Assembly (NCBI GenBank): GCA_016900015.1
Contig: JACJJM010000009.1
Span: forward strand, 57,526 to 121,525
Source of the DNA: Phocaeicola coprophilus
GTDB taxonomy: Bacteria; Bacteroidota; Bacteroidia; Bacteroidales; Bacteroidaceae
Length of the DNA: 64,000 bases
Direction: 5' to 3'
Below the pieces are notes generated by a model. It was not told the DNA's origin. It was given only the letters and a program-made list of their open reading frames with translations, and searched no databases. Below, one piece after another: positions 1-64,000 of the stretch. The translations under genes were made by a program, and so were the position numbers. The stretch's first letter is position 1, and each line of letters begins with the position of its first letter.

Positions 1-361
1 CGGGGGTGATGAAGGTGGAGGCCACGCCTGTCGGCAGGTCGCATTCCTGTAGGCGGACGTCGGCTCCCGCTTCGATGAAGCTTTGCTTGAACAGTGTGCC
101 GAAGCGGTCGCGGCCGATCATGCCCACGACTCCGGGCTTCATGTCGAGTTGTGCCAGTGCCATCATCGTGTTGCATGCGGCGCCTCCTGTCGTGATGCGG
201 CGTGGTGTGTTTGCAAATTTTTCGTTGATTGATGCGAGCATGTCAGGTCCAATCAGTTGCATGCCTCCTTTGTAGAGCCCTATTTCTTTTAATATGCTCT
301 CGTTGTCGACCAGGGCCAGAGCATCGACTAAAGCATTTCCTATTCCTATAATTTTATCCAT
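1..361 (-). CDS. PfkB-family carbohydrate/nucleoside kinase, 5' part only
   Basis: The reverse strand reads in frame from an ATG at 361 to the window edge, giving about 120 N-terminal residues of a ribokinase/adenosine-kinase-type (PfkB) enzyme; the catalytic C-terminal half lies outside. The N-terminus MDKIIGIGNALVDAL is the first beta strand of this fold. The segment RRITTGGAACNTMMALAQL is the conserved substrate-binding GG-xx-N region, and GMIGRDRFGTLF is the G-x-GxDxFG segment. These kinases phosphorylate a sugar or nucleoside with ATP in the cytoplasm. Adenosine kinase would fit, because ahcY in this window makes adenosine, but the substrate cannot be decided from this part. A TATCTTTG box at 379-386 on the same strand supports the start. 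Confidence 0.85.
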   Translation of the reverse strand, partial: MDKIIGIGNALVDALALVDNESILKEIGLYKGGMQLIGPDMLASINEKFANTPRRITTGGAACNTMMALAQLDMKPGVVGMIGRDRFGTLFKQSFIEAGADVRLQECDLPTGVASTFITP

Positions 362-378
362 AAATGAAATTTTTCTTG

Positions 379-386
379 CAAAGATA
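379..386 (-). promoter_or_regulatory. -7 promoter box for the PfkB kinase
   Basis: The minus strand reads TATCTTTG here, a perfect TAnnTTTG box, ending 18 bp before the kinase ATG at 361. The mRNA leader would be very short. Confidence 0.6.
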
Positions 387-409
387 TTGCATATTTCAAT
401 ATAAGCCAT

Positions 410-417
410 TACCTTTG
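410..417 (+). promoter_or_regulatory. -7 promoter box for the tRNA-Asn pair
   Basis: TACCTTTG lies 21 bp before the first tRNA-Asn. A TTG at 387-389, 20 bp upstream, could serve as the -33 element. It is divergent from the kinase promoter, with about 23 bp between the two -7 boxes. Confidence 0.6.
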
Positions 418-438
418 CAACGCATTTCCAAAAAACCT

Positions 439-512
439 GCTTCAGTAGCTCAGTTGGTTAGAGCACCTGACTGTTAATCAGGGGGTCGTTGGTTCAAGCC
501 CATCCTGAAGCG
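439..512 (+). tRNA. tRNA-Asn (GTT), copy 1
   Basis: This 74-nt cloverleaf has acceptor arms GCTTCAG/CTGAAGC with discriminator G. The D arm is GCTC/GAGC, the anticodon stem CCTGA/TCAGG and the loop CTGTTAA, so the anticodon is GTT (Asn). The T stem GTTGG/CCATC contains one T-T mismatch. CCA is not encoded. It is co-transcribed with a near-identical copy 7 nt downstream. Confidence 0.95.
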
Positions 513-519
513 CAAGATT

Positions 520-593
520 GCTTCAATAGCTCAGTTGGTTAGAGCACCTGACTGTTAATCAGGGGGTCGTTGGTTCAAGCCCATCTTGAAGCG
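520..593 (+). tRNA. tRNA-Asn (GTT), copy 2
   Basis: This second 74-nt tRNA-Asn differs from copy 1 at only two positions, the last acceptor base pair (A-T instead of G-C). Both partners changed, so pairing is kept: GCTTCAA/TTGAAGC. The anticodon loop and T stem, including the T-T mismatch, are identical. A strong terminator follows at once. Confidence 0.95.
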
Positions 594-599
594 CCTGAA

Positions 600-623
600 G
601 GCCTGCAACAGCAGGCCTTTTTT
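600..623 (+). terminator. Terminator after the tRNA-Asn pair
   Basis: A perfect 7-bp stem GGCCTGC/GCAGGCC with loop AACA is followed by six T residues. Confidence 0.9.
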
Positions 624-646
624 ATGTCCGTCCTTTTGGCAGGAAC

Positions 647-684
647 AAAAAAAGGACGCGCCTTTGTAGAGTTGCGCGTCCTTT
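647..684 (-). terminator. Terminator downstream of rubredoxin
   Basis: Arms AAAGGACGCGC (651-661) and GCGCGTCCTTT (674-684) form a perfect 11-bp stem. The A tract at 647-653 becomes the U tract on the minus strand, so it terminates the rubredoxin transcript. Confidence 0.8.
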
Positions 685-697
685 CCAAGTCATATAT

Positions 698-862
698 TTA
701 TTCTTCTACTTCCTTGAAGTCTTCTTTTCCGACTCCGCAAACCGGGCAAACCCAGTCGTCAGGTAAGTCCTCGAATGCTGTGCCTGGAGCTATACCGCCT
801 TCAGGGTCGCCAATTTCAGGGTCATAGACCCAATCGCATACTGTGCAGATGTACTTTTTCAT
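698..862 (-). CDS. Rubredoxin
   Basis: This 54-residue protein begins [15 protein letters not shown] and contains [15 protein letters not shown]. The two CxxC pairs (Cys6/Cys9 and Cys39/Cys42) are the four ligands of the single Fe(SCys)4 centre, and the DWVCPVCG segment is diagnostic. Length matches the family (about 52-55 aa). It is a small cytoplasmic one-electron carrier; in anaerobic Bacteroidetes it commonly supplies electrons to peroxide- or superoxide-reducing enzymes, but no such partner is adjacent. It is monocistronic, with a terminator directly behind it. Confidence 0.95.
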
Positions 863-938
863 AAGTTAACGTCTTAAGTGTTTGTAATCGTTTTGATAAT
901 TGTGTAATACAAAGGAAGCAAATAGTTTCGATAGGTGC

Positions 939-1646
939 TTATCTTGTTAACAAGATTTTGGAAAGTTCGTCCATTCCTTCGGATGCTCCTTTGCTGATGG
1001 TATGCACTGGCGACGCGCTACGGACTGGAACGGCTTTAGGGTCAATGACATACACGGGCGTGCCCGGGCGAATGTAACTGATGAGTCCGGCTGCGGGATA
1101 GACTTGCATGGATGTGCCGATGATGATGAATATGTCGGCTGTGGCTGCTTCACGCACGGCATCTTCAAATTTAGGGACTGCCTCGCCGAACCAGACGATG
1201 TAGGGACGTAGTTGTGAACCATCGGCGGCTTTGTCGCCTAAATGAATGTCCGGATGCTCGGGCGTGAGCTCGCAGATGCAGGCCGGGTCGTTCGGGTCGC
1301 GGCTGGATGTGGCCTTCATCAGTTCGCCGTGCAGGTGGATGACGTGTGAACTTCCGGCACGTTCGTGCAGGTTGTCCACGTTTTGTGTCACGACGGTGAC
1401 TTCAAAATCTTCCTCCAGTTTGGCCACCATGAGATGGCCGTGGTTGGGCGTGGTATGAAGCAGTTCCTTGCGCCGCGCGTTGTAGAAGTCGAGCACGAGC
1501 CGCGGGTTTTCCTCATACCCTTCGATGCTTGCCACCTGCTGGACCGGATAGTTTTCCCATAACCCGCCGGCGTCGCGGAAGGTCTTGATACCGCTTTCCG
1601 CGCTCATGCCGGCTCCTGTGAGTATAACGATTTTCTGCTTTTTCAT
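939..1646 (-). CDS. Sir2-family NAD-dependent protein deacylase
   Basis: This 235-aa sirtuin would remove acyl groups from lysines using NAD+. Visible motifs are the NAD-binding GAGMSAESGI (11-20), TQNVDNLHERAG (87-98) and HLHGEL with the catalytic His106. RPYIVWFGE is the substrate-channel segment and IIIGTSMQVYPAAGLI the C-terminal NAD-binding region. Length suits bacterial CobB/class III sirtuins. The usual four-Cys zinc ribbon is reduced: only Cys123 and Cys125 remain where a Cys-x2-Cys pair is expected and the second pair is absent, so the module probably holds no zinc. It stands alone, with a conventional ATG start. Confidence 0.9.
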   Translation of the reverse strand: MKKQKIVILTGAGMSAESGIKTFRDAGGLWENYPVQQVASIEGYEENPRLVLDFYNARRKELLHTTPNHGHLMVAKLEEDFEVTVVTQNVDNLHERAGSSHVIHLHGELMKATSSRDPNDPACICELTPEHPDIHLGDKAADGSQLRPYIVWFGEAVPKFEDAVREAATADIFIIIGTSMQVYPAAGLISYIRPGTPVYVIDPKAVPVRSASPVHTISKGASEGMDELSKILLTR

Positions 1647-1732
1647 TGTCGTTCCTCCTCTTATTTTAAGACTTTAAGGCAAATTTATGAAAAAAACGAC
1701 AGTGTGTGCCACATTCCCTGCAAATATTCAGC

Positions 1733-1740
1733 TACCTTTG
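1733..1740 (+). promoter_or_regulatory. -7 promoter box for the FKBP gene pair
   Basis: TACCTTTG lies 52 bp upstream of the first FKBP start and matches TAnnTTTG. Confidence 0.55.
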
Positions 1741-1792
1741 CAGCGTTTCGAATAGAATATAGAATCACCAATATTAATTAAGTATCTTAAAG

Positions 1793-2377
1793 ATGGATAA
1801 ATTCAGCTACTCCATAGGTTTGGGCATCGGACAGAACCTCCGCGGCATGGGGACCAATGACTTGAACGTGGAAGACTTTGCACAAGCCGTCAAGGATGTG
1901 CTTACAGGAGCGACTCCGGCTATCTCGCACACGGAGGCCCGCCAGATTGTCAATGAATATTTTGAGAAGCTTGAGGCCCGCATCAATGCGGAGAACATCG
2001 AGAAGGGCAAGACGTTTCTTGAGGAAAACAAGAAGAATCCCAATGTGAAGGTATTGCCGAGCGGACTGCAATATGAAGTCATCCGCGAGGGCAATGGTAA
2101 ACACCCGAAGGCTACGGACCAGGTGCGCTGCCATTACGAAGGCACGTTGATTGACGGGACGTTGTTTGACAGTTCTGTCCGTCGCGGACAGCCGGCCGTG
2201 TTTGGCGTCAACCAAGTCATCAAGGGATGGGTGGAAGCCCTCCAACTGATGAGCGAAGGGGCCAAGTGGAAGCTCTACATCCCTTCCGAGTTGGCATACG
2301 GAGCTGCCGGGGCAGGCGAGATGATTCCGCCTCACAGCACGCTGATATTCGAGGTGGAGCTGCTGGAAGTGCTTTAA
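1793..2377 (+). CDS. FKBP-type peptidyl-prolyl isomerase (cytoplasmic form)
   Basis: This 194-aa prolyl cis-trans isomerase has a helical N-terminal dimerisation region (about 1-85, starting MDKFSYSIGLGIGQNL) and a C-terminal FKBP domain (about 100-194). The FKBP core is recognisable by VRCHYEGTLIDGTLFDSS, the loop GQPAVFGVNQVIKGWVEALQ and the end HSTLIFEVELLEV. There is no signal peptide, so it should act in the cytoplasm, as a FklB-like foldase. It is followed after 40 bp by a secreted paralogue, and both probably share the promoter at 1733-1740. Confidence 0.92.
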   Translation: MDKFSYSIGLGIGQNLRGMGTNDLNVEDFAQAVKDVLTGATPAISHTEARQIVNEYFEKLEARINAENIEKGKTFLEENKKNPNVKVLPSGLQYEVIREGNGKHPKATDQVRCHYEGTLIDGTLFDSSVRRGQPAVFGVNQVIKGWVEALQLMSEGAKWKLYIPSELAYGAAGAGEMIPPHSTLIFEVELLEVL

Positions 2378-2417
2378 AAGAGACATTCGATAATCATAAC
2401 ATAAAATCGTTAAGCAA

Positions 2418-3296
2418 ATGAAAAAACTATCTATTGCGTTGGTTGCCGCTGCTGCTTTCTTTGCTTCTTGTGGAAGCAATGCGCCGCAAGCAACCTTCAA
2501 ATCAAGCGTGGACACGCTCTCGTATGCTGTGGGACTGGCCAACACCAGAGGCTTGCGTCCTTATCTGGAACAACAAGTGGGCATTGATTCGGCTCAGATG
2601 AAGGATTTCATCAGAGGCTTGAAGGCCGGAGTCAAGGCTGCTGACGACGAACAGCAGAAGGCTTATTTCACCGGCGTGCAAATCGGCCAGCAGCTGAAAG
2701 GCATGATGGACCGCTTCAACTTCGACCTGAGCGGAAATGACTCCGTACAAGTGGTAAACAACGACAACTTCCTTTCTGCATTCATCACTGAAGCCATGGG
2801 TGGCAAGACGCTCATGAGCCTGGACAGCGCGATGGTCTATCTGCAAGGCAACATGGACCGCATCAAGGCTGAATACCTGGCAGAGACTTATGCCGACTAC
2901 AAGGCTGAAAACGAGAAGTTCCTCGAAGAGAATAAGGCAAAAGAAGGCGTGAAGACCACGGAAAGCGGCTTGCAGTACAAAGTGCTCGTGGAAGGTACGG
3001 GCGAAGTGCCTTCGGCTGACGCCAGAGTGAAGGTGCACTACAAGGGCACGCTCATCGACGGCACAGAGTTCGACAGCTCGTACAAGCGCAAGAATCCTGT
3101 CACATTCGGCGTAGGTCAAGTCATCAAGGGCTGGAGCGAGGCTTTGCAGATGATGCCTGTCGGTTCGAAGTGGCAACTTTTCATCCCGCAAGAACTGGCT
3201 TACGGTGCACGCGAGACCGGCAAAATCAAACCGTTCTCGACACTCGTATTCGAGGTTGAACTCATCGACATCGAGAAAGACACGAAGAAGAAATAA
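2418..3296 (+). CDS. FKBP-type peptidyl-prolyl isomerase, lipoprotein form
   Basis: This 292-aa paralogue of the preceding FKBP has a lipoprotein signal peptide ending in FFASC (Cys18), so it is exported and lipid-anchored. Residues about 30-170 form the helical FKBP_N dimerisation domain and about 185-292 the FKBP domain (VKVHYKGTLIDGTEFDSS, VTFGVGQVIKGWSEALQ). It probably helps fold proteins in the periplasm, like FkpA/Mip. The two genes look like an old tandem duplication in which one copy acquired export. A terminator follows at 3325. Confidence 0.92.
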   Translation: MKKLSIALVAAAAFFASCGSNAPQATFKSSVDTLSYAVGLANTRGLRPYLEQQVGIDSAQMKDFIRGLKAGVKAADDEQQKAYFTGVQIGQQLKGMMDRFNFDLSGNDSVQVVNNDNFLSAFITEAMGGKTLMSLDSAMVYLQGNMDRIKAEYLAETYADYKAENEKFLEENKAKEGVKTTESGLQYKVLVEGTGEVPSADARVKVHYKGTLIDGTEFDSSYKRKNPVTFGVGQVIKGWSEALQMMPVGSKWQLFIPQELAYGARETGKIKPFSTLVFEVELIDIEKDTKKK

Positions 3297-3324
3297 AGCC
3301 CCCGACTGTCTGACAGCCGGATGC

Positions 3325-3376
3325 AAGAGGAGAATCGCCTTACAGACAAGTGGAGGCGGTTCTCCTCTTCTTTTTT
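3325..3376 (+). terminator. Terminator after the FKBP genes
   Basis: 16-bp arms (3325-3340 and 3354-3369), paired throughout except for one A/C mismatch, are followed by a T-rich tract (TTCTTTTTT). Confidence 0.85.
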
Positions 3377-3422
3377 ACCGTCCCGCCTGCCTGAAATCCG
3401 CCTGGGGCTGTCTCTCTTTTGA

Positions 3423-3614
3423 GAAGCTGTTTTGAATTTATCGTGTGGTGATTTGGGATGAGTTTTTGAGGCATTTCTACTTCTGTGATGAGGAAGATAG
3501 CGGGCTATCTGACGAAGAACAGAAGCGGAAAGGGCCAAAAAATCGCCCAAAGCGCACACGAAAACGGGTACATCAAGTAGGGAAAAACTTTTTGTAGAAA
3601 TTCAAAACAGCTTC
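3423..3614. mobile_element. MITE-like element with 17-bp terminal inverted repeats
   Basis: Perfect 17-bp arms GAAGCTGTTTTGAATTT (3423-3439) and their reverse complement (3598-3614) flank 158 bp. No transposase fits inside. The interior holds a 30-codon ORF on the plus strand (ATG at about 3489, ending AHENGYIK then TAG) and an overlapping open frame. These could be remnants of a transposon gene, or chance. No clear target-site duplication is visible. It occupies most of the gap between the FKBP terminator and the next gene. Confidence 0.45.
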
Positions 3615-3628
3615 TTGAAATAATGCAC

Positions 3629-3636
3629 TACATTTG
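3629..3636 (+). promoter_or_regulatory. -7 promoter box for the thioredoxin-like lipoprotein
   Basis: TACATTTG lies 43 bp before the ATG at 3680 and just outside the right arm of the MITE-like element. Confidence 0.5.
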
Positions 3637-3679
3637 CAGGCAGACCGATAGTATTCAAAACGATAAGTAAAAAAAGACC

Positions 3680-4192
3680 ATGACACGACTTGCCTTTTCC
3701 ATCCTCCTATGTCTGCTGTGCCTGTCATGCATCACCGACGATGCCCCCACGGGGAATGTCTATGTGCAGGTGGGCGACAGGCTTCCTGCCTTCACCGTGG
3801 AGTTGACCGACGGCTCCACGTTCGACTCTTCTGCTTCAGGCGGGTCTGTCACGTTCATCATGTTTTTTGACACCACCTGTCCTGATTGCCGTGCCACACT
3901 GCCCCGTGTGCAGCAGGTCTACGAAGCCTACCGCGACCGCGGCGTGCGCTTCGCTCTCATCAGCCGTGCCGAGGGGGCGGCCGACGTGGCGGCCTATTGG
4001 GCACAGGAGGGCCTGACCTTGCCTTACTATGCCGACGGCACCCGTACACTCTATGACCTCTTCGCCGATGCGACCATTCCCCGCATTTACATTGCCGACT
4101 CCCAAGGTGCCGTCTGCTACATGCACACGGACAATCCCCTCCCGACTGCAGACATCCTCAGTGATGAACTGTCGGCACTGCTGGAGCAGTGA
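3680..4192 (+). CDS. Thioredoxin-fold (TlpA/ResA-like) lipoprotein
   Basis: This 170-aa protein has a lipoprotein signal ending LCLSC (Cys17), then an AhpC-TSA/redoxin domain from about residue 28. The redox motif is CPDC (67-70) in FFDTTCPDCRATLP, and ATIPRIYI supplies the cis-proline loop. It is expected to act in the periplasm as a thiol-disulfide reductase or as a redox component in extracytoplasmic protein maturation. CPDC instead of WCGPC is a variant seen in this superfamily. It is monocistronic; a hairpin at 4210-4232 follows. The partner protein is not evident. Confidence 0.85.
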   Translation: MTRLAFSILLCLLCLSCITDDAPTGNVYVQVGDRLPAFTVELTDGSTFDSSASGGSVTFIMFFDTTCPDCRATLPRVQQVYEAYRDRGVRFALISRAEGAADVAAYWAQEGLTLPYYADGTRTLYDLFADATIPRIYIADSQGAVCYMHTDNPLPTADILSDELSALLEQ

Positions 4193-4209
4193 TAAGTAAG
4201 TCTTCCGTC

Positions 4210-4232
4210 CGTCCGGATGTGTCATCCGGACG
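4210..4232. repeat. 10-bp hairpin followed by GTCCCTAC
   Basis: CGTCCGGATG and its exact complement pair with a 3-nt loop. The sequence that follows, GTCCCTAC, is also the 3' end of the nearby REP-like units. It may be a degenerate member of that family or act as a terminator for the upstream gene; there is no T tract. Confidence 0.4.
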
Positions 4233-4317
4233 TCCCTACTAATTGGGTTTAGGACGTTTTCGGACATTCCGGATTGAAAATCCTCACACCCGACGGGGCT
4301 GTGTCAAAATAGACTTT

Positions 4318-4404
4318 GTAGGGACGCACGGTCTGTGCGTCCGCTTAGGCGAGCATTGAAACACAAGGCTTTGACATTCGGACGCACGAACCGTGCGTCC
4401 CTAC
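4318..4404. repeat. BIME-like inverted pair of GTAG-headed REP units (copy 1)
   Basis: Unit A (4318-4343) has GTAG followed by the stem GGACGCAC/GTGCGTCC with a 5-nt loop. Unit B (4379-4404) is the inverted form, ending GTGCGTCCCTAC, so GTAG sits at both outer ends. About 35 bp separate the units. The organisation matches REP/BIME elements mobilised by RAYT (TnpA-REP) transposases. No such transposase is in this window. Confidence 0.7.
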
Positions 4405-4523
4405 GATAGTTGCACATTTCCCATTTCGACACAATCTCGAAGAGGTCGAATCCCATGCCGCTTCGTAATCCATGCTTGTCCCTTTTTCAAGCAGGAAAAT
4501 CAGGAGGCAAATCCCTTCCACCC

Positions 4524-4609
4524 TTACCTTCCTTTCCGTCCTTGCGCGGCCTCCTTTCCGTCCACGGACGGAGTAGAGGGTAGCCGAGAGCGGAAAGGAG
4601 GGTAGGTAA
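4524..4609. repeat. CTTTCCG-family palindromic repeat (copy a)
   Basis: Several CTTTCCG/CGGAAAG words are arranged as imperfect inverted repeats: TTACCTTCCTTTCCG at the left, and CGGAAAGGAGGGTAGGTAA at 4591-4609. Related sequence occurs near 21.5, 30.3, 52.1 and 61.6 kb. Together with the BIME this fills the 519-bp gap before argS. Confidence 0.5.
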
Positions 4610-4667
4610 ATGCTTGATTTTGCTGCATGAGACGGGGAGAAGGGCATTCCGATTCGTTTTTTCTGCG

Positions 4668-4675
4668 TATCTTTG
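4668..4675 (+). promoter_or_regulatory. -7 promoter box for argS
   Basis: TATCTTTG lies 36 bp upstream of the argS ATG. Confidence 0.6.
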
Positions 4676-4711
4676 CGACCAAATACATAGAAACTAAGAA
4701 ATCAACCCGTT

Positions 4712-6505
4712 ATGAAGATCGAAAACAAAATAGAAGCTTCGGTCATCGAGGCTGTCAAGGCGCTCTACGGACAGGATGTCCCCGCCGCACAAGTGCAACT
4801 GCAAAAGACGAAGAAAGAGTTTGAAGGCCACCTCACGCTCGTGGTGTTTCCCCTGTTGAAAATCTCGCGCAAGTCGCCCGAACAGACCGCGCAGGAGATA
4901 GGCGCTTACCTGAAAGAACACGAGACGGCCATTGCTTCCTACAATGTCATCAAGGGATTTCTCAACCTCACCATCGCTTCCGCCTGCTGGGTGGAACTGC
5001 TTGACTCCATCCACGCTGACGAACGCTACGGGCTGACGGAGGCCGCGCCCGACGCGCCGCTGGTGATGATCGAGTATTCCTCGCCCAACACCAACAAGCC
5101 CCTCCACTTGGGACACGTGCGCAACAACCTGCTGGGCAATGCCCTGGCCAATATCATCGCGGCCAACGGCAACCGCGTCGTGAAGACCAACATCGTCAAC
5201 GACCGCGGCATCCACATCTGCAAGTCGATGCTCGCCTGGAAGAAATACGGAGGCGGCGAGACGCCCGAATCGTCCGGCAAGAAGGGCGACCACCTCGTCG
5301 GCGACTACTATGTGGCTTTCGACAAACACTATAAGGCTGAAGTGTCCGAACTCATGGCACAGGGCATGACGAAGGAAGAAGCCGAGGCTGCATCGCCCCT
5401 CATGAAGGAGGCCCGCGAGATGCTTGTCAAGTGGGAGGCCGGCGACCCCGAAGTGCGTGCCCTCTGGACGATGATGAACGGATGGGTGTATGCCGGATTT
5501 GACGAGACGTACAAGAAGCTGGGAGTGTCGTTTGACAAGATATACTATGAGTCGCAGACCTACCTCGAAGGCAAGGCCAAGGTGCTCGAAGGGCTGAAGA
5601 AAGGACTTTTCTACCAGAAGGAGGACGGCTCTGTCTGGGCAGACCTCACGCCCGAAGGGCTTGACCAGAAGCTCCTGCTCCGCGCTGACGGCACGTCGGT
5701 CTACATGACGCAGGACATCGGCACGGCCGAACAGCGCTTCTCCGACTATCCCATCGACAAGATGGTCTACGTCGTCGGCAACGAGCAGAACTACCACTTC
5801 CAGGTGCTCTCCATCCTGCTCGACAAGCTCGGTTTCGAATGGGGCAAGAGCCTCGTGCATTTCTCCTACGGCATGGTGGAACTGCCCGAAGGCAAGATGA
5901 AGAGCCGCGAGGGCACGGTGGTCGACGCGGACGACCTCATCGAGGAAATGGTGCAGACGGCCCGCGAGACCAGCGGCGAGCTGGGCAAGCTCGACGGCAT
6001 CTCGAAGGAGGAGGCCGACGACATCGCTCGCATCGTGGGTCTGGGTGCACTGAAATATTTCATCCTCAAGGTCGATGCCCGCAAGAACATGACGTTCAAC
6101 CCGAAGGAGTCCATCGACTTCAACGGCAACACCGGGCCGTTCATCCAGTACACCTACGCCCGTATCCGTTCCATCCTGCGCAAGGCTGCCGAGGCCGGCA
6201 TTGCCATCCCCGCACGTCTGCCTGAAAATGTAGAGCTCAGCGAGAAGGAGGAAGGACTCATCCAGATGCTGGCCGACTTTTCCGCCATCGTGCGCCAGGC
6301 CGGTACGGACTACAGTCCTTCGGTCATCGCCAACTATTGCTATGACCTCGTGAAGGAATACAACCAGTTCTACCACGACTTCAGCATCCTGCGCGAGGAA
6401 AACGCCGACTTGAAGCTCTTCCGACTCGCCCTCTCGCAAAACGTGGGCAAGATTGTCCGCTTGGGCATGGGCCTGCTGGGCATCGAAGTGCCGGAGCGGA
6501 TGTGA
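4712..6505 (+). CDS. argS: Arginyl-tRNA synthetase
   Basis: This 597-aa cytoplasmic class I synthetase charges tRNA-Arg with arginine. The N-terminal additional domain (about 1-105) is followed by the Rossmann catalytic domain. Its HIGH motif appears as HLGH (132-135), preceded by YSSPNTNKPLHLGH. The second signature is GKMKSREGT near residue 395. The C-terminal helical anticodon-binding domain ends with the typical LGIEVPERM. Length is normal for bacterial ArgS. It is monocistronic with its own promoter, and a hairpin terminator-like element follows at 6719. Confidence 0.97.
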   Translation: MKIENKIEASVIEAVKALYGQDVPAAQVQLQKTKKEFEGHLTLVVFPLLKISRKSPEQTAQEIGAYLKEHETAIASYNVIKGFLNLTIASACWVELLDSIHADERYGLTEAAPDAPLVMIEYSSPNTNKPLHLGHVRNNLLGNALANIIAANGNRVVKTNIVNDRGIHICKSMLAWKKYGGGETPESSGKKGDHLVGDYYVAFDKHYKAEVSELMAQGMTKEEAEAASPLMKEAREMLVKWEAGDPEVRALWTMMNGWVYAGFDETYKKLGVSFDKIYYESQTYLEGKAKVLEGLKKGLFYQKEDGSVWADLTPEGLDQKLLLRADGTSVYMTQDIGTAEQRFSDYPIDKMVYVVGNEQNYHFQVLSILLDKLGFEWGKSLVHFSYGMVELPEGKMKSREGTVVDADDLIEEMVQTARETSGELGKLDGISKEEADDIARIVGLGALKYFILKVDARKNMTFNPKESIDFNGNTGPFIQYTYARIRSILRKAAEAGIAIPARLPENVELSEKEEGLIQMLADFSAIVRQAGTDYSPSVIANYCYDLVKEYNQFYHDFSILREENADLKLFRLALSQNVGKIVRLGMGLLGIEVPERM

Positions 6506-6555
6506 TTTAAATGAAGAGTGGGGAATGAAGAGTGGATATGGCTTCTTTCATGCAT

Positions 6556-6653
6556 GTAGGGATGCACGGTCGGTGCGCCCGCATCTCCTGCGACCCGGCA
6601 TTTGACTATATGCCATGCTGACGAATTCGGACGCTCTGACCGAGCGTCCCTAC
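6556..6653. repeat. BIME-like inverted pair of GTAG-headed REP units (copy 2)
   Basis: The left unit (from 6556) starts GTAGGGATGCAC and its stem is partly degraded. The right unit (about 6628-6653) is intact, with stem GGACGCTC/GAGCGTCC and CTAC at its end. It uses the GCTC/GAGC stem variant, a compensated change from the GCAC/GTGC stem of copies 1 and 3. Confidence 0.65.
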
Positions 6654-6718
6654 AAGTATATTGGGCAGGATAAATGTATTTGAGTGCATGTAGGGCGATT
6701 GCGGATATCCATAAATAA

Positions 6719-6752
6719 AAAGAGTGAAGTGAGTGTGCTTCACTCTTTGTTT
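6719..6752 (+). terminator. Hairpin terminator between argS and the toxin-antitoxin pair
   Basis: A perfect 11-bp stem AAAGAGTGAAG/CTTCACTCTTT with an 8-nt loop is followed by GTTTC. The A tract before the stem makes it potentially bidirectional. Confidence 0.65.
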
Positions 6753-6767
6753 CTGCAGATAAATGAT

Positions 6768-6775
6768 TATCTTTG
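6768..6775 (+). promoter_or_regulatory. -7 promoter box for the toxin-antitoxin pair
   Basis: TATCTTTG lies 28 bp upstream of the antitoxin ATG. Confidence 0.55.
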
Positions 6776-6803
6776 TGACAGTAAACCGTTAAAGTTATAA
6801 GAA

Positions 6804-7040
6804 ATGAAGGCAACCGTATCTATGGAACTTTTGTGGCAAACGATACAATCGTTGTCGTTGAAAAACAAGGAGTGGTTATCTTCTAAATTGATAGAAGACA
6901 TTCGCGAAGAAAAAAGTGCGGACTATATCAGCAAAGAAGAAGTACTGGAAGGCATTCGTCAAGGTTTGGCTGATGTGAAAGATGCTCGGGAAAGCGGAGC
7001 ACAACTCAAAACACTTCAAGAAGTGATAGATGAATTATAA
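6804..7040 (+). CDS. Putative antitoxin of a RelE-type toxin-antitoxin pair
   Basis: This 78-aa protein is mostly predicted helical. It begins MKATVSMELLWQTIQSL and has the charged central stretch KLIEDIREEKSADYISKEEV, with no obvious DNA-binding ribbon. The call rests mainly on position: it overlaps the next gene by 11 bp, in the antitoxin-first order of type II modules, and is followed by a RelE/ParE-fold protein. Small helical antitoxins of this kind cap the toxin, and the complex often represses its own promoter. A dedicated promoter box lies 28 bp upstream. The specific antitoxin family is not certain. Confidence 0.65.
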   Translation: MKATVSMELLWQTIQSLSLKNKEWLSSKLIEDIREEKSADYISKEEVLEGIRQGLADVKDARESGAQLKTLQEVIDEL

Positions 7041-7365
7041 GATTATTCCGCAAAAGCATTTCTTGAAAGAAATCAAACGGCTGGCCAAAAAGTACCGGTC
7101 GCTGAAACAAGATTTACAAGCCTTGCAAGACGAATTGGAACGTAATCCTTTGGCTGGCGTGGAGCTGGGTGGAGGCGTGCGTAAACTGCGTATGGCTATC
7201 GGAAGCAAAAACCGTGGTAAAAGTCATGGTGCACGTGTGATTACATATACGTATATCATTAATGAAGCTGAAGGTATAGTCAACCTTATTTTTATTTACG
7301 ACAAGGAAGAGCGCGAGAATATATCAAGAAAAGAAATAGAAGAGCTGATAAACGATATGGAATGA
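7030..7365 (+). CDS. RelE/ParE-superfamily toxin
   Basis: This 111-aa basic protein begins MNYKIIPQKHFLKEIKRLAKKY. Its layout is two N-terminal helices, then a sheet (VELGGGVRKLRMAI, GARVITYTYI, GIVNLIFIYDKEE), as expected for RelE/HigB/ParE toxins, which cut ribosome-bound mRNA or poison gyrase. The basic residues Arg and Lys around GKSHGARVITY sit where HigB-like enzymes bind RNA, but the exact catalytic residues cannot be assigned by eye. The start overlaps the antitoxin stop region by 11 bp, indicating translational coupling. Confidence 0.72.
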   Translation: MNYKIIPQKHFLKEIKRLAKKYRSLKQDLQALQDELERNPLAGVELGGGVRKLRMAIGSKNRGKSHGARVITYTYIINEAEGIVNLIFIYDKEERENISRKEIEELINDME

Positions 7366-7402
7366 TAACTCCTTCATTTAAAAGGCTATCCACGTTGTGC
7401 GT

Positions 7403-7422
7403 TTAAACCCAAATCGGTCATT
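7403..7422. repeat. Isolated copy of the AACCCAAATCGGTCATT repeat arm
   Basis: The 20-bp sequence TTAAACCCAAATCGGTCATT matches the arms of the inverted repeat at 21384-21501. It stands directly before BIME copy 3. Confidence 0.55.
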
Positions 7423-7426
7423 CAAT

Positions 7427-7514
7427 GTAGGGACGCACGGCTCGTGCGTCCGACCGCATAAGGCCTGAAATACAAGTTCTTGTCAATTCGGACGCACAGA
7501 CCGTGCGTCCCTAC
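7427..7514. repeat. BIME-like inverted pair of GTAG-headed REP units (copy 3)
   Basis: Unit A (7427-7452) and inverted unit B (7489-7514) both carry the stem GGACGCAC/GTGCGTCC with 5-nt loops and outer GTAG/CTAC. Spacing and layout are nearly the same as in copy 1. It lies between the toxin gene and the convergent AraC gene. Confidence 0.7.
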
Positions 7515-7556
7515 ATTGGCTCAATCAACCGCGCGGCATTCCTCATTCCTCATTCT

Positions 7557-8402
7557 TCATTTATTTCTGTATTCCTGCGGCGTCAGCCCCGTGTGTTCGC
7601 GGAAGAAGCGGTTGAAGTGCGAGGGGGTGTTGAAGCCCAGCTCGAAAGCGATTTCCTTGACCGGCTTGCGTGTGGTGAACAGCCGTTCCTTGGCGTTCAT
7701 GATGAGCACATGGTTGATGAGCGTGAGGGCGGTGTGTCCCGAAGCGCGTTTCACGGCAGCGCAGAAGTGGGGGAGCGTGACGCCGCATGACCTGGCATAG
7801 AAGGCCACGCTGTGCTCATGGGCATAGTGCTGCATCAGCATGACGATAAACTCGCGGCAGATCTCCTGGTCGCGGCTCACCTCGTTGTCCCACAGCGGCA
7901 GGTAGTGCTTGTAGAGCCTGATGCAAGTATGCAGGCAGAGTGACAGCAGCGGCGAGAGTATTTCCGGAGTGTTTTCCACACGGCTCACGGCACTGACGCG
8001 CAACATCAGGCGGTAGGCCTGTTCGTAGAGGCGGGCCACGCGCGGAGGCAGCGGGAGCGACGGATGCTGGATGATGGAATAGAAGTCGTTCACCACGACT
8101 TTCAGGTAGTTGGAATGCATCATGAACTCGCCTGAGAACCCCACCACGTAGAGCCGGATGTCGTCACTGATGTGCTCGATCTGAATGAAGCTGTTGGGCA
8201 TGAGTGTCACGAAGTCGCCCGCATGGATGGTTTGTTTGGACAGGTTGACCGTTGCTCTGACTTCCCCGCACGTGCAGAGCACGAAGAGGCAGGCCTTGAT
8301 TTTGCATGGGAAGAGGGCGTACTTTTGGAGTAAAGTCACTGGAATCTCGTCTGTTACCACGAAGTCGACAGGGAGGTCAAATTTGGGCAGTTCGTTGTTC
8401 AT
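7557..8402 (-). CDS. AraC-family transcriptional regulator
   Basis: This 281-aa protein has an N-terminal cupin-like sensing domain (about 20-130, including IHAGDFVTLMPNSFIQI) and a C-terminal pair of helix-turn-helix motifs (about 185-281). The second HTH ends in the AraC signature VKEIAFELGFNTPSHFNRFF-R, followed by GLTPQEYR. An upstream TTG at 8411 is possible, but the ATG at 8402 (MNNELPKF) is preferred. It is divergent from the calycin-like lipoprotein genes across 145 bp, making them the natural candidates for control. The ligand is unknown. Confidence 0.9.
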   Translation of the reverse strand: MNNELPKFDLPVDFVVTDEIPVTLLQKYALFPCKIKACLFVLCTCGEVRATVNLSKQTIHAGDFVTLMPNSFIQIEHISDDIRLYVVGFSGEFMMHSNYLKVVVNDFYSIIQHPSLPLPPRVARLYEQAYRLMLRVSAVSRVENTPEILSPLLSLCLHTCIRLYKHYLPLWDNEVSRDQEICREFIVMLMQHYAHEHSVAFYARSCGVTLPHFCAAVKRASGHTALTLINHVLIMNAKERLFTTRKPVKEIAFELGFNTPSHFNRFFREHTGLTPQEYRNK

Positions 8403-8547
8403 GGGGCACAATTATTAATAATAGAACATCAATTCTAAATAATGGGGCTTTGCTTATCCGCAAAATTATAAGAACTTTGCAGCGTTTTAGCTAGTTCATG
8501 TTTTGATGACAGCAAAGTAATAATATAATATTTAAAAGAGAAAGATT

Positions 8548-9081
8548 ATGAAGAAAGATTTTATGAAAGCGATGTTTCTGATGCTGTGCGCCGTGTTTGC
8601 GTTCACGTTTACAGCATGTAGTGATGATGATGACCCTGCAGATGATGCTGCAACACAAGTGGCAGGTGCCTACACGGGAACGCTGAATGTTTATATGGAA
8701 GCATCGGGTGACGAACCGGTTGCTACCGATACGAAAACAATAACTTTGGCTAAGAATACAGAGAATTCTGTTAATCTGACTATTCAAAACTTCACTTTGG
8801 CAGTGATGGGCATGGATGTAAATCTTGGCAATGTATTGATTTCAAATTGTGCATTGGCAGGAAGTAATGGTGCTTATTCTTTTTCAGGAAGTACAGAACT
8901 GAAAGGTGTAGAGGTGCCATTGACTGAAACTCAGTCAGCAACGATTGATTGTACTGTGAACTTTAGGAATGCTACGGTAGATGGTAAAACGTTGACTTTG
9001 CCTTTAACTGTAGACGATGTGGTACTTAATTCTTTGCCTTTGAACCTTGGTATCACAGTTAATTTCACCGGAACAAAATAA
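8548..9081 (+). CDS. Calycin-like domain lipoprotein
   Basis: This 177-aa protein has a lipoprotein signal ending FTFTAC (Cys24), followed by an Asp-rich linker (SDDDDPADDA) typical of surface-exposed Bacteroidetes lipoproteins. The rest is one beta-rich domain with VAGAYTGTLNVYM near its start and NGAYSFSGSTELKG in the middle, recognisable as the lipocalin-like 'calycin-like' domain of Bacteroidetes. Its ligand is unknown. The same domain recurs at the N-terminus of the next protein, 24 bp downstream, so the two are probably co-transcribed. It is more AT-rich than nearby housekeeping genes. Confidence 0.75.
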   Translation: MKKDFMKAMFLMLCAVFAFTFTACSDDDDPADDAATQVAGAYTGTLNVYMEASGDEPVATDTKTITLAKNTENSVNLTIQNFTLAVMGMDVNLGNVLISNCALAGSNGAYSFSGSTELKGVEVPLTETQSATIDCTVNFRNATVDGKTLTLPLTVDDVVLNSLPLNLGITVNFTGTK

Positions 9082-9105
9082 CCCTATATATAATAAGGTA
9101 AACGC

Positions 9106-10629
9106 ATGAATAAATTAAAGTACTTATCATTCCTCTTCGCAGCCCTCGTGTCTGTGGGCTGTATGTTTACGTCGTGTGATGACGACGATAATTTCCCTAT
9201 CGAAAATCAAATCGCAGGCGAATATAAAGGTACGCTCGACGTGTCTATGTCCGGGCAGTCCATGGCTATGGATATGCCGCAAAACATCACCGTGGACAAA
9301 GCGTCCAGCAATGCCATCAACCTGACATTGGCCAACTTCAACATCGCCGGCATGAGCGTGGGAGACGTCACACTGACCGGCCTCGTGCTGAACGAGCAAA
9401 ACAGCGGGACGTATTCTTTCAGCGGCACGCAGTCACTGACATTGGCCGACCCCGTAGGGACTGTGCCGGTGGAATACTTTGGTGTGATAACCAATGGTAA
9501 AATCACCATCGACTTGGGCATCACTTGGAACGACATGGACATCGCCGTGGCCTATCAAGGCGACAAGCTGAACGGCACGGAAAGCGGCGAAGCTGCCATT
9601 ACGGCTTTTTCCTTCAAAGCCGATGAAGATGACGACTTGAGCTTCATCACCTCTCAGCCGGTCATCAATGCCGACAACACCATCACGTTCAGCGTGGCCG
9701 ACACGACGACGACAGAACATCTTCAAACCTTGCAACCCGTAGTGGAAGTTTCCGCAGGTGCGACATACACGGCCAGCGGCTCTGACTACATGACTGGCGT
9801 GACCTATACCGTGGTTTCTGAAAATGGCCACAACATTGCTACTTACACTGTTCGCATCGCTTCACGTATCAATTCATTGAAGTATACGTTTGATGAGTGG
9901 ACGGAACAAACAGTATCTTCGATACTTGGTGGTGGTTCATTTACTCGATATGAACCTGTAGAAGAAGGATTGGCTTCATGTAATGCAGGAGGAAGTTTGT
10001 TGGTTACATTTGGATATGGCGGAGGTTTTCCTGTCGTTAAAGATTCAGGTTATGAAAGTGAAGCTTGTGCTAAAATGATAACACTGAATACTATTGGTGC
10101 TGGATTTGGTATGGCTCCGGCTATTACCACAGGTTCTGTCTTTACAGGAACTTTTGAAGTCGATGCCAATGATCAATTAAATTCTACTAGTTTTGGTATA
10201 GCTTATGACAAGAAACCAATTTCAATGAAAGGCGTTTATAAGTATCAAGCAGGAACTAACTACATTGATGGTTCTGGGGATAACGTATTAACCAATACAG
10301 GTGATGCTGATCAAGGTTCTATCATTGGTGTGCTCTATGAAGCGACAGATGCAGAAGGAAATGAGGTAATTCTTAATGGACATAACATCGGTTCTTCGGA
10401 ATACCATGTAGCTGTTGCTACGTTCTATTGTTCAGACCAAGCTGAATGGACAGAGTTCAATGTAAACTTTGAAATGCTTGAAGGTAAGACTTACGACCCG
10501 AGCAAGACTTATAAGTTGGCTTTGGTTTGTTCGTCAAGTAAAGATGGAAACCTATTCAAAGGTGCTGAAAACAGTACTTTGTGGGTAGACAATCTCGAAG
10601 TCATTGGCGAAGTTGTAAGCGCAAAATAA
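9106..10629 (+). CDS. Lipoprotein with calycin-like, Ig-like and PCMD domains
   Basis: This 507-aa lipoprotein has signal FTSC (Cys24) followed by DDDD. Residues about 30-160 repeat the calycin-like domain of the upstream protein (QIAGEYKGTLDVSM, SGTYSFSGTQSL). About 165-250 resembles the Ig-like domain often placed before carbohydrate-related modules (TYTVVSENGHNIATYTVRI). From about 255 to the end there is a beta-sandwich of the 'putative carbohydrate metabolism' (PCMD) type, with LYEATDAEGNEVILNGHNIG and WVDNLEVIGEV. A surface carbohydrate-binding role is plausible but unproven. Base composition falls to more AT-rich near 9860, at the domain boundary. A terminator follows. Confidence 0.75.
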   Translation: MNKLKYLSFLFAALVSVGCMFTSCDDDDNFPIENQIAGEYKGTLDVSMSGQSMAMDMPQNITVDKASSNAINLTLANFNIAGMSVGDVTLTGLVLNEQNSGTYSFSGTQSLTLADPVGTVPVEYFGVITNGKITIDLGITWNDMDIAVAYQGDKLNGTESGEAAITAFSFKADEDDDLSFITSQPVINADNTITFSVADTTTTEHLQTLQPVVEVSAGATYTASGSDYMTGVTYTVVSENGHNIATYTVRIASRINSLKYTFDEWTEQTVSSILGGGSFTRYEPVEEGLASCNAGGSLLVTFGYGGGFPVVKDSGYESEACAKMITLNTIGAGFGMAPAITTGSVFTGTFEVDANDQLNSTSFGIAYDKKPISMKGVYKYQAGTNYIDGSGDNVLTNTGDADQGSIIGVLYEATDAEGNEVILNGHNIGSSEYHVAVATFYCSDQAEWTEFNVNFEMLEGKTYDPSKTYKLALVCSSSKDGNLFKGAENSTLWVDNLEVIGEVVSAK

Positions 10630-10662
10630 GGAAGACAAATTTCCAAAATGTCATACGACAGG

Positions 10663-10702
10663 GCCGTCCCAAGGCATATAAAGCTGCGGGGCGGCTTTTT
10701 TT
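10663..10702 (+). terminator. Terminator after the PCMD lipoprotein
   Basis: Stem GCCGTCCC (10663-10670) pairs with GGGGCGGC (10688-10695), with one G-U pair, and is followed by seven T residues. Confidence 0.8.
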
Positions 10703-10762
10703 GTAGTATGCATATCCGTGTCCTACATGCTCTCAAATACCTCTATCCTGTCCAATATACTT

Positions 10763-10787
10763 GTAGGGACGCTCGGTCGGAGCGTCT
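10763..10787 (+). repeat. Single GTAG-headed REP-like unit
   Basis: GTAG is followed by the stem GGACGCTC/GAGCGTCT with loop GGTCG. It is the same GCTC/GAGC variant as in BIME copy 2, but without an inverted partner nearby. Confidence 0.6.
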
Positions 10788-10901
10788 GGAAGATGTTCAT
10801 CGTTTGCAAAGTTTTGTTTAGGACGTTTGAGGACATTCAAAAAAATACAATAAGCAGGAAGCCTGCGAGGCATTGTTTCTGTCCGTCGCGAATGAGACGG
10901 T

Positions 10902-10990
10902 CTTACGATCGCGATTCACTCTCTTTCATGTTCGCGATTCACTCACTCTCATATTCGCGATTGTAAGGGTGAGTGAATCGCGATAGTAAG
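10902..10990. repeat. Nested palindromic repeat, CGCGATTCACTC family
   Basis: Outer 20-bp arms at 10902-10921 and 10971-10990 are complementary with one mismatch. An inner copy of the left arm at 10932-10946 can pair perfectly over 15 bp with 10969-10983. The two left copies are direct repeats, so two alternative stems compete for the same right arm. Confidence 0.6.
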
Positions 10991-11279
10991 GTTGCCACGA
11001 CAGACCTGTCATAGAGCGTTGATGGTGAAGGTGTTGTCTCTTCCATAGGGAGGATGTCCCGGGAGTTTCCTGTCGGAAGGGAGAGATTTTTTCTGTTTCT
11101 CACGGGAAAGAAGAAGTTTGGGAAAAATACAAGAAGTATCCGCGTGCCCGGTGAACGCACGATGAACGCTTCGGCGCGTCCCGCCGACGGCAATCCCGAC
11201 GCATTGCCCTATCTTTGCAGGCAATGCGCTCTTTGACTTTTTGTTCTGATTAGAAGGTTGCCTATGAGGAAAAAACGAC
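10991..11279. other. Intergenic stretch without a convincing gene
   Basis: No ORF with recognisable content is seen here. The only feature is a TATCTTTG promoter-like box at 11210-11217 on the plus strand, followed by a 9-codon ORF; it may be the remains of a lost gene's promoter. Confidence 0.4.
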
Positions 11280-11293
11280 TATCTTTGTAGTCG
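11277..11293 (+). promoter_or_regulatory. -7 box inside a CGACTA/TAGTCG dyad
   Basis: TATCTTTG (11280-11287) is embedded in a dyad with arms CGACTA (11277-11282) and TAGTCG (11288-11293). A protein bound there would block the promoter of the nucleotidyltransferase gene, whose ATG is 24 bp downstream. Confidence 0.45.
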
Positions 11294-11316
11294 TAACACT
11301 TGTAGAAACATTGGCA

Positions 11317-11655
11317 ATGAAAATCAAAAACCAAACTTCGGATGCAGCCTATCAATGGATGTTGCGGCAGATAAAGCAGAATGTGCATGAGGTAGATCCG
11401 GATGCGGAAGTGTGGCTGTATGGGTCGCGTGCCCGTCGTGATGCCCGCGATGATTCCGATTGGGATGTGCTTGTGCTCTCGCCAAAAGCGAGTTTGAGCT
11501 TTAAGGAAGAAGAGGCTTTTATGGATCACATGTGTGACCTGATAGTAGAAACCGGACAGGCCATCCAGTTGTTTGCATACGGCAAGGACGATTGGCATCG
11601 GCGTTCTGTCACTCCTTTTTATAAGAATGTTCAATCTGATGCAATACGGTTATGA
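11317..11655 (+). CDS. Nucleotidyltransferase-domain protein (MNT-like)
   Basis: This 112-aa protein has the minimal nucleotidyltransferase signature GSRARRDARDDSDWDVLVL (residues about 38-56). It contains GS, then the paired aspartates DxD that bind Mg-NTP. A third acidic residue is expected near VETGQAIQLF. Such proteins usually pair with a HEPN partner as a toxin-antitoxin module, where the MNT subunit AMPylates the HEPN toxin. No HEPN gene follows, only a 19-codon ORF at 11663-11722, so this copy is an orphan. A TTG at 11311 is in frame, but the ATG at 11317 is preferred. Confidence 0.8.
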   Translation: MKIKNQTSDAAYQWMLRQIKQNVHEVDPDAEVWLYGSRARRDARDDSDWDVLVLSPKASLSFKEEEAFMDHMCDLIVETGQAIQLFAYGKDDWHRRSVTPFYKNVQSDAIRL

Positions 11656-11780
11656 AAGCACCATGATGCCTAAAGTGAAACAGTTTATCGACAAGGTTGC
11701 ATCGTTGATAATTTTATCATAGACTAACAATTAAAAACAGAAGATATTTAGGGGCATTTGTTGAAATCCTCTCTAAAATA

Positions 11781-11823
11781 GCAAAGGCACAGAGCCGGAT
11801 GATGACAGCTCTGCGCCTTTTGC
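11781..11823. terminator. Bidirectional terminator
   Basis: Arms GCAAAGGCACAGAGC and GCTCTGCGCCTTTTGC form a long hairpin between the nucleotidyltransferase gene and the convergent TlpA-family gene. It has TTTT on the plus side and an A-rich left flank. Confidence 0.7.
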
Positions 11824-11838
11824 ATGTGGATAGGTCCG

Positions 11839-13050
11839 TTATCGGTTATAGAGTTCCATAAGGAACGCATCGAGGTAAGCTCCGCGCGTGTTCGTGCGGT
11901 AGAAGCGGCCTTCGCCGTCGAGAATGAGGCAGGTGGGTATACCTGTGATGTTGTACTTCTTCACAGTCTCGCCCATGATGCCGTCAGTGATGCGTGCCTG
12001 CGTCCAGGTCATTTTCTCTTCTTTCATGGCTTTTTGCCAGTCAGCTTCCTTTTCGTCGACCGACACGCTGACGATGGTGAAGTCCTTGTATTTCTCGTGT
12101 ACGCGCACCAGGTGGGGAATTTCTGCGCGGCACGGCCCGCACCACGAGGCCCAGAACTCCAGCATGACATATTTGCCGGACGGGATGAGTGAAGAGAGTT
12201 TCACCGTCTTGCCGTCGGGAGTCTGCACGTCGATGTCGGCATATTTTTCGCCCAAAGCCACGGGTTTAATCTTGCCTACGATGGAGTCGAGCGCGGCCAG
12301 TTGCGGCGTGCCGGTCCAGGCTTCGGCCACCCATGAACGCATGGAGTCGATTTGTGCGGCCGTGAAGTCCACTGTGAAGTTCGACAGCAGGGCGATGAGT
12401 TGGTCGTATGCCACGACAGACGAAGGATTTTGCCGGATGAAGTCCATCGTTTTCTCCCGGTGTGCTTGTTTCCAGCGGGCGTCATCCTTGGCGATGGCCA
12501 CGCCTATGGCCGTGTAGTCATGCTGATGGTTCTTGTCGTTCATCATCGGCAGGGTGTATTCCTCCGTGTAGCGACGGTCTATGGCAGTCAGGCTGTCATT
12601 GATGAATTTCATGCTTTGCAGGAATTGGGTGTAGAAGTCCTGCGTGGCCGAACCGGTGATGACGGGAGCTTCGGTCTTTCTGTTCGGGTCATAGAAGAGT
12701 CCCGGCAGGGTCGCCAGGTCGCCTGTGAAGGTGATGGGCGAGTTTTCCAGGTAGAAGTTTGAGGCGAAGACTTTGCCTTTCACGCTCTCCGTCGGGTCGG
12801 TGCGCAGGTCTATATATAAGGTATAGAGCTCCGGGCTGTCGATGTGTCCTGCCATGCTGAACCGGCCGTCGGTGATGGTCGCGCTGTCAGTGCGCAGCAG
12901 TTGTCCGTCGGGGGTTTGCTTTTGCAGATAGACCTTGCCTGTCTGGGCCTCGTCTCCGGTGAGTGTGCCTTCGAGCGTGTAGCCTTGTTCTTGGTTTTGG
13001 CAGGCTGCCAGTAATAGAGCAGCCGTTGCCAGGATGGTAAGTTTCTTCAT
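11839..13050 (-). CDS. TlpA-family disulfide reductase lipoprotein (DUF4369 + redoxin)
   Basis: This 403-aa lipoprotein has signal LLAAC (Cys17). An N-terminal DUF4369 beta domain (about 22-110: GYTLEGTLTGDEAQTG) and a helical middle lead to a thioredoxin-like domain from about residue 270. The redox site is FWASWCGPCRAEIPHL, with CGPC near 305, and the cis-Pro loop is NITGIPTCLIL. It should act in the periplasm as a thiol-disulfide oxidoreductase. It is the last gene of the SusC-SusD operon, 6 bp after the SusD stop, an arrangement common in Bacteroidetes. The link to the imported substrate is unknown. Confidence 0.92.
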   Translation of the reverse strand: MKKLTILATAALLLAACQNQEQGYTLEGTLTGDEAQTGKVYLQKQTPDGQLLRTDSATITDGRFSMAGHIDSPELYTLYIDLRTDPTESVKGKVFASNFYLENSPITFTGDLATLPGLFYDPNRKTEAPVITGSATQDFYTQFLQSMKFINDSLTAIDRRYTEEYTLPMMNDKNHQHDYTAIGVAIAKDDARWKQAHREKTMDFIRQNPSSVVAYDQLIALLSNFTVDFTAAQIDSMRSWVAEAWTGTPQLAALDSIVGKIKPVALGEKYADIDVQTPDGKTVKLSSLIPSGKYVMLEFWASWCGPCRAEIPHLVRVHEKYKDFTIVSVSVDEKEADWQKAMKEEKMTWTQARITDGIMGETVKKYNITGIPTCLILDGEGRFYRTNTRGAYLDAFLMELYNR

Positions 13051-13056
13051 GTGGGA

Positions 13057-14460
13057 TTACTGATTAGAAGTTAGTTCATAACTGGGGTTTTGCTCCAGCA
13101 GGTTATTACCGCTGAGGGCTTGTTCCGGGATGGGGAGGACGAGGTTTTGCATGGAATGGGTGTAGTTCAATCCTGCGGCACTGAAGTCCGTCCCGTCGAG
13201 CTGGGAGTAGCGCACCATGTCGAACCATTCTTCATAGTTCTCGGCGGCCAGCTCCATGTATTTGTGGCGGAAGATGGTGAGCAGCAGGTCGCTGTCTGCA
13301 ATCCCGTCCACATAGTCAGCGGCATAGCCGGCGCGGTCTGTGATGGCTTTCAGGGCCGTGCGTGCCGGTGTGTAGTTGCCTTGGCGCGCTTCGGCTTCAG
13401 CTTTGATGAGATAGAGTTCGGCCAGACGCATCAGGTAATAGGTGTTCTCGTCGCCGGTCGAGGGGTTGTTGAGTACGTATTTTTGCAGGCTGCCCGGTGT
13501 GAAAGCTGCCGTGTAGCGAGCGTCATACAGCCCGTCGCCCACGGTGCCGGCCAGTTCGTCGGCTATCAGCTCCACGGTGTTTCCGTAACCGTTGGTCACA
13601 TCGTTGGTGATGTTGGTTCCCAGTGTCTCCAGCGGATAGTCCACGTAGGGAGCGAAGAGCGTTTCCGGCGAGCTGAATCCCTGGGCGAAGATGTTCAGGT
13701 AGTCGCCCAGCGTGGAGCCTGTCGCGTCGATGGCCTCCTGTGCCAGCGTGGCGGCCTGTCCGTATTCGCCCATGTAGAGCATGACGCGGGCACGCAGCAT
13801 CTTCACGGTGGCCTTGTTTACGCGGTAGGCACGTCCGTCGTAGGCCGGAGCGTTGTCGGCCACATCGAGGTCGGCCAGAATCTGCGTGTAGCAGGCATCG
13901 ACCGTTGAGCGCGCCTTGGCCTCCGTGTCGTTGTCGCGCACAGGCTCGTCATAGAGCACTACCCCGTAGGGCGATGTCTGGTCCCAGAACTCGCCGAAGG
14001 AGCGCAGGAGCATGAACTCGGCAAAGGCTTTGTGGAAGGCCGTTTCGCCCAGGATTTCAGCCTTGCGTTCGGGCGTCAGGCCGTCGGGGCTGCTGTTGGC
14101 CAGAGCCGCCGTGAGTGAGTTGGCCTGGTTGATGATGGTGTAGAGCGTGCGGTAGTAGTTGAGCACGGTGTTGTTTTGCACACGCAAGGTGTTCTCGCGG
14201 AAGTTGGTGGCTCCTTCGGCCGTGGTGGAGTTGTAGAGTGTGCCGGTGAGGATGAACATGCCGTTGCGCATGGAAGTGATACCGCTTTCGCGGTAGAGGC
14301 TGTAGATGCCGTTGAGCAGGTATTCGGGAGAGTTGGCATCGGTTATCACGTTCTCGTCGGTGAGAACGTAGTCAGGTTGGATGTCGTCCACGGGTCCGAG
14401 CAGGTTGCAAGCTGAGAGCGACAGTCCCAACAGGGCGGTGAGTATGATGTTTCTACGCAT
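13057..14460 (-). CDS. SusD/RagB-family nutrient-binding lipoprotein
   Basis: This 467-aa lipoprotein has signal SLSAC (Cys18) and TPR-like helical architecture. Markers include an N-terminal SusD-like region (about 20-230: NSPEYLLNGIYSLYR, KAFAEFMLLRSFGEFW) and the C-terminal RagB region, with YYLMRLAELYLIKAEAEARQ and the family end NLVLPIPEQALSGN-LLEQNP. It forms the lid over the SusC channel and captures substrate at the cell surface. It lies 17 bp after the SusC gene. The substrate is not evident; no glycoside hydrolase is present in the locus. Confidence 0.95.
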   Translation of the reverse strand: MRRNIILTALLGLSLSACNLLGPVDDIQPDYVLTDENVITDANSPEYLLNGIYSLYRESGITSMRNGMFILTGTLYNSTTAEGATNFRENTLRVQNNTVLNYYRTLYTIINQANSLTAALANSSPDGLTPERKAEILGETAFHKAFAEFMLLRSFGEFWDQTSPYGVVLYDEPVRDNDTEAKARSTVDACYTQILADLDVADNAPAYDGRAYRVNKATVKMLRARVMLYMGEYGQAATLAQEAIDATGSTLGDYLNIFAQGFSSPETLFAPYVDYPLETLGTNITNDVTNGYGNTVELIADELAGTVGDGLYDARYTAAFTPGSLQKYVLNNPSTGDENTYYLMRLAELYLIKAEAEARQGNYTPARTALKAITDRAGYAADYVDGIADSDLLLTIFRHKYMELAAENYEEWFDMVRYSQLDGTDFSAAGLNYTHSMQNLVLPIPEQALSGNNLLEQNPSYELTSNQ

Positions 14461-14477
14461 AATGTACGTTTTAAAGG

Positions 14478-17400
14478 TTAGAATGAAAGTTTGACGCCCA
14501 CGGAGAACGACTTCGAGAGCGGGTAAGAGTCATAGTTGGTGCCCATAGTGGTGCCCGTTCCTACCGATTCGGGGTCGATACCCGGCCAGTCGGTCACGGT
14601 GAACAGGTTGGTTGCCACGGCATAGATGGAGGCACTGCCGATGTGCAGTCGTTCGGCCACGGTACGCGGCAGCTCGTAGGAGAGCGTGATGTTCTTCAAG
14701 CGCAGGTAGGAGGTGCTGAACACGTAGCGGTCGTTGACGCTGCTGTTGTAGTTGTAAAGACCGTCGGCCATGCGTGCATAGCGTGCATCCCGGTTGTCGG
14801 GTGTCCAGAAGTTGTTATACAGCTCGCGGCTGACGCTCTTGCCGGCGTTGGACATCTGGACTTCCATCATCAGGTCGTTGTAGAGGGCTTCGCCGCCTTG
14901 CGAGAACTGCATCAGCATCGAGAGACTCCAGTTCTTGTAGGAGAATGTGTTTTGCCAGCCGCCGAAGAAGTTCGGCTCGGGGTTGGCAATGACTGTCTTG
15001 TCATACGTGTCCTCGAAGATACCGTTGCCGTCGAGGTCTTTCATCAGGTAGTCGCCCACGCCGGTGTAGTTCATGTAGTTACGTCCGTATTGTTCTTTTG
15101 CTTTTTCATTGAGCGCGTCAATCTCGGCCTGGTCCTGGATGATGTGGTCGACCACGTAGCCTTGAGTGACGCCCATCGGTTCGCCCACCACGAAATAGTC
15201 CTGCATGTAGGTGTCAATCAGGGCGCCGTTGAGGCTTTCAATGCGGCTGCGGTTGCGGGAGATGTTGAGCATGGTGCTCCAGTTGAAATCTTTCGTGCGC
15301 ACCACGTCGGCACCGATGGAGAATTCTACACCCCGGTTGCTCATGTCGATGATGTTGCTCGAATAGGAAATCATGCCCGATTCCTGGATGTAAGGTGCCG
15401 GAGCCAGCGCGCCGTCGGTGTAGCGGTAGTACCAGTCCAGGCTACCGTAGAGGCGGTCTTCAAACAGGCTGAAGTCGAAGCCCACGTTCACTTCGCTGGT
15501 CTTTTCCCAGCCGATGTTGCGGTTGGGCAGGTTCGTGTTGAGTATGATGCTGCTTTGCCCGCCATACGGGTTGCCGTAGACGAAGTATTGCTTATAGGCG
15601 AAGTCGGCCACGTTGGTCGAACCCGTCTGGCCCACGCTGAGGCGCAGTTTCAGGTTGCGGAAGGTGTTTTTGTCTTCAATGAAGTCTTCCTCGCTGATAA
15701 TCCAGCCCAAGGAGAGGGCGGGGAAGTAGCCCCACTGGTTGCCCGGGCCGAACTTCGACGAGGCGTCGGCACGCATGCTGAACTCGGCCAGGTATTTGCC
15801 GTCGTATGAATAGTTCAGACGGCCGTACACGGAGTTCAGTCCGCTTTTGCTGGATGTCTCGTTTTTGCCTGTCAGCGTCTGAGCTGATCCCATGTTGTTC
15901 AGTACCTCGTCGTCGGGGAAACCTTCGAAGGTGGTGGTGCTGGCGTGTGTCTTCGAGCGTTCAGAACCATAGCCCAGCATCGCTCCGAAAAGGTGTTTCT
16001 GGATGTTGAGGCTGTAGTCCAGGCGGAAGTTGAGTGAAGTGGTGGTGTATTTGCTGTCGCTTGTGATAAGGGTGGAGTTGAATGGAAGTCTGAAGTTTTG
16101 CATGTCGATGGTGGCGTCCTTCGGTGTGAACAGGTCGGTGGAGAACGAGTAGTTCGTCATGCTGAAGTCCGTGCGGAACTTCAAGCCTTTCAGCAGCTCG
16201 ATTTCAGCGAAGAGGTTACCCAGGAACTGGTTGCTTTTGTTCGTGTTTGTGCGTTCCAGCAGAGCCACAGGGTTCGGACTCAGCTCGACGCCTTCCGCGC
16301 CATAGGCGGCAAAGCCGGTGTCGATGCGGTTGTAGTTGCCATTCGCATCGCGTACGGTCACATCGGGGCGCACCAGCCAAGGCTTGGTCTCGCCACTGGC
16401 CGTGCCCAGGCCGTCGCTGTTGCCGTAGCGTTTCGTCTCAGAGTAGTTCATCACGGCGCCCACTTTGATACGGTCAGTCAGGTCGGTGTTGATAGACATA
16501 CGTCCGCCGTAACTCTCCATCGTGTCGTTTTTGTAGAGGCCCTCCTGATTGGTGCCGTTGAGTGAGATGGAGTAGTTTGTGCGCTGCGAGCCGCCGCGTA
16601 TGGAGGCCGTGTATTGGTGGGTCAGCGCGTTCTTGTTTTTTACTTCTTTCACCCAGTTGGTATTTACACCGGGGTTGAAATAGGCCATGTTCAGGCCCTT
16701 GTAGGTCACTTGACCGGTCATGTAGTCGAGGTCGTAGTTGGCGAATGAGGGCATGCCCAAGAACATAGAGGTCATGGGATTCTCTCTTTTGTTGTAGGCG
16801 ATGGCCGCATTCTGCAAGTTCTGGTAGTTGTAGAAGAGATATTCCTCGGTCGATAGCGGATTGAACTCCTTCACGGGGTTGGACACCATGATGTTGTAGC
16901 CCACTTCCACGGTGGGTTTCTCGTCCTTGCGGCCGTCTTTCGTGGTGACGATGATGACGCCGTTAGCGCCACGCGAACCGTAGATGGCCGTAGCCGAAGC
17001 GTCTTTCAGCACGTCGATGCTCTCGATGTCGTTGGGCGATAGGTTCATGAGCGGATTCACACTGGTGGACTCCACGAAGAGGGGTACACCGTCGATGACA
17101 TACAGAGGGGCATTGTTGTTTGTACCCGTCTGCATGTTGGGATAGGGCGAGGTGACGCCGCGCACGTTGATTGTGACAGACGCACCCGGCTCGCCGCTGT
17201 TCTGTGTAGCCAGTACGCCCTTCAACATACCGCCTCCGATGAGGTCTTGCACGTTGGTCGACACAGGCGCCATGCGTTCGATGTCTTCTTTCTTCACCGA
17301 GGAGATGGAGCTGGTCAGGCTCTTGCGGTTCTTGCTTCCGTAACCGATGACTACCACGTCGTCGAGCGCCACATTGTCGTCACGCAGGATGACATTCAGT

Positions 17401-17720
17401 GTCGGCTCTCCTTTGAAATGCACGTTTTGTGTCTGCATGCCCACAAAAGAGAACTGCAGTTCAGCTCCCGTGGGTACTTTCAAAGTGTATTTTCCGTCTA
17501 TGTTTGTGATAGTTCCTTTTGTAGTCCCTTTGATGGTGACTGATACGCCCGGCAATGGTTCGCCGTGACTGTCCGTGACAGTTCCGGAGAGGGTCTTTTC
17601 GTCTTGCTGGGCGGCGTTTACGTACATGTCTGCTGGTTGGTTCGTGTTACCCCAGGACGGCAATGCTGTGCCGCAACATGCTCCCACGAGGGTGCATGCA
17701 AATAGTTTCCAGTGTGTCAT
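14478..17720 (-). CDS. SusC/RagA-family TonB-linked outer-membrane transporter
   Basis: This 1080-aa TonB-dependent receptor has a signal peptide (about 1-25), then a carboxypeptidase-regulatory-like domain (about 42-120: LSGTVTDSHGEPLPGVSVTI). After this come the SusC box (DDVVVIGYGSKNRKSLTSSI), the plug (DVLKDASATAIYGSRGANGV) and a 22-strand barrel ending in SFSVGVKLSF. There is no STN domain, unlike the second SusC in the window, so it is not expected to signal to a FecR. It imports substrate delivered by the adjacent SusD. The mRNA leader is about 115 nt if the TATATTTG box at 17843-17850 is used. Confidence 0.95.
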   Translation of the reverse strand: MTHWKLFACTLVGACCGTALPSWGNTNQPADMYVNAAQQDEKTLSGTVTDSHGEPLPGVSVTIKGTTKGTITNIDGKYTLKVPTGAELQFSFVGMQTQNVHFKGEPTLNVILRDDNVALDDVVVIGYGSKNRKSLTSSISSVKKEDIERMAPVSTNVQDLIGGGMLKGVLATQNSGEPGASVTINVRGVTSPYPNMQTGTNNNAPLYVIDGVPLFVESTSVNPLMNLSPNDIESIDVLKDASATAIYGSRGANGVIIVTTKDGRKDEKPTVEVGYNIMVSNPVKEFNPLSTEEYLFYNYQNLQNAAIAYNKRENPMTSMFLGMPSFANYDLDYMTGQVTYKGLNMAYFNPGVNTNWVKEVKNKNALTHQYTASIRGGSQRTNYSISLNGTNQEGLYKNDTMESYGGRMSINTDLTDRIKVGAVMNYSETKRYGNSDGLGTASGETKPWLVRPDVTVRDANGNYNRIDTGFAAYGAEGVELSPNPVALLERTNTNKSNQFLGNLFAEIELLKGLKFRTDFSMTNYSFSTDLFTPKDATIDMQNFRLPFNSTLITSDSKYTTTSLNFRLDYSLNIQKHLFGAMLGYGSERSKTHASTTTFEGFPDDEVLNNMGSAQTLTGKNETSSKSGLNSVYGRLNYSYDGKYLAEFSMRADASSKFGPGNQWGYFPALSLGWIISEEDFIEDKNTFRNLKLRLSVGQTGSTNVADFAYKQYFVYGNPYGGQSSIILNTNLPNRNIGWEKTSEVNVGFDFSLFEDRLYGSLDWYYRYTDGALAPAPYIQESGMISYSSNIIDMSNRGVEFSIGADVVRTKDFNWSTMLNISRNRSRIESLNGALIDTYMQDYFVVGEPMGVTQGYVVDHIIQDQAEIDALNEKAKEQYGRNYMNYTGVGDYLMKDLDGNGIFEDTYDKTVIANPEPNFFGGWQNTFSYKNWSLSMLMQFSQGGEALYNDLMMEVQMSNAGKSVSRELYNNFWTPDNRDARYARMADGLYNYNSSVNDRYVFSTSYLRLKNITLSYELPRTVAERLHIGSASIYAVATNLFTVTDWPGIDPESVGTGTTMGTNYDSYPLSKSFSVGVKLSF

Positions 17721-17842
17721 ATATAAAAAGTTTGTTGGTGTCGTTTTCTCTCTGGTTTATGGATGCGACAGCATGCAGTCACTGCTTGCAGTTTCAATCT
17801 AAAAACACAGATCTTCTCTTTCTAATACCTATTTATTATTTG

Positions 17843-17850
17843 CAAATATA
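17843..17850 (-). promoter_or_regulatory. Candidate -7 box for the SusC-SusD-TlpA operon
   Basis: The minus strand reads TATATTTG, 122 bp upstream of the SusC start. The untranslated leader contains an imperfect GC-rich stem around 17770-17790. The rest of the 494-bp gap to RNase H is AT-rich and shows no gene. Confidence 0.45.
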
Positions 17851-18187
17851 AAATAATTTATTGGAACTCTTTTTATTATTTTCTAAAACTCCGTCTTTTA
17901 ACATAATCTTTTTTATAGACTCTCTGTCCTCTCGACCGAAGAGCCTCATACAAACCGTCTTGGGACACGAAGCCTCCAAAAAGTATGAAGTATTAAATCA
18001 ATAAAACCCTTCTTTGTATCTATGTTTTTTTCTTAAGATTTCCGCTCGCGTGAGTTCCCGGATGCCAGGCATCGGGTAGTGAAGCACGGAAAGAAATCCG
18101 TCCGGGCGGAGTGCTTGAAGTGCGTTTTAGTCCGATGCTTCCGGAGGACGGGCTTCAAGCTATGGCGTCTGGTTGGGCATTTCTTCG

Positions 18188-18195
18188 TACCTTTG
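18188..18195 (+). promoter_or_regulatory. -7 promoter box that fixes the RNase H start
   Basis: TACCTTTG lies 19 bp before the ATG at 18215. An in-frame ATG at 18173 lies upstream of this promoter and so cannot be the start for this transcript. Confidence 0.65.
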
Positions 18196-18214
18196 CCGCA
18201 AACAGACTTTGGAT

Positions 18215-18844
18215 ATGGCAAAAGGAAAATTTTACGTGGTGTGGAAAGGGGTGACTCCCGGCGTGTATTCGACGTGGCACGACTGCCAGGCCCAGATAAA
18301 GGGGTATGAGGGTGCGGTCTACAAGTCGTTTGCCAGCCGTGAGGAGGCTGAGCAGGCTTATGTCTCTTCACCTTATGCATATATAGGCCGCCAGGCTGCG
18401 GCTCGTCGGGAGAAAAAGGTGGAAGAAGCATTGAGCGCAGAGGTGTGTCTCGAAGCGTTGGCCGTCGACGCGGCTTGTAGTGGCAATCCCGGGCCGATGG
18501 AGTATCGCGGCGTGTATCTGCGCACGGGGAAAGAGATATTCCATTTCGGTCCCATGCAGGGGACAAACAACATCGGCGAGTTCCTGGCCATCGTACATGC
18601 CCTGGCCTTGCTCGGCCAACGTCAACTCTCCATGACGGTGTATTCCGACAGCCGTACAGCCATTAGCTGGGTGCGGCAGAAGAAGTGCAAGACCAAGCTG
18701 GAGCGCACGCCGCAGACCGAGCCCCTGTTTGTCCGCATCGAGCGGGCCGAGCATTGGCTCCGCACACACACGTATGCCAATCCCGTGTTGAAGTGGGAGA
18801 CGGAGCGTTGGGGCGAAGTCCCGGCCGACTTCGGGCGCAAGTGA
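18215..18844 (+). CDS. Ribonuclease HI with N-terminal hybrid-binding domain
   Basis: This 209-aa enzyme cleaves the RNA strand of RNA-DNA hybrids. Residues 1-50 (KFYVVWKGVTPGVYSTWHDC) form the small caulimovirus/RNase HI-type hybrid-binding domain. The catalytic domain from about 80 shows LAVDAACSGNPG (Asp85), NNIGEFLAIVHAL (Glu122) and VYSDSRTAISW (Asp145), with the last acidic residue in VPADFGRK. All four carboxylates are present. The start was chosen from the promoter position and the conserved MAKGKFYV. The gene is monocistronic. Confidence 0.93.
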   Translation: MAKGKFYVVWKGVTPGVYSTWHDCQAQIKGYEGAVYKSFASREEAEQAYVSSPYAYIGRQAAARREKKVEEALSAEVCLEALAVDAACSGNPGPMEYRGVYLRTGKEIFHFGPMQGTNNIGEFLAIVHALALLGQRQLSMTVYSDSRTAISWVRQKKCKTKLERTPQTEPLFVRIERAEHWLRTHTYANPVLKWETERWGEVPADFGRK

Positions 18845-18922
18845 GCATATTGTTGCGTGCGGGCAGAAATAGGTGTGGGCGATAATGTGGGGAACTTGCT
18901 TTGAGGGTTTGTGTTTATTTCA

Positions 18923-18930
18923 TAGCTTTG
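18923..18930 (+). promoter_or_regulatory. -7 promoter box for the membrane lipoprotein gene
   Basis: TAGCTTTG lies 22 bp upstream of the ATG at 18953. Confidence 0.55.
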
Positions 18931-18952
18931 CCTTGTGTAAAACTATTGATAT

Positions 18953-20125
18953 ATGAAACGTTATCTCTCCATTCTCTTCATTCTTTTTCTGCTTGTGTCG
19001 TGCAAGCCTTCGGCGGAGCCGTTTGTGGTGTCCGAAGGCGGAGTTGCTGTGTATGCGCAGGCGGGCGACTCGCTGCCCGTACGTTTCTTGGCGGCGGGTG
19101 ACACGGTGCGTCTGAAACTGAACAGCGACATGTATTCTACCTTCCGCGATGACGGCCATACCTACTATGTGAAGCGTGTTGAACTGGAACTGCTCTATTG
19201 GGTGGGCCGCATGGAGCGTGTGGCCCACGGCTGGGCGGAGCGTGCCGGGCACGGGCGGGAGACTGTGCTCCGGATGGCATCGGCCTTTGGCATTGGGGAC
19301 ATGGAGCGCGGCGTAGCCATCCTTTTCCTTGCGGTAAGTGTGGGCGCGCTGCTGGTGTGGTTCGCGTTGCGCCGTGTGAGCAACCGCATGCTGGCCCTTT
19401 GTGCGGGATTGCCGTTGCTGGCGTTGGCCGCGGTGGTGTCGGCACTCCAGCTGTCATTCGACAACCCGACGTGGTTTTGCAGTCCGTCGGTGGTAGGTTG
19501 GGGATGGACGTTAGCCGGATTTGCGCTGTTCGCCGGATGCGTGTGGGTGCAGATGTTGCTGGCCGGGCGCGTCATCGGCGTGTGGACAAACAGCCGGGGG
19601 ATGCCCTTCCGGCCCGACTGGCATTTGCCTGCCCTGGCCGTGGGCGTGTTCATTGTGTTGCTGCTTACTTATCCTCTTACGACCCTCTGGTTCGATTATC
19701 GCGTGGTGACGGCCTTGCTCTACGGATTGCCCGCGCTGTTGTGTGCGCTTTTCCTCCTGTTGACGGCTGTGCGTTTCTTGTGGTACACCCGTTGCAGTCT
19801 GGCAGGCAAGATGATAGCACTTGTCACGTTGCTTGTTTCCACCTTGATGTTGATAAATCTGTGCTTGTTGGCCATCGCCATTCTGTTCTTTGTCATTGTG
19901 GCTGTGGTGATGCTGTTGTTTCTCAGCAGTGTGTCGACGAGTACGGCCGAAGGTGGCGAGGATGGCACCGTGGCCCACGGTGGTAACAGTCAGCCGCAAT
20001 GGGAGTGGCACAGTTGCAGCAGTTGTTCTCATGCCGGGCCATTGCAGAAAAATGGTTATCGTGTCTGCCATTTGCGCGGCGGGTCGCTTCGTAACTCCGA
20101 CGGTTGCTATCTGCGGAAGAAGTGA
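18953..20125 (+). CDS. Unrecognised multi-pass membrane lipoprotein with Cys-rich tail
   Basis: I do not recognise this 390-aa protein. It has a lipoprotein-type signal ending LLVSC (Cys17) and a periplasmic segment of about 100 residues containing a small beta-rich region (VYAQAGDSLPVRFLAAGD). Six or seven hydrophobic segments follow (about 120-138, 145-167, 182-208, 223-245, 250-275 and 286-326). The last 50 residues are hydrophilic, with Cys355, Cys358, Cys372 and Cys385, a spacing that could bind zinc. Combining a lipobox with a polytopic membrane part is unusual. It has its own promoter and a hairpin behind it. No function is proposed. Confidence 0.7.
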   Translation: MKRYLSILFILFLLVSCKPSAEPFVVSEGGVAVYAQAGDSLPVRFLAAGDTVRLKLNSDMYSTFRDDGHTYYVKRVELELLYWVGRMERVAHGWAERAGHGRETVLRMASAFGIGDMERGVAILFLAVSVGALLVWFALRRVSNRMLALCAGLPLLALAAVVSALQLSFDNPTWFCSPSVVGWGWTLAGFALFAGCVWVQMLLAGRVIGVWTNSRGMPFRPDWHLPALAVGVFIVLLLTYPLTTLWFDYRVVTALLYGLPALLCALFLLLTAVRFLWYTRCSLAGKMIALVTLLVSTLMLINLCLLAIAILFFVIVAVVMLLFLSSVSTSTAEGGEDGTVAHGGNSQPQWEWHSCSSCSHAGPLQKNGYRVCHLRGGSLRNSDGCYLRKK

Positions 20126-20175
20126 CCTCGGCTTCGCATCGCAGGAAGGAGTTATTGGAGAAGACATACAAAAGG

Positions 20176-20206
20176 GAAGCGGGCAAATGGTGAGTTTGTC
20201 CGCTTC
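20176..20206. terminator. Hairpin between the membrane lipoprotein and the truncated MFS gene
   Basis: Arms GAAGCGGGCAAA and TTTGTCCGCTTC pair over 12 bp with one G-T. There is no T tract on the plus side. It probably ends the upstream transcript and leaves the next gene without an obvious promoter. Confidence 0.5.
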
Positions 20207-20221
20207 TGTGATGTTATTGGA

Positions 20222-21100
20222 GTGAGTGGCTATTTGCCTTGGAAGCAAATCCCGGACCTGCTCCTGACTGTCGTTTTCCTCTGTGCGTGCTGCTACGTGC
20301 TCATATACGGAAAGACATGCGACTGGTATGCTTCGCCCGCCATCCGGGCAGGGACGGCCATCGGCCTCTGTGCTTTCGGAGCTTTGCTGCTGAAGGAAGC
20401 CTCGGTCCGCACCGGAACCTATCTGGACTTGCATGTGTTCACTTACCGCAACGTGTGGATAGGCATGCTGCTCTTCCTCGTGACTGTCATAGCCAACTAT
20501 GGCAGTACACTCATGGTGTCCTACATCAAGGCGGCATCGGCGGCCGACAACCTCCACGGCGCGACCCTCTCCCTGTGGTGTGTCCTTGGCTGTGTGCTCG
20601 GCGGTGCGCTGTCTGTCGTGATGATTGTCCGGCGTATACCTTATAAATATATCTTCGCCACGGGGCTGTTGCTCGTATGCATCTCCAACGTCTATCTCTA
20701 TTTCCAATACCAGCCTCAGGGCGTGTATGAACACATGATACTGCCCTCGGTGTGCAACTTTGCAGGGATGTTCATGCCCTATGCCGTGGTGTGTGCCTAC
20801 GGCATGAACCGCCTCCCGTCGTGGCTGCTTCCCACTTGGCTCTTTCTGATGATAGCCGTGCGCAATGCCGTCGCCCCGGCCATCAGCATGTCGGTCTACG
20901 GCAACTTGATGCAGGAGCGTCAGCAGCACTATGTCACACGTTTCGTACAGGACGTGCCTTCGCTGGCCGGAGCGGTGACGGTGAAGGGGCAGGCGGCCAT
21001 CGTGGCGATGAAGGACGTCACGGGGCGCATCGTCTGGTTCACCGGCATTGTGGCCGTGCTGGCGTTGGCCTATCCCCGGCGGTGGAGCATGCGCAGTTGA
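20222..21100 (+). pseudogene. 5'-truncated MFS efflux transporter remnant
   Basis: This 292-aa open frame begins with GTG and aligns by eye with residues from about 206 to the C-terminus of the intact MFS protein encoded at 21655-23238. The comparable segments are CDWYASPAIRAGTAI and YDWFHSPVICTSLVAG. Both continue through the same membrane helices to a similar end (WFTGIVAVLALAYPRRW). The first six transmembrane helices are missing, and the frame is open upstream without MFS-like content. No stop or frameshift interrupts what remains. It is probably a decaying paralogue; a functional half-transporter is less likely. No promoter is seen and a hairpin precedes it. Confidence 0.7.
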
Positions 21101-21146
21101 CAGGCGGCATATTTTCTCGAAACGAATAATCTAAAACATACGACTT

Positions 21147-21359
21147 ATGAACAATCATGTAATCGGAGAAAACGCGGGCATCGTGTGGCGCGTGCTCCAC
21201 GGGCAGATTTTTTCTTGGGAAGAACTGTTGAAAAACACGGAGCTGGGTCCGATGGAGTTGGCCTGCGCCATCGGCTGGCTGGCGCGGGAAAGCAAGATAA
21301 GCATTTTCCAGCGGAAGGGCATCGTCTATTTCGAGGTCTATCACGAGACCTATTATTGA
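21147..21359 (+). CDS. Small winged-helix protein (DUF2582-like)
   Basis: This 70-aa protein consists of one winged-helix domain. It contains ENAGIVWRVLHGQ, a turn with LGPMELACAIGWLARESKI as the recognition-helix region, and a beta wing ending GIVYFEVYHETYY. Single-domain proteins like this are common in Bacteroidales; their target is unknown, and DNA binding is inferred from the fold. It lies 46 bp after the truncated MFS gene on the same strand. Confidence 0.75.
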   Translation: MNNHVIGENAGIVWRVLHGQIFSWEELLKNTELGPMELACAIGWLARESKISIFQRKGIVYFEVYHETYY

Positions 21360-21383
21360 CCCGCCGAATCCTTTCCGTGTGCC

Positions 21384-21501
21384 CCTTTAACCCAAATCGG
21401 CCATTAGACTTTGGGCAGAAGTGGGCAAAATGCCCAAAGAGCTTTTCTTCAGAAAGGAAAAAGGATCTTTGAGCGGTCTAATGACCGATTGGGGTTTAAG
21501 G
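21384..21501. mobile_element. 118-bp MITE-like inverted repeat
   Basis: 26-bp terminal arms (21384-21409 and 21476-21501) are complementary with three mismatches. Inside is a perfect 9-bp hairpin CTTTGGGCA/TGCCCAAAG (409-417 and 431-439 of 21 kb). One arm recurs alone at 7403-7422. No coding capacity is seen. Confidence 0.5.
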
Positions 21502-21523
21502 CCGTGCAGGCTTACCCTCCTTT

Positions 21524-21581
21524 CCGTCCCCGGCTACCCTCTATTCCGCTCTTGTCTCGAAAGGAGGGTAGCCGGGGACGG
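21524..21581. repeat. CTTTCCG-family palindromic repeat (copy b)
   Basis: Perfect 18-bp arms CCGTCCCCGGCTACCCTC (21524-21541) and GAGGGTAGCCGGGGACGG (21564-21581) enclose 22 bp. It lies just downstream of the efflux operon and may also act as its transcript end. Confidence 0.6.
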
Positions 21582-21654
21582 ACTTAACAGCCGGTTGGAA
21601 GCCTGTTCTGAAGGAGGTTGTGCCATCGCTGGATTGGAAAGACAGAACGAGGGC

Positions 21655-23238
21655 TCAGCTTTTCGCCTTGGTGAGCATGCGTATTTCCAGCAAGCGTTTG
21701 AACACCTCCACGGGCGGCACGCGCACGTAGCGCACGATGCGTCTGTAACGCATGGCCATCACACCCAGCAGGAAGACAATGCCTGCCAGCACGGCATAGC
21801 CATAGACCTCCTTGAGCGACACCAGCAGTGTCTGGCGTTGCAGTTCGCCGTACATCGCCTCGAAGGGTACGGAGGCGCGCAGCCCGTCCAGTTCGCCGCC
21901 CAGGCTCAGGTAGTTGGCCTTCTGTACCACCCGGAGGATACGGCTGACGATGGCGTTGGCGATGGGCGACCCGATGCCTTCACGGATGAATCCCACGGCA
22001 CCCAGCGCCTGGAAGAAATAGAGGAAGGGCACCATCTGCTGCAAGTAGACCGTCAGGGCGATGTAGATGGCCACATTGCCGAAGTTCTTTATGAACAGGG
22101 GGAGGTAGAGCCTTTCGATGTTCGTGTCGGGCGAAATGAGGAAGTAGAACTCTACCTGATACATCAGGATGCAGACAAAACCGAAGACTGTCACCTGCTT
22201 GTATGTGAGGTGCAGGCGGATGAGGGCATAGAGCGTGCAGACGGCTCCTGCCAGCGTGCCCAGCAGGGACGGCCAGTTCAGGGAGACGGAGGTGAGGCTG
22301 TCATAGTGGAGTATGCCCCCGGTGTATGCTCCTTGCAGTACGGTCGATGACGCGCTGAGTAGGGCCAGGGCTGCAAAGACGGCCATGATGGTCGCCACCT
22401 TCGGAAATGCGTAGACTTTCGGGTCGATGTAGGGATGGCGTATATGGAACATGCGCCCGACGTTGAGCGCGATGCAGCCTGCTCCTGCCACGAGTGACGT
22501 ACAGATGACGGGCGAGTGGAACCAGTCGTAGTGTTCCCCGTAGTTGGCTACAAAGATGAGGAGCAGCAGGCCGGTTGTCCACATCACGGCCCCCAGCCAG
22601 TCGATGCCGTAGAGCGGCAAGGGTTTCCCCATGTGGAACGGGCGCAGCAGCAACCGGGCCGCGAGCCACACCAGGAGGAGCAGTCCGATGATGAAGTAGT
22701 GCATGTAGTGCCAGTGGAAATGGTAGGCCAGGTGCGTGGTGAGGAGTCCCGAGAGCTGGATACAGCCGAACACTGTCCCGTAGATGACGGGGAAGAACAC
22801 GGCGAAGTTGCGCGTCGGCGTGATGCGGAGCTGGATGGTGGAGAAACATTCGAACGTGCCCCACATACGTAGCACACCCGAACAGAAGCAAGTCACCACC
22901 AGCACCGGTACGCTGCGTGTGTGCATGGTCACGAGGTTGCATACGATGAGGCCGGCGCAGACCCATTGGAGGATAAGGCGCGAGGTGAAACGGAATTTCA
23001 GGCGAAACAGGATGGGAAACACCATCGAGATGCCCAGAAACGAAGCCAGTCCGGCCATGAGGATGTCTTCCTGCATCAATGCCGTCTCGCCCACCATCTC
23101 GCCCATGGACGAAAGGTAGATGCCTCCTGAGAGTTGGAACACGAGGATGAAGGCGTAAAACGACCATGTGCGTGCCCACATCGGGATGTGTTCCTTGAAG
23201 GCCGGAAGCTGCCGTAAGAGTTCGTCAAGTTGGCTCAT
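21655..23238 (-). CDS. MFS efflux transporter (EmrB/DHA2-like)
   Basis: This 527-aa inner-membrane protein has about 14 hydrophobic segments, the usual number for the DHA2 drug:H+ antiporter family. It starts MSQLDELLRQLPAFKEH, followed by the first helix (FYAFILVFQLSGGIYL). A large periplasmic loop with VVQKANYLSLGGELDGL lies before the last helix. It is the final gene of an operon with a HlyD-type adaptor and a TolC-type channel, so it probably drives export of a toxic compound across both membranes. The sequence does not reveal the substrate. The truncated gene at 20222-21100 is its paralogue. Confidence 0.88.
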   Translation of the reverse strand: MSQLDELLRQLPAFKEHIPMWARTWSFYAFILVFQLSGGIYLSSMGEMVGETALMQEDILMAGLASFLGISMVFPILFRLKFRFTSRLILQWVCAGLIVCNLVTMHTRSVPVLVVTCFCSGVLRMWGTFECFSTIQLRITPTRNFAVFFPVIYGTVFGCIQLSGLLTTHLAYHFHWHYMHYFIIGLLLLVWLAARLLLRPFHMGKPLPLYGIDWLGAVMWTTGLLLLIFVANYGEHYDWFHSPVICTSLVAGAGCIALNVGRMFHIRHPYIDPKVYAFPKVATIMAVFAALALLSASSTVLQGAYTGGILHYDSLTSVSLNWPSLLGTLAGAVCTLYALIRLHLTYKQVTVFGFVCILMYQVEFYFLISPDTNIERLYLPLFIKNFGNVAIYIALTVYLQQMVPFLYFFQALGAVGFIREGIGSPIANAIVSRILRVVQKANYLSLGGELDGLRASVPFEAMYGELQRQTLLVSLKEVYGYAVLAGIVFLLGVMAMRYRRIVRYVRVPPVEVFKRLLEIRMLTKAKS

Positions 23239-23248
23239 AGGCTTCAGC

Positions 23249-24283
23249 TTAGTAGTTTACTTCGCATTCGACGTTCAGTCCGGCACGCAGTTTCTGCATG
23301 GCTTCCCCGGCGTTGTCCTCCGTGAAAACAATCTTCACGGGCACACGTTGTTCCACCTTCACGAAATTGCCGGCCGAATTGTCTTGCGGCACGAGGGCAT
23401 ACTGTGCGCCTGTGGCTTTCGACAGGGCTTGCACTTTTCCCCGGTAGGTCACTCCCGGGATGGCGTCGACGGAGATGTCCACCGGCATGCCTTCGGCGAT
23501 ATAGGCCGTCTGCGTCTCCTTGTAGTTGGCGATGACCCACACCTCGTTGTCGTCCACGACCGAGAGCAGTGTCTGTCCCGGTTGCACCAGTTGCCCTTCC
23601 TGAAGCGTCTTGCGCGAAGTCACGCCGTCGCACGGAGCTGTAATGACTGTATATGACAGGTTGAGCCGGGCCAGGTCGAGCGCTGCTTCGGCCACGGCAA
23701 TGGCCGCTTCGCTCTGGTCCATGCGCTGGGTCTGCTCCTGCTTGACAAGCGCAGTGGATTGTTTCTGGCGCACGAGGCGTTCGTATTGGGCTTTCAGGGC
23801 TTCGTAGTTCGTACGCACGTTGTCAAACTGTTGCGGTGTGACGGCATTTTTCCGGATGAGTGCTTCGTAGCGATGGTAGTCCTTTTCGGCGTTCAGCAAG
23901 CGGATGTGTACCTCCTCGATGCCGGCGTCGGACACGGAAAGGTCATTGCTGGTGGTCGAGATGCTCGTCCCGAGGGCGGTCTTTCCGGCCGACGCGCTCA
24001 GGCGGTTGGCTTCGGCTTGCGCCAGATGCAGGCGGAACTCTGCATCTTCCAGGATGACGAGCGTGTCTCCCTTGTGCACATGCTGGTATTCCTCGAAGCA
24101 GACCTTCTTGACAAATCCCTGCACGCGGCTGTTGACAGGTACGATGAGCCGGCGCACTTGTGCGTTGTCCGTATATTCCACGCTTCCCAGGTGGATGAAG
24201 CGTGAACACACCCAGGAGAGGCCCAAGGCGATGATGGCGATGATGATGGTGTTGATGGTGATTTTCTTTGCTTTTCTGTTCAT
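23249..24283 (-). CDS. HlyD/EmrA-family membrane fusion protein
   Basis: This 344-aa periplasmic adaptor is anchored by one N-terminal helix (about 11-28: INTIIIAIIALGLSWVC). The lipoyl/barrel-sandwich halves are visible as VPVNSRVQGFVKKVCFEEYQHVHKGDTLVILED (split around residues 48-80) and YTVITAPCDGVTSRKTLQEG. Between them is a long coiled coil (about 85-200), and the C-terminal beta-barrel includes VWVIANYKETQ. It links the MFS pump to the TolC-like channel. It lies 10 bp upstream of the MFS gene and 12 bp after the channel gene, a tight operon. Confidence 0.93.
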   Translation of the reverse strand: MNRKAKKITINTIIIAIIALGLSWVCSRFIHLGSVEYTDNAQVRRLIVPVNSRVQGFVKKVCFEEYQHVHKGDTLVILEDAEFRLHLAQAEANRLSASAGKTALGTSISTTSNDLSVSDAGIEEVHIRLLNAEKDYHRYEALIRKNAVTPQQFDNVRTNYEALKAQYERLVRQKQSTALVKQEQTQRMDQSEAAIAVAEAALDLARLNLSYTVITAPCDGVTSRKTLQEGQLVQPGQTLLSVVDDNEVWVIANYKETQTAYIAEGMPVDISVDAIPGVTYRGKVQALSKATGAQYALVPQDNSAGNFVKVEQRVPVKIVFTEDNAGEAMQKLRAGLNVECEVNY

Positions 24284-24295
24284 AATGTCTGAGAG

Positions 24296-25615
24296 TTAGA
24301 GGGTTCCTGAAAGGTAGTGTAGTTTATAATAGTGGTATAGGATATTGATGCGGGCATTGGAACGTTCCACTTCGGCCTGAAGGCAGGCGTTGGAGGCGTC
24401 GAGCATGTCGGTCACGAGGGCCAGTTCGTTGGTGTAACGGTGGAATATGACAGCATAGTTTTCGCGTGCCAGTTCCACGCTTTTCTCCTGTGTATGCAGT
24501 TGTTCGAAAGCCTCGAGGTAGCGGATGTAGCCTTCATGTACGGCCAGGCCTATCTGTTCGCGTGCGTTGTCTGCCGTTTCGAGGCTGCGCCGGGTGGCCA
24601 GTTGTTGGCGGTGGACAGCCTTGGGTGTCTTGAACAGCGATGAAATGTTATACTTCACCCCTACACCCACATACCAGTAGTTGAAGTTTCGGTCTATAGG
24701 CGGCACTTCGATGGTGATGGGGCCGTCAAAGTGATTGGCAGCCACAAAAGCGATTTGTGGCCGGCGTTCGGCACGGGTGATTTTCTCTTGCTGACGGTTC
24801 ATTTGCACGCTCAGGTCTGTCTGTTGCAGTTCGGGCGAGTTGCTTAGGGCCGTGTTTTGCCAATAGTCTTGCCCGTCCTTGGGCATCACTTGTGTCAGCA
24901 GGGTGGTGTCAGGCAGGATGATGGTCCCTTCAGGCATTCCCAGCGTGGTGGCCAAGTCTTGTCGTAGGATGGTGAGTGTATTGGCAATTTGCGTACGCAC
25001 CAGTTCCAACTGTGCGAGCAGTAGTTCGTAGCGGGTTACGTCGTTTTTCAGCATGATACCTTCCGCACTGCGGGCACGCATGTCTTCAAGTACCTGCCGG
25101 GTGCGGGCGATGTGTTGTTCATAGACACTGAGTAGGTTTTGTTGCTTGAACAAGTCCAAGTAATAGCCCAGCACGAGGAAATGCACCTTGTTCCGGTCTT
25201 TGGCCAGTGCCAGCCGGGCCTGTTCGGCTTGCAATTTGCTGAGCTTGATGCCGCCCGAGATGGCTCCTCCGGCATAAATCACTTGCGACACTTCGAGGGC
25301 GAAATTGTTTCCCCAGTGTGGTATGGGAGCTTTGATGCCGCTACTTAAATCGCGCTCGATGAGGCAACCGTTGCCTAAGAAACTGGCAGAGATGGAAGCG
25401 TTGATGTCGGGTAGCTGTGCTTGCCGTGCCACTTTGATGGCTTGTTCCGACTCGTTGATGGCCGTTGTGGCGGGACGTAGAGATTTGCTGTTCTGGTCAG
25501 CGAGTGCAAAGAGTTGGTCAAGTGTCAACACTTGACGGCTGTTTTCCTGGGCACATAGGCCCTGTGGACATAGCATTGCCATGAGGCATGCTATGAGCAA
25601 CGCGAGTTTGTTCAT
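24296..25615 (-). CDS. TolC-family outer-membrane efflux protein
   Basis: The protein is about 439 aa from the ATG at 25615. That start gives a clean signal peptide, MNKLALLIACLMAMLCPQG, ending LCAQ; the frame extends upstream to 25681 but without a signal-like sequence. Two long helical repeats are seen (LTLDQLFALADQNSKSL and the C-terminal half with LELARENYAVIFHRY-like text), as in OEP/TolC channels, which trimerise into an outer-membrane and periplasmic tunnel. It is the first gene of the three-gene export operon, preceded by a long leader with a small ORF and an operator-like dyad. Confidence 0.9.
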   Translation of the reverse strand: MNKLALLIACLMAMLCPQGLCAQENSRQVLTLDQLFALADQNSKSLRPATTAINESEQAIKVARQAQLPDINASISASFLGNGCLIERDLSSGIKAPIPHWGNNFALEVSQVIYAGGAISGGIKLSKLQAEQARLALAKDRNKVHFLVLGYYLDLFKQQNLLSVYEQHIARTRQVLEDMRARSAEGIMLKNDVTRYELLLAQLELVRTQIANTLTILRQDLATTLGMPEGTIILPDTTLLTQVMPKDGQDYWQNTALSNSPELQQTDLSVQMNRQQEKITRAERRPQIAFVAANHFDGPITIEVPPIDRNFNYWYVGVGVKYNISSLFKTPKAVHRQQLATRRSLETADNAREQIGLAVHEGYIRYLEAFEQLHTQEKSVELARENYAVIFHRYTNELALVTDMLDASNACLQAEVERSNARINILYHYYKLHYLSGTL

Positions 25616-25735
25616 AATGGGAATAAGAAGTTTGTGATATACAAAAGCGCTCCATGCTCTTTTCTGGCGTGAAGAGAGCATCAGGCAGTTAAAAACATGC
25701 TGTAAACGGGACGGTCGATGACTACAAAAGGATGT

Positions 25736-25825
25736 TTATTCTTCTCCCCAATCATGATAGGAGTGAATACGCTTGTAGAAGTCTGTACGAGGGGTAAAGG
25801 GTGATAATAGGTCTGTCTGTTTCAT
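25736..25825 (-). CDS. 29-codon leader ORF of the efflux operon
   Basis: An ATG-to-TAA ORF of 29 codons lies between the operon promoter and the TolC gene. It begins MKQTDLLSPFTPRTDFYKR and ends DWGEE. It is read in the same direction and would be the first translated frame on the mRNA. Further downstream in the leader, a stem ATGCTCT/AGAGCAT-like pairing lies around 25650-25680. It could be a regulatory leader peptide, a small protein or a chance ORF; there is no recognisable domain. Confidence 0.4.
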   Translation of the reverse strand: MKQTDLLSPFTPRTDFYKRIHSYHDWGEE

Positions 25826-25832
25826 AACATCG

Positions 25833-25849
25833 TGAGGCATTATACCTCA
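25833..25849 (-). promoter_or_regulatory. Operator-like dyad TGAGGyAT-n-ATrCCTCA
   Basis: A 17-bp dyad with 7 of 8 positions paired lies about 10 bp downstream of the -7 box of the efflux operon. A repressor bound here would stop early elongation or initiation. No regulator gene is adjacent. Confidence 0.45.
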
Positions 25850-25858
25850 ATCCGGGCG

Positions 25859-25866
25859 CAAAAGTA
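25859..25866 (-). promoter_or_regulatory. -7 promoter box for the efflux operon
   Basis: The minus strand reads TACTTTTG. The leader to the TolC ATG at 25615 would be about 240 nt, long for this genome, where other boxes sit 20-50 bp from the start. Confidence 0.5.
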
Positions 25867-25969
25867 GAGAAAAAAGGCTTCGCTTGTAACCTCGTGAAAG
25901 AGTTAATAAACCGTAAAAGGATGCGGAAGGATGTCCATGTAACGCCCTATACGTCTGCCTGGAATACAG

Positions 25970-26017
25970 AAACGACACGAAGCGTACAGCCTATGCGCCG
26001 TACACTCCGTGTCGTTT
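25970..26017 (-). terminator. Hairpin downstream of the YfhO-like gene
   Basis: 18-bp arms (25970-25987 and 26000-26017) pair with two mismatches, 33 bp beyond the stop codon of the YfhO-like gene. Confidence 0.6.
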
Positions 26018-26050
26018 GTGTATATGAAATGATGGAGTGGAAACTCCCGG

Positions 26051-28573
26051 TCAGCCCTTGGGTTGACGTGGCCGGCGTATGTGTAGCACAATGCCAGCGA
26101 GGATTCCCACCAGCAACAAGGCCAAAGCAATGTAGGCAATGGTCTCTGTGGTGTGGAGCGAGACGGGGTCAAAGGTCATGACGACCTCGTGTTTGCCGGC
26201 AGGCATCTGGAGAGCCCGCAGGATGTAGTCGGCCCGTCCGATTTCGACTTCCCGTCCGTCAATGAAGGCTTGCCAGCCCGGATAGTAGATTTCCGAGAAC
26301 ACTACGACGCCGCCTTTCGGAGAGTTGACTTCATAGGTCAGGCGATTGGCGTCATACGTCTTCATTACGGCAGTGCAGGTGGAGTCGACGGCTTGTGCCT
26401 GGCCCACGATGGCGGTGAAACGGCTGTCCACCACGGCTGTGTGGCGCGGGTCGATGTGGTGCAGGGCGTCTATTTCTTCATTGGCGTTGGCTGCCTCCTG
26501 TATGTCACTGACAAACCAGGCATTGCCGAAAGCATACGGGTTCTGCAAGGGGAAGGTTTGTCCGTCAGCACCGGGGAGGATGAACCAGCGTGTGTTCAGC
26601 ATGTTGATGACGGGGAAGACGGAGTCGTTCACCTGTGTCATGTCGCCTCCGGCCGTGGCCACTTCCTTATAGAGTGCCTGCATCTCGGGCGCGATGTGCT
26701 CTTCAATCATTTCCTGGTAGCGGCGCAGCTTGGCTGCGTTGTAGCCACCGATGCTCTTGTGGAAGTAGGACGTCTCGTTCTCGTTGAACGTGTTGGTCGC
26801 GAGGTTCAGCACGCGGTAGTCGAGTGCTTTGTCTTCCAATATCACCTTGTCGGCAGGTGAAGGTTGGAAGAGCTTTTCGCGGGCCACACTCTGCTTCTCC
26901 ACATACATCTCGTCGCACAGGTAGCGTTTGTCCACCGACCAGAGGTCGATGAGACACAGCACGGCTACGAGTCCCAGCGTGGCTTTGGCCTTCAGGCGGC
27001 CCATGGCGAAGAACAGCAGGAGCAGCGTGCCGATGAGCACGACGAAGAAACTGCGCCAGGCATCCGCCGTGAACATGGCCACACGCATGTCGGTCAAGTT
27101 GGAGATGATGGGGGCTACGTATTCAGACGGCAGGCTGCTTTGCAGCGCGCCCATCTCGGCCGAAGAGATGAATGACGAGAAAAAGACCGTAGGCATAATG
27201 GCAAAAAGGAACGCCACGCCACCGGTCAGCAGGAAGCTGGCAACGAACGGTTTGAACTGTTCGCGGATGAGCTGTGGGCGAAGGAATATCTCGCGCAGCG
27301 CCATCATGGCCAGCAGAGGGATGGTGAATTCGGCAATGACCAGTATGGAAGCCACTGTACGGAACTTGGAATACATGGGCACATAGTCGATGAAGAAATC
27401 CGTGAAGCCCATGAAGTTCTTGCCCCAAGACAGGAGGATGGAGAGCACGGTGGCGGCCACCAGTGCCCACTTCATCGGGCCTTTCACGATGAAACATCCC
27501 AGCACGAAGAGCATCAGCACGAACGCTCCCACATAAACAGGGCCTGACGTGCCGGGCTGTTCGCCCCAGTATTGCGTCAGCTGGCTGTAGAGAGGGGCAA
27601 ACTGCGGGTCGGCCTTTTCCATCGCCGTCGCGTTGTCGCTCATCAGCATGGGCTTGTCGCCGCGGTTGGAAGCTCCGCCTTTCACATTGGGCACGAGCAG
27701 CGACCACGTCTCCCCGATGCCGTAGCTCCAGGCCGTGATGTAGTCGCGTTCCAGTCCGCTGTCGGTCTGGTTGCCGTCGTCAGCCTTCACCAGTTCGCTC
27801 TTGCCGCGCATGGACTCCTTGCTGTACTGCCAGGTGTGGTAGAGGTTGGAGAGGTTGACACAGGCTCCGATGGCAGCGGCCACGACGAGCGTGCACGTGG
27901 CTTTCACGAAGCGCGGCATTTCTTTTTTCTTCCAGGCATCCACGCCGAAGGCAATGGCCATGAAGAGCATGACGAAGCAGAAGTAATAGCTCATCTGGAT
28001 GTGGTTCGACTGGATTTGCAAGGCAAGGAAGAGGGCTGTCACGATGCCGCCCCACAGATACTTCCCGCGGTAGGCCAGGACGATGCCCGCGATGGTGGGC
28101 GGGATGTAGGCCAGCGTGACGAACTTCCAGATATGCCCGGCGGCGATGATGATGAAGTAGTAGGACGAGAAAGCCCACAGCATAGCACCCAACGCAGCCA
28201 TCCACACGCGGAAGTCGAAGGCCCGCAGCAGGATGTAGAAGCCCAGCAGCATGATGAACACCAGCCATACGCTGCCCGGCAGATAGAGATGATAGATGTC
28301 GCCGATGGTCTTCAGCAGGTCGGTCGAGTCGTAGCTCGGCGCCATCTGATAGGTGGGCATACCGCCGAAGAGAGCATTTGTCCAGCGTGTGCGTTCGCCT
28401 GTGCGTTGCTGGTATTCCTGCATCTCGACACCTGAACCTATGCCGGCGACAGCGTCATGCTGGGCAAGCACGCGTCCTTCAAGCGCAGCCGGAAAGAAGT
28501 AGGCCAGGGAGAGGAGCACGAAGGCCACTACGGCCAGCAGGTCCGGCAAGATAAGTTTGATATGTTTGTTCAT
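26051..28573 (-). CDS. YfhO-family polytopic membrane protein
   Basis: The protein is about 840 aa from the ATG at 28573 (MNKHIKLILPDLL). The frame opens 23 codons earlier, but that part is encoded by an intergenic repeat. It has at least ten membrane helices in the first 570 residues, such as DLLAVVAFVLLSLAYFFPAAL and a large loop with a TRWTNALFGGMPTYQ motif. A soluble C-terminal domain and a last helix (TIAYIALALLLVGILAG) follow. The architecture resembles GT-C-fold glycosyltransferases and YfhO, which in Gram-positives is linked to glycosylation of cell-surface polymers. The role in Bacteroidetes is not established here. It lies downstream of ahcY, on the same strand. Confidence 0.8.
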   Translation of the reverse strand: MNKHIKLILPDLLAVVAFVLLSLAYFFPAALEGRVLAQHDAVAGIGSGVEMQEYQQRTGERTRWTNALFGGMPTYQMAPSYDSTDLLKTIGDIYHLYLPGSVWLVFIMLLGFYILLRAFDFRVWMAALGAMLWAFSSYYFIIIAAGHIWKFVTLAYIPPTIAGIVLAYRGKYLWGGIVTALFLALQIQSNHIQMSYYFCFVMLFMAIAFGVDAWKKKEMPRFVKATCTLVVAAAIGACVNLSNLYHTWQYSKESMRGKSELVKADDGNQTDSGLERDYITAWSYGIGETWSLLVPNVKGGASNRGDKPMLMSDNATAMEKADPQFAPLYSQLTQYWGEQPGTSGPVYVGAFVLMLFVLGCFIVKGPMKWALVAATVLSILLSWGKNFMGFTDFFIDYVPMYSKFRTVASILVIAEFTIPLLAMMALREIFLRPQLIREQFKPFVASFLLTGGVAFLFAIMPTVFFSSFISSAEMGALQSSLPSEYVAPIISNLTDMRVAMFTADAWRSFFVVLIGTLLLLFFAMGRLKAKATLGLVAVLCLIDLWSVDKRYLCDEMYVEKQSVAREKLFQPSPADKVILEDKALDYRVLNLATNTFNENETSYFHKSIGGYNAAKLRRYQEMIEEHIAPEMQALYKEVATAGGDMTQVNDSVFPVINMLNTRWFILPGADGQTFPLQNPYAFGNAWFVSDIQEAANANEEIDALHHIDPRHTAVVDSRFTAIVGQAQAVDSTCTAVMKTYDANRLTYEVNSPKGGVVVFSEIYYPGWQAFIDGREVEIGRADYILRALQMPAGKHEVVMTFDPVSLHTTETIAYIALALLLVGILAGIVLHIRRPRQPKG

Positions 28574-28595
28574 AGTGAAATTGAGAATGGCATTA

Positions 28596-28674
28596 GACAA
28601 TGGATAATTGACAATGGACAATTGACAATTACGATGCCGCATGGCTAATTGTCAATTATCAATTATCCATTGTC
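28596..28674. repeat. AATTGTCAATT-type inverted repeat
   Basis: Left arm 28596-28631 and right arm 28646-28674 consist of alternating TTGACAATGGA/TCCATTGTCAA words that can fold into a long AT-rich stem. They sit between ahcY and the YfhO-like gene. Similar words are common in Bacteroidales intergenic regions. Confidence 0.6.
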
Positions 28675-28681
28675 AATTAAA

Positions 28682-30100
28682 TTAATATCTGTAATGCTCT
28701 GCCTTGTAAGGCCCGTCGACCGGCACGCCGATGTAGGCAGCCTGGGCAGGGGTCAGCTTGGAGAGGTGTACGCCGATGCGCTCCAGGTGCAAGCGAGCGA
28801 CTTCCTCGTCGAGTTTCTTCGGAAGACGGTAGACATCAATCGGATACGCGTTGTTGAACAACTCGATTTGCGCCAGCGTCTGGTTGGTGAAGGAGTTGCT
28901 CATCACGAACGAAGGATGGCCGGTCGCACAACCGAGGTTGACCAGACGGCCGTCGGCCAGCAGGATGACGGAGTGCCCGTCGGGGAAATAGTAACGGTCG
29001 ACTTGCGGCTTCACGTTCACGCGGCGGATGCCGGGATAGTGCTTGAGGGCGTCGACCTGGATTTCGTTGTCGAAGTGTCCGATGTTGCAGACGATGGCCT
29101 GGTCAGGCATTTGTTCCATGTGGTCGATGCGGATGATGTCGATGTTGCCTGTCGTGGTGACGAAGATGTTGCCCTGCGTGCAGGCCTCTTCCATCGTCAC
29201 GACCTGGAAACCTTCCATCGCTGCCTGGAGGGCACAGATGGGGTCGACTTCGGTCACGAGCACACGTGCTCCGTAAGAGCGCATCGAGTGTGCGCAGCCT
29301 TTGCCCACGTCGCCGTAACCGGCCACGACTACCACCTTGCCGGCAATCATTACGTCCGTCGCGCGCTTGATGCCGTCGGCCAGCGACTCGCGGCAGCCGT
29401 AGAGGTTGTCAAACTTGCTTTTTGTCACGGAGTCATTCACGTTGAATGCCGGGAAGAGCAGCTTGCCCTCTTCCTTCATCTGGTAGAGACGGTGTACGCC
29501 TGTGGTCGTCTCTTCCGACACGCCGCGCACTTCAGCAGCTACCGTTTGCCAGTAGCCCGGGCGTTCGGCCAGCACACGCTTGAGGATGGCGAAAAGTTCG
29601 ATTTCGTCTTCGGCATGGCTCTCGACGTCGAGTGCTGAAGCATCCTTTTCAGCTTCCACGCCCTTGTGAATCATCAGTGTGGCGTCACCTCCGTCGTCTA
29701 CGATCATGTTCGGGCCTTTCCCTCCGGGGAAATTCATTGCCTGGAGCGTGCACCACCAGTAGTCGGCCAGCGTCTCGCCTTTCCAGGCGAACACCGGTAC
29801 GCCCATTTCGGCGATGGCTGCGGCGGCGTGGTCTTGTGTGGAGTAGATGTTGCAGGACGCCCAGCGCACTTCAGCTCCCAGTGCCACGAGCGTTTTTATC
29901 AGGACGGCCGTCTGGATGGTCATGTGCAACGAGCCCATCACGCGTGCGCCTTTCAGAGGTTTCGTCTCACCGTATTTTTCACGCAGGGCCATCAGACCCG
30001 GCATTTCTTTTTCGGCCATGTCGATTTCCTGGCGGCCAAACTCAGCCAGGGAGATGTCTGCCACTTTGTAGGGCAGTGTTGAAAACAATTCGTTTGCCAT
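28682..30100 (-). CDS. ahcY: S-adenosylhomocysteine hydrolase
   Basis: This 472-aa cytoplasmic enzyme converts S-adenosylhomocysteine to adenosine and homocysteine, using bound NAD+. Motifs are [16 protein letters not shown] near residue 56, [16 protein letters not shown], the NAD-binding [16 protein letters not shown], and the C-terminal [11 protein letters not shown] with the conserved Lys-x-x-x-Tyr-Arg-Tyr end. It recycles the product of methyltransferases. A TATCTTTG box at 30155-30162 (minus strand) precedes the start by about 55 bp. The enzyme is full length. Confidence 0.97.
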
Positions 30101-30154
30101 ATTCTGTTAGTTTATGATGATTGTCTGTGTGTGAATAGCAGTATTTCGGTGGCG

Positions 30155-30162
30155 CAAAGATA
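30155..30162 (-). promoter_or_regulatory. -7 promoter box for ahcY
   Basis: The minus strand reads TATCTTTG, 55 bp before the ahcY ATG. Confidence 0.55.
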
Positions 30163-30249
30163 CACAATATCATGCGACTTGGAAATACAGAAGCCTTAGG
30201 CTTAGCTATTTTTCAGAGCTTCGGTCGTCAGCCTTCCCGGCTGTCACGG

Positions 30250-30366
30250 GGCGGGGCCGGACAGGGCATAGAGAGGGGCTGACCACGGAAAGGAGTCCGC
30301 CCGAGAGCGGAATAGAGGGTGGCCGACCACGGAAAGGAGGGGAAGGTCGGGCGGAAAGGAGTCCGC
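30250..30366. repeat. CTTTCCG-family repeat cluster (copy c)
   Basis: GACCACGGAAAGGAG occurs twice and CGGAAAGGAGTCCGC occurs twice, interspersed with GAATAGAGGGTGGCC. This is the richest copy of the family in the window. It lies between ahcY and the Pho-like box. Confidence 0.6.
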
Positions 30367-30420
30367 TCATGCCTGCTGGCTGGATGCTCATTTTCAGCTT
30401 GTTGTATCTTCTCTGTGGCT

Positions 30421-30477
30421 ACTAACAGGATTGTAATGCAGATGTAACCCCGACGTAACGCCTAAGCACGTCCTTTG
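30421..30477 (+). promoter_or_regulatory. Pho-box-like array and promoter of the metallophosphoesterase
   Basis: ACTAAC (30421), TGTAAT (30432), TGTAAC (30443) and CGTAAC (30454) are spaced exactly 11 bp start to start. Ten bases then separate the last repeat from GTCCTTTG (30470-30477), a weak -7 box. Direct repeats at 11-bp pitch just upstream of a weak core promoter are how PhoB-type activators work in other bacteria. The same geometry occurs upstream of 42742. Confidence 0.6.
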
Positions 30478-30514
30478 CACCGAAAAAAACAACCAATCCA
30501 TAAAACTATAAACA

Positions 30515-31960
30515 ATGAACAAACAAACGATTGTCAAATCATTCGCTTTCGGCCTGGCCTTCTTCAGCCTGTGCCTCGAAGCATCTGCACAAACATCTCT
30601 ATTTGACTTCACGGGAAAAGTGGTCGACCAGTCAGGACGGGGCATTGCCGGCGTCGTGGTGAACGACGGTGTGCATTTCACCCGTACAGACCGTCAGGGT
30701 GCGTGGAAACTTTCGTCCGACACGGTCGTAAGCAAGTTTGTCAGCATTTCCACTCCCTCGGCCTATCAGTTGCCACAACATGAAGGCTTGGCCGACGGGT
30801 TTTATGTTTCCGTGGGACAACTGGTTGCCAAGGGCAACAAGCATGACTTCACGTTGGAGAAGCGTGCCGATGCGAAAGACAGCTTTTACTACATCGCCAT
30901 CTCAGACCCGCAGGTGCGCAATGCCGCCGAGATGAAGCGCTGGCGTCAGGAAGCCGTGCCCGACATCTGCGAAACCATCGACTCGCTGAAGCAAAGCCGT
31001 GAGGTGGTGGCCATGACCTTGGGCGACCTGGTGTTTGACAACATGGGGCTTTATCCTGAATACAAGGAATCGGTGAAAAACACGGGTGCGACGTTCTTCC
31101 AGTGTATCGGCAACCACGACTTCGACCTGCGCTATCAGGACTTGCACAACATGGAGGCCGGCACGCCGGTGTATGGTGAAATCAACTATTACGGCTATTT
31201 CGGCCCGACGGATTATTCCTTCAACATCGGCCGCGCGCACATCGTGACGATGAAGAATCTCAATTATGTCAGCAACAAGAAATATATCGAGGCGCTCACC
31301 GGCGCACAGCTCGCATGGCTTAAAAAGGACCTGAGCTATGTGCCCAAAGGCAGTCTGGTCATCCTCAACATGCATGCCGCTTCGTGGAACAAGAACGGGA
31401 AGGATGGCAACATCCGTAATGCGGCAGCCTTGCAAGAGGTGTTGAAGGACTACAACGTGCATGTGTTCTGCGGTCATACTCATTTCTTGCAGAACAACGA
31501 AGTCACCCCGACGCTCTATGAACACAACATCGGTGCTGCCTGTGGTGCATGGTGGGCCGGATGGGTCAACCAATGCGGTGCGCCGAACGGCTACATCGTG
31601 GTCGATGTCGACGGTGACAACTTGAAGTGGCACTATAAAGGCACACGCCGCGATTTCTCTTACCAGTTCCGCCTCTACAATAAAGGTGAGTTCCCGACGC
31701 AGAGCAGCTTCGTGGTGGCCAATGTATGGGATTGGGACAGTGCATGGCGTGTGGTGTGGTATCAGGATGGAAAGCTCATGGGCGACATGGAGCAGTTTGT
31801 CGACCGCGATGCCGAGCGTGCGTCGCAGGTGAAGAACATCGCCAAAGTGCCCCTGACCGGTCACCTCTTCCGTGCTATGCCGGCCGATGGTGCCAAGGAA
31901 ATCAAAGTGGAGGCGACCAACCGCTTCGGGGAAGTCTTCACGCAGGTGATTAAGTTGTAA
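30515..31960 (+). CDS. Secreted calcineurin-like metallophosphoesterase
   Basis: This 481-aa exported protein has a signal peptide (about 1-25, ending EASA). An N-terminal beta-sandwich (about 30-117: FTGKVVDQSGRGIAGVVVND) is followed by a metallophosphoesterase domain. Metal-binding motifs are SDPQV (Asp131), GDL (170-172), GNHD (199-202), NMHAASW and GHTH (about 319-322), so both metal sites look complete. A C-terminal beta domain (about 390-481) ends AMPADGAKEIKVEATNRFGEVF. It should hydrolyse phosphoesters outside the cytoplasm. The Pho-box-like array upstream suggests induction by phosphate limitation. A terminator follows. Confidence 0.9.
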   Translation: MNKQTIVKSFAFGLAFFSLCLEASAQTSLFDFTGKVVDQSGRGIAGVVVNDGVHFTRTDRQGAWKLSSDTVVSKFVSISTPSAYQLPQHEGLADGFYVSVGQLVAKGNKHDFTLEKRADAKDSFYYIAISDPQVRNAAEMKRWRQEAVPDICETIDSLKQSREVVAMTLGDLVFDNMGLYPEYKESVKNTGATFFQCIGNHDFDLRYQDLHNMEAGTPVYGEINYYGYFGPTDYSFNIGRAHIVTMKNLNYVSNKKYIEALTGAQLAWLKKDLSYVPKGSLVILNMHAASWNKNGKDGNIRNAAALQEVLKDYNVHVFCGHTHFLQNNEVTPTLYEHNIGAACGAWWAGWVNQCGAPNGYIVVDVDGDNLKWHYKGTRRDFSYQFRLYNKGEFPTQSSFVVANVWDWDSAWRVVWYQDGKLMGDMEQFVDRDAERASQVKNIAKVPLTGHLFRAMPADGAKEIKVEATNRFGEVFTQVIKL

Positions 31961-31986
31961 ACATACCCTACACCCCGACTCAGCAG

Positions 31987-32023
31987 CCCCTCCCCGACCT
32001 TCTTCCAAAGGGGAGGGGTTTTT
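31987..32023 (+). terminator. Terminator after the metallophosphoesterase
   Basis: CCCCTCCCC pairs with GGGGAGGGG across a 14-nt loop, followed by five T residues. It also separates the convergent pyrD. Confidence 0.85.
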
Positions 32024-32025
32024 GC

Positions 32026-33033
32026 TTATTCCATTTCTCCCACACGTACCACCATTTGGGGCACGATGCCCGGCCCTTCATGGATGAAGGCGGAGTAGAT
32101 TTGCACGAAGTCGGCCCCCATACGAATCATGCGTTCGGCATCAGCCGGTGTCATCACACCTCCGGCCCCGATGATGAGCAGGTCGGGTCCGCCGTGTTTG
32201 CGCAGGTAGTCCACGGCGAAGTAAGACTTCAGCCCCATCGCTTTTCCGCTTATGCCACCTGAGCCGATGGCTTCCAGTTCGGCTTTCGTGTAGCGGCGCA
32301 AGAGCGAGCGGTCTGTAGTCGGGCCGGTGGCTATCACGCCGTCGAGTCCGTGGCGGGCGATGGTGGCCAGCACTTCGTCCATGCCTTCCGGGGTGATGTC
32401 TCCCGGGAGTTTGAGCAGGATGGGACGGCGCATCGGCAGCGAGGCACGCCTTTCCACGAGTGCCGTCAGCACTTGTTCCATGAGCGGGGCATCCATAGAG
32501 CCCCAGTTGAGCGTGAAATAGTCGGCTCGTGTGGATAGTTCGGTCAGCATGTGCAGGAGTTCGTCCACAGCCTGCTGTCCGGTCGATTGGGGATTTTTGT
32601 TGATATTGACTCCCAGGGTGACACGTCCTGCCCTGTGTGCCAGCCGTTGTTTGACCGTCTTCAGACCGGGATTGTTGAATCCTGTGCGTGCTATCAGGGC
32701 GTCACATTTGGGCAGCCGGAAGATGCGCGGACGGGGATTGCCCTCGCAAGGATCAGGAGTCACTGTGCCCACTTCGATGAAGCCGAAGCCGTAGTCGGCC
32801 AGTTCGTTGAACACTTCAGCCCCTTTGTCCATGCCGGCAGAAAGTCCGATACGGTTTTTGCACACGATGCCTTTGCAGATGAGTTGTGTTTCCTCAAACT
32901 GGTAGCGGTTGCGAATGAACGCGCGGAGCAGGGGTATGTAGTTTGTAAACTTTAGAAATGCGAACGTGAAACGATGTGCCTGTTCCGGTCTCATGCGAAA
33001 CAGGAGCGGACGGATGATGGATTTGTAAAGCAT
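32026..33033 (-). CDS. pyrD: Dihydroorotate dehydrogenase (class 2-like)
   Basis: From the ATG at 33033 the protein is 335 aa. The frame is open a further 89 codons upstream, but that part overlaps the glycosyltransferase gene and is unlike PyrD. The N-terminal helix YKSIIRPLLFRMRPEQAHRF is the membrane/quinone-binding extension of class 2 enzymes. FMN-binding and catalytic parts include GLSAGMDKGAEVFNELADYGFGF (read as two segments), ARTGFNNPG, NINKNP and IIGAGGVMTPADA. It oxidises dihydroorotate to orotate in pyrimidine synthesis. The catalytic base region LNWGSMDAP replaces the usual N-S-P-N text. Confidence 0.93.
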   Translation of the reverse strand: MLYKSIIRPLLFRMRPEQAHRFTFAFLKFTNYIPLLRAFIRNRYQFEETQLICKGIVCKNRIGLSAGMDKGAEVFNELADYGFGFIEVGTVTPDPCEGNPRPRIFRLPKCDALIARTGFNNPGLKTVKQRLAHRAGRVTLGVNINKNPQSTGQQAVDELLHMLTELSTRADYFTLNWGSMDAPLMEQVLTALVERRASLPMRRPILLKLPGDITPEGMDEVLATIARHGLDGVIATGPTTDRSLLRRYTKAELEAIGSGGISGKAMGLKSYFAVDYLRKHGGPDLLIIGAGGVMTPADAERMIRMGADFVQIYSAFIHEGPGIVPQMVVRVGEME

Positions 33034-33080
33034 AAGCGACTTGCAGGTTGAAGGGACAGACAGGGTAGGATGGAGGCAGT

Positions 33081-33971
33081 TTACAGTTTGCCCAGCCGGC
33101 CGTGTATGCCGTCCCAATACATCTTCCAGAAGCGGGGAAGGTCGCTCCAGCGGTACGCATTCACGAACGGTGCGCTGAAGAAAGCGAGCAGAAGATAGCC
33201 CGACATGTTCTGGAATGCACGGACATAGCGCACGAAGCGGTTCTTGCCATAACAATGATTGAAGTAGGCGGCGTTGCGCACTTGGTAGAGGTGTTTCCAC
33301 TTCTTCTTCCGCGAGCGGGCCATCCAGTTGTCATGGGCGAAGAAGAGTTCCTTCTGCATTCGTGCTTCAGGGACATATACGACGCGGAAGCCTGCCAGCA
33401 CGGTGCGGTAGGAATAGTCCGTGTCGTCGTAGAAGATGAATAAGTCTTTGTTGGGATAACCGATGCGGTCGACCACCTCACGCTTGATGAGCGGGCCTTC
33501 AAACACCATGCTTTGGATGTCTGTAGGTTCGGTCACTCGGGGCGAGAGTTTCTCTTGCAGCAGTGAGGCGAAGGGATTGCTCAGGTTGATGCGTATGCAT
33601 TCGCTGACAAACACCTTTCCGGCCTGTATGCGGCGGGGACAGAGGATGCCCACTCCTGGAGCATCGCAAGCCAGCAGTTTCTCCAGGCATTCGTCTTCGG
33701 GAAAGACGTCGTCATCCATGCACCAAAGCCAGTCGAACCCTTCTTCGTGGGCCAGTCGGATGCCGGTGTAGAATCCACCCGAGCCGCCGACATTCTCCTG
33801 ATGGACCACATGGAGGTCGGTTTGCAGCCGGAGCCATTCAGTCGTGCCGTCTGTGCTTCCGTTGTTAATCACGATAATCTTATCTACCCGCGTGATGGCA
33901 CGTAGGCGCTCTAGTGTCTTTTTCAACAGTTCGAAACGGTTGAATGTAACAACGATGGCTGCTATCCTCAT
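33081..33971 (-). CDS. Family 2 glycosyltransferase (galactofuranosyl/rhamnosyl type)
   Basis: This 296-aa GT-A enzyme begins MRIAAIVVTFNRFELLKKTL, then IIVINNGSTDGTTEWL and GGSGGFYTGIRLAHEEG. The metal-binding DxD appears as WCMDDDVFPE, and FYDDTDYSYRT carries a likely catalytic aspartate. These features match the GT2 branch that includes rhamnosyl- and galactofuranosyltransferases (GlfT-like). A UDP-galactopyranose mutase is encoded at 50.4 kb, so galactofuranose transfer to a surface glycan is a reasonable guess, though the genes are 17 kb apart. It lies 14 bp after rnc and upstream of pyrD. Confidence 0.85.
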   Translation of the reverse strand: MRIAAIVVTFNRFELLKKTLERLRAITRVDKIIVINNGSTDGTTEWLRLQTDLHVVHQENVGGSGGFYTGIRLAHEEGFDWLWCMDDDVFPEDECLEKLLACDAPGVGILCPRRIQAGKVFVSECIRINLSNPFASLLQEKLSPRVTEPTDIQSMVFEGPLIKREVVDRIGYPNKDLFIFYDDTDYSYRTVLAGFRVVYVPEARMQKELFFAHDNWMARSRKKKWKHLYQVRNAAYFNHCYGKNRFVRYVRAFQNMSGYLLLAFFSAPFVNAYRWSDLPRFWKMYWDGIHGRLGKL

Positions 33972-33985
33972 AAATTATGGAAAGA

Positions 33986-34960
33986 TTAGTTTTTATTTTC
34001 GCTAAAAGCTTGTTCTTCAGCGGCGGCAATGATGCGTTCCACTTCGTCGAAGTTAGGGCGCAAGTCTTTCTGGGCGGAGTCTTGTCCTTCGTCTTCAGCC
34101 ATGTCATCTGCATCTTCGCTATAAACGGGCAGTGGACTTTCATCGACAATCACCGCTGGCGAGTCGGTCACTTCCACCGTCACACAGCGGGCTTTTTTGG
34201 CTGCAAAGACAGCGTCGAGGAATTCGGAATCCTTTTTCAGACGTGCAAGTGCTTGCTTGGCTGCGGCTTGCTGGCTTTCCTTTTTCGAATAGCCCATGCC
34301 CGAGCCTCCCACAAGCTCCTCAAGTCTCACTTCTGACTGGAATACCGGACTGCCCACTTCTTGTGTCTGCTCCACCACGCGAAATTCTATCACGACTTTG
34401 TTCTTCTGTGACCATTCGATGAGCTTAGATTTGAAATTGACTTCCTTGTAGGCCACCTTGTCCAAGTTGATTAACCGGTGCAGGATGCGCTCTTGCATGA
34501 AACGCATGCAGGCGTCATAGCCTTGGTCCAGATAGATGGCTCCAACCAATGCTTCGAAAGCATTGCCACACATGTAACTGTTATGATTGCTCGAATGGGC
34601 GGAGTATTTTATGAGCTTGTCAAGCCCTATCTCCACGGCCAGCTTGTTCAGTGTCTCGCGCTGTACAATCTTCGAGCGGGTATTGGTGAGGAAGCCTTCG
34701 CGCTTCCCCTCGAAGTGCTTGTAGACGATGTCGGCCACGATGGCATCGAGAATGGCATCGCCCAAGAACTCCAGACGCTCATTATTGAGTTTGTAGCCTT
34801 TGGCACTGCGCACGGCAGATGACTTGTGCAGCAATGCCTCTTTATAGTAATCGATTTTCTTAGGGTAGAAACCCAAGATGTGATACAAAGCAAAATAAGA
34901 CTCCTTTTCCTTTGAGAAAAGAAGCCTTATCCTATGTAATATAGTAGTTCTCTGAAACAC
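33986..34960 (-). CDS. rnc: Ribonuclease III
   Basis: This 324-aa double-stranded-RNA endonuclease is longer than E. coli RNase III because of a C-terminal acidic extension (about 255-324) with no known motif. The signature NERLEFLGDAILD carries the Mg-binding acids, with partner residues in GNAFEALVGAIYLDQGYDA. The dsRNA-binding domain (about 165-240) contains the GMGYSKKESQQAAAKQAL helix. It processes rRNA precursors. The start is GTG at 34960, 5 bp after the fabF stop. The order acpP-fabF-rnc is conserved in many bacteria. Confidence 0.93.
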   Translation of the reverse strand: MFQRTTILHRIRLLFSKEKESYFALYHILGFYPKKIDYYKEALLHKSSAVRSAKGYKLNNERLEFLGDAILDAIVADIVYKHFEGKREGFLTNTRSKIVQRETLNKLAVEIGLDKLIKYSAHSSNHNSYMCGNAFEALVGAIYLDQGYDACMRFMQERILHRLINLDKVAYKEVNFKSKLIEWSQKNKVVIEFRVVEQTQEVGSPVFQSEVRLEELVGGSGMGYSKKESQQAAAKQALARLKKDSEFLDAVFAAKKARCVTVEVTDSPAVIVDESPLPVYSEDADDMAEDEGQDSAQKDLRPNFDEVERIIAAAEEQAFSENKN

Positions 34961-34965
34961 CGTGC

Positions 34966-36228
34966 TTATTCAGCGTATTTCTTAACGATTATACATGCAT
35001 TGTGTCCACCAAAGCCAAATGTATTCGACAGGGCAGCATTCACTGTACGTTTCTGGGCTTTATTAAATGTAAAGTTCAGATTGTAATCGATGTTCTCATC
35101 ATTGTCGCCTTCGGTATGGTTGATGGTCGGAGGGACGATGTCGTTCTTCACAGCCAACACGCTGGCCAAAGCTTCTACAGCTCCGGCTGCACCCAGCAGG
35201 TGACCGGTCATGGACTTGGTAGAACTGATGTTCAACTTATACGCATGTTCGCCAAACAAGGACTTGATGGCCTTCACCTCAGACACATCACCTACGGGAG
35301 TCGACGTGCCGTGCACGTTGATGTAGTCGATGTCTTCAGGTTTCATTTCAGCATCCTCAAGGGCATTCTTCATCACCAGTGTGGCGCCCAAGCCTTCAGG
35401 GTGGGACGCTGTCAGGTGGTAAGCATCGGCACTCATGCCTGCACCGGCCACTTCGGCGTAGATCTTCGCTCCGCGGGCCTTGGCGTGTTCCAGCTCTTCC
35501 AGAATCAGGCAGCCTGCTCCTTCGCCCATCACGAAGCCGTCACGGCTGGCGCTGAAGGGGCGGCTCGCAGTCTGCGGGTCGTCATTGCGGGTAGAGAGAG
35601 CATGCATGGCATTGAAACCGCCCACGCCGCAGGGGAAGATGGCTGCTTCGGCTCCTCCGGCCACGATGACATTGGCTTTGCCCAAGCGGATGAGATTGAA
35701 CGCATCGGCCAAGGCGTTGGTCGAAGAGGCACATGCGGATGACGTCACATAGTTGGGACCATGAAATCCATACATGATGGAAATCTGGCCTGCGCAGATG
35801 TCGGCGATCATCTTCGGGATGAAGAACGGATTGTACTTCGGTCCTTCATCTTTATGAAGAGCATAGTTTCCGGTCTCTTCCTCAAACGTGTGCATACCGC
35901 CGATGCCGACACCGAAAATCACGCCAATTTTTGTCAGGTCTTCTTTCTCCACATCCAAGCCTGAATCGGTCACGGCCTCCTTGGCGGCGACGATGGCATA
36001 CTGCGTGTAGAGGTCCATCTTGCGTGCTTCCTTGCGGTCGATGAAGTCGGTCGCTTTGAAGTTTTTCACTTCGCAGGCAAAATGGGTCTTGAACAGGGAT
36101 GAGTCGAAATGAGTAATAGGCCCTGCCCCACTCACTCCGGCCACCAGATTTGCCCATGTTTCAGGAGCGGTGTTGCCGACCGGAGTCAATGCGCCAAGAC
36201 CTGTTACTACTACTCTTTTTAATTCCAT
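34966..36228 (-). CDS. fabF: 3-oxoacyl-ACP synthase II
   Basis: This 420-aa condensing enzyme elongates acyl-ACP in fatty-acid synthesis. The N-terminus RVVVTGLGALTPVGN is typical. The catalytic triad is visible as Cys in VTSSACASSTNAL (about 164), His in NVHGTSTPVGD (about 304) and His in SMTGHLLGAAGAVEAL (about 341). GFGGHNACIIVKKY is the family C-terminus. It is in the acpP-fabF-rnc cluster, 24 bp after acpP. Confidence 0.97.
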   Translation of the reverse strand: MELKRVVVTGLGALTPVGNTAPETWANLVAGVSGAGPITHFDSSLFKTHFACEVKNFKATDFIDRKEARKMDLYTQYAIVAAKEAVTDSGLDVEKEDLTKIGVIFGVGIGGMHTFEEETGNYALHKDEGPKYNPFFIPKMIADICAGQISIMYGFHGPNYVTSSACASSTNALADAFNLIRLGKANVIVAGGAEAAIFPCGVGGFNAMHALSTRNDDPQTASRPFSASRDGFVMGEGAGCLILEELEHAKARGAKIYAEVAGAGMSADAYHLTASHPEGLGATLVMKNALEDAEMKPEDIDYINVHGTSTPVGDVSEVKAIKSLFGEHAYKLNISSTKSMTGHLLGAAGAVEALASVLAVKNDIVPPTINHTEGDNDENIDYNLNFTFNKAQKRTVNAALSNTFGFGGHNACIIVKKYAE

Positions 36229-36252
36229 AAATTCTAGCTATGAAACTCTTGA

Positions 36253-36489
36253 TTACTTAACGTTAGCTTCGATATAAGAAATAGCATCACCTACGGTAGT
36301 AATCTTTTCAGCTTGATCATCGGGAATGGAGATTCCGAACTCTTTTTCAAACTCCATGATCAACTCCACGGTGTCCAGTGAATCTGCTCCGAGGTCGTTA
36401 GTGAAGCTAGCTTCGTTAGTTACTTCTGATTCTTCTACACCCAATTTATCAACGATAATTGCTTTTACTCTTGATGCGATTTCAGACAT
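36253..36489 (-). CDS. acpP: Acyl carrier protein
   Basis: This 78-aa acidic helical protein carries the phosphopantetheine site in [19 protein letters not shown], at the Ser of DSL (about residue 37). It shuttles acyl chains to FabF and other enzymes of fatty-acid synthesis. Length and motif are standard. It is the first gene of the acpP-fabF-rnc cluster and is divergent from purN. Confidence 0.97.
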
Positions 36490-36640
36490 AATCTTACAGT
36501 TTAAATTAATAATTTGTGGTTATTTCCTTATTTTTGCGGTGCAAAGAAAGATATATTTATCTTTATGAGCAAATAATTAACCAACTAATTGCACATCCTT
36601 TGCACAAATTATACGCGGATGTGCACAATTTAGGATAAAT

Positions 36641-37225
36641 ATGCAGAAGAACATTGCTATTTTCGCTTCGGGTTCGGGGACGAACGCCGAAAACATCATC
36701 CGCCATTTTCAGGGCAACAAAGACGTGAATGTCGCCCTTGTCGTGTCTAACAAACCAGACGCTTACGTGCTTGTGCGTGCGGCCAACTTGCACGTTCCCT
36801 CCCTGACGCTCACGCGCGAGGAGTTTGCCCGGGGGGAGGAGCTGGTCCGCTTGATGAAGGAGCGGGGCATCGACTTCATCGTCCTGGCCGGATTCTTGCT
36901 CCGCGTGCCTGAGGCGCTGATTGAGGCTTATCCGGGCCGTATTGTCAACATCCACCCGGCTTTGCTTCCCAAATACGGAGGCAAGGGCATGTATGGTGAC
37001 CGTGTGCACCGCGCGGTGGTGGAGGCCGGCGAACGGGAAAGCGGCATCACCATCCACCTCATCGACGAACAGTATGACCGGGGGACGACTGTCTTCCAGG
37101 CCAAATGTCCCGTCCTGCCCGGCGACACGCCCGACGATGTGGCCCGGAAGGTGCATGCTTTGGAGTATGCGCATTATCCGGAGGTCATCGAGCGTCTGGT
37201 GGCCGGTCTGGACAAAGCGGAGTGA
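36641..37225 (+). CDS. purN: Phosphoribosylglycinamide formyltransferase
   Basis: This 194-aa enzyme transfers a formyl group from 10-formyl-THF to GAR in purine synthesis. Motifs are the N-terminal IAIFASGSGTNAENII that binds the ribose phosphate, the folate-binding and catalytic VNIHPALLPKYGGKGMYG (with Asn-x-His-Pro), and HLIDEQYDRGTTVFQ with the catalytic Asp. Length is normal for PurN. A strong terminator lies 40 bp downstream. A TATTTTTG box at 36529-36536 could be its promoter. Confidence 0.96.
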   Translation: MQKNIAIFASGSGTNAENIIRHFQGNKDVNVALVVSNKPDAYVLVRAANLHVPSLTLTREEFARGEELVRLMKERGIDFIVLAGFLLRVPEALIEAYPGRIVNIHPALLPKYGGKGMYGDRVHRAVVEAGERESGITIHLIDEQYDRGTTVFQAKCPVLPGDTPDDVARKVHALEYAHYPEVIERLVAGLDKAE

Positions 37226-37264
37226 GCACGCCATACCTTATATTATAAGGAAACGGACGGTGTG

Positions 37265-37322
37265 AAAGACATAAAGACACGGACGTCACAAGCGGACGCC
37301 GTGTCTTTATGTCTTTTCTTTT
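37265..37322. terminator. Terminator after purN
   Basis: A perfect 18-bp stem (37265-37282 and 37299-37316) is followed by a T-rich run (TTCTTTTT). Confidence 0.9.
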
Positions 37323-37572
37323 TACCGCTCCTTCCCTGCATCCCGCCGCTCCCGCAGGGCTTCGCGGAGGCTGTGGCAAATGCCTGAAAAAGAGCGGATT
37401 GGTCCGGCTATTCCTGGCCCTTTGTTCCGAGCGCGCTCCGAGCCTGTTCCGAGCGTGCTTCGTTTCCCTTCCGGACACGCTTCCCTTCCCTTCCGCTCTT
37501 GGCTCGCACCTGTCGGGAGGAAAGTGCGGACGTATTTGTCCGTTCTTTTTCCCATGTGGAGCGGGAGGGAGG
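37323..37572. other. GC-rich gap without a gene
   Basis: The stretch contains short repeats of TTCCGAGCGyGCT and TTCCCTTCCG words around 37425-37500, but no coherent ORF. It separates purN from the convergent phosphatase gene. Confidence 0.4.
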
Positions 37573-38559
37573 TCACTCGTGCCTCTTTTTCCCGAATTCG
37601 TAGATGACGTAGCCCTCGTAGTTGATGAACCAGAAGTGAAGCTCTTCAGGGGTGAGTGCGCAGGCGATGAACCCTTCGGCCGGACTGCAGAACAGCGTGC
37701 CTTCACCGGCCTTGTCGTCGACGGGGCGTGCCAGCGAGGCGGAAGAGTTGATGATGTAGTCCATCTCGGTGCCCAGCTTGCGGATGTGCTGGAACGTGTG
37801 GCAGTGTCCGCTGAAGTAGAAGTCCACATGATGCTTGCGCAGGATGGGGTCGAGGCGTTTCACGAGGTCGGGGTTGTCGCCATAGCCGAGGCTGTTGTTC
37901 GAGTAAATCTGGTGATGACCCACGACGATGGTCCACGTTTCATGCGAAGCCGTCAGCGTGCTGTCAATCCAAGCCAGTTGCCGGTCGGCGTCTTGTGCCG
38001 CCACGTCGGGGTATTTCTCCGGATTGTGCCGGTATTTCTCTTGCAGCGGTGTGGTGTCGATGAACACCAGTCGCAGGGTGTTTGCCGAGTCCAGGCGCAT
38101 CACCTTGGTGTAATATCGCGCCGGCATCTTCCAACGGCGGCTCTTGTGCGAATAGTCCATCACGGCCTGCGAATTGCCGTCATACTCGTGGTTGCCCATG
38201 ACGGGATACCAGTAGCAGAAGAGGTCGGGGTGCGGGTAGATGTTCTCGAAGCCGCTGACCCACTGCGGGTCGTCGACGCTCTCGATGCCCGTGCCGTGAA
38301 AGGTGTCGCCACTGTCGATGACAAAGGACGGCATCACCGTCTGGGCCAGTTCGCCCATCTTTTCGCCCACCTTCTTTTGTTGGTAGAAGCCGTTCCGGCC
38401 CGAGTCGGATATCCAGAAGAAGCACAGTTGCTTTCGGCTGCCTTTGGCCCACACGGTGCTTAGCGAATAGGGCTCGCCTGCCATGCAGAACGCGCAGCAG
38501 ACAAGGAAGAGGGCCATGAGAAGGCTCCTCTTCCGGGTGTTTGTCTTGTTGGTTGTCAT
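37573..38559 (-). CDS. Secreted purple-acid-phosphatase-like metallophosphoesterase
   Basis: This 328-aa exported enzyme has a signal peptide (about 1-28, CCAFCMAGE). The motif set follows mammalian-type purple acid phosphatases: WISDSGR (Asp52), IDSGDTFHGTG (Asp85, with His following), MGNHEY (122-126), VVGHHQIYS and FSGHCHTFQH. These supply the two metal ions and phosphate-binding histidines. It should release phosphate from organic esters in the periplasm or at the surface. It is the last gene of the TonB receptor/beta-helix operon, 19 bp after the beta-helix gene. Confidence 0.9.
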   Translation of the reverse strand: MTTNKTNTRKRSLLMALFLVCCAFCMAGEPYSLSTVWAKGSRKQLCFFWISDSGRNGFYQQKKVGEKMGELAQTVMPSFVIDSGDTFHGTGIESVDDPQWVSGFENIYPHPDLFCYWYPVMGNHEYDGNSQAVMDYSHKSRRWKMPARYYTKVMRLDSANTLRLVFIDTTPLQEKYRHNPEKYPDVAAQDADRQLAWIDSTLTASHETWTIVVGHHQIYSNNSLGYGDNPDLVKRLDPILRKHHVDFYFSGHCHTFQHIRKLGTEMDYIINSSASLARPVDDKAGEGTLFCSPAEGFIACALTPEELHFWFINYEGYVIYEFGKKRHE

Positions 38560-38578
38560 TCTTCAGTCCTCCGATTGC

Positions 38579-39925
38579 TTATTCACCTCCGAATGCTCCG
38601 CAATAGGCAGAGGGAGCGGGCGTATAGTAGGTTCTGCCGTCGATGGTGAGACCGCTGTTGACATAGTGTGCGTGAGAGGCGATTACGCTCGGGTCGGCTC
38701 CTGCGGTCAGGGCACGCGACGAAGCTTTCAGGTGGAAGTCATACGCACTGTCCAGGACGTAGGTCTTTTCTGAAGTGCTCAGGTCATAGGCCACGAATTC
38801 CGGGTCGTTTTCTCCGGCAAGTTTGCCCTTGATGGCGTTTTGCTCGCCTTGCAGCATGCCGGTTCCCTTCTCATCATTGCCTGCGGTCTCCTGATAGCCG
38901 TCGACCATGCTCTGCGTGTAGCCGTAATACCAGTTGTTGCAGGCCACAGCCTGGCGTGCAGGGTCGGTCAGGTCGTTCAGGATACCCCACTTGCAGTTGA
39001 CGATAAGGTTGTTGTAGATGTATGCGTCACATCCGCTTTCGAGGGCGAAGGAGCCGAAGTCGGCGTTGTTCTTGCGTCCGCCTCCGTTGATCACGGTGTT
39101 GTTGAACACCGTGAAGCTGCCCGGCGTGCGGTTGTCCGTAGTGCCGGAGAGTTTGGCGGCGCTGTTGCTCGGGCCGTAGAACAGGTTGTAGGCCAGGTCG
39201 AGGTTGATGCCGGCCTTGAAGTTGACGGCCTCACCGCCTGCTTCGTCGCCTTGTCCTTCAAACACGTTGTTTGTGATAATCATGTTTCCGCCCTGCATGT
39301 AGAGTCCGTCTTGTCCGTTGTTTCGGAATGTGCAGTGCTGAATCACCAGGTTGGTGTTCTGGTCCATCGTGTTGATGGCCGGTACGCCCTTGCCCACGGT
39401 CGACTTGAAGGTGTGTGCCGAGTAGGAGTTGTTGGTGGTCAGTGCGCCGGTATATTCAAACACGGTGTAAAGGAACACCATGTCGGGAGCTTTAGCCTGC
39501 CGGTCGGCGCCGAAGATGCCGCCCCACACGCGCTTGCTGGAGCCGTTCTTCTCAGAGTCGGGCACGGTGAACTGGATTTCGCTTCCTTCCTCGCCGTAGC
39601 AGTAGAGGTCGCCGTAGACCATGATTTCCACAGGCACTTGCTCATTTTTCTCAATGATGACCTTCACGCCCTTTTCGATGGTGAGCGACTCTCCGGCAGG
39701 GATTTCGAAACTGCCTTTCACCGTGACCGTGCTGCCGGCTTTCCACACGCCGCTCACTTGTCCGCCGTTGATGACGGAAGGCTGTTCGCCGTCGGTGTCG
39801 GTCGGTCCTTGTTCGGTTTCTCCTTGTTCGGGGATGATTTGGCTGTCGCTGTCACTGCTGCATGCCGTCGAGGCCAGGCAGAGGCAGGCGGCAAGGGTCC
39901 ACATTAGATAGTTTCTTGTTTTCAT
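38579..39925 (-). CDS. Right-handed parallel beta-helix lipoprotein
   Basis: This 448-aa lipoprotein has signal ASTAC (Cys22) and an Asp/Gly/Glu-rich linker. From about residue 60 it consists of short repeating coils such as VTVKGSFEIPAGESLTIEKG, NLVIQHCTFRNNGQDGLYMQ, MIITNNVFEGQGDE and YIYNNLIVNCKWGI. This is typical of right-handed parallel beta-helix proteins that bind or cleave polymers. No catalytic site can be assigned. In this operon it occupies the place a SusD-like binding protein would have beside the TonB receptor. The end contains DGRTYYTPAPSAYCGAFGGE. Confidence 0.82.
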   Translation of the reverse strand: MKTRNYLMWTLAACLCLASTACSSDSDSQIIPEQGETEQGPTDTDGEQPSVINGGQVSGVWKAGSTVTVKGSFEIPAGESLTIEKGVKVIIEKNEQVPVEIMVYGDLYCYGEEGSEIQFTVPDSEKNGSSKRVWGGIFGADRQAKAPDMVFLYTVFEYTGALTTNNSYSAHTFKSTVGKGVPAINTMDQNTNLVIQHCTFRNNGQDGLYMQGGNMIITNNVFEGQGDEAGGEAVNFKAGINLDLAYNLFYGPSNSAAKLSGTTDNRTPGSFTVFNNTVINGGGRKNNADFGSFALESGCDAYIYNNLIVNCKWGILNDLTDPARQAVACNNWYYGYTQSMVDGYQETAGNDEKGTGMLQGEQNAIKGKLAGENDPEFVAYDLSTSEKTYVLDSAYDFHLKASSRALTAGADPSVIASHAHYVNSGLTIDGRTYYTPAPSAYCGAFGGE

Positions 39926-39958
39926 ATTCTTTTTTGTATTTATTGGGTTAATGGATAT

Positions 39959-42742
39959 TTAAAGTTTGTAGCGGAGGCCGATCAGGTAAGTCTGTCCGTA
40001 GCGTTCGCGGCTGATGAGGGTGTGCCCGTGCTGTCCCTGCTGGTAGGGCATGTCAGCGTTGATGGCGTCGGCCAGTTTGATGTATTCCTCCATGCGTGTG
40101 TTGAAAAGGTTGTTCACTTTTGCATACACGGTGAAGTGCTTGCCGAAGCTCTTCTCCACGGAGATGTCGCCCTGGACGAAGCCTTTTTGCCAGATGTCGT
40201 TGTCCAGGAACTGCGACACGGAGGAGATGCGGTCGCCCGTGTAGGAAAGGGCAAACTGTGCGTTCAGTCCGTTGCGTGTGCCCTTGTAGAACAAGGAGAG
40301 GTTGGCGATGTGGGCCGACTGTCCGAAGAGGGGACGTTTCTGCTTGGCGGTTATTTGCTCGCCGTCGACCCATCCGGTCTTCTCGGTCTTGATGGACGAG
40401 TGGGTGTATGTGTAGTTTGCTTTCACGCCGAAGCAACGGAAGTATTTGATGACGTCCAGTTCCAGGCCCACGTTGTGCGCCGTGCCGAAGTTGCCCGGCA
40501 TGTAGAACAGGTCTTGAGAGGATTCACCCTCCGGACGTTGCAGGGCATATTCGATAGGGTCCTGGATGCGTTTGTAGAACACACCGCACATCAACTGTTC
40601 CGTTGGAGACGGGAACCACTCGTAGCGCAGGTCCACGTTGTCAATGGTCGCGTGCTTCAGGTTGGGGTTGCCCTTCTCCGTGTAGTCTTCGTTGACAATG
40701 GTGTAGGGCACCATCTCGAAGTAGCTTGGGCGGTTGATGGAGCGGAAGTAAGACAGCCGCAGGTGTTGCTCTTTCGTAAGGTTGTACTTGAAGTGCAGGC
40801 TCGGCAACCAGTCAGTGTAGACGGAGCTTCCGTCGGGGACGCGCAGCGACTCGATGGGGCTTTGGTATTTCAGGGCATAGCCTTGGTCCGTGTGTTCCAT
40901 GCGGACACCTCCCACCACCTGCCAACGCTTGCCTTGCAGGTCAAACTGCACATAGGCCGCTCCGATGTTTTCGTGGGCGTCGTAGGTCAGGGCGTTGCTG
41001 GCCGAGCCTTGCGGGTTGTACACGTCCAGCGGGATGTTGGAGAAGTCCGTGAAATCCACGCCGTAGACCAGTACGTTGGGTGTCCCCTCCCGATTGGTGA
41101 ACCAGTATTCGTTGTTGAAGTTCGAGCGCTTCTTGTTGCGGTACATGCCTCCTGCGCTCAGCTCCAGTTTCCGGTGATGCTCCAGCTTCATGCGGTAGCT
41201 CACATTGAGGTAGCCGGAATAGTCCTTGTCGTCGCTGTGTTCCCAGCGGCGGGAGATGGAGGGACTGTTGCCGAAGGTGATTTCCTGTGGTTGCAGCACG
41301 CCGTCCACAGTGTTCCGGCTCATGCTGATTTGTGCGTTGTCCGGCGTCTCGCCCTTGGCGCGCGAGTAGGAGGCAGTCCAGTCGACATGCCAGTGCTTGT
41401 CAATGCGGTGGTCGCCTTGCAGCGAGGTGTTGAAAATGGTCTGATTCTTGTAGCGCATGCGGAAAGTTTCGCTTCCAATCAGGTTGTCCGGGTCATACCC
41501 GCGGGAGAAACCGGCGACATGCTCGTTGCGGTATTGACTGTTCTGCAGATTGACGAACACATTGGTAAACTCCAGCGAGTGGTGTTTATTGAACTGATAG
41601 TCCAGTTTCCCCAGCACGCCGCTGCGCATCTGGTGTTCGGCAAAAGTGCGTTCTTTCATGTCGCTGATCATGCCCACGGGAGCGGTGCGCGGCGCAGCTG
41701 TGCTGAGTTTCACCCCGCTGTTGCCACGATGGTCGGATTGGAAGCTTCCGGACAGGAGCACTCCCAACTTGTCGTCGAAGAAGCGGTTGCCCACTGTCAG
41801 TCCCGCGTTGATGTTGGGGACGAACGAACGGTGCTTCAGGGAAAGGTTGCTCGTGGAAAATTCACTCATCTGGGCATGATAATCGGAGTCGCTTCCATGC
41901 TTTTCGAAGGGAGTCCGTTTGTCGATGTCGCCCGTGTCGAATCCGATGAAGTCATGGTCTAGGAAGCGTTGGCTGTAGCCTCCTGCGACGTTGGCCGAGA
42001 GCATGAAGCGCGAAGGTGCGTCTTTCATTACCATGTTTACTGTGCCGCCTACGGCATCACCCTCCATCGAAGGAAGCAGGGCCTTAGTGACATCCAGGCG
42101 GTCGAGCATGTCGGCAGGGAAGATGTCGAGTGGAATGTAACGGTTCTTGTTGTCCGGGCTGGGAATTTTGATGCCGTTCACCAATGTGTAGTTATACCGT
42201 TTGTCCATGCCGCGCAGGATGGCATATTGTGCATCGCCGTTGCTGCTACGCTCCATGCTGACGCCCGACACGCGTTGCAACACGTTGGCCACGGTGATGT
42301 CAGGTGAAAGTTCGATGGCGCGGGCACTCACGCTGTTGACCAGCGTGGGAGACTGCATCTCAAACAAGCGGGCGCTCGATTCGGAAGCGCGGTTCCTGCG
42401 GCCCACCACTTCCACCTCGTGCATTATCTCTGCTGAGGGCTTTAGCTTGATGGTCAGCTCATTTGCCCCTTCCCGTTTGGCTTTTGTTAACTCTTTCACT
42501 GTTTTGCCGTAGCCGACATACGAGCACACCAGCTTCAGATGGTCCACCTTTCCGTCATAGCGAATCAGGAAACTGCCGTCAAGCCCTGTGACGGCGCCGA
42601 TGCCGGTACCTTCCAGCATGACCGTGGCTCCGATCAGCGGTTCTCCGTTTCCGGCATCCACCACTTTGCCTTTGACATTCTCAGCCATGCCCATCAGGCA
42701 ATGGCAAGAAAGCACGGCAGCCAATGTTACAATCTTATTCAT
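39959..42742 (-). CDS. TonB-dependent outer-membrane receptor
   Basis: This 927-aa receptor has a signal peptide (about 1-20) and a carboxypeptidase-regulatory-like domain (about 22-105: VKGKVVDAGNGEPLIGATVM). The plug (about 125-245) has VTVANVLQRVSGVSMERSSN-type text and DGNTV-like MEGDAVGGTVNMVMKD, and the barrel ends YGQTYLIGLRYKL. It lacks the SusC-specific box and no SusD follows, so it resembles ordinary TonB receptors. With the phosphatase and beta-helix genes behind it and a Pho-box-like promoter, import of a phosphate ester or released phosphate is inferred. Confidence 0.93.
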   Translation of the reverse strand: MNKIVTLAAVLSCHCLMGMAENVKGKVVDAGNGEPLIGATVMLEGTGIGAVTGLDGSFLIRYDGKVDHLKLVCSYVGYGKTVKELTKAKREGANELTIKLKPSAEIMHEVEVVGRRNRASESSARLFEMQSPTLVNSVSARAIELSPDITVANVLQRVSGVSMERSSNGDAQYAILRGMDKRYNYTLVNGIKIPSPDNKNRYIPLDIFPADMLDRLDVTKALLPSMEGDAVGGTVNMVMKDAPSRFMLSANVAGGYSQRFLDHDFIGFDTGDIDKRTPFEKHGSDSDYHAQMSEFSTSNLSLKHRSFVPNINAGLTVGNRFFDDKLGVLLSGSFQSDHRGNSGVKLSTAAPRTAPVGMISDMKERTFAEHQMRSGVLGKLDYQFNKHHSLEFTNVFVNLQNSQYRNEHVAGFSRGYDPDNLIGSETFRMRYKNQTIFNTSLQGDHRIDKHWHVDWTASYSRAKGETPDNAQISMSRNTVDGVLQPQEITFGNSPSISRRWEHSDDKDYSGYLNVSYRMKLEHHRKLELSAGGMYRNKKRSNFNNEYWFTNREGTPNVLVYGVDFTDFSNIPLDVYNPQGSASNALTYDAHENIGAAYVQFDLQGKRWQVVGGVRMEHTDQGYALKYQSPIESLRVPDGSSVYTDWLPSLHFKYNLTKEQHLRLSYFRSINRPSYFEMVPYTIVNEDYTEKGNPNLKHATIDNVDLRYEWFPSPTEQLMCGVFYKRIQDPIEYALQRPEGESSQDLFYMPGNFGTAHNVGLELDVIKYFRCFGVKANYTYTHSSIKTEKTGWVDGEQITAKQKRPLFGQSAHIANLSLFYKGTRNGLNAQFALSYTGDRISSVSQFLDNDIWQKGFVQGDISVEKSFGKHFTVYAKVNNLFNTRMEEYIKLADAINADMPYQQGQHGHTLISRERYGQTYLIGLRYKL

Positions 42743-42771
42743 CTTTTCTCAGTTTTTAGCTTTTGACAATG

Positions 42772-42828
42772 CAAAAGTCCCAAGCCAAAATTACATTGTC
42801 ATTACCCACTAATAACAAACGCATTACA
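42772..42828 (-). promoter_or_regulatory. Pho-box-like array and promoter of the TonB receptor operon
   Basis: On the minus strand, TGTAAT (828-823), TGTTAT (817-812), GGTAAT (806-801) and TGTAAT (795-790; all in 42 kb) repeat every 11 bp. Ten bases then lead to GACTTTTG (779-772), a -7-like box 29 bp before the ATG. Repeat pitch, sequence and spacing to the -7 box are the same as upstream of the metallophosphoesterase at 30515. Confidence 0.62.
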
Positions 42829-42930
42829 CAAAGTAAACGTCATAGGATTGACACTGAAAGCCCAAAATGTCTTCAAAATCTCTCCAAAATCAGGCGGGGA
42901 GTTCTGTTGTGTGCTTCCTTCACCGCAAGC

Positions 42931-42969
42931 AAAAGTGCCTCATGGTTGTCTGATGAAACCATGAGGCAC
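42931..42969 (-). terminator. Terminator after pdxB
   Basis: A perfect 13-bp stem GTGCCTCATGGTT/AACCATGAGGCAC is preceded by AAAA on the plus strand, i.e. followed by TTTT in the direction of pdxB. Confidence 0.85.
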
Positions 42970-43022
42970 CGGGGATATAGTCTTGTTCTTTTTTCCTACA
43001 GGTGGAGAGGGTGGCAGAATGC

Positions 43023-44066
43023 CTATATAATAATTATGGTATAAGCATCGGCTTCGCGCCGATAGTGATAGTCGCCGCGTTGTGCTTCAAATCCGGCGGG
43101 GTCGGCTTTCAAGCGAAGACTGTCAGTCAGGGGATTGTAGATTTGCAACAGGGCGTCGGCCTCGGTTGCGGCATGAATCACCGGATGTTCGGGTGCAGGA
43201 GGTTCGATGCGGAAGTCTTCGGGCAGGCCGAAGAAGCGGCAGTAGGCTTGCAGGGCCATGCGGGTGGCGTTGGCCTTGCCGTCGCCTGAGTAACCGGCGA
43301 TGTGTGGAGTGCCAATGAACACTCGTTCCAGCAGGGAGCGGTTCACTTTGGGCTCGTTTTCCCAAACGTCGAGCACGGCGTCGGCCACCCGGTTGTGTTT
43401 CAAGGCATCGAGTAGAGCCTCGTTGTCAACTACCTCTCCACGCGAAGTGTTGAGGATGTAAGGACACCGGGGCAGGGAGGAGAAGAATGCGTTGTCGGCC
43501 AAATGCCAGGTGGGGTGCGCTCCCGTGTGTGTGAGCGGGGTGTGGAAGGTAATAACGTCACACGTACGTGCGATTTCTTCCAGCGTGCAGAAGTCCGCGT
43601 CGCCTTCCCGTTCGGCACGGGGCGGGTCGCACAGACGTACGTTCATGCCCAGCCTGCGGCCCACGCGTGCCACGCGGCTTCCCACGTGTCCCACGCCCAC
43701 CACGCCCAGGCGGGCTTCTTGCAGGCGCAACCCGCGGTCACGCTCCAGCAGCAGGAGGGCGGAGTGTACATACTGTTCCACGCCGCCGGAGTTGCAGCCG
43801 GGGGCGTTGGCCCATGTGATGCCGGCCCGGCGGCAGTAGTCCGTGTCGATGTGGTCAAAGCCGATGGTGGCCGTGGCGATGAAGCGCACCCGGCTGCCTT
43901 CCAGCAGCCTGCGGTCGCAACGGGTGCGGGTGCGCACGATTAGGGCGTCGGCGTCGCGCACCAGCCGGGAATCAAACTCGCCGCCTTCGGCATATACCAC
44001 TTCGTCGGCAAGCCGCTCGATGATGCCTTTTATATAAGGTATTTTCGTGTCTACGATTACTTTCAT
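43023..44066 (-). CDS. pdxB: Erythronate-4-phosphate dehydrogenase
   Basis: From the ATG at 44066 (MKVIVDTKIPYIKG) the protein has 347 aa, normal for PdxB; an in-frame ATG at 44093 lies inside the promoter region. It is a D-2-hydroxyacid dehydrogenase of pyridoxal-phosphate synthesis. Typical PdxB text is TATIGFDHIDTDYC followed by ANAPGCNSGGVEQYV. The NAD-binding loop is VGVGHVGSRVA and the catalytic His lies in IGTPHIAGYS. A C-terminal dimerisation region follows. It has its own promoter and a strong terminator. Confidence 0.95.
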   Translation of the reverse strand: MKVIVDTKIPYIKGIIERLADEVVYAEGGEFDSRLVRDADALIVRTRTRCDRRLLEGSRVRFIATATIGFDHIDTDYCRRAGITWANAPGCNSGGVEQYVHSALLLLERDRGLRLQEARLGVVGVGHVGSRVARVGRRLGMNVRLCDPPRAEREGDADFCTLEEIARTCDVITFHTPLTHTGAHPTWHLADNAFFSSLPRCPYILNTSRGEVVDNEALLDALKHNRVADAVLDVWENEPKVNRSLLERVFIGTPHIAGYSGDGKANATRMALQAYCRFFGLPEDFRIEPPAPEHPVIHAATEADALLQIYNPLTDSLRLKADPAGFEAQRGDYHYRREADAYTIIII

Positions 44067-44090
44067 GCGAATAATATGTTTTAAGCGCCG

Positions 44091-44098
44091 CAAAGTTA
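44091..44098 (-). promoter_or_regulatory. -7 promoter box for pdxB
   Basis: The minus strand reads TAACTTTG, 24 bp upstream of the pdxB ATG at 44066. Confidence 0.6.
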
Positions 44099-44151
44099 GG
44101 CACTTTTTTTACTTTTATTTAATCTTGTATTGCAAGTTCAACAAGAATATC

Positions 44152-44159
44152 TATTTTTG
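44152..44159 (+). promoter_or_regulatory. -7 promoter box for the LPS-type gene cluster
   Basis: TATTTTTG lies 30 bp before the DUF4254 gene. A TTG at 44130-44132, 19 bp upstream, fits a -33 element. Confidence 0.6.
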
Positions 44160-44189
44160 TGACCGAAACGCAGAAATATATTATTAGCT

Positions 44190-44795
44190 ATGACATTCAC
44201 CGAATTAAGCAACCCGATATTTGTCCGGTCGATAGACGACTATCATAAGACTGACAACGTGGACACCCCCATTCATAATCCCTACGAGCTGAAGAGCATC
44301 GAGTATTATCTCTATCTGAAGAATTGGATAGACACCGTGCAGTGGCATCTGGAGGACATCATACGTGATCCGAACATCGACCCTGTGGAGGCCTTGGCCC
44401 TGAAGCGCCGCATCGACAAGAGCAATCAGGACCGCACGGACCTGGTGGAGCTTATTGACAGCTATTTCCTGGATAAATACAAAGATGTGGAGGTGCAGGC
44501 CGATGCCACCATCAACACCGAAAGCCCCGCGTGGGCTGTCGACCGCTTGTCCATCCTGGCTTTGAAGATTTATCACATGCGCCAGGAGACGGAGCGTGCT
44601 GACGTGAGCGAAGAGCATCGTGCCCAATGCGCCCGCAAGTTGGATGTGCTGCTGGAGCAGCAGAAAGACTTGTCTGCGGCCATCGACCAGTTACTGGCCG
44701 ACATCGAGGCCGGACGCAAATACATGAAGGTGTACAAGCAAATGAAGATGTACAACGACCCGGCCTTGAATCCGGTGTTGTACGGCAAGAAATGA
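44190..44795 (+). CDS. DUF4254 protein
   Basis: This 201-aa, highly charged helical protein has no signal peptide. Features include NPYELKSIEYYLYLKNWIDT, the histidine of VQWHLEDIIRDP, SPAWAVDRLSILALKIYHM and a C-terminal stretch KYMKVYKQMKMYNDPALNP. This pattern matches the DUF4254 family, found next to glycosyltransferase family 9 genes in Bacteroidetes. Its activity is not known to me. It is first in a five-gene run with sugar-transfer, kinase and acyltransferase genes, so a role in lipopolysaccharide assembly is inferred. Confidence 0.8.
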   Translation: MTFTELSNPIFVRSIDDYHKTDNVDTPIHNPYELKSIEYYLYLKNWIDTVQWHLEDIIRDPNIDPVEALALKRRIDKSNQDRTDLVELIDSYFLDKYKDVEVQADATINTESPAWAVDRLSILALKIYHMRQETERADVSEEHRAQCARKLDVLLEQQKDLSAAIDQLLADIEAGRKYMKVYKQMKMYNDPALNPVLYGKK

Positions 44796-44861
44796 GGAAG
44801 CAGAGGGAGTGTCGCGTGGACTGGTTGTGGCACGTCCTTTGACAAACTATTAAATAACGAT

Positions 44862-45902
44862 TTGAAACATCTGCTCATCATACGCTTTTCAGCCCTTGGT
44901 GACGTGGCGATGACCATCCCCGTGGTCTATGCCTGTGCCTGCCAGCATCCGGAGGTGAACTTCACGGTGCTGAGCCGGGAGTTTGTGCGTCCGCTTTTCG
45001 GACAAATGCCTCCCAATGTCCACTTCATGGGTGCTGACTTGAAGGGAAAGCATAAAGGAATCGTAGGGCTGGAGCAACTGTTTGACGAACTGCATCCCAT
45101 GGGATTCGACGCCGTGGCCGACCTGCACGACGTCCTCCGCAGCAAATACCTGCGTATGCGTTTTCGACTGGCCGGCGTGAAGACGGCCCGCATCGACAAG
45201 GGACGGCGTGAGAAGAAAGCACTGACAAGCGTGGCGCGGAAGAAGCTCGTCCCGCTGAAGAGTTCCTTTGAGCGTTATGCCGACGTGTTCCGTTCGCTCG
45301 GTTTGGAAGTGACGCCCCGTTTTACGTCTGTCTTCGGATCAGGAAACGGCGACTTGCAGGCTGTCCGCCAGGTGGTGGACGTGGAGAAAGGGACAGACAA
45401 GTGGATAGGAATAGCTCCCTTTGCAGCCCACAAGGGCAAGGTCTATCCTCTCCGTCTAATGGAGCAAGTGGTGGCGGCCTTGTCTGCGGTCGACAGCTAC
45501 CGGATATTTCTGTTCGGTGCCGGTGAAAGCGAACGCGGCACGCTGGAAAATTGGGAACAACAATACAAAAACGTCCATTCGCTGGCTGGAAAACTGCGGA
45601 TGGATGGTGAACTAATCATAATGAGCCACCTCGATGTCATGCTGTCGATGGACTCTGCAAATATGCACTTGGCTTCGCTCGTGGGCACACCTGTGCTCTC
45701 CGTGTGGGGAGCCACACATCCGTATGCCGGTTTCATGGGCTGGGGGCAATCTCTCTCACGTGCCATCCAGCTCGACCTCTCCTGCCGGCCGTGTTCCATC
45801 TATGGCGACCGTTCCTGCATGCGCGGCGATTATGCTTGCCTCGCGCTCATCCGGCCGGATACCATCGTGGAGCGAATCAAACAACTAATCGACAAACCGT
45901 AA
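44862..45902 (+). CDS. Family 9 glycosyltransferase (heptosyltransferase-like)
   Basis: The protein has 346 aa and starts at a TTG codon at 44862 (MKHLLIIRFSALGDVAMTIP), which is the canonical N-terminus of GT9 enzymes. No ATG fits as well. The donor-binding C-terminal half shows WIGIAPFAAHKGKVYP and the diagnostic MDSANMHLASLVGTPVLSVWGATHP. GT9 enzymes add heptose or related sugars to the LPS inner core. The next gene encodes a WaaP-like kinase, 6 bp downstream, supporting a core-assembly operon. Confidence 0.9.
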   Translation: MKHLLIIRFSALGDVAMTIPVVYACACQHPEVNFTVLSREFVRPLFGQMPPNVHFMGADLKGKHKGIVGLEQLFDELHPMGFDAVADLHDVLRSKYLRMRFRLAGVKTARIDKGRREKKALTSVARKKLVPLKSSFERYADVFRSLGLEVTPRFTSVFGSGNGDLQAVRQVVDVEKGTDKWIGIAPFAAHKGKVYPLRLMEQVVAALSAVDSYRIFLFGAGESERGTLENWEQQYKNVHSLAGKLRMDGELIIMSHLDVMLSMDSANMHLASLVGTPVLSVWGATHPYAGFMGWGQSLSRAIQLDLSCRPCSIYGDRSCMRGDYACLALIRPDTIVERIKQLIDKP

Positions 45903-45908
45903 AAAGAA

Positions 45909-46667
45909 ATGAGAGTTATCATTCATCCTGACTACTGCAACTTGACAGATTTTATCAACCAGCTACCTGCAACTTTCGACCAGCATGGCGAATTGCTGTA
46001 TCAAGGGCGCAACACTGTGAAGCGTTACGACGTCGACGGCTTGCAGGTCGTTGTGAAACGATATAAACACCCGAATATCTACCAACGCATCGCATACACA
46101 TTCTTTAAAAGCTCGAAGACCGAGCGGGCCTACAAATATGCTGCCTTGTTGCGCAGCATGGGAGTCGACTCGCCCCATGAAGTGGCTTATATCGAGGCCA
46201 ATCGCCACGGGCTGTTCACGACGGGATTCTTCATCTCGCTCAACTGTGACTATCCTCCGACGAGCATTCCGCTCTCAGCCGACGATTTCGACCGCCCGCT
46301 GGCTGACGCGCTTGCCCGGTTTCTGGTCGAGCTGCATGAGAAGGGCATTCTGCATGGCGACTTAAACCTGACCAACATCCTCTATCACACGGACGAGTCC
46401 GGACAGTATCAGTTCACGCTCATCGACACCAACCGTACCGTGTTCAAGCGTCCTACGCCGGATGAATGTCTGGACAACATGAAACGCCTCACTCACAAGC
46501 GCGATTTGTTGTTCTACATCATTTCCCTGTATGCCCGTCTGCGTGGTTGGGATGCGGACGAATGCATACAAAAGGAAATCTATCATCTGGAGCGTTTCGA
46601 GAAAAAGGAGCGGCTCAAGTTTAAGTTGCAAGACTTTTTTGGCATTCATCATCCCCGGCGGTCTTAA
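45909..46667 (+). CDS. Kdo/WaaP-type lipopolysaccharide kinase
   Basis: This 252-aa protein has a eukaryotic-kinase-like fold. It contains VVVKRYKHPN with the ATP-contacting lysine, a catalytic loop LHGDLNLTNILYH (His-Gly-Asp with the downstream Asn) and the metal-binding Asp in FTLIDTNRT. These features are shared by KdkA/WaaP kinases that phosphorylate Kdo or heptose in LPS. It lies between a GT9 glycosyltransferase and an acyltransferase in an apparent operon. Confidence 0.85.
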   Translation: MRVIIHPDYCNLTDFINQLPATFDQHGELLYQGRNTVKRYDVDGLQVVVKRYKHPNIYQRIAYTFFKSSKTERAYKYAALLRSMGVDSPHEVAYIEANRHGLFTTGFFISLNCDYPPTSIPLSADDFDRPLADALARFLVELHEKGILHGDLNLTNILYHTDESGQYQFTLIDTNRTVFKRPTPDECLDNMKRLTHKRDLLFYIISLYARLRGWDADECIQKEIYHLERFEKKERLKFKLQDFFGIHHPRRS

Positions 46668-46678
46668 AAGAAACACTT

Positions 46679-47590
46679 ATGAACATACTCTATCACTTAG
46701 CTTTCGCATTCTGGTATGCCTGTTCGCTCCTCCCGTTGCGCTTCCTGTACGTGGTCTCCGACATGCTCTACTATCCGCTCTACTACGTGGTGCGCTATCG
46801 TCGTCGGGTGGTGCGCAAGAACTTGACAGAATCATTCCCGGAAAAGACAACTGCGGAAATCATACGCATCGAGAAGCAGTTTTATGCATTCTTTTGTGAC
46901 TATGTGGTGGAGACGCTCAAACAATTTTCCATGTCGGAGAAGCAGATGCGCCGCCGCATGACTTTCAGCGGCACCGATGACATTATCCGTGACATGGAAC
47001 GGGAAGACAAGCACTTCACGTTCATTTATCTGGGCCATTATTGCAACTGGGAGTGGATAGCTTCCATGCCCTATTGGTTTCCCGAGAAGACTCTATGCGG
47101 GCAAATCTATCACCCGCTCTACAACAAGGCTTTCGACCGTCTGTTTCTGAAGCTGCGTAGTCAGTACGGAGCGATATGTATCCCTATGAAGGAGACGCTG
47201 CGCAAGATTATCGAGATGCGCCGTCAAGGGGAACAGGTCGTCATCGGGTTTATCTCCGACCAAGCTCCCAAGTGGAACAGCATACACCATTTTACTCCTT
47301 TCCTCCACCATGAGACTCCGGTCTTCATCGGCACGGAGAAAATCGGGCGTAAGATGGATGCCGTCATCTATTTTGCAGAAGTCACTCGTCCCCGCAGGGG
47401 GTATTACCACTGTCATCTCTACCGTATGGTGGACGACATTGGTGCTGTCTCGGAATACGAAGTGACGGACATCTACATGCAACATCTGGAACAAATGATA
47501 CGCCGTGAACCACAATTCTGGCTTTGGTCACACAACCGCTGGAAACGCACCAAAGCGGAATGGGAACGGCGCATGCAACAGAAAGCCTGA
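46679..47590 (+). CDS. Lauroyl/lipid A-type acyltransferase (LpxL/HtrB family)
   Basis: This 303-aa membrane-associated acyltransferase has an N-terminal anchor (YHLAFAFWYACSLLPLRFLY). The conserved catalytic motif is GHYCNWEW (His-x4-Glu), and the core contains IGFISDQAPKWNSIHHFTPF. It would add a secondary acyl chain to lipid A or a related lipid at the cytoplasmic face of the inner membrane. It lies 11 bp after the kinase gene. Confidence 0.9.
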   Translation: MNILYHLAFAFWYACSLLPLRFLYVVSDMLYYPLYYVVRYRRRVVRKNLTESFPEKTTAEIIRIEKQFYAFFCDYVVETLKQFSMSEKQMRRRMTFSGTDDIIRDMEREDKHFTFIYLGHYCNWEWIASMPYWFPEKTLCGQIYHPLYNKAFDRLFLKLRSQYGAICIPMKETLRKIIEMRRQGEQVVIGFISDQAPKWNSIHHFTPFLHHETPVFIGTEKIGRKMDAVIYFAEVTRPRRGYYHCHLYRMVDDIGAVSEYEVTDIYMQHLEQMIRREPQFWLWSHNRWKRTKAEWERRMQQKA

Positions 47591-47598
47591 CTCCAACC

Positions 47599-48333
47599 AT
47601 GCACACTGACATCTTGAAAAAAGATAAAGACCCGATGGGAGCTGCCATCGCTGATTTTCACCGACTGGGGAAAGCCGGTCGGTTACGCTTGTTTTCTTCC
47701 CAGTTTGACGAGGACGAAATGCCCGTGAAAGAACTTTTCCGGACGTTCGGACAAATGCCGGCTTTGGAGCGGACGGCTTTGCGTCTGGCTTCGGGACGGA
47801 TTCTGGATGTCGGCGCGGGCAGTGGCTGCCATTCGCTGGCATTGCAGGACATGGGCAAGGAGGTATGTGCCATCGACATTTCACCGCTCTCGGTGGAAGT
47901 GATGCGCGAACGGGGCGTGCGCGACGCACGCTTGGCCAATCTGTTCCAACCGGGCTTCGCCGAACGCTTTGACACCGTCCTGATGTTGATGAACGGGTCG
48001 GGCATCATCGGGCGCATAGAAAATATGCCGGCTTTCTTTGACCGCATGAAACAGCTCCTGAAGCCGGGAGGCTCCGTCTTGATGGACTCAAGCGATTTGA
48101 GCTATTTGTTTGAAGAGGAAGACGGTTCTATCTCCATCGACCTGGCAGACGACTATTACGGCCAAGTGGATTTTTACATGCGATACAAAGACATCCTGGG
48201 CGATTCGTTCGACTGGCTTTACGTCGATTTCGACACCCTTTCGCTCTATGCCTCCTCATGCGGCTTTCGCGCCGAGCTTGTCGAGGAGGGAGAACACTTC
48301 AATTATTTGGCCCGGCTGAGCCTGGCTTTCTGA
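47599..48333 (+). CDS. Class I SAM-dependent methyltransferase
   Basis: The protein has 244 aa from the ATG at 47599, 8 bp after the acyltransferase stop. A longer frame from 47524 would overlap that gene by 67 bp and is not favoured. Motif I is ILDVGAGSGCHSLAL, followed by VCAIDISPLSVEVMRERG (acidic end of strand 2) and FDTVLMLMNGSGIIG. It uses S-adenosylmethionine; the substrate is unknown. Its position at the end of the LPS-type operon hints at a surface-lipid or glycan substrate, but this is inference. Confidence 0.85.
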   Translation: MHTDILKKDKDPMGAAIADFHRLGKAGRLRLFSSQFDEDEMPVKELFRTFGQMPALERTALRLASGRILDVGAGSGCHSLALQDMGKEVCAIDISPLSVEVMRERGVRDARLANLFQPGFAERFDTVLMLMNGSGIIGRIENMPAFFDRMKQLLKPGGSVLMDSSDLSYLFEEEDGSISIDLADDYYGQVDFYMRYKDILGDSFDWLYVDFDTLSLYASSCGFRAELVEEGEHFNYLARLSLAF

Positions 48334-48342
48334 CACACATCC

Positions 48343-50298
48343 TTAATGCTTGGGATGGTCGAGCGTCATGCCTTGCTGCACCATCCACTCTGTGGCCTGG
48401 AGCATGGAGAAGCAGTAGGACTTCAGCTGGTTGTATGGTTCGGACATCGCAGCCGGTTTCGGAGTGCCGTCCGACGTGTCGTAGCAGAACTCGCGCTGCA
48501 CGGCAGGGTCGTAGACGTACAAGTGGCTGTTGTCGCGGGCTGCCACGGTGTTGTCTGCCGTGTAGAACATGGCAGGGCGGCGTTCCTTCAGGAGGTTCAC
48601 GCCAAAGTTGTTCTGTGTATAGCTGATGCCAAGCATACCCAGAAGTGTGGGCGCTACGTCCACCTGGCCAGCAAAGTCGGTGCGTTCCTCAGGCGTGATA
48701 CCCGTCTCGTAGATGATGAAAGGAATGTGGTTGTATGACTGGGGCAACTCGCAGTCGGCCGTGCCCACCATCTTACCGTGGTCGCCCAGGAAGACAAAAA
48801 GCGTATTGTCAAACCAAGGCTCGCGGGAGGCTGCTTCCATGAAACAGCGGATAGACCAGTCGGCATACTCCACGATTTGGTGTTCCAGCACGTCGGTCGC
48901 AGGATGGAAATGCGGCGGGATGATGTAAGGCGGGTGGTTGCTGATGGTCAGCAGGGTGGCAAAGAAAGGTTTGCCCGTGGCCGCATGGCGGTTGAGCACC
49001 GGCAGGGCGTATGAGAAAAGGAAATCGTCCTGCACGCCGAAACCATTGACCACCTTGCTGCGCGGATAATTCTCTTGGGAATAGATTTCCTGGTAACCAT
49101 TGGTACGGAAGAATGCGTTCATGTTGTCGTATTGTGACTCATGGGTCATGAAGAACATCGTCGCATACCCGTTGTCGCGCAACACGGTGGGCAAGCCCGA
49201 ATAAGTGGGGATGACCGACCCCTTCATGGCATTGCGCTTCATCACTGACGGGAAGGAATAGAGCGTGGCGTAAAGCCCGTGGTTCGTGTGGTTTCCGGCC
49301 GAATAGAAGTTGGCAAAGGACAGGGATTTGTGATACAGACTGTCCAGATAAGGCGTCAGGCGTGCTTCCTGTCCGAAACGCTGCATCAGGCTGGCCGACA
49401 TGGACTCCATCAGCACCATCACGACATTCTTGCGCGAAGGCACCGTGTCCGCATCCACGATGCGGGCCAAGGGAGAGATGCCATCGATGCCCGTACGCCC
49501 CAGGTAGGACTGTGCGTTGCGCACAGCTTCCTCGGCAGGCATGAGATGGAGTGCCTTGTTTTCCGAGCGGCCGTCGTCGACCACACTGGCCATGAGGTTG
49601 AACGTCGGGTTGATGCCCATCTGGTTGAGTACCGGATTCAGGCAGAAATAGGCAGCGCTGACTTTTATCGGGTTATAGCCGATACGGCCACGGATGCCAA
49701 ACAGGCATAAGCCGACAAAGCAGGCCGTGGCGAGCAGGATGCCGCCGCGGTGTAGCCAGGAGACGGACTTCGGACGCTCCAGATGTGACCGTAACACCTT
49801 CGTATAACGGCCCGTCAAGAGGGCAAACAGAATCGTCGCCACCAGGAAGTAGGCGATGTATTTATAGTAGGAACTTTCGCCGACTACCATGGAGGCTGTC
49901 GTCGTCCCGTATTCAAACCAGTTGAAGATGGAAGAATTGAGCACCTTGGTGAAGTAAAGGTAATAAGGAATGTTGGCCGCTGCCGACAAGAAGAGGACGG
50001 CATAGAGCACGACAAAGTAATAATGGAACGAGCGGAACAACCATTTGCCGTAATAGCCGAACAGTGCAGCAATGCCGCACACGGCCAGGGGCACTATCAG
50101 CACGTAACAAGCAATCACGTTGTCGAACCATACGCCGCGCACGAAAGCCGTCAGCACCATGCTGGCGTCATTGCGCAGTTCGTCAGGCACTTGCGGACGG
50201 ACATCCATCCAGAACAGCAAGCGAAACAACGTCAGGAAGAGCAGTCCTGTCACGTGGACCGACAGTAAGTAGGCGAATGATTGGAAGAATCTTTTCAT
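48343..50298 (-). CDS. LTA-synthase/sulfatase-fold membrane phosphotransferase
   Basis: This 651-aa protein has five N-terminal membrane helices (first LLSVHVTGLLFLTLFRLLFWM) and a large periplasmic sulfatase-fold domain from about residue 270. Visible active-site segments are VVMVLMESMSASL, the nucleophile loop AGNHTNHGLYATLYSFPS with a likely catalytic Thr, and FLGDHGKMVG. This is the LtaS/OpgB group, which moves phosphoglycerol or phosphoethanolamine groups onto glycans or lipids. It is convergent with the LPS-type cluster, so decoration of LPS or a capsule is plausible. A TACTTTTG box at 50330-50337 serves it. Confidence 0.85.
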   Translation of the reverse strand: MKRFFQSFAYLLSVHVTGLLFLTLFRLLFWMDVRPQVPDELRNDASMVLTAFVRGVWFDNVIACYVLIVPLAVCGIAALFGYYGKWLFRSFHYYFVVLYAVLFLSAAANIPYYLYFTKVLNSSIFNWFEYGTTTASMVVGESSYYKYIAYFLVATILFALLTGRYTKVLRSHLERPKSVSWLHRGGILLATACFVGLCLFGIRGRIGYNPIKVSAAYFCLNPVLNQMGINPTFNLMASVVDDGRSENKALHLMPAEEAVRNAQSYLGRTGIDGISPLARIVDADTVPSRKNVVMVLMESMSASLMQRFGQEARLTPYLDSLYHKSLSFANFYSAGNHTNHGLYATLYSFPSVMKRNAMKGSVIPTYSGLPTVLRDNGYATMFFMTHESQYDNMNAFFRTNGYQEIYSQENYPRSKVVNGFGVQDDFLFSYALPVLNRHAATGKPFFATLLTISNHPPYIIPPHFHPATDVLEHQIVEYADWSIRCFMEAASREPWFDNTLFVFLGDHGKMVGTADCELPQSYNHIPFIIYETGITPEERTDFAGQVDVAPTLLGMLGISYTQNNFGVNLLKERRPAMFYTADNTVAARDNSHLYVYDPAVQREFCYDTSDGTPKPAAMSEPYNQLKSYCFSMLQATEWMVQQGMTLDHPKH

Positions 50299-50329
50299 GG
50301 GGTCTGGTTTATTCTACAATTTATTGCCG

Positions 50330-50337
50330 CAAAAGTA
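50330..50337 (-). promoter_or_regulatory. -7 promoter box for the LTA-synthase-like gene
   Basis: The minus strand reads TACTTTTG, 31 bp before the ATG at 50298. Confidence 0.55.
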
Positions 50338-50381
50338 GTACAAAAAAGCGGATGTATAACATGCCCCCAAACATAAAGTCC

Positions 50382-50389
50382 TATCTTTG
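50382..50389 (+). promoter_or_regulatory. -7 promoter box for glf
   Basis: TATCTTTG lies 30 bp upstream of the glf ATG, divergent from the preceding promoter. Confidence 0.6.
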
Positions 50390-50419
50390 CAAGACTAACT
50401 GAACTCATTCCTTAGGATA

Positions 50420-51529
50420 ATGAAAGCGACTTATGACTATCTGATTGTGGGTGCGGGCCTCTTTGGCGCGGTGTTTGCCCACGAAGCCACGCGCAGAGGA
50501 AAGCGTTGCCTGGTGGTGGACAAGCGGCCGCATGCGGGCGGCAACATCTATTGCCGGGAGATGGACGGCATTCAAGTGCACTATTACGGAGCACACATCT
50601 TCCATACGGACAACCGGCGTGTGTGGGACTATGTCAACCGTTTCGTCACCTTCAACCGTTTTACCAATTCGCCGCTGGCCAACTTTGAAGGCCGTCTCTA
50701 CAACCTGCCTTTCAACATGAATACCTTCTACCAGCTCTGGGGCACTCGCACGCCCGAGGAAGCACGTGCACGCATCGAGCAGGAACGCGCCCCATACGCA
50801 GGCATTGCCGAGCCACGCAATCTGGAGGAACAGGCCTTGAAGCTGGGAGGACGCGACATCTACGAACGGCTCATCAAGGGATACACCGAAAAGCAGTGGG
50901 GACGCGCTGCCACCGAACTGCCTGCTTTCATCATCCGTCGCCTGCCTTTCCGCTTCACGTTCGACAACAACTATTTCAATGACCGCTACCAGGGCATCCC
51001 GGAGGGAGGATACAATGCACTCATCGACGCCCTCCTGAGCGAGTGTGAGGTGAGGCTCGGCACGGACTACTTTGCCCACCGTGCGGAGCTGGACGCCCTC
51101 TCCGACGCGGTGCTCTTCACGGGCTGCATCGACGAGTATTTCGAATATTGCTTCGGACGCTTGGAATACCGCAGCTTGCGTTTCGACCATCGTGTGCTGG
51201 AGACAGACAACTTCCAGGGCAATGCCGTCGTGAACTACACCGAACGCAGCATCCCCTATACGCGCATCATCGAACACAAGCATTTCGCCTTCGGCACCCA
51301 GCCGACGACGGTCGTCACGTATGAATATCCGGATGATTTCGCTCCGGGCAAAGAACCTTATTACCCGGTGAACGACGAACGCAACTCCCGTATTTATGAC
51401 CGCTACCGTACATTGGCTGACAACTGCGTGGATGTTCTCTTCGGGGGACGGTTGGCCCAATACACTTATGCCGACATGGACGACACCGTGGAAGCTGCGC
51501 TCCGGCTGTCGGAAGAAGTCTTACGATAA
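50420..51529 (+). CDS. glf: UDP-galactopyranose mutase
   Basis: This 369-aa FAD enzyme converts UDP-galactopyranose to UDP-galactofuranose. The FAD-binding N-terminus is YDYLIVGAGLFGAVFAHEA, followed by DKRPHAGGNIYCR and YGAHIFHTDNRRVWDYV. Substrate-binding elements include GYTEKQWGRAATELPA and RLPFRFTFDNNYFNDRYQGIPEGGY (two segments), and the C-terminal end has GRLAQYTYADMDDTVEAAL. Length is normal. It implies galactofuranose in a surface glycan. It is followed by a GtrA gene 24 bp downstream. Confidence 0.97.
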   Translation: MKATYDYLIVGAGLFGAVFAHEATRRGKRCLVVDKRPHAGGNIYCREMDGIQVHYYGAHIFHTDNRRVWDYVNRFVTFNRFTNSPLANFEGRLYNLPFNMNTFYQLWGTRTPEEARARIEQERAPYAGIAEPRNLEEQALKLGGRDIYERLIKGYTEKQWGRAATELPAFIIRRLPFRFTFDNNYFNDRYQGIPEGGYNALIDALLSECEVRLGTDYFAHRAELDALSDAVLFTGCIDEYFEYCFGRLEYRSLRFDHRVLETDNFQGNAVVNYTERSIPYTRIIEHKHFAFGTQPTTVVTYEYPDDFAPGKEPYYPVNDERNSRIYDRYRTLADNCVDVLFGGRLAQYTYADMDDTVEAALRLSEEVLR

Positions 51530-51553
51530 AATTCTCTACCAAACGACTGAGAC

Positions 51554-51934
51554 ATGCACCGTTCGCTTTCTGAAATCATCCGCTTCGGCATGGTGGGCGC
51601 CCTCGCTACGGCGCTCCACTACGGCATCTACTTTCTCCTCTGGCGCTACGCCGGCTTCAATGAAAACATAGCCTACACGGTCGGCTACGCGCTGAGCTTC
51701 GTCGCCAATTTCTACCTTTCGGCCTACTTCACGTTCCGTTCGCGTCCCTCCTGGAAGCGGGCCGGCGGCTTCGGCGGCGCCCATCTGGTGAACTACCTGC
51801 TCCATATCTGCCTGCTGAACCTCTTCCTTTGGCTGGGCATCCCCGAGGAATGGGCACCTCTCCCCGTGTTCTCCATCGCCATCCCGGTCAACTTCCTGCT
51901 GGTGCGCCTGGTGTTCAAGTCGCGCCGGAAGTGA
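51554..51934 (+). CDS. GtrA-family membrane protein
   Basis: This 126-aa protein with four membrane helices matches GtrA-like proteins: FGMVGALATALHYGIYFLLW, YTVGYALSFVANFYLSAYF, HLVNYLLHICLLNLFLW and FSIAIPVNFLLVRLVFKS. The family is thought to move lipid-linked sugars across the inner membrane or to assist surface-polysaccharide assembly. Its position after glf suggests work on a galactofuranose-containing glycan. Confidence 0.9.
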   Translation: MHRSLSEIIRFGMVGALATALHYGIYFLLWRYAGFNENIAYTVGYALSFVANFYLSAYFTFRSRPSWKRAGGFGGAHLVNYLLHICLLNLFLWLGIPEEWAPLPVFSIAIPVNFLLVRLVFKSRRK

Positions 51935-51985
51935 ATCTGCGGTTTCGCCTTCCGTTTTTCGCTCTTCCGATTTCGCATAAAAAGA

Positions 51986-52027
51986 GAGCGAACGGATGTT
52001 TCCTCAAGAAAAGACATCCGTCCGCTC
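51986..52027 (+). terminator. Hairpin after the GtrA gene
   Basis: Arms GAGCGAACGGATGT and ACATCCGTCCGCTC pair with one mismatch, with AAAAA just before. There is no strong T tract on the plus side. Confidence 0.5.
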
Positions 52028-52080
52028 CGTTCATTGTTTGCCGTCCATAAAGGGCGTCCGACCTGGGTATAGACTCCGTG

Positions 52081-52145
52081 CCCGGCTACCCTCCTTTCCG
52101 TGGTCGCCTACCTTCCTTTCCGTGGTCGGGCGGAATAGAGGGGCA
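52081..52145. repeat. CTTTCCG-family palindromic repeat (copy d)
   Basis: CCCGGCTACCCTCCTTTCCG shares CCGGCTACCCTC with copy b. It is followed by a second CTACCTTCCTTTCCG word and CGGGCGGAATAGAG, the phrase also present in copy c. Confidence 0.55.
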
Positions 52146-52156
52146 ACAAATACCTT

Positions 52157-53731
52157 TTACCAAGCCTTGTACATCAGTCGGCTGGCTACGCCTTCACCTG
52201 TCAGAGTCATGTCAGGTGTAGTGTTTACTTCGGGTTGACCTACATTGGGTATGAGATGGAAATAGCATTTCCATTCGTTTCCTTTTGAAGTCATGATGAT
52301 GAGATAGTTTCCACCATTCCCGGAGTTACACTGCATGTGGGTGATTTGTTCGTCTGTGGGAACGTCGAAAAGTTTGAATTCACGTTCATCAAGGCCCGGA
52401 GCATCTCGGTAATAGTAGATTTCGTTGCCGTGATTGAAGTAGACCAAGTCTCCAGAGCCAGGGGTTGCCATGTAGTCGCATTGGAGCAGTAGACTACCAG
52501 CCGGTACTTCGTTATAAGCATCAAAGGGAATCGATTTGCTTCCCCAAGCATACACCATCTTGATAAGTCGATATTTATCATTGCTCAATTCGTGAGTGAG
52601 TATATAGACTTGCGGACTTGAGTTCAAGCTACGTGAATACTTGATGATGTCGCTGTTCAGATTGCTGGGTTCGATAAATTCTCCGTTAAGCTGGAATGAA
52701 GCAAGCGTGCTGACGTTGGATGACGATGAATTTGGCAAGTAACGGTAGAAACCTTTGGTTTTCGTGTCGTAGAGCAACACGTCGCTTGATGAGGTGTAGG
52801 GGATGACGGCCGGATAGTAGGTATGGTCGCTCGGCTTGAGAGTGTATTTGCCGATGCTTTTGGGGGTCATAGTTCCTACATATTTGAATGCCGTGCCCAC
52901 AACGCCGTAGAGATTGCCGCCGTCGATGAGTATCTGATGGTTTGACGTGTCAATGAAAAGGAAAGCTTGAGGATTGCGGCTGGCGGGCGCGGTGTAGAAC
53001 TGTTCGTCGTAGTCCTTGAGGAGCGTCATGTCGCCTCCTCCTTGGAGCACCAATGCGTCGCGGTCGCTCAGGAAGTGCCAGGCTTCGAGCAATTCGATGC
53101 TGGTCGTTCCGTATTCGTCAGTTACGGGGTGACAATAATTGTTCTCCTGCCAGGCCAGGTCGACGGGGTTGCCTGCGAGTGTATAGCCGGAGAGGGCGAT
53201 GATGTCGCGTGTCGGTTCCACTCCTTCCGCTGGATAATTAGCCGGGAAGTAGTCCACGTCGCTGTATCCGTCTTTGGCTTTCATGATGTACCATCCACGG
53301 CTGAATGAAGAAGAACTGACAGTCATTCTGTATTGGTTTTCCTTAAATATACCTAACTCGTTGTCGGTTACTTTAAAGCAGAGAAGCCATTCTCCGGCAC
53401 GGAGCATGACGCTTGGCAAATCCAGGTTTTGGCTTCTTGCTAGCTCGATGCGTTCGTCGGTGGTTGCATTGGTGTTGTTTGGAAATGCATACCAGAGGAA
53501 GCTGTATTTGTCCGAGCCGTCCAGTCCGGAGACATTGGCGGTCAAATGAAGTTCCTCGCCCTTGACGGCACGGATAAAATCGTCGTCCTCTCCGATTTCC
53601 GGAACAGATATGCTGATGGGCAGCATGTCTTCAGATGGAATATAAGTGTAGTTGCCTTTATCATCGATGCAGGAGGCCAGACATGCCAATGCCATAAACA
53701 TCGTGAGGCTTGTGATATGTTTGCGTATCAT
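52157..53731 (-). CDS. PKD-like family lipoprotein
   Basis: This 524-aa lipoprotein has signal CLASC (Cys21). A PKD/Ig-like region (about 40-150: LHLTANVSGLDGSDKYSFLWYAFP) is followed by blades of a beta-rich domain (GWYIMKAKDGYSDVDYFP, LYGVVGTAFKYVGTMTP). This matches the PKD-like lipoproteins that accompany DUF4843 and SusD proteins in Bacteroidetes. It probably sits at the cell surface and helps bind the substrate of the adjacent SusC-SusD pair. It is the last gene of the sigma/FecR-controlled operon. Confidence 0.82.
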   Translation of the reverse strand: MIRKHITSLTMFMALACLASCIDDKGNYTYIPSEDMLPISISVPEIGEDDDFIRAVKGEELHLTANVSGLDGSDKYSFLWYAFPNNTNATTDERIELARSQNLDLPSVMLRAGEWLLCFKVTDNELGIFKENQYRMTVSSSSFSRGWYIMKAKDGYSDVDYFPANYPAEGVEPTRDIIALSGYTLAGNPVDLAWQENNYCHPVTDEYGTTSIELLEAWHFLSDRDALVLQGGGDMTLLKDYDEQFYTAPASRNPQAFLFIDTSNHQILIDGGNLYGVVGTAFKYVGTMTPKSIGKYTLKPSDHTYYPAVIPYTSSSDVLLYDTKTKGFYRYLPNSSSSNVSTLASFQLNGEFIEPSNLNSDIIKYSRSLNSSPQVYILTHELSNDKYRLIKMVYAWGSKSIPFDAYNEVPAGSLLLQCDYMATPGSGDLVYFNHGNEIYYYRDAPGLDEREFKLFDVPTDEQITHMQCNSGNGGNYLIIMTSKGNEWKCYFHLIPNVGQPEVNTTPDMTLTGEGVASRLMYKAW

Positions 53732-53752
53732 TGTGTTTGTGTTATTAAAAGG

Positions 53753-54490
53753 TTAGTAGTCGAATGAGACAAGTGTGCCGTCAGCTTCAGACAGTGGCTC
53801 GTCAGGATGTTTGGCATTGTATTCTTCCAGTCGTTGGGAGCAGACGGTGTACATCCAGCTCGCCAGTCCCGGGTCGATGGGACGCTCTTCGAAATCTTTG
53901 TATCCGGTAGCTTCGATGGCGAAGCGCAGTTTTTCCGGCCCCCAGGAAGCTCCCAGGTAGTTGCTCCAATAGCTGTCCCAGATACTGGGTTTGATAGCTG
54001 TGTCGGTCATGGTGATGGTATAGGTGCGCCATGCGTCAATGCCCGGGCGGAAATATTCATTGGCTTGGATGGAGAGTACCAGCCGTTTGGTCGACGACTT
54101 GAGGGACTCGTCGCGCAGCAGGATGACGGGGACGAGCCGTGTGACTTCGCCCGCACTGATGCGGATGGAGTCGCGCACTTCAGGGTCGTCGAAGGGGATG
54201 TAGTGCACGCCTGGTTGGGCAGCATCCGATTCGCTCGTGTTTGTTTGTACGATGGTAAATGGACGGTCTTGGTCGGAAGGAAGGCCCATTGTGATGGTTT
54301 CCACCCACACGGTGTCGCGCGGAATGTGTGAGTCGAGAGTGAAGAACGAGTAAGCGACACTGTCGGCTGTCTCATGGTCGAAATAGATAGCGGGGTCATT
54401 CTCATAGGTATCCATTTCGTTGACCGAGCAGCTTGTGGCGAGAGTCAGCATGCCTGCCACAGAGGCTATGATAGCATATAGATGTTTCAT
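53753..54490 (-). CDS. DUF4843 lipoprotein
   Basis: This 245-aa lipoprotein has signal LATSC (Cys21), followed by an acidic linker and NDPAIYFDHE, the typical start of DUF4843. Two beta-sandwich parts follow (DTVWVETITMGLPSDQDRPF, RLVLSIQANEYFRPG). The family is only found with SusC/SusD loci; its task is unknown, and substrate capture at the surface is inferred. It lies 20 bp after the SusD stop. Confidence 0.85.
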   Translation of the reverse strand: MKHLYAIIASVAGMLTLATSCSVNEMDTYENDPAIYFDHETADSVAYSFFTLDSHIPRDTVWVETITMGLPSDQDRPFTIVQTNTSESDAAQPGVHYIPFDDPEVRDSIRISAGEVTRLVPVILLRDESLKSSTKRLVLSIQANEYFRPGIDAWRTYTITMTDTAIKPSIWDSYWSNYLGASWGPEKLRFAIEATGYKDFEERPIDPGLASWMYTVCSQRLEEYNAKHPDEPLSEADGTLVSFDY

Positions 54491-54510
54491 GATAAACTGT
54501 CGTTTTAGAG

Positions 54511-55974
54511 TTATTCAAAGTCAGTGAGTCCGTCGGGCTTAGGTACGACCAGGGCATTTTGAGGCAGCGTGTAAGCACTGGGCCAGGTATAGGCCGTGTA
54601 GCCATGACGTTTGTAGAAGTAGAAGAGTTGTCCTTCGCCGTAGAACTCTTTGCGGTATTCGTTTTCGAGGAAAGATACGATTTCGTTTTCTGTGGTCAGG
54701 GTGCCGTCAATGGCTGTCTTTGTCAGGCTTCGTGCGACAATGTAAGGCTCGAGCCATGTGTTGAGTTCAGCGATGGGCGCGTCTTCCATCAGGATGAAAT
54801 ACATTTCCACGGAACGCAACAGCGGGACGCGGTTTGAACTGGAATTCGTGTTGTTTCCTGTGTATTTGCGAAAATGTGTGATGACGTTTTGTTGATAGAT
54901 GACGGTTTCCCAATAGCGATTGTTCTGATAACGGATGTCGCTGTTGTGGATGTCACTTTCATAAGCCACGTCCAGGGCCGCTTCGTCTTGGTTGAGGCTT
55001 GCGGTTTGTGTACTGAATAGAGGTTCGACGATTTCTTGCAAGTCGGGGTTGTCGATGTCGAACAGATGTTCGTCATACATCACCAGGTTAGATCCGCTGG
55101 TCGTCAGAGTGGCTTCTGTGGTGAGCGGGAATTTTTCAGATTCGATGACTTGGCGGGCATAATCGGCAGCTTGAGTCTTATCGCCTTTCCAGTGATACAT
55201 GCGGGCTAGTGTGCCTAATACGGCATAATAGTTGAACCGTCCGTGGCGGAAGTATTGCCATTCATCTTCGGGGAAACCTTCAGTACCGATGTAATAAGTG
55301 TCTTCCAGTTGTTTCATGGTGTTGGTTACGGCGGGATCAAATTCTTCGAGTATGGCTTTAGCGTCGAGCAAGTCTTTTTCCATGAGAGTAAACACTTCAC
55401 CCCAGGTTTTTGATATGAGTTTCGACGGGTCATTGGTTATTTCTGTCACATAAGGGATAGCGTCTGTGCCGTCGGTTGCTGTCTGAGGCATGGGGCCAAA
55501 CATGCGGAGCACGTCCAAATGGAGAAAAGCACGAAGTCCAAGCGCTTCGCCACGCAGAAGTTTGTCGTTGTTGTAGCGGAATGTAACTTCTGGATGTTCA
55601 TCGAGGTTCTTCAATAAGTCATTGAGCTGGGCGATAGCATTGTAGTATTTTAAGAAGATAGAACTGAAGATAGGTTCAACACTTTGGTGGGTATAGTCGA
55701 AACGATTGAGTGCATAGAGCACATCAGTGTTGAGTGCCGGGTCTTTCCAGAGGTGGGCCAAAGCGTCGTTGACGTACATAGTAGTCTGGCGACCATAAAG
55801 TGTTTGTTCGGCAATACTGATGTAGACGCCGTTGAGCGCTTTTTTAAATCCGTCTTCGCTTTCGTAGAGTTCTTCTCCTTTGATTTGCGAGCGTGGATTG
55901 ACGTCGAGCCAGTCGTTACAAGCTGAGCAAAGAGCCAGTACGACGAAGAGCAGTGTATAAGGTAGTCTTTTCAT
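54511..55974 (-). CDS. SusD/RagB-family nutrient-binding lipoprotein
   Basis: This 487-aa lipoprotein has signal LCSAC (Cys19), then NDWLDVNPRSQIKGEELY, a typical SusD N-terminus. Helical TPR-like parts include RGEALGLRAFLHLDVLRMFG and the C-terminal YRKEFYGEGQLFYFYKRHGY. It caps the SusC channel encoded just upstream and binds the substrate. It is one of four surface proteins in this operon. Confidence 0.93.
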   Translation of the reverse strand: MKRLPYTLLFVVLALCSACNDWLDVNPRSQIKGEELYESEDGFKKALNGVYISIAEQTLYGRQTTMYVNDALAHLWKDPALNTDVLYALNRFDYTHQSVEPIFSSIFLKYYNAIAQLNDLLKNLDEHPEVTFRYNNDKLLRGEALGLRAFLHLDVLRMFGPMPQTATDGTDAIPYVTEITNDPSKLISKTWGEVFTLMEKDLLDAKAILEEFDPAVTNTMKQLEDTYYIGTEGFPEDEWQYFRHGRFNYYAVLGTLARMYHWKGDKTQAADYARQVIESEKFPLTTEATLTTSGSNLVMYDEHLFDIDNPDLQEIVEPLFSTQTASLNQDEAALDVAYESDIHNSDIRYQNNRYWETVIYQQNVITHFRKYTGNNTNSSSNRVPLLRSVEMYFILMEDAPIAELNTWLEPYIVARSLTKTAIDGTLTTENEIVSFLENEYRKEFYGEGQLFYFYKRHGYTAYTWPSAYTLPQNALVVPKPDGLTDFE

Positions 55975-56056
55975 AAGTGTATGTTCATATAAATTTAGTG
56001 TCTGAAGTTATAGCAATTCGGTCAGTGGAGTAACTCGAATTGCAATAGAGAGTTTC

Positions 56057-59000
56057 TCAGAAACGCACGGTGAGCGAGAGAGAGAATTTTCGTGAGAACG
56101 GATAATCTGTTCCTCGTTCGCGTTTGATGGTTGATTTGTAGAATAAATCTTCCAAATAACCGTTAATAGCTAGGTATGAGATTCCGAAATGTTTCTGTGT
56201 CCATTCTGTGGGGACTTCATAACCAAGGTTGAGAGAAGAGCAATAGAACGTGTTGTCCTTGAAAACAAAGCGTGATGTCGGACGTGTTTCAGTCATGTCT
56301 TGTACTCCTTTGTAGAGAGCTATGTCACCAGGTTCAGACCAGCGGTCATAGAGTACCCGGCGGTCAGCATTGTCATAAGGAGCGATGTTTTCCACTTTCG
56401 AAGCTAGTGTACTGTTATAAGCTTTGCCTCCCCAGCGATAGCCGAACACCATGTTTAAGGTGATGCCCTTCCAACGCAGGTTACTATTAAGTGTACCTTG
56501 AATCTTAGGCTCAGCGACACCACAAGGCACTTGATCTTCAGCTTCCCATTCGAATGTTTCTGTACCATCACGTTTGACAAATATTTCTCGACCAGTCGAA
56601 GGGTCTATGCCTTTGGACGGTACAGCATAGATGGTATTCATGGATTGGCCTTCGCGATAGATGAAACTTGGGTTGTAAGTATCTTGGTTGAGCAGATCCT
56701 CGTTTAGGTTTTCTAGCGAGTTGGAGATTTCTTTCACCTTATTTTCGTTGTGGGCCATCTTCACGCCTACTGTCCAGCGCAAATCTTGCTCTACATTGCG
56801 AATGATTTGTGCGGAAGCTGATAGTTCATAGCCTCGGTTTTCGACTTTGCCCACATTGGCTTTGTAGCTTTCAAATCCGCTAGAGATAGGCATGTTTACG
56901 TCTGCCAACAAATCATTGGTCAGTTTATTATAGACATCAATGCTGAATGTCAGTCTACGATTGAGGAGTTCCATGTCGAGACCGACGTTCCATTGTGAAG
57001 TCTTTTGCCATTGCAAATCGGGATTTCCATAGGCCATAAGGTAGACGCCATACCAATTTTGTGTGCTGAGGCCACCAAAATCTTGATAGGAACGAATGGA
57101 GAGATAAGATGCAAAATTTTGCGATCCAGTGATACCATAAGATAGGCGCAAACGGGCTATATTAATCCACTTTACATTTTCCATGAACTTTTCGTTCTGA
57201 ATGTTCCAGCCCACACCTGTTGACCAGAATGGGGCGAAGTGCTTGTTGGAACCGAATTGCGACGATCCGTCATATTTCCCGTTTAAGTCAATAAAGTAGC
57301 GTCTGTCGTAGGTGTAATTTAGGTTGAACAGTGCACCGAATCCTCGTGAGATAGATTCTGTACCACTGGGGCGTCCGCTTTCTTCATATTGGTTGGCCAT
57401 GCCCAAAAAGTCCATATTGTCTACGGAAATACCTTCACCGACAACTGTATAGTTTTCGGCTTTCGACTCGCTTACTGTGATTCCAAGGCCGGCAAAAAGC
57501 TGATGAAGGTCTTTGAAGGTTTTTGAATAGTTCAAAGTGAAACGGCCTTCATAACTTTGGGAGTCCCCCGTGCCGTATATGTATTGTCCCTTGCGCTTGT
57601 AGTCGTCTCCTGTGTAGTTGTCAAACATCGTGTCGCTTGCTGGATAGTAAACATCTGAGCGGCTGGTCTCTTTTGTATAAGAGAATTGTCCACGCAGGAA
57701 GAGTTCTGGCAAGATATACCATTCGACGGAGAAATTGTTTGTAATATCCGTATATTCACTGCTGTCCTTACGCGGCAAGTAGGCATTATAGAGCGGGTTG
57801 TACACTGTGTTGCGATCGCCAGTCATGGGATAGAAGAAGTCTTCCAGTTCTTTTTTGAGATTGCCTTCTTCATCGTAAGGGGTATAGTAAGAGTTTAAAG
57901 CGCAATATTCGCTGAACGAGCCGTAGGGGGAGTTCTTGGATGTTGTGTTTGTGATTTGCAGATTGTTCTGGAAGGAGAAGTTCTTATAGCGATATTGTAA
58001 GAACATGTTTCCTGATAGGGTGTTACGATCGGAACCTTTCATAGCTCCTGCAACATTGTTGTATGTCAAGTTCGCTCCATAACGCAGATGTTCATCTCCG
58101 CCTTCGATGGAGATATTATGGCGTGAACCGATGCCTGTTCGGATTGGATATTTCATCCAATAGGTGTCCACACCGCGTTCTACGTCCATGCGGCGTTGGT
58201 TGTAGAGGGCTTGCAGGTCGTTGTAGGTCTGCATATTGTCATCTTCATAAAGTCCGGCCAGCCGTTCGTATTCCAACTTTTCGCGTGCATTCATCAAGTT
58301 GTAAGAGGTCAAGTCGGGGGCCTCTATTTGCAATGTACCTTTATAGCTGAAACGTAGTTTGCCTGGCTCGATGGGCTTACTGGTGATGACGACAACGCCG
58401 TTAGAACCTTTCGAACCATAGAGTGCTGTGGCATTGGCATCCTTCAACAATGTGATGCTTTCCACTTGACTTTCGTCCAAGTCCATGAAGCGGGTGAGCG
58501 AGATTTCAAAGCCGTCGAGGATGAAGAGCGGCTGGTTGGCTGTGCGTTGGTTGTCTGCGCTTACCTGCATGTCTTGCACATCAGTCGGCAGGGCAGAAGC
58601 ACCACGGATGGTGATGCTTGGCAGGCTGTTCGGGTCAGAACCAATAGCTAGATTGTCGGCAATGTTGAAACTTGGATCCAAGTTGCGCAGGGTGGAAATG
58701 AGGCTGCGGTTTCCGGCTTCTGCGATTTGTTTGTGTGTGAAGGTCGTAGCCGCTCCGGTGTAGCTTTCACGTGTGGTGTTGAAGATACCGGTGACAACAA
58801 CTTCGTTCAGTTTTTCCGAGTCTTGTTCAAGCTTAATATCTTTCATGATGTCGCTCTGTCCGGCAGCAAGTTGTACTTCTTGCTGTTTCATTCCGATGTA
58901 ACTTACTACAATCGTTGAAGCTTTGTCTGTGGGGATTTGGAGTGAATAATGACCGTTGACGTCCGTGATATTACCGCTCGTCTCTCCCTTCAGACGAATG

Positions 59001-59449
59001 CTTACGCCTGGAAGAGGTTCATTCATGTCGTCATAGATGCAGCCTGTTACGACACGTTTCTTTTCTGATGGAGCTTGTGCTTGTTTGCGCGTGACGGTGA
59101 TGAATTCCTTGTCGACTTTGTAGGAGAAAGGAAGTTTTTGAAACAAGCGGTCAAGCACGGCTGTGACGGTCATGGAGCCGTCGCCGGTATCGACCGATGT
59201 TTTCATGTCGCGGACATCTTCCATGTTGAAATTGATTTTGTAGCCGGATGCGTTGCTTATCTTTTTTAAGATAACGGCTAAAGACTCATTTTCGGCTTTG
59301 ATCCGAATCTCTTTTTGCAGGGATTGTGCCTGTACGACAGTTCCTGCCCATAGGAATAAGGCTAGCATGAAAGTGCAAAGCCTGAGACATTTGCCCAAAG
59401 GATTGATCCTTGTATGGGATTGTTTGCATAAGAATGCTTTTCTCTCCAT
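56057..59449 (-). CDS. SusC/RagA-family transporter with STN signalling domain
   Basis: This 1130-aa TonB-linked receptor has a signal peptide ending about residue 42 (WAGTVVQAQ). An STN (secretin/TonB short N-terminal) domain follows (about 50-118: AENESLAVILKKISNASGYK). Next come a carboxypeptidase-regulatory-like domain (about 135-215: VVTGCIYDDMNEPLPGVSIR), the plug with VESITLLKDANATALYGSKG, and the barrel ending FSLSLTVRF. The STN domain contacts an anti-sigma factor when substrate is bound. The FecR and ECF sigma genes directly upstream complete that circuit, so the operon is probably self-induced by its substrate. Confidence 0.95.
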   Translation of the reverse strand: MERKAFLCKQSHTRINPLGKCLRLCTFMLALFLWAGTVVQAQSLQKEIRIKAENESLAVILKKISNASGYKINFNMEDVRDMKTSVDTGDGSMTVTAVLDRLFQKLPFSYKVDKEFITVTRKQAQAPSEKKRVVTGCIYDDMNEPLPGVSIRLKGETSGNITDVNGHYSLQIPTDKASTIVVSYIGMKQQEVQLAAGQSDIMKDIKLEQDSEKLNEVVVTGIFNTTRESYTGAATTFTHKQIAEAGNRSLISTLRNLDPSFNIADNLAIGSDPNSLPSITIRGASALPTDVQDMQVSADNQRTANQPLFILDGFEISLTRFMDLDESQVESITLLKDANATALYGSKGSNGVVVITSKPIEPGKLRFSYKGTLQIEAPDLTSYNLMNAREKLEYERLAGLYEDDNMQTYNDLQALYNQRRMDVERGVDTYWMKYPIRTGIGSRHNISIEGGDEHLRYGANLTYNNVAGAMKGSDRNTLSGNMFLQYRYKNFSFQNNLQITNTTSKNSPYGSFSEYCALNSYYTPYDEEGNLKKELEDFFYPMTGDRNTVYNPLYNAYLPRKDSSEYTDITNNFSVEWYILPELFLRGQFSYTKETSRSDVYYPASDTMFDNYTGDDYKRKGQYIYGTGDSQSYEGRFTLNYSKTFKDLHQLFAGLGITVSESKAENYTVVGEGISVDNMDFLGMANQYEESGRPSGTESISRGFGALFNLNYTYDRRYFIDLNGKYDGSSQFGSNKHFAPFWSTGVGWNIQNEKFMENVKWINIARLRLSYGITGSQNFASYLSIRSYQDFGGLSTQNWYGVYLMAYGNPDLQWQKTSQWNVGLDMELLNRRLTFSIDVYNKLTNDLLADVNMPISSGFESYKANVGKVENRGYELSASAQIIRNVEQDLRWTVGVKMAHNENKVKEISNSLENLNEDLLNQDTYNPSFIYREGQSMNTIYAVPSKGIDPSTGREIFVKRDGTETFEWEAEDQVPCGVAEPKIQGTLNSNLRWKGITLNMVFGYRWGGKAYNSTLASKVENIAPYDNADRRVLYDRWSEPGDIALYKGVQDMTETRPTSRFVFKDNTFYCSSLNLGYEVPTEWTQKHFGISYLAINGYLEDLFYKSTIKRERGTDYPFSRKFSLSLTVRF

Positions 59450-59474
59450 AGGTTTGGTTTTATAGAATTAAACA

Positions 59475-60650
59475 TTAAGATATAATAAGTGCATTGTTGT
59501 CTAGTGATGCTTTGACCTTGCCTAAGTCGTTTAGGAGTTCTATGACATTGTGAATGCCATTTTTGCGGCTTGCCCAAAAGTTAAAATGATACTTCATCGC
59601 CTCCGGATTCTCAAATAGGATGTTCAGGTTGTACCATCGGCCCAGCTCGCGCATGATTTCCTCCAGCGAAGCATTGTCGAAGTAGAAATAGCCGTCCACC
59701 CAGGCTGTGTAGCTGCGGGGGTCGACTTGGGTCACGCGGATGGTGCCGTCGTCGCCGATTTGAGCATCCTCGTTGGGATGGAGCGTGACGGATGTGTCAT
59801 GGCCGGTGACGAGCACACGGCCTTCGACGAGTGTGACATGGGGTGTGCTGTGGATGTAGTTGCGGAAGTTGAAGCTGGTCCCCAACACTTGTGTTTCCAG
59901 TTTGCCTGAGCGGACGATGAAGGGACGGGCCGAATCCTTGGCCACTTTGAAATAGGCTTCCCCGTCAAGCTCCACGATGCGTTGCGCTTCGTGGAAGCGG
60001 GATGGATAGGTCAGTGTGCTTTCGGCATTGAGCCACACTTCCGTGCCGTCGCTGAGTACGATTTTAAAATCTTTTCCCCGTGGTGTCTGAAGAGTTTGAG
60101 TGCTGACGGTTGTCTCCTGTCCGGATGTTGGGCCGTAGGCCAGTTGCTGGTCACCGGTCAGGGTTGCTCCCAGGGATGCCAGGGAGTCCCTGTCTGTCTG
60201 CTCGGAGAGGATGATGTTGCCACCTTGGTCGTTGCTGAGCACCACCTCCTGAGGTTGTGGGTTGCGCTTCATGAGGGCGACGGGGGCTGCCTGTTTCTGT
60301 GGTTCATACAGCCAGAATCCGACGCTTGTCGCCAGGATGAGCAGGATGGCAGCAGCGGCGACTTGGAATTTTCTTCGATTCCAAACCGTTGTGTGATTGT
60401 TAGTTATCGAAATTCTTGCGGGGAGGGGTAAGATGTCGCTTCTTTTCAGGAAGCGGGCCCACTCTTCATGCACGTCGGGCATGGCTTGTTCTTGCAAAGC
60501 CAGTCCGTCATGGGCCGCTTTGAGGTCGAGATAGAGCCTGCGGTGGGTCTCGTCTTGCAGCCATGTGCGAAACGCTTCGGTCAGTTCAAGCTCAGGATGG
60601 GCCAGGACGTCCAGTGCGTAGTCGATGTCTTCTTGTTGGTAGAGGTTCAT
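59475..60650 (-). CDS. FecR-family anti-sigma regulator
   Basis: This 391-aa inner-membrane protein has a cytoplasmic N-terminal part, one membrane helix (about 97-115: FQVAAAAILLILATSVGFWL) and a periplasmic FecR domain (about 190-290: LQTPRGKDFKIVLSDGTEVWLNAESTLTYPS, read in parts). A C-terminal DUF4974 region ends with EIMRELGRWYNLNILFENPE. It holds the ECF sigma factor inactive until the STN domain of the SusC protein signals. It lies 24 bp downstream of the sigma gene. Confidence 0.94.
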   Translation of the reverse strand: MNLYQQEDIDYALDVLAHPELELTEAFRTWLQDETHRRLYLDLKAAHDGLALQEQAMPDVHEEWARFLKRSDILPLPARISITNNHTTVWNRRKFQVAAAAILLILATSVGFWLYEPQKQAAPVALMKRNPQPQEVVLSNDQGGNIILSEQTDRDSLASLGATLTGDQQLAYGPTSGQETTVSTQTLQTPRGKDFKIVLSDGTEVWLNAESTLTYPSRFHEAQRIVELDGEAYFKVAKDSARPFIVRSGKLETQVLGTSFNFRNYIHSTPHVTLVEGRVLVTGHDTSVTLHPNEDAQIGDDGTIRVTQVDPRSYTAWVDGYFYFDNASLEEIMRELGRWYNLNILFENPEAMKYHFNFWASRKNGIHNVIELLNDLGKVKASLDNNALIIS

Positions 60651-60674
60651 GTGCTTTTGCTCCTGTCGTTTTTC

Positions 60675-61217
60675 CTATATAACGGAATGCAGGGCAAGAA
60701 GGAGTACAACCCAAGGCAAAAAAATTTCTTTTTGTGTGCGAAGGCTTTTCAAGGCTCTGGCCATGAGTGTTTTGACGGTGAGCGGACTGATGGCCAGTTC
60801 GTCGGCCACTTCTTTGTAGCTCTTATGGTGCAGGACGCAGCCCACGAGCACGCGCCGTGTCTGCGGAGGCAGGCGGCGCACGGCTGCCATCACGCGGGCG
60901 ATGAGTTCCTCGTAGTGCTGGTATTCCTCGCGGTTGTCTTCGTCTGAGGCCTTTTGCGCCTGCACGTAGTTTTCCTGGGCTTGGTCGTGGCGGAGATGGT
61001 CGATGCTGCGGCTGCGCACGAAGGTGTAGAGCAGGGACAGCAGGTGTGGTTCGTCCGTGTAGCGGTCAAAGTTTTCCCATAGTTGACAGTATGCGTCGTG
61101 CACGATGTCTTTGGCCCATTCTTCGTCATGCACCCAGCTGTATGCATGCACATACAGTTGGCGGAAGTGTTGCTTGAACAGGTCTTCAAATAGGAGAGTT
61201 TTTTCCGCTTCGTGCAT
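60675..61217 (-). CDS. ECF-type RNA polymerase sigma factor
   Basis: This 180-aa sigma factor has region 2 (about 10-85: FKQHFRQLYVHAYSWVHDEEWAKDIVHDAYCQLWE) and region 4 (about 120-170) with the helix-turn-helix SYKEVADELAISPLTVKTLM. The middle contains FVRSRSIDHLRHDQAQENY. It belongs to the Bacteroidetes FecI-like group that works with FecR and STN-type SusC. It is the first gene of the operon. A TATTTTTG box lies 30 bp upstream. Confidence 0.95.
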   Translation of the reverse strand: MHEAEKTLLFEDLFKQHFRQLYVHAYSWVHDEEWAKDIVHDAYCQLWENFDRYTDEPHLLSLLYTFVRSRSIDHLRHDQAQENYVQAQKASDEDNREEYQHYEELIARVMAAVRRLPPQTRRVLVGCVLHHKSYKEVADELAISPLTVKTLMARALKSLRTQKEIFLPWVVLLLALHSVI

Positions 61218-61246
61218 AAGTCGTAGTTGTATCTAGAGTTTGCTGA

Positions 61247-61254
61247 CAAAAATA
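61247..61254 (-). promoter_or_regulatory. -7 promoter box for the sigma/FecR/SusCD operon
   Basis: The minus strand reads TATTTTTG. A TTTG (minus strand, 61277-61280) lies 22 bp upstream, slightly further than usual for a -33 element. Confidence 0.5.
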
Positions 61255-61315
61255 GAAAAAAAACTATGAATGTTAGCAAAATATTCTTTTTCATAATCGC
61301 GTTTTTATGCAGTGG

Positions 61316-61960
61316 AGGCCGTTCGTCAGAGTCATCCGGAGGCGTAGGGTGGAAGGCGGGGCGAGATTGCAGCTTCGGGGTGGGGACATGAGCTGGAAGA
61401 GATTGTTGAGATGTTGACCTTTTTCTTTTTCTCTTTCTTCCTCCTCTGCACGTCGCGGCTTGAAAGTGCTGGGTCCGGGACGTGCGTGCATGCCTTTGCG
61501 GGCGTGTGTCGGGCGGGCACTTTTAAATGCTTGGAAATGAAATGGATGTATTTTCGTTTTTCTCCTCTATATACGCCGCTTGGACGCCTTCCTTTCCGCC
61601 CGACCTTATCATAGACTCCGTCCGACCTTGCAAAGGAGTCCGTGATTGCGCCGTGTCTAGGCCTAGGGTGGACAAGCTGGATGCTGGCGGACTCCGGTCT
61701 CTTTCCGCTTTGTGGTTGACGGGGTGTGCAGGCTTTTTTTGTTTAAAATGTTTATCTGATGATGGCCGAGCCGGCATGTTGCTGGTGGCAGGAGGGGATG
61801 ATGTGCGGCTGATGCAAGCGGAGTTTGAGAGAGCTCTGTTGTCTTATACCTTATTATATATAGGGATTTGTGGATAGGATAGAGGCGAGTTGCTGGATTT
61901 GACTTGCATAAGTTTAACACGGTTTAAACTTTTTAGGATATTGTATGGTTGTTTTGGTAA
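61316..61960. other. Intergenic stretch with a CTTTCCG-type repeat and no convincing gene
   Basis: Around 61590-61640 the words CTTTCCGCCCGACC, GACTCCGTCCGACC and AAAGGAGTCCG repeat, related to the other CTTTCCG-family copies (especially copy c). A 116-codon frame at 61527-61877 crosses this repeat and has no protein-like features, so it is not called as a gene. Confidence 0.45.
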
Positions 61961-61967
61961 ATAATGT

Positions 61968-61975
61968 TATCTTTG
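61968..61975 (+). promoter_or_regulatory. -7 promoter box for the DUF5723 gene
   Basis: TATCTTTG lies 49 bp before the ATG at 62025. Confidence 0.5.
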
Positions 61976-62024
61976 TGCATTGAATATATAATTTTAATGT
62001 TCACTAAAGAGTATTATATCTAGT

Positions 62025-63554
62025 ATGGAAAGAGGTAAACAATCTTTTTGGCTGAAAGCGGGAGTGCTTTCTGCTCTCTTGCTGGTGGCCGGTGTGGCAC
62101 ATGCACAGTTTTTGCGTACGTCTTACTTCATGGAGGGGTCGCACTATCGTATGCAACTGAATCCGGCGATGACGCCTACGCGCGGGTACATTAATATACC
62201 TGTCATCGGTGCGCTGAATGCTTCGGTCGGTTCCAGTTCGTTGGGCTATCAGGACATCATGGACGTGATAGACGATGATGGCAATTTCTACAACAATCCG
62301 GAGTTTTTGGGACGGTTGGACAACACGAATCATGTGAACCTGAATATAAACACCGATATTCTCTCCGCGGGATGGTATCGGGGGAGAAATTTCTGGTCGT
62401 TCAATGTCGGCGTACGCACGGATTTAGGCGTGAAGCTCACTAAGTCGCTTTTTACGTTTCTCAACGAGATGGACGAAGATCAAGACCGTTGGCGTAACAG
62501 CGCGTATGACATCAGCGGTCAGGAAGTCAACCTGAATGCGTATGCCGAGGTCGGGCTGGGATACGCCCGTCAGATAAACGACCGCCTGACCGTGGGCGGA
62601 CGCGTGAAAGTGTTGCTTGGTATGGGCAATCTTAATCTGAAGTTCAACAGCGTGAGCTTGGATGCCAGCTTGCCGAGCGATGCGCGGATACAGGAGTTGC
62701 AGAACATGTCTTCCATCTCGCCCTCCGATGTCGAAAGCCTTCGCCGTGAGATTGATGGTTATCATGCTGACTTGATGCTTGACGCACGCCTGGAGAGTTC
62801 TTTCAAGGGTTTGACTTTGCAGGAGTCATCTGACGGCTACATTGATGATATAAAATTCGAATCCGGTGATTTGGGCATTGCGGGCTATGGTTTCGGCATT
62901 GACTTGGGTGCGTCCTATCGCTTGCTCGATCACCTCACGGTGTCGGCTGCCGTGCTTGATTTGGGATTCATTTCTTGGTCGAAGGGAAGTACGCAGGTGG
63001 CCACGGCTGCATCCTCCGGCATTAGTCTGCGTGGTTCGGACTATACGACGGGGCTTGACGCAAGCGATCCGATGGGTTCTGTCGCGGCTCTTCGTGAGAA
63101 CATGAATCGCTTGCAGGCCGATGCGGAGAATTACATGAACCGTGTCAGTGGAGGCGATGTGCTCGACTATGAATTGTTGGAGTTGAGGACGGAGGATGTC
63201 AGCGAGTCACGGCGTTCCCGTCTGGCTTCGACCATCGTGGCAGGAGCAGAATACGGGTTCTTCAACGATGTGTTGTCTGTCGGCGTTTTGTCGACGACCC
63301 GTTTTGTGGAGCCGAAAGCGTTGACAGAGCTGACGCTGTCGGCAAACTATCGGCCGAAAAACTGGTTTAACCTGGCTGTGAGTTATTCAGCCATTCAGTC
63401 CTTGGGCAAGTCCTTTGGTGTCGGATTGAAGCTGGGCTCGCTCTTCTTGGGAACAGACTATATGTTTTTAGGCAAGAATTCGAATTCTATCAATGCGTTC
63501 ATAGGTATATCTGTGCCCATAGGGCAGAAGAAACGTGATTGCTGTTGCTTGTAA
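62025..63554 (+). CDS. DUF5723 outer-membrane protein
   Basis: This 509-aa protein has a signal peptide ending VAGVAHAQ (about residue 29), then FLRTSYFMEGSHYRMQLNPA, the hallmark start of DUF5723. Alternating beta strands (GLGYARQINDRLTVGGRVKV, SAAVLDLGFISWSKG) and a final strand near SINAFIGISVPIGQ indicate an outer-membrane beta barrel, similar to OmpP1/FadL-like proteins. Function is unknown. The tail KKRDCCCL with three consecutive cysteines after the last strand is odd. The gene is monocistronic. Confidence 0.82.
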   Translation: MERGKQSFWLKAGVLSALLLVAGVAHAQFLRTSYFMEGSHYRMQLNPAMTPTRGYINIPVIGALNASVGSSSLGYQDIMDVIDDDGNFYNNPEFLGRLDNTNHVNLNINTDILSAGWYRGRNFWSFNVGVRTDLGVKLTKSLFTFLNEMDEDQDRWRNSAYDISGQEVNLNAYAEVGLGYARQINDRLTVGGRVKVLLGMGNLNLKFNSVSLDASLPSDARIQELQNMSSISPSDVESLRREIDGYHADLMLDARLESSFKGLTLQESSDGYIDDIKFESGDLGIAGYGFGIDLGASYRLLDHLTVSAAVLDLGFISWSKGSTQVATAASSGISLRGSDYTTGLDASDPMGSVAALRENMNRLQADAENYMNRVSGGDVLDYELLELRTEDVSESRRSRLASTIVAGAEYGFFNDVLSVGVLSTTRFVEPKALTELTLSANYRPKNWFNLAVSYSAIQSLGKSFGVGLKLGSLFLGTDYMFLGKNSNSINAFIGISVPIGQKKRDCCCL

Positions 63555-63618
63555 AGGCGTGTTGTTACACGATGCAATGCTTTTAAAATGTGAATGGCTG
63601 TAAAATAGTGTATAAAAC

Positions 63619-63653
63619 GAGGGAAGAGGGTCGGTCCTCTTCCCTCATTTTAT
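63619..63653 (+). terminator. Terminator after the DUF5723 gene
   Basis: A perfect 11-bp stem GAGGGAAGAGG/CCTCTTCCCTC with a 6-nt loop is followed by ATTTTATC. Confidence 0.85.
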
Positions 63654-63781
63654 CTTATGCGAGCATGCGCGACGTGTCCTTTAGGGCGTTTAGGCTTGTA
63701 AAAAGTGTCATTCTTACACGAGTGATAGCCAACGACTTATACGGGAGTGCGAAAAAATCTTCAAAAAAAGTCTCCTGAAAG

Positions 63782-63813
63782 TTTGGAGTGTAAGTCAAAA
63801 GGCAGTACTTTTG
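63782..63813 (+). promoter_or_regulatory. rRNA operon promoter
   Basis: A -33 TTTG (63782-63785) and a -7 TACTTTTG (63806-63813) are separated by 20 bp, which fits the Bacteroidetes consensus. The transcript leader then runs about 170 nt to the 16S start and contains a CCGCCG/CGGCGG hairpin around 63901-63924. Confidence 0.7.
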
Positions 63814-63991
63814 CATCCGCTTTCGATAAGGAAAGCCACTCGGAAAGGGTGAGAGCGAAGCTTGAAAAAGATGAAAATACAAACGAGTAGTACAAGAGCC
63901 CGCCGTTAGCAATATCGGCGGAAGGGTATGAAAAAAGGAAGTCAACGTCAAACACCTGGGAGCAAAAGGAAAAAAACGAAAACAAGATATT

Positions 63992-64000
63992 ACAATGAAG
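63992..64000 (+). rRNA. Start of 16S rRNA, cut by the window edge
   Basis: The window ends TATTACAATGAAG, which is the start of 16S rRNA as found in Bacteroidales; the expected continuation is AGTTTGATC. Alignment to the E. coli 5' end puts mature position 1 near 63992. Only nine bases are visible, so the call also rests on the promoter and gene-free leader before it. Confidence 0.7.

Follow-up and report, generated by a model that had tools for sequence, protein, structure and literature searches.

A predicted Pho-box promoter before a TonB receptor and phosphoesterase operon of Phocaeicola coprophilus

The closest described counterpart of the element reported here is the Pho box of Escherichia coli, which is built of 11-nt direct repeat units with well conserved and less conserved parts, and which the PhoB effector domain binds head to tail (PMC4415409). 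PhoB sites overlap the -35 element (PMC3348028), models support strict spacing, and pst, phoA and phoBR are activated by PhoB (PMC10294691). We examined six E. coli upstream regions, with -10 hexamers assigned from the fit, and found that in strain K-12 the arrangement TGTCAY-N5-TGTCAY-spacer-hexamer fits best at a spacer of 10 before phoB, phoA and pstS. At pstS it is the distal pair that gives the best fit, and the proximal pair has four mismatches at spacer 10; at ugpB spacers of 10 and 13 tie, and the upstream regions of phnC and yjdN hold no good match to this arrangement.

Bacteroides fragilis likewise has a PhoB-PhoR system, whose PhoB binds a pst promoter fragment in EMSA and whose phosphatases are induced in low phosphate in a PhoB-dependent manner; a Pho-box sequence or spacing was not found in that source, and “TonB” is absent from its main text (PMC3547664). 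In Flavobacterium, PusCD provides outer-membrane TonB uptake beside phosphatases and is induced in low phosphate, and Flavobacterium johnsoniae has, within its PhoBR cluster, the receptor Fjoh_0545 (pf07715, pf13715, pf14905) next to the lipoprotein Fjoh_0546 (IPR011050), both being strongly induced in low phosphate (PMC8115612); the main text of that paper contains neither “Pho box” nor “promoter”. Pho boxes have also been predicted in plcP gene clusters of marine bacteria, with a flavobacterium as one of three test isolates (PMC4796936). The titles and abstract openings found, in a search with subscription journals mostly outside it, announced no Bacteroidota site of the layout described below; a Pho-box promoter is a known kind of element, and a description of its geometry for this family was not met in the literature found.

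The array, its operon and a second site

The window analysed here is a stretch of 64,000 nucleotides of the Phocaeicola coprophilus genome. The element under study has the following parts, read from the sequence; the element as a whole was also recovered with matrices, orthologues and a motif count.

42772..42828, minus strand: whole element, a predicted Pho-box promoter of four 11-bp direct repeats, a 10-bp spacer and a -7 box
42823..42828, minus strand: repeat 1, TGTAAT
42812..42817, minus strand: repeat 2, TGTTAT
42801..42806, minus strand: repeat 3, GGTAAT
42790..42795, minus strand: repeat 4, TGTAAT, 10 bp from the box
42772..42779, minus strand: GACTTTTG, predicted core promoter, with five of the six stated bases of the Bacteroidota -7 consensus TAnnTTTG as quoted in PMC7366714

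From 42828 to 42772 the minus strand reads TGTAAT GCGTT TGTTAT TAGTG GGTAAT GACAA TGTAAT TTTGGCTTGG GACTTTTG, with a pitch of exactly 11 and a spacer of exactly 10, so that the four repeats and the distance to the box are just as the original prediction gave them. In the aligned sites the core columns of the repeats carry most of the information, in keeping with the 11-nt repeat units of a Pho box, and GACTTTTG agrees at five of the six stated bases with the -7 box of the Bacteroidota primary promoter. The -33 TTTG of such promoters is expected 19-21 bp upstream of the -7 box; by eye, no TTTG lies at that distance from GACTTTTG, and the array occupies the place. As at E. coli phoB, phoA and pstS, TGTNAY direct repeats at an 11-bp pitch stand before phosphate genes, and the 10 bp between last repeat and core element equal the spacing at which the E. 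coli repeats best fit a -10-like hexamer. In contrast to E. coli, the core element is the Bacteroidota -7 box TAnnTTTG rather than a sigma-70 -10, the sites aligned here have four repeats, and these prefer TGTAAC or TGTAAT where the E. coli unit is CTGTCAT (PMC4415409).

The array precedes a group of genes on the same strand.

39959..42742, minus strand: TonB-dependent receptor, 927 aa, with Plug, beta-barrel and CarbopepD_reg_2 domains (domain search); start codon 29 bp after the element
38579..39925, minus strand: 448-aa protein with a sub-threshold beta-helix match and a lipoprotein-like start, 33 bp after the receptor gene
37573..38559, minus strand: calcineurin-like phosphoesterase, 328 aa, 19 bp after the beta-helix gene and likely the last gene of the operon

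The beta-helix match of the 448-aa protein reaches 24.8 bits, below the 25.9 cut-off, and the LASTAC in its start is lipoprotein-like by eye. Receptor and beta-helix genes adjoin in all 32 Bacteroidota loci examined for this (L011-L042), and a beta-helix partner was matched in 29 of the 30 receptor-orthologue loci described below, none being seen in L131. By annotation alone, the pair can be likened to Fjoh_0545 and Fjoh_0546, the latter's IPR011050 being the pectin-lyase fold. Unlike PusCD, the receptor scores 68.5 bits against TIGR04056, far below the SusC/RagA cut-off of 368.25, and the domain search gave no SusD match in the gene next to it, so that neither the SusC-class receptor nor the SusD partner of a SusCD/PusCD system is seen here. 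The operon likely serves the uptake and cleavage of organic phosphate.

A second array lies elsewhere in the window.

30421..30477, plus strand: second element, with geometry identical to that of the 42772 site (sequence, matrices, orthologues)
30515..31960, plus strand: calcineurin-like phosphoesterase with MetallophosN and MetallophosC domains, 481 aa (domain search)

Its plus strand reads ACTAAC AGGAT TGTAAT GCAGA TGTAAC CCCGA CGTAAC GCCTAAGCAC GTCCTTTG. The shared geometry claimed for the two sites is borne out in pitch (11), number of repeats (four) and spacer (10), with the first repeat and the box at 30421 being poorer matches. Elsewhere in the genome (L101, C176), a MetallophosN phosphoesterase gene has four upstream repeats with no TTTG box at the fixed place.

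Phosphate genes of the same genome and the sequence background

Because TGTNAY repeats at an 11-bp pitch before phosphatase genes suggested a Pho box, the genome was searched for its phosphate genes. A match to PstS pointed to an operon in which a gene for a beta-barrel porin (Pfam BBP2) comes first and pstS, pstC, pstA and pstB come after it; PstS, PstC and PstA lie above their curated cut-offs and PstB, at 339, just below 343.2. The genome also encodes PhoB and PhoR, both above Bacteroidota-specific curated cut-offs (369 bits against NF053854, cut-off 270, and 646 bits against NF053855, cut-off 500). Three sites, picked by eye with the window geometry in mind, stand before these and a neighbouring gene:

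before porin-pstSCAB: TGTAAC ACGTT TGTCAA ACGTT TACCAT ACTAT TGTAAT ATGCTTAACG GAACTTTG
before phoB-phoR: TGTAAT GAAAT CGTAAT GCAAT TATTAC GTTTT CGTAAT AAAGATGCAA GAACTTTG
before a second TonB receptor (TBDT2), near the pst operon: TGCCAA CCAAT CGTAGG AACTT CGTAGC ACGCA TGTAAC GGCAGTGACG CAACTTTG

All three have a pitch of 11, a spacer of 10 and the same 57-bp layout as the window sites, and the TBDT2 site is kept in two relatives of the same genus. Looser copies precede the PiT, PafA and GlpT genes, so that the layout is found before both the phosphate-acquisition genes and the phoB gene of this genome. Beside the pst site, at L084:8463-8700, lies also a degenerate tandem array with a unit of about 22 bp, twice 11, and cores of TGTAACCG, TGTAGC or TGCAGC.

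Since the layout is common to the organism's own phosphate-transport and phosphate-sensor genes, the repeats are likely a docking site for PhoB. The original prediction left the regulator unnamed, and it is the layout shared with the phoB and pst promoters that points to a Pho box. With high confidence, we thus read 42772-42828 on the minus strand as the combination of a Pho box and a Bacteroidota -7 box, a site predicted from its sequence to be bound by PhoB and to switch on the operon in phosphate starvation.

The original prediction also held that the agreement between the two window sites was unlikely by chance, and within the window this is upheld. A matrix built from five sites outside the window, themselves chosen by eye with its geometry in view, ranks them first and second in the 64 kb, both strands considered: with core columns they score 27.0 and 25.5, against 13.7 for the next place and at most 16.4 in 30 simulated windows, and with all columns 19.7 and 23.1, against 7.7 and 17.4 respectively. 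With a 14-site non-window matrix the 42772 and 30421 sites score 14.3 and 29.3 and the next place in the window -8.1, the set being not fully independent because nine of the 14 are new matches of model R1, which contains the window sites. A motif count of four TGTNAY repeats (at most four mismatches in total) with TTTG at the fixed place has only these two matches in the window.

Genome-wide, R1 recovers exactly its five training sites at E ≤2.1e-6, followed by the PiT gene (0.17), an unrelated place (0.59) and the PafA gene (0.67), among 150 of 421 candidates scored. Of two models made without the window sites, R2 (150 of 436 candidates scored) fails to recover the 42772 site and gives the 30421 site an E of 0.33, with an unrelated place (0.076) ranking above it; R3 (150 of 900 candidates scored) has the 30421 site as its best non-training site (1.2e-4) and the 42772 site at rank 7 (0.0985), with PiT at 0.019, PafA at 0.21, GlpT at 0.25 and unrelated places interspersed. 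At fixed geometry, PiT scores 25.1, GlpT 26.1 and PafA 15.5, and with the full matrix the non-phosphate places L094 (inside a coding frame) and L064 reach 27.5 and 16.1, and L093 reaches 11.4; the simulated genome maximum of 6.5 with the 14-site matrix understates this real background. Because L094 and L064 score as high, score alone is no proof of function, and a genome-wide proof from the array score, with the site missed by R2 and marginal in R3, was rejected; the argument therefore rests on conservation in orthologues and on the shared identity of the genes.

The weak matches of the genome that we judged unrelated or unclear are L092 (cation ATPase), L090 and L062 (epimerase-like), L093, L094, L097, L099 (the L064 place) and L100. 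L094 (C180) is a strong full-layout match within a coding frame; E. coli PhoB likewise has many intragenic sites (PMC10294691).

Conservation among relatives

Of 301 family genomes, 34 (this one among them) carry an orthologue of the receptor, and 30 orthologues were tested, comprising the loci of 29 of the 33 non-own matches and L011 (75% identity). The original prediction had named, as an outcome that would speak against it, orthologous operons that keep the genes and lack the repeats; instead, the array lies directly upstream of the receptor in 29 of the 30, with pitch and spacer unchanged. A matrix from which receptor sites were left out gives a score of at least 10 to 27 of 28 upstream regions and of at least 12 to 26, and at L137 and L153 arrays of 18.7 and 28.4 precede the gene after correction of the start codons. 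At L140 (G185) a phosphatase gene precedes the receptor, and a weak candidate (12.9) lies before that phosphatase gene; being AT-rich and ending about 6 bp before the estimated phosphatase start, it was rejected as a full case. Only one of 934 control windows from the same loci reaches 12, and by its score this is probably the L140 candidate. Over 27 orthologue sites the commonest letters of the box are TACTTTTG. The orthologue sequences are related and so do not represent 30 independent events. A chance likeness of AT-rich hexamers would accord with the marginal genome-wide standing of the 42772 site in the held-out models, but an array directly upstream in 29 of 30 orthologues, set against the single control window in 934, makes this reading exceedingly improbable.

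At pitch 11, 26 of the 28 orthologue regions score at least 12 at spacer 10, and no other spacer between 5 and 15 brings more than 11 of them to that score; for pitches of 9, 10, 12 and 13 the count is at most two of 28. The repeats thus keep a fixed place beside the core promoter element, 10 bp away in the genome's own sites as in these orthologues. This bears on whether the array could instead be a site of repression by PhoB, or an alternative promoter used under a stress unrelated to phosphate, an idea to which the dual role of E. coli PhoB, set by site position (PMC10294691), lends some plausibility. We consider it very unlikely, since the concentration of the orthologue regions at spacer 10 argues against it, as does the 10-bp distance to the core element that is also the best fit at the PhoB-activated phoA, pstS and phoB of E. 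coli. An activating Pho box remains the preferred reading.

The exact layout does not extend across the phylum: at this geometry each of 31 more distant receptor loci (L012-L042) scores below 10, the four with p at the floor of 0.01 included, and phylum-wide occurrence was rejected on this count. By eye, TGTATACG- or GTTCACG-like half-sites, unevenly spaced at about 9-13 bp, precede the related receptor in Pedobacter, Chitinophaga and related organisms (L012-L014, L020-L022, L039), and these rows perhaps represent a different Pho-type box. The floors of the simulated p values are 1/101 for the distant receptors and 1/201 for the phoB, receptor-orthologue and 30515-gene tests.

For the phosphoesterase gene at 30515-31960, nine of 25 other matches (24 in other genomes and one own paralogue) have an array score of at least 10, including all six with at least 72% identity, compared with three of 614 control windows that reach 10; the other 16 of the 25 lack an upstream array. 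The phoB set comprises 24 genes from 23 of 31 genomes, own included. With a matrix trained without phoB, nine of the 24 upstream regions score above 24 and 11 have p ≤0.01; a strong array is absent before 15 of the 24. In 29 regions outside the matrix, namely these 24 and five of the genome's own (the two window sites included), scores of at least 15 occur at pitch 11 only, with a peak at spacer 10 (14 of 29), and when pitch alone is counted at a cut-off of 12, there are 12 regions at pitch 11, one at pitch 14 and none at the others from 7 to 15.

When R1 was run on 151 family genomes (at most 37 candidates scored per genome), 14 genomes matched at E ≤0.001, with the five own sites and 16 others. 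Five of the 16 precede a PhoB-type response regulator (two also matching NF053854, three by Pfam only), three a Na/Pi cotransporter, one a PorinO/P gene, two a receptor of the second type, one another TonB receptor, and one a gene that by eye resembles the porin of the own pst operon and has no Pfam match. The remaining three were unclear and were not counted as support: G017 (before a histidine kinase gene), G098 (reversed, next to a gene that is PiT-like by eye) and G150 (beside a PorinO/P gene).

It is conceivable that another response regulator of the OmpR/PhoB family, with a similar 11-bp direct-repeat site, controls these promoters in place of PhoB. Such repeats may suit further members of the family, and the PhoB model TIGR02154 matches 16 times in the genome, with three full-length matches in addition to phoB itself. 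We regard this as improbable, because the layout stands before phoB and pst and, in own or related genomes, before Na/Pi cotransporter, PorinO/P, PafA and GlpT genes, a set that phosphate control fits best. The idea of a putative regulon of phosphoesterase loci, which the original prediction put forward, is supported by the 29 of 30 orthologues and by the same layout at phoB-phoR, porin-pstSCAB and TBDT2.

A proposed mechanism and its meaning

Over 227 aligned positions, the PhoB of this genome shares 41% identity with E. coli PhoB, and it keeps, near its C-terminus, the segment DRTVDV-I-RLRK, which we take to be the recognition helix. Among solved chains its DNA-binding domain best matches 1gxp, a PhoB effector-domain dimer on pho box DNA (PMC3348028). 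In the mechanism we propose, phosphate starvation would lead PhoB to bind 42772-42828 on the minus strand and turn the operon on. Phosphorylated PhoB molecules would line up head to tail along the repeats, all on one face of the helix, and those on the last repeats, over the place of the missing -33 element, would recruit RNA polymerase to the -7 box, in parallel with E. coli PhoB at the -35. The TonB receptor, the likely beta-helix lipoprotein and the phosphoesterase would then take up and cleave organic phosphate.

On balance, we lean slightly towards a broader reading, in which the receptor and beta-helix lipoprotein form a phosphate-starvation uptake module distinct from SusCD/PusCD, and in which Bacteroidaceae-like carriers control it by a Pho box, the last repeats standing in for the sigma -33 contact, with PhoB driving a different kind of promoter at the 10-bp geometry of E. 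coli.

The sites provide a usable description of a Bacteroidota Pho box, namely four TGTNAY repeats at an 11-bp pitch and 10 bp to TAnnTTTG, and phosphate-starvation genes of relatives can thus be searched for by sequence. The pair of TonB receptor and beta-helix lipoprotein is a probable phosphorus-acquisition system. The shared spacing suggests that one activating geometry of PhoB may have been kept across two phyla with differing core promoters.
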